Shown: positions 1-16,588 of the stretch, piece by piece
Layout: each line of letters begins with the position of its first letter
How positions within the stretch are numbered: the first letter of the stretch is position 1
NCBI GenBank assembly: GCA_016219235.1
Contig: JACRBO010000005.1
Location: 1 to 16,588, forward strand
Direction of reading: 5' to 3'
Origin: Chloroflexota bacterium
Lineage (GTDB): Bacteria; Chloroflexota; Anaerolineae; Fen-1058
Length of the DNA stretch: 16,588 bases
Translations under genes and position numbers: made by a program
The notes under the pieces: generated by a model
What the model was told of the DNA's origin: nothing
Databases searched by the model: none
Seen by the model: the letters and a program-made list of their open reading frames with translations, nothing else

Positions 1-1869
1 GATGAGCGCCCGAAGCGCGATCAAAAAAGAGCCGGCGAGCGACGGCGGCGTGGCTTCGTCCGCGGTGGTTTCGGCGGCAGTTGGGGCTTTCAGGATTTTT
101 TCGCTCACATACCGGTGAATGCGCCGTAGATTGACCATGAGCGCGGAACCCACGATCATTTGACCCATGCGGCAGCGCCCGCGCACGGGCAACTGATCAT
201 TTGAAAAGGGTCGTTTGAGGGCGGCAATGGTCGATTCGACGGCGGCGCGCGGGTTGCCGGGTTCGGCGCGGGCGGCGCGGGCCAGGCGCCGCCGCTGGGC
301 CAGGTCGAGGTCGGCCTGATTGATGTGTAGGCTGCGGCGGGGGTCGGTCTGCCGCGTTCGCGTCGGACAGCGTGCGAGCAACGGACAGTCGGGCGGACAG
401 TCAAACCGGGCGATGGAGCGGTCGGGCTGTCGCCCCGGCTCGATAGCGGCGGTCCGTCCATGGGGGCAGGTGAGGCGTGCGGGCTGCTCCACCGTGGCGG
501 GGGTCGGTTCAAAATCGGCCAGCGTCACGCGGTCGGGATCGGGGGCGAGGCCCCGAAAGGCGGTTTGAATCTGGGCGATGGCGTGCGGGCGCAGGTCGGC
601 GTCCACCTCGGGACTGCCGAAACCGCCGTCGGTGTGCAGGGTGTCGACCTCGGTCCGTTCGACCAGGGTGGGCAAGGCCTCGCGCAGCAGGGTGGTGTCG
701 TCGGTGGTGTTGGGCGCGGTCTGGATGTGCACGATGAGTTGGACGGGGTTGGCGGGGTCACAGGTTTCGGTGACGTTGGCGACGTAGCCCGTGTAGCCCA
801 CGCCGCGTTTGCTGCGATACGTGGCGTCGAGGTCGTCGGGCGACTGGACGCTGTCGGGACTAATCTCGGCTCCGGGTTTCGGCTGCACCGGCCCGCTGAC
901 CAGCGGCCGGTCGGGCTGGGGCGGCGTGGCCTCGCGCGGCGCGGCCGGCGAGGTCTCGTTCGCCGGAGCCTCACGCGGCTCGACCGCGAGCGGGATCGGG
1001 GCCGCTGGCCGATCGGCGGACGATGGCACGCTGGCCGGGTGGAGGTCGGTGTCGGGCTGGGGCTGGGTCGCCTCGAGCGGAGCGGCCGTGACGATCGGCT
1101 GGAACTGTTCACGGAACACGCGCGCCAGGAGGTGATACGTTTCGTGCGCGGCATACGTCGGTTCGAGGTCGCGCACGAGGGTTTGAAAGAGTTCGCCCAG
1201 GTGCTGGAGATGGGGCGCGGTCGTCTCGCCTTTGAGATGATAGATGAATTGCCCGGACGAGCCGCGCACATAGGGCTGGAAACGCTCGGCGTAGTGGGCG
1301 CGCTCGGCCTCGGTCAACAGCCGATGAACCCGCTGCGCGACTTCGACCAGCAGTTGCAACCGGCTGAAGTGTCGCACGTTACTGGCCAGCTGCGTGCTGT
1401 CCATGCGCTGCTGCTGGGTCTTCAGCCGGAAGGCGTGAATTTGGTCGTCGGTGATCTGGGCGAAGGCTTGCTCGAACAGATTCTCGCCGGTGGCCTGTTG
1501 GTGGTCGCTCACCCGGCGGCGAAAGTTGTACACGGTGCGCAGGTCAAATTCACCGTCGCCCAAGTTCTCGTAGCCGACGGCGTAGCGCACTTGCACATTG
1601 AAGGTGAAGGCGTCGTGCAACTCGGCATCGCTCCAGCCGCAGCCCGCTTTGAGCGTTTCCAGCCCGACCAGCACGTTGATGGGCACGTTGGGCCGCGAGG
1701 CCACTTCACTGTACAGCCCGGCAAAGGCGCGCTCGTCGAGCCGCTCAAACACTTCGCGCCGAAAGGTGCCAGCCCACGATGCGTCGAGCCGCTCGCGCTG
1801 ATGGGCGGGCAATAGGTTTAAGTCGCTGAATAAGGCGGGTTGATGGGTGCGCGGGTTGCGTCGGAACAT
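1..1869 (-). CDS. IS1182-like DDE transposase, C-terminus off the window
   Basis: This is a cut-and-paste transposase acting on the ends of its own IS. The minus frame is open from ATG at 1867-1869 to the left edge, 623 codons without a stop. The N-terminal part (about residues 1-150, with RYAVGYENLGDGEFDLRTVY) is typical of the DUF772/IS1182 class. A DDE triad is visible: D157 in MDSTQLASN, D414 in HTDGGFGSPE, E545 in AAVESTIAALKRPF. A cysteine cluster (CPPDCPLLARC) lies between D414 and E545, as is common in this family. Unusual is a Pro/Ala-rich, low-complexity linker at about residues 259-343, between the first two catalytic Asp. No strong ribosome binding site precedes the ATG. A long open frame on the opposite strand (460-1815) is its shadow. 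The assignment rests on motif pattern; the exact IS family needs a database comparison. Confidence 0.85.
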   Translation of the reverse strand, partial: MFRRNPRTHQPALFSDLNLLPAHQRERLDASWAGTFRREVFERLDERAFAGLYSEVASRPNVPINVLVGLETLKAGCGWSDAELHDAFTFNVQVRYAVGYENLGDGEFDLRTVYNFRRRVSDHQQATGENLFEQAFAQITDDQIHAFRLKTQQQRMDSTQLASNVRHFSRLQLLVEVAQRVHRLLTEAERAHYAERFQPYVRGSSGQFIYHLKGETTAPHLQHLGELFQTLVRDLEPTYAAHETYHLLARVFREQFQPIVTAAPLEATQPQPDTDLHPASVPSSADRPAAPIPLAVEPREAPANETSPAAPREATPPQPDRPLVSGPVQPKPGAEISPDSVQSPDDLDATYRSKRGVGYTGYVANVTETCDPANPVQLIVHIQTAPNTTDDTTLLREALPTLVERTEVDTLHTDGGFGSPEVDADLRPHAIAQIQTAFRGLAPDPDRVTLADFEPTPATVEQPARLTCPHGRTAAIEPGRQPDRSIARFDCPPDCPLLARCPTRTRQTDPRRSLHINQADLDLAQRRRLARAARAEPGNPRAAVESTIAALKRPFSNDQLPVRGRCRMGQMIVGSALMVNLRRIHRYVSEKILKAPTAAETTADEATPPSLAGSFLIALRALI

Positions 1870-1950
1870 GGCACTCTCGCAGATGATACGATCTTTGATG
1901 ACTATAACCCCGTGCGGCTCGAAAAGTAGCTCGGCGAACCGACCTTTTTT
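1..1950 (-). mobile_element. Insertion sequence carrying the transposase, partial
   Basis: The transposase gene plus roughly 80 bases upstream are taken as the visible part of an IS whose other end lies outside the window. The boundary near 1940-1960 is inferred: the neighbouring recombinase frame becomes recognisable only after about 1975 and has lost its N-terminus. Terminal inverted repeats and a target duplication cannot be checked because the other end is absent. Confidence 0.35.
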
Positions 1951-1995
1951 CAGAGGAGTCATTGCCTCAAAGCGCCGAAAGTTCGTGACTTTTTC

Positions 1996-2802
1996 GTGTG
2001 GCTGCGCGCCGAGTATGAGCCGCGCCGCATTACTGGCGACCGTCGGGCTTTGCCGGCGAAGACCGTACGCAATATCTACATCACCCTCTCCGCCTTCTTC
2101 ACCTGGGCCGTTCGGGAACTCGCGGTGCCCAATCTTATGAAAGACATCCCCGCGCCCAAGTTTGAAGAAGCGCCCGTCGAGCCGTTTACCAAAGAACAGA
2201 TCGAAGCGCTGCTCAAGGCGAGCGAATCCTGCAAAGAAGCCCAGACAACCGATCGTCGCAAGTTTACGATGCGGCGCGCCACCGCACGCCGCGATCAGGC
2301 GATCATCTTGACGCTGCTCGATACCGGCCTGCGCGCTTCGGAGTTGTCGGCGCTCAAAGTCGGTGATGTGGATTTGAAGTCCGGCAAGGTGCTGGTCAAG
2401 CACGGTCGCCTGGGCGGCGCGAAAGGCGGCAAAGGCCGCACGGTATATCTGGGCAAAGCCGCGCGCCGGGCCGTCTGGCGGTATCTCGCCGAACGGACCG
2501 ATGGGGATGACGCCGACGCGCCGTTGTTTCTCGTCAAGTATGATCGACCGATGAACAAGAATGCCCTGCGTCTGCTGATCGTGCATCTGGGCGAGAAGGC
2601 CCAGGTATCGAAGTGCCATCCCCATCGATTCAGACACACGATGGCGATCACGTATTTGCGATCGGGTGGTGATGTGTTTACGTTGCAATCGTTGTTGGGC
2701 CACAGCACACTCGACATGGTTCAACACTATGCCCGACTGGCCGAGATCGATGTGGAACAGGCGCACAAGCGTGCCAGCCCGGCTGACAATTGGCGGTTGT
2801 AG
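1996..2802 (+). CDS. Tyrosine recombinase/integrase, N-terminally truncated
   Basis: Site-specific DNA recombinase of the phage integrase/XerC-D class. From GTG at 1996 it gives 268 residues. The remains of the SAM-like core-binding domain are at about 1-55 (TVRNIYITLSAFFTWAVRE), and the catalytic domain is at 65-250. The full catalytic set is visible: R113 (TGLRASEL), K146 (GGKGRTV), H210 and R213 (HRFRH), H236 (LLGHSTL) and nucleophile Y245 (QHYARL). Family members are usually near 290-320 residues. Here the first helix of the core-binding domain is missing; the frame is open upstream only to a TAG at 1927-1929 and has no convincing start or ribosome binding site. The transposase gene directly upstream points to truncation by IS insertion. 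The catalytic core looks intact, but activity is doubtful without the full arm that clamps DNA. Confidence 0.85.
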   Translation: MWLRAEYEPRRITGDRRALPAKTVRNIYITLSAFFTWAVRELAVPNLMKDIPAPKFEEAPVEPFTKEQIEALLKASESCKEAQTTDRRKFTMRRATARRDQAIILTLLDTGLRASELSALKVGDVDLKSGKVLVKHGRLGGAKGGKGRTVYLGKAARRAVWRYLAERTDGDDADAPLFLVKYDRPMNKNALRLLIVHLGEKAQVSKCHPHRFRHTMAITYLRSGGDVFTLQSLLGHSTLDMVQHYARLAEIDVEQAHKRASPADNWRL

Positions 2803-2838
2803 GCGATGAACGCTTCGGCCAGTTGTTCCTGAGCTGAT

Positions 2839-3276
2839 TTGCTTAATCGCCTCAACATTCCACGTCCTACTGGGGATGAGTCAGGCTGGCTCGATGATCG
2901 CAGCGTGCAGAAGGGGCTGGTTGGTTCTTTGGCGCGCGGGCTGCCGCCTGAGTTACTGTTGCGAAGTGCGGCCTGGCTGCGGCAATCATCTCTATCAAAG
3001 ATCGTGGAGTTTGAGGCCAGACTCGCTACGCCCTGGAATTCCCGCCGCCGATCGGCTCTGGAAATGCTCGCGCTACTGGCGCGCGATCCTCATCAAGACG
3101 CGGCGATTAACCGCCTCGCGAAGAGCGTTCTGGCGAAAGACGATTTCATCTTACGGCTCTGGAATGCCAGCAATGAGTACACACCATTGGTGCTCGAACT
3201 GCTGTTGGCGCTGGACAAACGCCTGTACAAGCAACCCGTGTCGCTGGACGCCACTGAGTGGCGCATCATCGATTAA
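2839..3276 (+). CDS. Hypothetical protein, possibly a gene remnant
   Basis: I do not recognise this product. The frame is open from 2833 to a TAA at 3274-3276, with TTG at 2839 the first possible start, giving 145 residues. The sequence is helical-looking, Leu/Ala/Arg-rich and soluble (LPPELLLRSAAWLRQSS near residue 36, LVLELLLALDKRLYK near 120). It has no membrane segment, signal peptide or cysteine motif. No ribosome binding site precedes the start. Lying between a truncated integrase and a row of gene fragments, it may be the C-terminal part of a larger cargo gene. Its codon use resembles the surrounding genes, so it was probably once coding. Confidence 0.45.
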   Translation: MLNRLNIPRPTGDESGWLDDRSVQKGLVGSLARGLPPELLLRSAAWLRQSSLSKIVEFEARLATPWNSRRRSALEMLALLARDPHQDAAINRLAKSVLAKDDFILRLWNASNEYTPLVLELLLALDKRLYKQPVSLDATEWRIID

Positions 3277-3334
3277 GTATCGCTCAACCAATCTTAATCG
3301 ATCGCGGTGACAACCTTGCATCCGCTCAGCACTC

Positions 3335-3502
3335 AAGCGCTATCAGAATCGATCGCTGGAAACGGCGCAGGTCATCAACGAACTGATCGATCTGGCGAAG
3401 CAGATGAAGGCGGCCCATCAACGCGGCGAAGACCTCGGCCTCAGCGAAGAAGAACTCGCCTTCTACGATGCGCTCGAAGTGAACGACAGCGCGGTGCAGG
3501 TC
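3335..3502 (+). pseudogene. hsdR: Type I restriction HsdR C-terminal fragment
   Basis: About 55 residues ([18 protein letters not shown] through [19 protein letters not shown]) match the C-terminal region of type I restriction endonuclease subunit R, whose hallmark is the block [12 protein letters not shown]. The rest of HsdR (nuclease, helicase motor, roughly 1000 residues) is absent. The frame is open only from 3311 and has no start signal. The fragment runs without a frameshift into an acyl-CoA dehydrogenase tail, so it is a relic at a recombination junction, not a working gene. Family recognition is from remembered motifs. Confidence 0.7.
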
Positions 3503-3631
3503 TTTGGCGGCTACGGCTTCATGAAAGAATATCCTGTAGAGAAGTTGATGCGCGATGTGAAGGTCTTCCAGATCTACGAAGGCACGTCGCAGGTGCAGCG
3601 CACCGTCATCATGCGGGAGTTGTTTAAGTAA
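3490..3631 (+). pseudogene. Acyl-CoA dehydrogenase C-terminal fragment fused to hsdR relic
   Basis: The last 46 residues of this frame (from [20 protein letters not shown] to [20 protein letters not shown]) are the textbook C-terminus of a short/medium-chain acyl-CoA dehydrogenase. They include the FAD/tetramer segment QVFGGYG and the YEGTSQxQR block, whose Glu is the catalytic base in several family members. The first 330 or so residues of the enzyme are missing. The joint with the HsdR fragment lies around 3490-3506, where both parent proteins have a similar SAVQV/DAVQV stretch; this suggests recombination at short homology. It ends at TAA 3629-3631. Confidence 0.8.
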
Positions 3632-3670
3632 GCAGACAAGGAAACAAGGGGCAAGGGGCGATAGAAGCAG

Positions 3671-3701
3671 TACGGACCGGTAGATGATCTACCGGTCCGT
3701 A
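3671..3701. terminator. Perfect 13-bp hairpin after the gene relic
   Basis: The arm TACGGACCGGTAG at 3671-3683 is exactly complementary to 3689-3701, leaving the loop ATGAT. It lies 40 bases after the stop of the chimeric frame. No T-run follows on either strand, so it is not a canonical intrinsic terminator. It may mark a 3' end or be an isolated palindrome. Confidence 0.5.
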
Positions 3702-3800
3702 TCATTGTCAGGCTCTTAAGTTGCTTGTCCTCTCATCTCTCTCTTCCTCAACCTTTCTTCCCGCTTCTCCCAATCCGGCAGGTAGGCACACAGATAACTT

Positions 3801-4043
3801 TTGAACTTTATCCCGCTCGCCAGCACGGAGATTTACGATCCTGTAACCGGCACTTGGACCGCCACTGGCAACCTGAGCACCACTCGAGCATTCCATACGG
3901 CGACACTGCTTAGTGATGGTCAAGTCCTGGCCGTTGGCGGTAAACCTGGGCACTATCAAAAAGGCCTCTGCCGCCTGATCGTCGAGAAACATGGAATCGT
4001 TCTGCGGCGGGCAACAACGGCAGCAGTTTTAACCGTCAAATGA
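3801..4043 (+). pseudogene. Single Kelch-repeat fragment
   Basis: The frame opens at 3798, right after a TAA, and gives about 80 residues from TTG 3801. Residues 7-48 form one Kelch/galactose-oxidase-like blade: [16 protein letters not shown], then [20 protein letters not shown]. Real Kelch proteins carry four to seven such repeats; the others are gone. The remainder (residues 49-80) resembles nothing I know and is probably out-of-frame debris. No signal peptide or ribosome binding site is present. It is best read as a leftover of a secreted beta-propeller protein gene. Confidence 0.6.
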
Positions 4044-4058
4044 AATCTGCAAATGCGG

Positions 4059-4064
4059 TACAAT
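4059..4064 (+). promoter_or_regulatory. Candidate -10 element for the sensor kinase
   Basis: TACAAT lies 7 bases before the kinase ATG, which would place transcription start at or next to the ATG. No ribosome binding site lies in front of the gene, so a leaderless transcript is plausible. No good -35 hexamer is visible at 17 bases. The same octamer GGTACAAT occurs upstream of the SARP/AAA gene at 13764-13771. Confidence 0.35.
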
Positions 4065-4071
4065 CGACCCT

Positions 4072-5466
4072 ATGGTTGATCTGCGCCTCTTCTTCACTGA
4101 CAATCGCCCGCTGATCTATTTCGTCTATGGGCAAGTCTTCTTCGTCATGGGCGTAGCCATCCTGCTGCAATCGCGTCGCTATTCGCGGCTCGATCTGGCC
4201 CGCAGCCTGCCGTGGCTGGCGGCCTTTGCCATCATCCACAGTCTCAACGAATGGGGCGACCTGTTCATTCCCATTCAGGCCGACTTTGATTCAGTCGAAT
4301 GGATTCAGGCGCAGCGCGCGATCCAGTTGGTCATGCTGGCCGGGTCGTTTGCGTGCCTGATGCAGTTTGGCGTTGATCTGCTGCGACCGCTGCCGCGCCG
4401 CTGGGCCTGGCTACAACTGATACCCGCCGGGCTGTTGCTGCTCTGGCTGGTCGGCCCTTTTGTGCTGACGCTGCCGCTGGCCGCCAGCGATGCGCAGTGG
4501 TACTTCACCGCCGACTCGCTGGCCCGGTATTTCATCGGCTTTCCGGCGAGTGCGCTTGCGGCGATCAGTCTGCGCCGCCATGCCCGGCTGCGCATCGCGC
4601 CGTTGAATATGCCCGTTATCTACAACACACTGCGCGTCGCCGGCCTGGCGCTGGCCGCCTATGCCGTGGTCAGCGGTCTCATCGCGCCGCCCGCGCCCTT
4701 TTTTCCCGCGAGCGTGTTCAACGGTCGCTGGGTGACCGAAGTCTTCGTGCTGCCGCCGCCCGTCTTTCGATCGATCGCTGCACTGATTCTGGCTGTGACC
4801 ATCATTCGCGCATTGGAAGTGTTTGAAGTGGAAACCGATCGCTTGATCGAGCAGATGGAGCAGGCGCAGGTCATCGCCATCGAGCGCGAACACATCGGGC
4901 GCGAGCTGCACGATGGCGCGATCCAGCAACTGTATGCCGCTGGACTGCTGGCGACTTCGTTACGGAAAAAGGCCGATGGGACGGTGGGCGATGGACTCGA
5001 TCGTTTGATCTTGACGATCAACGAGACCATCGCGGCTTTGCGCCACTTCCTGACCGATTTACGCAGCCCGGACGCCGTGACCGATTTACCAGCCGTGATC
5101 ACGGCCATAGTCAACGAGACCCGGCGCGCGGCCGGGGCCGAGCTGCGCTGGGAACCGTGCACGCTGCCGGGGCTGCCGGCCGATCGGGTGACACACGTAG
5201 CCGCCTTCACGCGCGAAGCGTTGAGCAATGCCATGCGGCATGCCCACGCGCGCGTGATCGAACTGGCCGCGCAGTGTGACGATCGCACCTTCCGCTTGAT
5301 CGTGCGTGACGACGGGCGCGGTTTCAGCCCGGATGCGCCGCGCGGCTACGGCCTGCGCCATATGCGCGATCGAGCGCGGCTGCTGGGCGGACACGTCACC
5401 TTCGAGTCTGCGATCGGGCGCGGCACAATCGTGACCCTGACCCTACCGCTGGAGCGTGACGCATGA
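4072..5466 (+). CDS. Membrane sensor histidine kinase, HisKA_3 (NarL-partner) type
   Basis: Two-component sensor that autophosphorylates on His and passes the phosphate to the next gene's product. It has 464 residues. The N-terminal 250 residues hold about six or seven hydrophobic helices (near 12-32, 43-57, 82-101, 113-134, 151-167, 188-206, 233-246) with little loop, so the signal is probably sensed within the membrane. A short coiled linker (250-270) leads to the HisKA_3 dimerisation helix with H280 in the motif EREHIGRELHDGAIQQL. The ATPase part shows an N-box (N386 in EALSNAMRHAHA), a G1 box (D413/D414 in RDDGRGF) and a G2 box (GYGLRHM, 425-431). Its TGA overlaps the ATG of the regulator (ATGA, 5463-5466), so the pair is translationally coupled. 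No ribosome binding site is seen at ATG 4072. The stimulus is unknown. Confidence 0.93.
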   Translation: MVDLRLFFTDNRPLIYFVYGQVFFVMGVAILLQSRRYSRLDLARSLPWLAAFAIIHSLNEWGDLFIPIQADFDSVEWIQAQRAIQLVMLAGSFACLMQFGVDLLRPLPRRWAWLQLIPAGLLLLWLVGPFVLTLPLAASDAQWYFTADSLARYFIGFPASALAAISLRRHARLRIAPLNMPVIYNTLRVAGLALAAYAVVSGLIAPPAPFFPASVFNGRWVTEVFVLPPPVFRSIAALILAVTIIRALEVFEVETDRLIEQMEQAQVIAIEREHIGRELHDGAIQQLYAAGLLATSLRKKADGTVGDGLDRLILTINETIAALRHFLTDLRSPDAVTDLPAVITAIVNETRRAAGAELRWEPCTLPGLPADRVTHVAAFTREALSNAMRHAHARVIELAAQCDDRTFRLIVRDDGRGFSPDAPRGYGLRHMRDRARLLGGHVTFESAIGRGTIVTLTLPLERDA

Positions 5467-6125
5467 GCCAAATTCGGCTGTTGATTGTGGACGATCACGA
5501 GGTGGTGCGGCTGGGACTGCGCACGTTGCTGGACGACGAGGCCGATCTATTGGTAGTCGCCGAGGCTGGCACCGCCGATGAGGCGCTGCATGAAGTCGAA
5601 CGCTATCGCCCGCAAGTGGCGATTGTGGACATCAACCTGCCGGGGCGCAGCGGATTGGAAGCGTGCCGCGAGATTCGTCGGCGCTTTCCCGACACGCGCG
5701 TGGTCATCCTGACCTCATATGCCGACGATAATTTCATCGCGCAAGCATTACGCGCGGGCGCGGCGGGCTATGTGTTGAAACAAGTCGGCGGCGACGAATT
5801 GATCCGCGCGGTGCGCGTGGCAGCGCGCGGTGAAACGGCGCTCGATCCGCACACGGCCGCGCGCGTGGTAGCCCGCTTAAACGAACTGGAAATCAAGGCC
5901 GACGAAGATGTCGTGCAGCACTTGTCGGCGCGCGAGCGCGACGTGCTGCGCCTGGCGGCGGCCGGCAAGACCAACAAAGCGATCGGCGCGGCGCTGGGCC
6001 TGAGCGACATCACCGTGCGCAACTATCTCAGCACGATCCTCGAAAAGCTAAGTTTGTCCAATCGGGTGGAGTTGGCCGCCTTCGCTATGAAGCATCATCT
6101 GCTTGATCCAGAACCATCCGATTGA
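5463..6125 (+). CDS. NarL/LuxR-family response regulator
   Basis: DNA-binding partner of the upstream kinase, 220 residues. The receiver domain (residues 4-120) has the acidic pair D10/D11, phospho-acceptor D56 (VAIVDINLP), T84 and K106 (YVLKQ). The LuxR-type helix-turn-helix is at about 154-218, with the recognition helix in SDITVRNYLSTILEKL. The length and domain order are normal for the family. The start overlaps the kinase stop by four bases. The operon ends at the strong terminator 25 bases downstream. Its targets are unknown; the haem lipoprotein genes just downstream are natural candidates by position only. Confidence 0.95.
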   Translation: MSQIRLLIVDDHEVVRLGLRTLLDDEADLLVVAEAGTADEALHEVERYRPQVAIVDINLPGRSGLEACREIRRRFPDTRVVILTSYADDNFIAQALRAGAAGYVLKQVGGDELIRAVRVAARGETALDPHTAARVVARLNELEIKADEDVVQHLSARERDVLRLAAAGKTNKAIGAALGLSDITVRNYLSTILEKLSLSNRVELAAFAMKHHLLDPEPSD

Positions 6126-6150
6126 TCCACTGTCCTTCAGCGATCCGGCC

Positions 6151-6200
6151 GCCGTGTCGCCTGTACCTATTCGATCGGGTACAAGTGGCACGGCGTTTTT
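6151..6200 (+). terminator. Intrinsic terminator of the two-component operon
   Basis: The arm 6151-6167 pairs with 6178-6194 over 17 positions with one mismatch and two G-U pairs, around a 10-base loop containing CGATCG. A run of five T follows at 6196-6200. It begins 25 bases after the regulator stop. This is the only hairpin in the window with a proper T-run. Confidence 0.85.
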
Positions 6201-6278
6201 GCTGCCCCCGCGCTTTCGGGTGATCTGTACTTAGGCGGCTAGGTCAATCTGCCACTGTCGGCGGATGTGCCTTGCGCG

Positions 6279-6284
6279 TATGAT
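6279..6284 (+). promoter_or_regulatory. Weak candidate -10 for the haem-binding lipoprotein
   Basis: TATGAT lies 62 bases before the chosen GTG start. The best upstream partner (about 6255-6260, CTGTCG) matches the -35 consensus poorly. A small hairpin, GATGGC/GCCATC with a TGAG loop (6294-6309), sits between it and the ribosome binding site. Since the terminator at 6151-6200 separates the genes, some promoter is expected in this interval. Confidence 0.25.
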
Positions 6285-6345
6285 GATGGTACGGATGGCT
6301 GAGGCCATCGCAGAAACCACTTTGACGAATATCGAGGAGGATGCA

Positions 6346-7500
6346 GTGAAGCGTGTGTATAAAGTAATTTCGATGTTGGCTGTGTTGACCCTGTTGCTGG
6401 CGGCTTGCGCGCCGGCCGCAACGCCCGCGCCGACGCAAGCGCCTAAGTCCGCCGAACCGACTAAAGCGCCGGAACCAACCAAGGCCCCGGAACCGACTAA
6501 GGTTCCCGAACCAACAGCCGTGCCGCCTACCGCCATGCCTGAATTCAAGGCTCCGGCAGGCGCGCTGGTGGCCGTGATGGCCGCCGCCGCACCCAAGTTA
6601 GATGGCGTGGGCGATGATGCACCGTGGATTGATGCGCCCGTCACCAAGATCGAGGTGATCGGTGGCGCTAATATGGGCAAGACCGTGGTCGAGTACAAGT
6701 CGGTCTACGTGGGTGACATGGTGTATTTCCTGGCGTCGTATGCCGATCCCACCTTGAGTGAGCAGCGCTCGCCGTGGAAGTTGGGCGAAGACGGTACCTG
6801 GGCCAAACTCAAGGACGCCAACGATAAGGGCGGCGACAACAACGTCTACTACGAAGACAAGTTCTCAATGATGTGGCCGATCAATAATAGTGTGCCTGAA
6901 TTCGCGAAAGCGGGCTGCGGTACGGCCTGCCACGCCGGTGATGGCACGGGCAAGCCCTATGGCAACAAGTATTTCGAGGATGCCGGGGCGATAGCCGACC
7001 TGTGGCACTGGAAGTCGATTCGCAATGAGGGTCAGATCGACGATCAATACGCCGATACGCAGGTGTATGATAAAGATAAGGCGCCCGAAGCCGGTCGCCA
7101 CAGCGATCCGAACGATGGCGGCGGCTACAAGGACAATCAGACCGAAGACAAGAAACTGCCCGTGTTTGGTCTGCCTGACAATCAGCCCGCGCCGCCGTAC
7201 TTCATTCTCGATGGCGAGAAGGTTGCGTTCGACGCCGCGAAGTACAAGGCTGGTGACGAAGTGCCCGGTATCATCAAGGCCCCGTACAAGGGCGATCGCG
7301 GCGACATCAGCGCCGGTTGGCAGTATGCCGATGGCAAGTGGACGCTGGAATTTGGCCGCAAACTGGTGACGGGTTCCAGGTTCGACGTGCAGTTTGACAT
7401 GATGGATGCCACGTATTACTTTGGCGTGGCTGTGTTCGACAATGCGCAGGTGCGCCACGCGTTTGAAGTCGGCGCGACACCGTTTGTTTTCAAGCCGTAA
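6346..7500 (+). CDS. Lipoprotein with ethylbenzene-dehydrogenase-type haem-binding domain
   Basis: Extracytoplasmic, membrane-anchored haem protein, probably an electron carrier. The start is GTG 6346, preceded by GAGGAGG at 6334-6340 (5 bases away) and followed at once by a lipoprotein signal peptide ending LLLAAC with C21 as the lipidated Cys; a longer in-frame start at 6265 would bury this signal. Residues 22-65 are a Pro/Thr/Ala linker with the repeat PEPTKA/PEPTKV. The rest (about 75-384) resembles the EB_dh family (haem-binding gamma-like subunit of DMSO-reductase-family enzymes): KLDGVGDDAPWIDAP near the start, PAPPYFILDG, and a C-terminal GRKLVTGSRFDVQF block. A haem-attachment-like CGTACH (C191, C195, H196) has three residues between the Cys instead of two. 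No molybdoenzyme partner lies in the window. Confidence 0.8.
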   Translation: MKRVYKVISMLAVLTLLLAACAPAATPAPTQAPKSAEPTKAPEPTKAPEPTKVPEPTAVPPTAMPEFKAPAGALVAVMAAAAPKLDGVGDDAPWIDAPVTKIEVIGGANMGKTVVEYKSVYVGDMVYFLASYADPTLSEQRSPWKLGEDGTWAKLKDANDKGGDNNVYYEDKFSMMWPINNSVPEFAKAGCGTACHAGDGTGKPYGNKYFEDAGAIADLWHWKSIRNEGQIDDQYADTQVYDKDKAPEAGRHSDPNDGGGYKDNQTEDKKLPVFGLPDNQPAPPYFILDGEKVAFDAAKYKAGDEVPGIIKAPYKGDRGDISAGWQYADGKWTLEFGRKLVTGSRFDVQFDMMDATYYFGVAVFDNAQVRHAFEVGATPFVFKP

Positions 7501-7547
7501 AATCACGACGGATACCACAACGTCCGATCGGGCGTTACCGCTAACCG

Positions 7548-7581
7548 GAGGGGTGTACCTACTGCGATAGGTACACCCCTC
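7548..7581. terminator. Perfect 13-bp hairpin after the lipoprotein gene
   Basis: The arm GAGGGGTGTACCT (7548-7560) is exactly complementary to 7569-7581, with an 8-base loop. It lies 48 bases after the stop at 7500. Only a mild T content follows (ACTTCATTTG), so it is a terminator-like or 3'-end-protecting structure, not a textbook terminator. Confidence 0.6.
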
Positions 7582-7609
7582 ACTTCATTTGAAACAGCGC
7601 TCAGCCTAT

Positions 7610-7630
7610 GATGATTGCCATGCAATCATC
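7610..7630. repeat. 9-bp inverted repeat upstream of the cytochrome gene
   Basis: GATGATTGC (7610-7618) and its exact complement GCAATCATC (7622-7630) are separated by CAT. It lies about 120 bases upstream of the cytochrome start, inside the presumed promoter interval, so it could be an operator. A -35-like TTGACT is at 7659-7664, but no matching -10 was found. The function is unproven. Confidence 0.35.
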
Positions 7631-7752
7631 CGGCGCGAGGGGGAGCGTGCCGGACCGATTGACTTTGCCTGCCTCAGGAGGTCATCACTTAAGACGAAGT
7701 CTGCTGCACATCGGAGTTGAAACACACACATTCTTTCTGGAGGATAGGAACC

Positions 7753-9021
7753 ATGCACAGCAAGAAGATGTGGCTGATCGGGGTGCTGGCCCTGATCGCG
7801 CTGCTGGCCTTAGCCGCGTGCTCCGCCCAGCCCGGACCGGCCGGCCCGGCCGGAGCGCAAGGCCCCAAAGGCGACCCCGGCCCCGCTGGCCCCGCTGGTA
7901 AAGACGGCCAGAATGGTAAAGATGCGTCGGTGGCCGACCTGAAAATCGGCTCGGAGTATGTCGGCAGCGCAGCCTGCAGCGCGTGCCATCAGAAGACCTA
8001 TGACACCTTTATGAAGTCCGGTCACCCGTGGAAGTTGAACAAGGTGGTGGATGGCAAAGCGCCCGACTATCCGTTCACGTCGATCCCCAACCCGCCCGAA
8101 GGCTACACGTGGAATGACATCAGTTACGTCATCGGCGGTTATAACTGGAAGGCGCGCTTCATGGACAAGGACGGCTTCATCATCACCGACAAGCCGGGCG
8201 CGACCGTCAGTGACACCAATTACGTGAACCAGTACAACTTTGCCAATGCCGTGGTTGGCAAAGACGCGGGTTGGGTTAAGTACAACTCGGGCCGCGTGCA
8301 GATGAAGTATGACTGCGGCACGTGCCACACCACCGGCTATTCCAATTTCCCGGCGGATAAGCATCAAGACGGCCTGCCCGGCATCGTGGGCACCTGGGCC
8401 GAACCTGGCATCCAGTGCGAAGCCTGCCACGGCCCCGGCAGCCAGCACGTGAAAGATCCGACGGGCGTCCAGTTGGAAGTAACGCAGAGTTCCACACTGT
8501 GCGGCAAGTGCCACCGCCGCGATGCGGTGGAAGCCGTCAATGCGAAAGCCGGCTTCATCGAGCACCACGAGCAATATGAAGAGCTGTTCCAGAGTAAGCA
8601 CATCACCATCGACTGCGTCATCTGCCACGATCCACACACCGGTGTGGTGCAGCTGCGCCAGGCGCAGAAGGACGATGCCAAAGTCAAGACCACGCGCACG
8701 ACGTGTGTGAACTGTCACTTCAAAGAAGGACAGAATCAGAAGAACGCCGCCCATGCAACGTTTGACTGCGCCGAGTGCCACATGCCGCGCATCACCGCCA
8801 GCGCCTGGTCAGATGCCGCGAAGTTTACGGGCGACATCCGCACGCACCTGATGGCGATCGATCCGAATCAGTTTGGTCAGTTCAGCGAAGACGGCAAGAC
8901 GGCCCTGTCGCAGTTGGGGCTGGACTTCGCCTGCCGCCACTGCCACGTGCCCGACGGCCCGTTAGCTAAAACCGACGATCAACTCAAGGCGATAGCGAAC
9001 GGTTATCACACCGCCCGGTAA
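7753..9021 (+). CDS. Octahaem c-type lipoprotein cytochrome with collagen-like stalk
   Basis: Extracytoplasmic multihaem electron-transfer protein, 422 residues. ATG 7753 follows GGAGG at 7739-7743 with a 9-base gap and begins a lipoprotein signal ending LALAAC (C23); an in-frame start 12 codons upstream has no such support. Residues 28-57 are ten uninterrupted Gly-X-Y triplets (GPAGPAGAQGPKGDPG and on). The haem region starts with YVGSAACSACHQKTYDTFMKSGHPW, typical of the cytochrome c554 family. Eight CXXCH sites are visible: C75-H79, C188-H192, C222-H226, C250-H254, C288-H292, C318-H322, C339-H343 and C394-H398. The wide gap between haems 1 and 2 (about 110 residues) is shared by several c554-like proteins. 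No partner quinol or nitrogen-cycle enzyme is in the window, so the substrate is open. Hairpins lie on both sides, so it is probably transcribed alone. Confidence 0.92.
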   Translation: MHSKKMWLIGVLALIALLALAACSAQPGPAGPAGAQGPKGDPGPAGPAGKDGQNGKDASVADLKIGSEYVGSAACSACHQKTYDTFMKSGHPWKLNKVVDGKAPDYPFTSIPNPPEGYTWNDISYVIGGYNWKARFMDKDGFIITDKPGATVSDTNYVNQYNFANAVVGKDAGWVKYNSGRVQMKYDCGTCHTTGYSNFPADKHQDGLPGIVGTWAEPGIQCEACHGPGSQHVKDPTGVQLEVTQSSTLCGKCHRRDAVEAVNAKAGFIEHHEQYEELFQSKHITIDCVICHDPHTGVVQLRQAQKDDAKVKTTRTTCVNCHFKEGQNQKNAAHATFDCAECHMPRITASAWSDAAKFTGDIRTHLMAIDPNQFGQFSEDGKTALSQLGLDFACRHCHVPDGPLAKTDDQLKAIANGYHTAR

Positions 9022-9044
9022 GCCAGCACGACAGCCAAAACACC

Positions 9045-9071
9045 ACGAGCCGAGGCGATCCCTCGGCTCGT
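9045..9071. terminator. Perfect 11-bp hairpin after the cytochrome gene
   Basis: ACGAGCCGAGG (9045-9055) pairs exactly with 9061-9071 around the loop CGATC, 24 bases after the cytochrome stop. It is preceded by AAAAC but not followed by a T-run. Position and strength suggest a transcript 3' end. Confidence 0.6.
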
Positions 9072-9111
9072 CGGTTGATCGGGGCGGCCTAATTATTTCG
9101 CCTGAGACATC

Positions 9112-9228
9112 AGCCAACCCGCCCACGATGAAACCCGCCCAACCCGCGCGCAGAAAGCCGATGTGGATCGCCATCTCGGTGGAGTTGGGGCCGGGGATGA
9201 GGTTGGTCGCGCCGAGCAAGTCGAGTTG
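9112..9228 (-). pseudogene. chrA: Chromate transporter (ChrA) N-terminal fragment
   Basis: The minus strand encodes about 38 residues ([20 protein letters not shown], then [17 protein letters not shown]) matching the conserved first-helix region of CHR-family transporters, whose signature is IPGPNSTE. After GGL the match stops and the frame runs into the hairpin downstream of the cytochrome gene. Upstream it stops at about 9228, exactly where the ynfA remnant begins on the other strand. A normal ChrA half is about 180-200 residues, so this is only a scrap. No start signal is present. Confidence 0.8.
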
Positions 9229-9459
9229 CTGGGGTTGATAGGCGGAGTCATTCTGATCCTGTACGGCATCATCCCGACGCTTCAGCCCGCCACGTTCAAT
9301 TTCGGGCGCGTGTATGCCGCTTACGGGGGAGTCTTCGTCGTGTTATCGCTGTTGTGAGGGTGGCAAATCGATCGCAAGACTCCAGATACATTCGACTTGC
9401 TCGGCGGCGTGATTTGCCTGATCGGTGTGGCGGTGATCATGTACTGGCCGCGCAGTTGA
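9226..9459 (+). pseudogene. ynfA: YnfA/UPF0060 membrane protein, truncated, with internal TGA
   Basis: The C-terminal two-thirds of a YnfA (UPF0060) small inner-membrane protein: [16 protein letters not shown], then [18 protein letters not shown], stop, [19 protein letters not shown] and [12 protein letters not shown], ending at TGA 9457-9459. The first 35-40 residues are missing and replaced by the head-on chrA fragment. The in-frame TGA at 9355-9357 sits where family members usually read LLWGW, so a TGG Trp codon has probably become TGA. Truncation plus the stop make it a pseudogene. Confidence 0.82.
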
Positions 9460-9499
9460 TCAACTGCCTGTTGAACGTCCAGGACCGATCGCCTCATTG

Positions 9500-9550
9500 C
9501 CTCAAATCGAATCGCTGTTGCCGAGCGTGCTGGACAAAGCGTTTACGAAT
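9500..9550 (+). pseudogene. hsdS: Possible HsdS C-terminal scrap
   Basis: QIESLLPSVLDKAF (from codon 9503) resembles the extreme C-terminus of type I specificity subunits, which commonly end in a helix like ALLPSILDKAFKGEL. Here the frame passes into unrelated sequence after AF. The match is short (about 14 residues), so this could be chance. An HsdR scrap elsewhere in the window makes a lost type I system somewhat more credible. Confidence 0.3.
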
Positions 9551-9557
9551 AGTTGTA

Positions 9558-9581
9558 GGGATCGACCCATGAGTCGATCCC
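9558..9581. repeat. REP-like palindrome
   Basis: GGGATCGAC (9558-9566) and its exact complement (9573-9581) surround the loop CCATGA. Similar GTAGGG-type palindromes are dispersed in many Chloroflexota and cyanobacterial genomes, from memory. Only one copy is seen here. From here to 9639 I see nothing else. Confidence 0.4.
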
Positions 9582-9639
9582 CGGAGCGCAGGCAATCATC
9601 CGGGATTGCCACCGGTTTATCTCGACGATGAACGAGCAA

Positions 9640-9672
9640 CGCGCAACCAACCGCGCCTGCGATGGTTGCGCG
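9640..9672 (-). terminator. Terminator-like hairpin after the DsrE frame
   Basis: CGCGCAACCA (9640-9649) pairs exactly with TGGTTGCGCG (9663-9672) across a 13-base loop. On the minus strand it begins 23 bases after the distal TGA (9696-9698) of the DsrE frame and about 143 bases after the internal UGA. It therefore marks the distal stop as the likely true gene end. No T-run follows. Confidence 0.5.
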
Positions 9673-9695
9673 AGCGTCACTCGCTCAGTACACCC

Positions 9696-10058
9696 TCAGA
9701 ACACCAGCACCTGATCAGCTGCGATCGTCCACTCGCCCAGCAAATCCATGTTGCCGGGTTGCACCCCTTCAAAGAAGCGTTCTGGCTCGAGCCCGCGAGC
9801 CTGGGAGCACGTGCCTCAGGTGGCGACTTCGCCGCGCCGCGCGATGGATTGCAGCATCCGCTCGACGTTGTAGTAACCGTCGGGTGTTTTCTGCCCGCGC
9901 ACGGCGCAGTTCACGCCGTCGCCCATCAGAAACACACGCACGCTGGCTTCCGGTCGTTTGACCAGATTTAACGCCAGGCGCAGCGCATTGTACGGACGCT
10001 CGTTGCCATAGGGCGCGTCGTTCACGATCAACAAATAGTTCTTCGGATTGGCAGCCAT
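9696..10058 (-). CDS. DsrE-family sulfur-relay protein with in-frame UGA; candidate selenoprotein
   Basis: Small cytoplasmic DsrE/DsrF-like protein; relatives carry or reduce sulfane sulfur on conserved Cys. ATG 10058 is supported by GAGGAG five bases upstream; a start at 10109 would overlap the MFS stop and has no such site. The full frame is 120 residues plus stop, normal for the family. It begins with KNYLLIVNDAPYGNERPYNA, has C51 in MGDGVNCAVRGQKTPDGYYN, then VERMLQSIARRGEVAT. Codon 81 is TGA (9816-9818), then GTCSQARGL and a regular C-terminus GNMDLLGEWTIAADQVLVF ending at TGA 9696-9698. Homologues read CGTC or CGSC here, so the UGA replaces the first Cys, giving UGTC with C84. By the standard code the gene would stop after 80 residues at 9816. 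It is the last gene of the sulfur operon, 47 bases after the MFS gene. The alternative is a nonsense mutation in a decaying gene. Confidence 0.7.
9784..9801 (-). promoter_or_regulatory. Candidate bacterial SECIS hairpin
   Basis: On the minus strand, starting 14 bases after the UGA, GGCUCG pairs with CGAGCC around the 6-base loop CGGGCU. The G at loop position 2 lies 22 bases after the UGA. Known bacterial SECIS elements have a short stem-loop in about this range with a G in the first two loop positions. In GC-rich coding DNA such hairpins also arise by chance, and the stem is only six pairs. Confidence 0.35.
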
Positions 10059-10105
10059 TACTCTCTCCTCAAAAAGTTTTGTTTCCTCCCCTGGCTGCCT
10101 TATGG

Positions 10106-11365
10106 TCATATTGTCTGATGTGCGATTCGCGTCTCATACATCACGCTTGCCACAATCACCCCCGATAGAAAAGTCAGTCCCCCGACGATGGCAATCGCGA
10201 TCGGGATGTTGAAGGCATCCGCTAACAGGCCCGCCAGGATCGCGCCGATCGCGTAACCGCCATCACGCCACAGACGATACACACCCACTGCCGAAGCGCG
10301 CCAATCCGGATGGGCCACATCGCCGATGGCGGCCAACAGCGTTGGATACACCAGGGCCGTGCCCAGGCCCAGCAGCACAGCGCCGCCCAACCACGGCCCA
10401 AAGCCCTGCCCGATCACGAACGCCCCGATCCCGACGGCCTGCACCCACATGCCAGACGCGATCAACCACTTGCGGCCCCAGCGATCGCTCAACGCGCCGG
10501 TGAACAACTGCGCGATCCCCCACACGCCCGGATAGATTGCGGCGATGATGGCGACCTGACCGAGCGGCAAGCCACGCGCCGTGAGGTAGATCGGCAGCAG
10601 GCCCCAGACCAGCCCATCGTTCAGGTTATTGATCAGGCCGGCCTGGCTCACGGCGAACAAAGCACGATCGCGCCAACTGGTGATCAGCAGGACTTCAGCA
10701 AACGATCGATCATGCGCGGCATTAGTCTGAGCGGGCGCTGTGGCTGAAACTTGTTGCGCTTCGAGGCGCGCGTGGTGATGTGTCTCGTGCACAAAGACGC
10801 TCGACAGCAACAGGCCCAGCAGTGCAAAGACCACACCGGGCAGAAACGGAATCGGTCGCAACCCGTAGGTCGACGCCAGATAACCACTGAGCAGCGCCGA
10901 AAGTGACACGGCGATGTACCCGGCCGCTTCATTCAGGCCCATCGCCAGCCCGCGTCGCTGCGGCCCGGCCAAATCGATCTTCATGATCACCGTCGTCGAC
11001 CAACATAGACCCTGATTGATCCCCAGTAGCACATTCGCAAAGACGACCCAACCCCAACCGGGCGCGAACATGATCAGCAACGGGACCGGCAGACCCGCCA
11101 GCCAACCGGCGACGAGGATGCGTTTGCGTCCGATGCGATCGGACAGGCGACCAGCGAACAGGTTTGCCAGGGCCTTGACGATGCCGAAACTGACGAGGAA
11201 CGACAGCGCCGCCGCCTTTGAGGTCAAGCCGAAGTCTGTGCCGGCGATCAATGGAATGACCGTGCGCTCCAGGCCGACCATCGCCCCGACAAACGCATTG
11301 ATCACGACCAGCAGCGTGAACTGCCGCCAATTGGCGCGGAGCCCTAAAACAACCCGACTACTCAT
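10106..11365 (-). CDS. MFS transporter in sulfur operon
   Basis: Major facilitator superfamily carrier, 419 residues with about 12 hydrophobic helices. The MFS signature loop occurs in both halves: GRLSDRIGRKRIL between helices 2 and 3, and GALSDRWGRKWLI between 8 and 9. The central cytoplasmic loop carries a His cluster (HETHHHARLEAQQ), possibly metal-related. ATG 11365 overlaps the end of the preceding MBL-rhodanese gene by eight bases (stop TAG at 11358-11360), so translation is probably coupled. The substrate is not evident. By operon context it could export sulfite, thiosulfate or another product of persulfide oxidation, in the position that TauE/YeeE-type permeases occupy in cst operons; this is inference only. 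Confidence 0.88.
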   Translation of the reverse strand: MSSRVVLGLRANWRQFTLLVVINAFVGAMVGLERTVIPLIAGTDFGLTSKAAALSFLVSFGIVKALANLFAGRLSDRIGRKRILVAGWLAGLPVPLLIMFAPGWGWVVFANVLLGINQGLCWSTTVIMKIDLAGPQRRGLAMGLNEAAGYIAVSLSALLSGYLASTYGLRPIPFLPGVVFALLGLLLSSVFVHETHHHARLEAQQVSATAPAQTNAAHDRSFAEVLLITSWRDRALFAVSQAGLINNLNDGLVWGLLPIYLTARGLPLGQVAIIAAIYPGVWGIAQLFTGALSDRWGRKWLIASGMWVQAVGIGAFVIGQGFGPWLGGAVLLGLGTALVYPTLLAAIGDVAHPDWRASAVGVYRLWRDGGYAIGAILAGLLADAFNIPIAIAIVGGLTFLSGVIVASVMYETRIAHQTI

Positions 11366-12746
11366 CGGCCCGCACGATCGGATAGCCAGCGGTCTGCCAG
11401 CCGCTATAGCCGCCGTCCAGCAACATCAGGTCGCGATAGCCCCAGCGCTCCAACACCGAGAGGCCCACGGTCGATCGATCCGCGTGACCACAATGTACGA
11501 TGATGCGTTCATCTCGCGACACTGCTGGCGGAGACAATGGCAAACGGCCCGCATCGAGATGGATCGCGCGGGGCAGATGTCCGGCGCGCCATTCGTCGTC
11601 GTGACGCACATCCAGAATGATCGGTGCAGTACCGCGATCCAACTGCGAGCGAAGTTCTTCCGCCGGCATGATCGGCACGCGCTGCGTCGGCAGTTCCGCC
11701 GCTACCCAGGCCGCGAGGCCGCCGTCCAGATAGCCGCGCAGATCATCGTAGCCGATGCGAATCAACTGGCGCACGGCTTCTTCCCGCTCGATGGGATCAT
11801 CAGCGACCAGGATGATAGGTGTGCCGAAGGGCACGACCCAACCCGCCCACGTGATCAGCGGCGCGCCGAGCGGAATGCCGTACGATTCGGAAATGTGACC
11901 GGCCAGGAACTCGTACGCCGCGCGCGCATCGATCACGGCCACGCCGTGTGCCAAGTGTTGCTGTACCTGGTCGGGCGACAGTGCTGCCAGTTTAGGTAGC
12001 CCCATCAATACCTTCGGGCCGCGCTGATTGATCGCGCGCATGTAGCGAAAGTAGGTGGGATAATCCGGCAAATTGCGCACCGCTTGCGCGACAAACTCTT
12101 CTTCGGATGCGGCTTGAAGGAGCGCGTTCCAGCGTCGTTCGCGACCAATGGTGGTCGATCGTTCTGCGGAGACTGGCGCAGAACAAAACGAACCGGCGCC
12201 ATGCGTAGGATAGACCATCACTTCATCTGGTAACCGCAGCAGTTGGTCGTGCAGCGTGTGATACAGTTGCCGCGATAAGTGTTCAGTCAGATCAGGCCCT
12301 AACAGATCGGTGCGGGCCGCGCCGCCGACGATGAGCGCGCCGCCCGTGAAGATCGCCGCCGGGGTTAGTTGGCCGATCGGGGTAACGGTAAAACTGATAT
12401 GCTCAGGCGTGTGGCCCGGTGTCGCCAGCACCCCGATCGTCACATCGCCCAATGACAACGTCGCGCCAGCTGCAAGCGGCTGATGATCAAATTCCAGATG
12501 CGCCTCAGCGCTGGCCCCGATGCGGATGCCCCGCTGACTCAGCAACTCGCGCGCACCGGAGATGAAGTCATTGTGCAAGTGTGTGTCGAACGCATACGTA
12601 AGTCGCAGCCCCAGACCTTGTGCCACTTGAAGATAGCGATCCACATCGCGCTGCGGATCGATCACGGCGGCCAGCCCCGTCGCTTCGGAAGCGATTAGAT
12701 AGGACGAGTTGCCCAGGTCTTCATCGACGAATTGCTTGACAAACAT
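11358..12746 (-). CDS. CstB-like MBL-fold persulfide dioxygenase with two rhodanese domains
   Basis: Cytoplasmic sulfur enzyme of 462 residues with the order of Staphylococcus CstB: metallo-beta-lactamase-fold persulfide dioxygenase (1-240), inactive rhodanese (about 262-360), active rhodanese (about 365-462). ATG 12746 is chosen because GGGGAGG lies six bases upstream; an upstream in-frame start would overlap the ArsR gene. Metal-site residues: H56/H58/D60 in THLHNDFISGA, H112 in TPGHTPEH. The third ETHE1-type ligand motif TGD reads FTGGALIVGGAARTDL here, so the usual Asp is Gly136. The first rhodanese has no Cys in its loop (ILVADDPIERE); the second has C419 in VHCGHADRST. Expected role: oxidise low-molecular-weight persulfide to sulfite and transfer sulfane sulfur to make thiosulfate. 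It is the second gene of the operon, 41 bases after the repressor. Confidence 0.9.
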   Translation of the reverse strand: MFVKQFVDEDLGNSSYLIASEATGLAAVIDPQRDVDRYLQVAQGLGLRLTYAFDTHLHNDFISGARELLSQRGIRIGASAEAHLEFDHQPLAAGATLSLGDVTIGVLATPGHTPEHISFTVTPIGQLTPAAIFTGGALIVGGAARTDLLGPDLTEHLSRQLYHTLHDQLLRLPDEVMVYPTHGAGSFCSAPVSAERSTTIGRERRWNALLQAASEEEFVAQAVRNLPDYPTYFRYMRAINQRGPKVLMGLPKLAALSPDQVQQHLAHGVAVIDARAAYEFLAGHISESYGIPLGAPLITWAGWVVPFGTPIILVADDPIEREEAVRQLIRIGYDDLRGYLDGGLAAWVAAELPTQRVPIMPAEELRSQLDRGTAPIILDVRHDDEWRAGHLPRAIHLDAGRLPLSPPAVSRDERIIVHCGHADRSTVGLSVLERWGYRDLMLLDGGYSGWQTAGYPIVRADE

Positions 12747-12787
12747 GTTGCTCCTCCCCGTTTGCAATCTGTCCGTGAAATTGACGA

Positions 12788-13450
12788 TCAGTGTTCGAGT
12801 GTCAGCCCGGCCTGCTGCCATTCGGCCACGCCCTCCTCCAGTCGCGCCACTTTCCGCCCGGCTTCGGACAGCGCGGCCAGCGCATCATCGGCGATAACAC
12901 ACAGCGGCCCACGGCAGTACACGATCAGCGTTCGATTGCGCGGCAATTCATCCAGCCGCTGTTCGAGTTCGTCCAGCGGGATCGAGATCGCTTGCGGCAG
13001 ATGGCCGGCCTGATACTCCGCCTCGGGCCGCGCATCGATTAAGATAGCTTTGCCGGCGCGCAGTCGATCGCGCAGCTCTTCGATCGAGACCGTCTCGAAT
13101 TCGTGCCGCCGCCTGCGATAGGCGTCGAGCGCCTGATCCACTTCGGCAAGCTGCTGTTCGCCAACAGCGCGCAGTTCCAGCCACAAACGCATTACGGCAG
13201 GATCGGCTAATCGATAACGCTGATACAACCCGTCGCGTTCGGCGATGACCAATCGGGCCTGCTTGAGGCGCTGCAAGTGCTGAGACGCATTCGCTATCGT
13301 TAGATTGGCCTCGCGCGCCAACTCTTCGACCGTGCGCGGCGCTTGTACCAGCAGATCGAGCAGTTCCAGGCGATGCGCGTTCGCCATCGCGCTGGCGATG
13401 CGGGTGAAGAGGCGATAGAGTCGTTCTTTGCGTTGTCGTTTGCTCGCCAC
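12788..13450 (-). CDS. ArsR-family repressor fused to a rhodanese domain
   Basis: Transcriptional regulator with a winged helix-turn-helix (about residues 10-95; RTVEELAREANLTIANASQH holds the recognition region) followed by a linker helix and a rhodanese domain (about 120-220). The rhodanese loop is CRGPLC with C179 and C184. These are the only Cys in the protein: the DNA-binding half lacks the two Cys that sense persulfide in BigR/SqrR, so sensing by the rhodanese loop is likely (inference). GTG 13450 is chosen because the alternative TTG at 13474 lies inside the operator and almost at the predicted transcription start; GGATGG precedes the GTG. It is first in the operon and presumably represses it, including itself. 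The domain fusion is known in Chloroflexota and other bacteria. Confidence 0.88.
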   Translation of the reverse strand: MASKRQRKERLYRLFTRIASAMANAHRLELLDLLVQAPRTVEELAREANLTIANASQHLQRLKQARLVIAERDGLYQRYRLADPAVMRLWLELRAVGEQQLAEVDQALDAYRRRRHEFETVSIEELRDRLRAGKAILIDARPEAEYQAGHLPQAISIPLDELEQRLDELPRNRTLIVYCRGPLCVIADDALAALSEAGRKVARLEEGVAEWQQAGLTLEH

Positions 13451-13465
13451 CGGATGCCCATCCAA

Positions 13466-13491
13466 ACTATTCAAGAGATTTATTGAATAGT
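13466..13491. promoter_or_regulatory. Operator-like inverted repeat of the sulfur operon
   Basis: ACTATTCAA (13466-13474) and TTGAATAGT (13483-13491) form a perfect 9-bp inverted repeat with an 8-base spacer. It is AT-rich in GC-rich surroundings and overlaps the -10 region and predicted start of the minus-strand promoter. It is in the right place and of the right size for an ArsR dimer, indicating autorepression. Confidence 0.7.
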
Positions 13492-13515
13492 ATACCGGCG
13501 GGTCAGATTTGTCAA
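13487..13515 (-). promoter_or_regulatory. Promoter of the ArsR-rhodanese operon
   Basis: On the minus strand a perfect -35 TTGACA occupies 13510-13515. The -10 is either TACTAT (13487-13492, 17-base spacer) or TATACT (13489-13494, 15-base spacer). Both overlap the inverted repeat, so repressor binding would block polymerase. Confidence 0.7.
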
Positions 13516-13565
13516 CTGGTAAGGCTGGGTTACTACTCAGCCATCGTGCGATGCGCCGTGGACGT

Positions 13566-13625
13566 CATTCCCGCGTGCTTCCGCCTGGCGCGCCCCCGCT
13601 TTGCGGACAGGGCGTGGCGGGAATC
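13566..13625. repeat. REP-type palindromic repeat
   Basis: ATTCCCGC (13567-13574) and its complement GCGGGAAT (13617-13624) flank a GC-rich centre holding a smaller CCGC/GCGG hairpin. The outer words GTCATTCCCGCG and CGGGAATCCAG are those of a very common dispersed bacterial REP element. The 13516-13745 gap between the two divergent operons holds this element and the inverted repeat below; I see no gene there. Confidence 0.55.
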
Positions 13626-13685
13626 CAGTGACCCAGGCAGCATGAGTTGTCCATCGCCAATGTGGATGCCCGACAAAAGCACGGG

Positions 13686-13735
13686 GCACTGCACCGCATG
13701 TGTTCGGGCACACTTGCACCCACTGCGTGCAGTGC
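13686..13735. repeat. 9-bp inverted repeat upstream of the SARP/AAA gene
   Basis: GCACTGCAC (13686-13694) and its exact complement GTGCAGTGC (13727-13735) are separated by 32 bases. The region also contains overlapping CACCGCA/TGCGGTG complements. It may be part of the REP-like repeat cluster or a regulator site; no T-run follows. Confidence 0.35.
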
Positions 13736-13745
13736 GGTGTGACGG

Positions 13746-13771
13746 TTGAGTAGTTACAGAGCTGGTACAAT
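13746..13771 (+). promoter_or_regulatory. Candidate promoter of the SARP/AAA gene
   Basis: An extended -10, TGGTACAAT (13763-13771), lies 52 bases before the chosen start. A TTGAGT at 13746-13751 could serve as -35, though its 14-base spacer is short; the extended -10 may compensate. Confidence 0.4.
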
Positions 13772-13823
13772 AAATTTGTCAGGTGCGTTCGTGCGACTTG
13801 CGTCTGCCAGGGGAGGATGGCAA

Positions 13824-16226
13824 GTGCCAGGTTCTGCGCCGTCTCCGATTCGTATCTATCTGCTGGGCCGCTGTGAAGTGACGGCGCAACAAACGTCGCG
13901 ACGCGGCCAGCGCGTGTTGGGCGCTGCGGCCTGGACTCGCCGCAAAGCGCAGACGCTGTTGGCCCGCCTCGCGCTTGAGCCTGCGCGCCGGCTGCTCAAA
14001 GATCAAGCCCTCGATCTGTTGTGGCCCGATCAGCCGCCCGCCGCCGCCAGCAACAATCTTTACCGTACCATTCACGCGCTCCGTAAAACGCTCGATACTG
14101 CTTTGGGCACCGGCGCCGCCGACGCGATCTTCGCCTTTGAAGATGGCGCGTTGATCCTCGACGATGCGGTGTGGGTCGATGTTACCGAATTCGATCGACT
14201 GTGCGCCACCCCGACAAATGACCCTCAGCGCATTGCCAACTTGCAACAAGCCCTGGCGCTGTATCAAGGTGATCTGCTGCCCGATGATCTGTACGCCGAT
14301 TGGACGAGCACGCCCCGCGAAGCGCTGCGCCGACAACGCCGCGAGGTCAGCCTGGCGCTCGTCAAGCACTATCGTGACGTTCACGACTACACCAACAGCC
14401 TGGCGTTGTTGACGCCCCTGCTCACACCCGATCCCGCCGACGAAGTTGTTCATCGTGAATTGATGCGCGCTTATGCGCTGGGCGGTCGTCGCCATGATGC
14501 TTTACGCCAATATCAAGCCTGCGTCGAGGCGCTGGCCGCCGACCTGGACGTGCCGCCCGAACCGGAAACCACGGCGCTGTACGAACGAATTCTCAGTGGA
14601 GAGTTGTCGCCAGCGCCGGCGTCGACGGCCGGCGGAGAAGTCGCGGCGCTCAACGCAGCACTGAGCATCGAGCAGAGCCGACAGCTGATCGGGCGCAGCG
14701 CCGAATTTGAGTCACTGCGTAGTTGGCTGGAGATGGCCCGGAACGGGCAGGGCAAAACGATTTTGATCACGGGCGAGTCGGGCGTGGGCAAGACCCTGCT
14801 GGCCGCTGAGGGGATGTGCGCGGCGACGGGCGCGGGTATGACGCCGCTGTTCGGCGCGGCGTACGAGCAGGAAGGCCAGCTGGCCTATCAACCGTTTGTC
14901 GAGGCCTTCGATCGCTGTCTGTCTGATAGCCGCTGCCCGACCGAGCCGAACCCCATTACGCATTTCAAACGGCGCGGCACCGGCGATCCGCAGCAGGAAC
15001 AATGGGCCTTGTTCAACGCGGTCGCCGATTATCTGATCGATCTGACCCGGCAAGCGCCGGTGGTTTTCCTGATCGACGATCTGCACGCGGCGGATGAAGC
15101 CAGCCTGCGGCTATTTCATTATCTGGCGCGGCAGCTGCGCCAGGCCCCCGTGATCTTGCTCGCCACCTATCGCGCCGATCGCGCGGCGGCTTCGCCGTTC
15201 CGCGCGTTGCTCAACGCCCTGTATCGCGAGCACTTGAGCGAGACTGTGGCGCTGAGTCGTTTGTCGCCAGACGCAGTCGCGCAGCTGTTGGCGCTCACCC
15301 TCGGCGGGGAAGCTGCGCCCGAATTGACGGCTGCCATCGACGAGGTTAGCGAAGGCAACCCCTTCTTTGTCCAGGAAATTTCGCGCGCGTTGATCGATGA
15401 GGATCAGGTCGAACAACGCAGTGGGCGCTGGCGCTTGAAACGCGGCGCGGACTTGCGCGTGCCCGCCGAGCTAAGCGACTTGCTGCATGAACGGGTGACG
15501 CGGCTGGGCTCGGCGGTTGAAACCGCCCTGACGTCGGCCGCCGTGATCGGGCGCGAGTTCGGTTTTGACGCGCTGCGCGGTGTAGCGGGTCTGCCTGACG
15601 GCCCGTTGCTCGATGCGCTTGAGGCCGCGCTCAACGGTCGCTTGCTGGAAGAAACCGAGAACGGCTATCACTTTCGCCACGTTCTCATTCGCCGCACGTT
15701 GTATGACTCGCTCAGCCGCGTGCGGCGCGCGCGGCTGCATGGCCTGGCCGCCGCAACGCTCGAAGCCATTTACCTGCGGCGCGGCGCGTTCGACGCGAGC
15801 GCGATCGAGGCGAACGTTGAAGAGTTGGCCTTTCATTACGACTTGAGCGATCGACGCGAGCGCGCATTGGATTATCTGATTCAAGCCGGCCGCAAAGCGG
15901 CGCGGGTGTATGCATTTGAAGTCGCCGTCAACTATTACGAGCGCGCCCTGGCGTTGCTCGATGCGTTGGGCCTGCCCGATCCCGATCGGCGCTTGAAGCT
16001 GCTCGAATCGCTGGGCAAGTATTACAAGGTCCTGGCCGATACCCCCAGAGCGATCGCGGCCTTCGATCGCGCGCTCAACTTATCGAACGAGAATTGGCAG
16101 CTGCCGCTGCGCGATCGGGCGCGGATTCATCGCCTCGCAGCGATGGGCCTGTTGACGGCCGGCGAACTCGATCGAGCTGCGGCGCACCTGCAAGCGGCGC
16201 TGCACGATCTCGATCAGAGCGATTAG
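13824..16226 (+). CDS. SARP-type regulator with BTAD, AAA ATPase and TPR regions, prematurely stopped
   Basis: Large STAND-like transcription activator. GTG 13824 is chosen because GGGGAGG (13810-13816) precedes it by seven bases; the ATG at 13817 is out of frame and an in-frame TTG at 13746 lies inside the promoter. Order: winged-helix DNA-binding domain (about 7-90, IRIYLLGRCEVT, LARLALEP, NNLYRTIHALRKTL), bacterial transcriptional activator domain (about 110-255, ending AALAADLDVPPEPET), an AAA_16-type ATPase with Walker A GESGVGKT (K323) and Walker B VVFLIDDLHAAD (D418/D419), then TPR-like helices from about 620. The frame ends at TAG 16224-16226 after 800 residues in the middle of a TPR helix, and TPR sequence continues in the same frame beyond it. 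The gene is therefore truncated, or the TAG is a mutation or sequencing error (Glu or Gln codon expected). Target genes and signal are unknown. Confidence 0.85.
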   Translation: MPGSAPSPIRIYLLGRCEVTAQQTSRRGQRVLGAAAWTRRKAQTLLARLALEPARRLLKDQALDLLWPDQPPAAASNNLYRTIHALRKTLDTALGTGAADAIFAFEDGALILDDAVWVDVTEFDRLCATPTNDPQRIANLQQALALYQGDLLPDDLYADWTSTPREALRRQRREVSLALVKHYRDVHDYTNSLALLTPLLTPDPADEVVHRELMRAYALGGRRHDALRQYQACVEALAADLDVPPEPETTALYERILSGELSPAPASTAGGEVAALNAALSIEQSRQLIGRSAEFESLRSWLEMARNGQGKTILITGESGVGKTLLAAEGMCAATGAGMTPLFGAAYEQEGQLAYQPFVEAFDRCLSDSRCPTEPNPITHFKRRGTGDPQQEQWALFNAVADYLIDLTRQAPVVFLIDDLHAADEASLRLFHYLARQLRQAPVILLATYRADRAAASPFRALLNALYREHLSETVALSRLSPDAVAQLLALTLGGEAAPELTAAIDEVSEGNPFFVQEISRALIDEDQVEQRSGRWRLKRGADLRVPAELSDLLHERVTRLGSAVETALTSAAVIGREFGFDALRGVAGLPDGPLLDALEAALNGRLLEETENGYHFRHVLIRRTLYDSLSRVRRARLHGLAAATLEAIYLRRGAFDASAIEANVEELAFHYDLSDRRERALDYLIQAGRKAARVYAFEVAVNYYERALALLDALGLPDPDRRLKLLESLGKYYKVLADTPRAIAAFDRALNLSNENWQLPLRDRARIHRLAAMGLLTAGELDRAAAHLQAALHDLDQSD

Positions 16227-16588
16227 GACGCCATCGAACTGGCGCACGTGCTCTACAACGTCGCACAGCTGCACTGGCATCGGAATGAGTATCGTGAAGC
16301 CTTTGAGGTCTCGCAGCGCAGCCTGGCCGTGGCCGAGCGCTTGAACGATCGTGAAGCCATTGCGCGCGCCTTCGAGATGCTGGCATTGGCGTGCCATTCG
16401 CTGGGTGAATGGCAGATCGGGATTCAATACGAGCAACACCGCGCCGCGCTGGCCGGTCCCGGCCTCGACGTGAGCGATGCCTTCGACGTGCACCTTTGAC
16501 TGTGGGAATATCACCTGTACGGTGACAAGGGTTACGACGAGGTGAAGCAAGCCGTCAGCGCGACGCAGGATCAGGCCCGCCGCATGAA
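16227..16588 (+). pseudogene. In-frame continuation of the SARP/AAA protein's TPR region
   Basis: Directly after the TAG the same frame continues with TPR-like sequence: DAIELAHVLYNVAQLHWHRN, YREAFEVSQRSLAVAERL and FEMLALACHSLGEWQIGI. A second stop, TGA at 16497-16499, interrupts DAFDVHL/LWEYHLYGDKGYDEV, after which coding-like sequence runs to the window edge. A separate ORF could start at GTG 16248, but there is no ribosome binding site. This is the C-terminal part of the upstream gene, broken by two stops. Confidence 0.75.

Follow-up and report, generated by a model that had tools for sequence, protein, structure and literature searches.

The dsrE locus

The window, which is the whole stretch of DNA that was analysed (16,588 nucleotides), contains a run of four genes on the same strand: an ArsR-rhodanese gene, an MBL-rhodanese gene, an MFS gene and, last, dsrE. 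The features of this run are as follows.

12788 to 13474, minus strand: ArsR/SmtB regulator fused to rhodanese, first gene of the run (Pfam HTH_5, Rhodanese)
11358 to 12821, minus strand: metallo-beta-lactamase (MBL) fold with two rhodanese stretches (Pfam Lactamase_B, Rhodanese; the start is that of the mechanical ORF)
10106 to 11365, minus strand: MFS transporter, upstream of dsrE in the run (Pfam MFS_1, 167.1 bits)
9696 to 10058, minus strand: dsrE with a predicted Sec-UGA, 120-residue DsrE/YchN-like protein, motif U81-G-T-C84 (from the frame, Pfam and relatives)
9816 to 9818, minus strand: in-frame UGA, codon 81, predicted to be read as selenocysteine (TGA in 63 and Cys in 17 of the best 80 relatives)
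9784 to 9801, minus strand: putative bSECIS hairpin, 5' arm GGCUCG (9801-9796), loop CGGGCU (9795-9790) and 3' arm CGAGCC (9789-9784)

The first three genes of the run overlap in the mechanical gene calls. The ArsR-rhodanese protein scores 64.3 bits against the NCBIfam model HTH_metalloreg (cut-off 55), and we infer that the MBL-rhodanese gene is persulfide-dioxygenase-like.

The dsrE frame starts at an ATG (10058-10056) preceded by the purine-rich GAGGAGAG and contains one internal TGA (9818-9816), downstream of which it reads GTCSQARGLEPE and onwards up to the terminal TGA (9698-9696). The read-through protein matches Pfam DsrE (PF02635) with 69.3 bits (cut-off 22.7), residues 6-120 covering the whole profile (1-116 of 116); the original prediction, that reading through from ATG 10058 yields a complete 120-residue DsrE protein, is thus borne out. 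None of the NCBIfam models that it matches reaches its cut-off, and the scores against the TusD equivalogs are far below (TIGR03012, 34.3 versus 89.25; NF001237, 31.2 versus 92). The best solved relative by sequence is YchN of E. coli (PDB 1jx7; E 1.7e-22, residues 8-120), whose CKTC motif aligns with UGTC; its first Cys falls at U81, so Cys replaces Sec there. A. vinosum DsrE (2hy5_A) is a weak match (E 0.0036, residues 8-93) and has Cys at position 81, with neither Sec nor the second Cys of the motif.

Across the window there are 37 places, the dsrE site included, where an in-frame TGA has an open frame on both sides. Rfam at gathering thresholds gave no match and ARAGORN no tRNA in the whole window. 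At 8962-9357 the minus strand has a piece resembling a chromate transporter (26.2 bits, Pfam cut-off 28.6), and overlapping it on the other strand is a YnfA/UPF0060 piece; both are probably decayed genes. A C-terminal fragment of an acyl-CoA dehydrogenase lies at 3404-3631, and transposase- and integrase-like reading frames were seen by eye at the left end.

Codon 81 in relatives

A search of 5.8 billion proteins gave 2984 matches to the read-through product. Among the best 120 of these, 75 are short predictions whose last residue is the one preceding the UGA (80 aa long in 70 of the 75), 44 are full-length and one is of another kind. W stands at the codon-81 site in six of the 44 full-length proteins, most simply because a gene caller with TGA=Trp produced them.

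A scan of GTDB genomes gave 525 confirmed relatives, and the best 80 were kept for codon reading. Codon 81 is TGA in 63 of them and a Cys codon (TGC or TGT) in 17, a ratio that cannot be extended to the family at large, since these are the top-ranking 80 of the 525. TAA or TAG was found at this codon in none of the 80. In the UGA loci the frame past the TGA runs to the usual C-terminus. The frame and the alignment therefore bear out the claim that UGA stands in place of the first Cys of CGTC, and the reading of codon 81 across DsrE homologues, which had been proposed as a check, favours selenocysteine.

Most of the 63 UGA loci are labelled as Chloroflexota MAGs (Anaerolineae, Caldilineales and others). 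Three (L030, L034 and L054) are labelled Desulfobacteraceae, Firmicutes or Pseudomonadota, which may reflect transfer or misbinning. One UGA copy (L057) has an extra in-frame stop near its C-terminus, either through decay or through assembly error. Four genomes hold two UGA copies each (L007/L020, L014/L022, L015/L018 and L039/L051), which suggests paralogues with separate roles. Searches of plasmids for dsrE gave four records at the DNA level and 36 at the protein level, none of the 36 reaching 60% identity.

Of 201 genomes drawn from the phylum, 13 contained a dsrE relative at E <= 1e-20. One internal TGA was found in four of the 13 (five copies) and none in the other nine, where all six of the sites that were read carry Cys.

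Selection after the UGA and Sec/Cys exchange

Median dN/dS is 0.18 after the UGA (over the 434 of the 524 pairs in which it is finite) and 0.088 before it. These figures hold to an order of magnitude because dS is near saturation and because the pairs were chosen to share at least 75% identity upstream of the UGA, to the advantage of the upstream segment. In the 524 pairs identity averages 79% before the UGA and 65% after it. These sequence comparisons indicate that the segment after the UGA is under purifying selection, in agreement with the view that it is a normal DsrE C-terminus; the decay of this segment in relatives that had been named as evidence against selenocysteine is absent.

The original prediction held plain nonsense to be a real alternative, namely that a Cys-type dsrE acquired its stop by mutation or through a sequencing error and that the C-terminus is a relic. 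The fragment-like acyl-CoA dehydrogenase, chromate transporter and YnfA pieces near dsrE would suit such a history. Against it stand the same TGA codon in 63 of the best 80 relatives, the purifying selection on the segment after it and the conserved hairpin described below; sequencing error is no live explanation because many different genomes have the UGA. We reject this alternative and regard its probability as very low.

A tree of 125 rows (64 U, 53 Cys, six W, one L and one R), built with the codon-81 site masked, implies at least ten Sec/Cys exchanges, a rough count because the tree has poor resolution, with 58 of its 120 inner branches left open. By tree path the rows nearest to the window gene are L001 and L004.

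A hairpin downstream of the UGA

The window hairpin has 6 bp, its loop starts 20 nt past the UGA and its energy is -8.7 kcal/mol. We aligned, without gaps, the 48 bases from the UGA in 64 UGA genes including that of the window. RNAalifold and a count of named structures concur on one 6-bp helix that joins columns 18-23 with 30-35.

Five measures of this helix were compared with 500 shuffles in the 64 genes, and three lie above all 500: pairing (95.1% of 384 cells versus 89.2%), double-changed cells (33 versus 13.3) and the covariation score (0.279 versus 0.176). The other two show no excess, namely the number of pairs with a double change (3 versus 2.1; 73 of 500 shuffles reach it) and of further pair types (8 versus 7.4; 165 of 500). 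Sliding the partner arm by 1-3 columns lowers pairing to 7.8-56.3%.

The strongest covariation is confined to one pair, 21-32, and one more, 18-35, contributes. In pair 21-32 the third base of the Ala87 codon, which is silent, faces the middle base of codon 91 (Glu or Gly); this pair is C-G in 38 of the 64 genes, U-A in 21, U-G in three and broken in two (Fisher p 1.1e-11, uncorrected for kinship). The silent base of Ala87 thus predicts Glu or Gly at residue 91 in 59 of 64 genes (21 U-A and 38 C-G). Codon choice from codon 87 to codon 91 is nearly frozen across the 64 genes: of the 46 genes with Leu at residue 90, 45 use CTC, and 62 of the 64 encode Gly89 by GGG or GGT.

Synonymous-codon shuffles of the 64 genes form 3.41 of the 6 pairs, against 5.70 in the genes themselves. 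The 17 Cys genes have no helix and no excess of pairs over the same shuffles (2.24 observed versus 2.04). Taken individually, only 33 of the 64 UGA genes have a hairpin stabler at the 5% level than their own synonymous shuffles. There are two main forms: a loop CGGGNU on a GCUCG/CGAGC or GCCCG/CGGGC stem, and a loop AGGUCU, found in 20 of the 64 genes, which we take to match the SECIS loop of E. coli fdhF.

The bSECIS constraints as printed in PMC13188914 are a loop of 3-9 nt, a stem of 4-16 bp, a G in the first two loop positions, a UGA-to-loop distance of 16-37 nt and an MFE of <= -7.5. With perfect stems only, 53 of the 64 UGA genes lie within these limits, and none of the 17 Cys genes does. 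The window gene is among the 53, so a bSECIS search near codon 81, suggested earlier, comes out positive under the printed constraints, applied here in place of the bSECISearch program. Among the 11 UGA genes outside the limits, eight form an insufficiently stable stem at the same position, and three have a mismatch or broken stem (L001, the nearest relative, L042 and L062).

The UGA could also be a programmed stop, with the 80-residue protein as the main product and the hairpin tuning read-through. Sec insertion competes with termination in general, and gene callers predict the 80-residue form. The C-terminal 39 residues are, however, under purifying selection, and the 17 Cys relatives have the full-length frame only. 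We therefore give this explanation little credence, a shade more than plain nonsense.

Selenocysteine machinery

We searched for sel genes in 50 hand-picked genomes, 38 holding UGA loci (of the 63) and 12 holding Cys loci (of the 17). In the UGA genomes a tRNA-Sec above 60 bits was found in 31, SelA over its cut-off in 34, SelB over its cut-off in 32 and SelD over its cut-off, with one in-frame TGA, in 35; in the Cys genomes the counts for the first three were five, four and five, and SelD passed its cut-off in nine, with a TGA in four of them. The UGA within SelD is itself a second sign of a predicted selenoprotein. All four components are present in 25 of the 38 UGA genomes and at least one in all 38. 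Most genomes also have weaker tRNA matches, of at most 51 bits; a few of these exceed the Rfam cut-off of 47, and they were left uncounted. The nearest relative (G001) has all four components, with a partial SelB match. One UGA genome shows SelD only (G013) and one SelA only (G022), shortfalls that are probably due to gaps in the MAGs. The sel-gene check proposed with the original prediction thus favours selenocysteine, the evidence coming from relatives.

Two further UGA genomes, from the draw of 201 (G068 and G162), have both SelA and tRNA-Sec; in G162 the UGA dsrE, selA and tRNA-Sec matches share a contig that is at least 3.78 Mb long. SelA is also present in all nine drawn genomes without an internal dsrE stop and tRNA-Sec over the cut-off in eight of the nine, one of the eight being a noise-level match (48.9 bits). 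The Sec machinery thus permits Sec at this codon but does not dictate it.

The tRNAs bear on a further alternative, that UGA is read as Cys by a selC*-type tRNA-Cys with a UCA anticodon or as Trp by a code-4-like reassignment. tRNA-Cys of this type with UCA anticodons exist and are marked by U73 (PMC7609411, in the part consulted), and a Trp reading could draw on the six W among the 44 full-length proteins in the best 120 of 2984 matches. We inspected 30 tRNAs, 25 of them from UGA genomes; G73 is present in all 30 and UCA in 29, and the 25 all combine UCA with the serine-type G73, which argues against Cys. The frequency of SelA and SelB in the UGA genomes also speaks against either decoding, the hairpin would be unnecessary for it, and TGA serves as the terminal stop in many of the same dsrE genes. 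We consider both decodings highly improbable.

The remaining tRNA is from a Cys genome (G046, labelled Aquabacterium sp., which also holds L072). This tRNA-Sec-like gene (L093:1497-1593, minus strand; 71.2 bits) has G73 and the anticodon GCA and is flanked by selA and selB matches on the same contig, so that G046 may insert Sec at Cys codons. A selC*-type tRNA-Cys with GCA is described in the consulted part of PMC7609411, but with U73.

Taken together, the conservation of the UGA, the co-varying hairpin, the purifying selection and the Sec machinery in relatives support the prediction of a UGTC selenoprotein. On this sequence evidence we are nearly certain that dsrE would encode a DsrE-family selenoprotein in which UGA 81 is decoded as Sec via SelB, Sec-tRNA(Sec) and the downstream hairpin.

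Gene neighbourhood

Homologues of the ArsR-rhodanese protein (at least 200 residues aligned) lie by eight of the 63 UGA loci and 13 of the 17 Cys loci, four of the 13 on the opposite strand. Homologues of the MBL-rhodanese and MFS proteins are both present by four UGA and seven Cys loci, and in the nearest relative (L001) an MFS homologue 78% identical to that of the window adjoins the UGA dsrE. The Cys proteins, several of which come from proteobacterial MAGs, thus share their neighbourhood with some of the Sec proteins.

Single-linkage clustering of neighbouring reading frames gave an ArsR-type cluster by 24 UGA and 12 Cys loci and a flavoprotein cluster by 19 UGA and two Cys loci, counts that, like those above, are lower bounds because many loci are cut by contig ends. 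One member of each cluster was scanned: the ArsR-type member has HTH_5, and the flavoprotein has Pyr_redox_2 and a borderline FCSD sulfide-dehydrogenase domain.

Proposed function and relation to known selenoproteins

DsrE/TusD proteins have a persulfide-carrying Cys. The operon partners, and the placing of Sec at the Cys position of YchN and DsrE, point to a role for the dsrE product in sulfane-sulfur transfer or persulfide handling. We propose that SelB and Sec-tRNA(Sec) would decode codon 81 as selenocysteine under the direction of the hairpin, which lies inside the coding sequence past the UGA. The Sec81-x-x-Cys84 pair would take over the work of the persulfide-carrying Cys; Sec81 would take up sulfane sulfur in a Se-S adduct, or make a selenenylsulfide with Cys84, and the sulfur would be handed on to the rhodanese and MBL partners. 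The ArsR-controlled operon would in this way handle sulfide or persulfide.

The original prediction described DsrE-like selenoproteins as already reported, correctly: the parts consulted of the cited papers describe two sequences from the Sargasso Sea (PF02635, UxxC; PMC1088965) and a family with one member, from Desulfovibrio vulgaris (PMC1794560). In the GOS data 19 sequences are listed as 'DsrE 2' and two as 'DsrE 1' (PMC2398784, consulted section), and the relevant passages of two reviews give WP_014524487.1 as an example. As far as these sources describe them, the printed proteins have in common with the window dsrE the Pfam family, UxxC, the in-frame UGA and a predicted downstream bSECIS. 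For Chloroflexi, Sec decoding is named as a trait (PMC5322559) and three selenoproteins of three families are counted (PMC1794560) in the portions consulted. The open-licence papers found, in the parts consulted, name no DsrE selenoprotein in Chloroflexota. A selenoprotein form of sulfide quinone reductase is listed in the consulted part of a 2026 review, so selenium in a sulfide pathway is not unheard of.

The sequence data thus make a well-supported case for an apparently new lineage of DsrE-like UxxC selenoproteins, a type in print since 2005. In the window the gene stands in an operon with ArsR-rhodanese, MBL-rhodanese and MFS genes. More tentatively, and with the balance of probability somewhat against it, this clade of single-domain DsrE selenoproteins may be widespread in Anaerolineae and related Chloroflexota, swap Sec and Cys repeatedly and relay sulfane sulfur between a sulfide-oxidising flavoprotein, rhodanese and MBL enzymes, which would make it a selenium-based carrier.

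Automatic pipelines truncate these proteins after residue 80 or translate the UGA as Trp, and a lineage of redox proteins is therefore hidden in the databases. The set offers a natural comparison of Sec with Cys in one active site and one gene neighbourhood, through which one can test directly why bacteria bear the cost of selenium when they handle sulfur.
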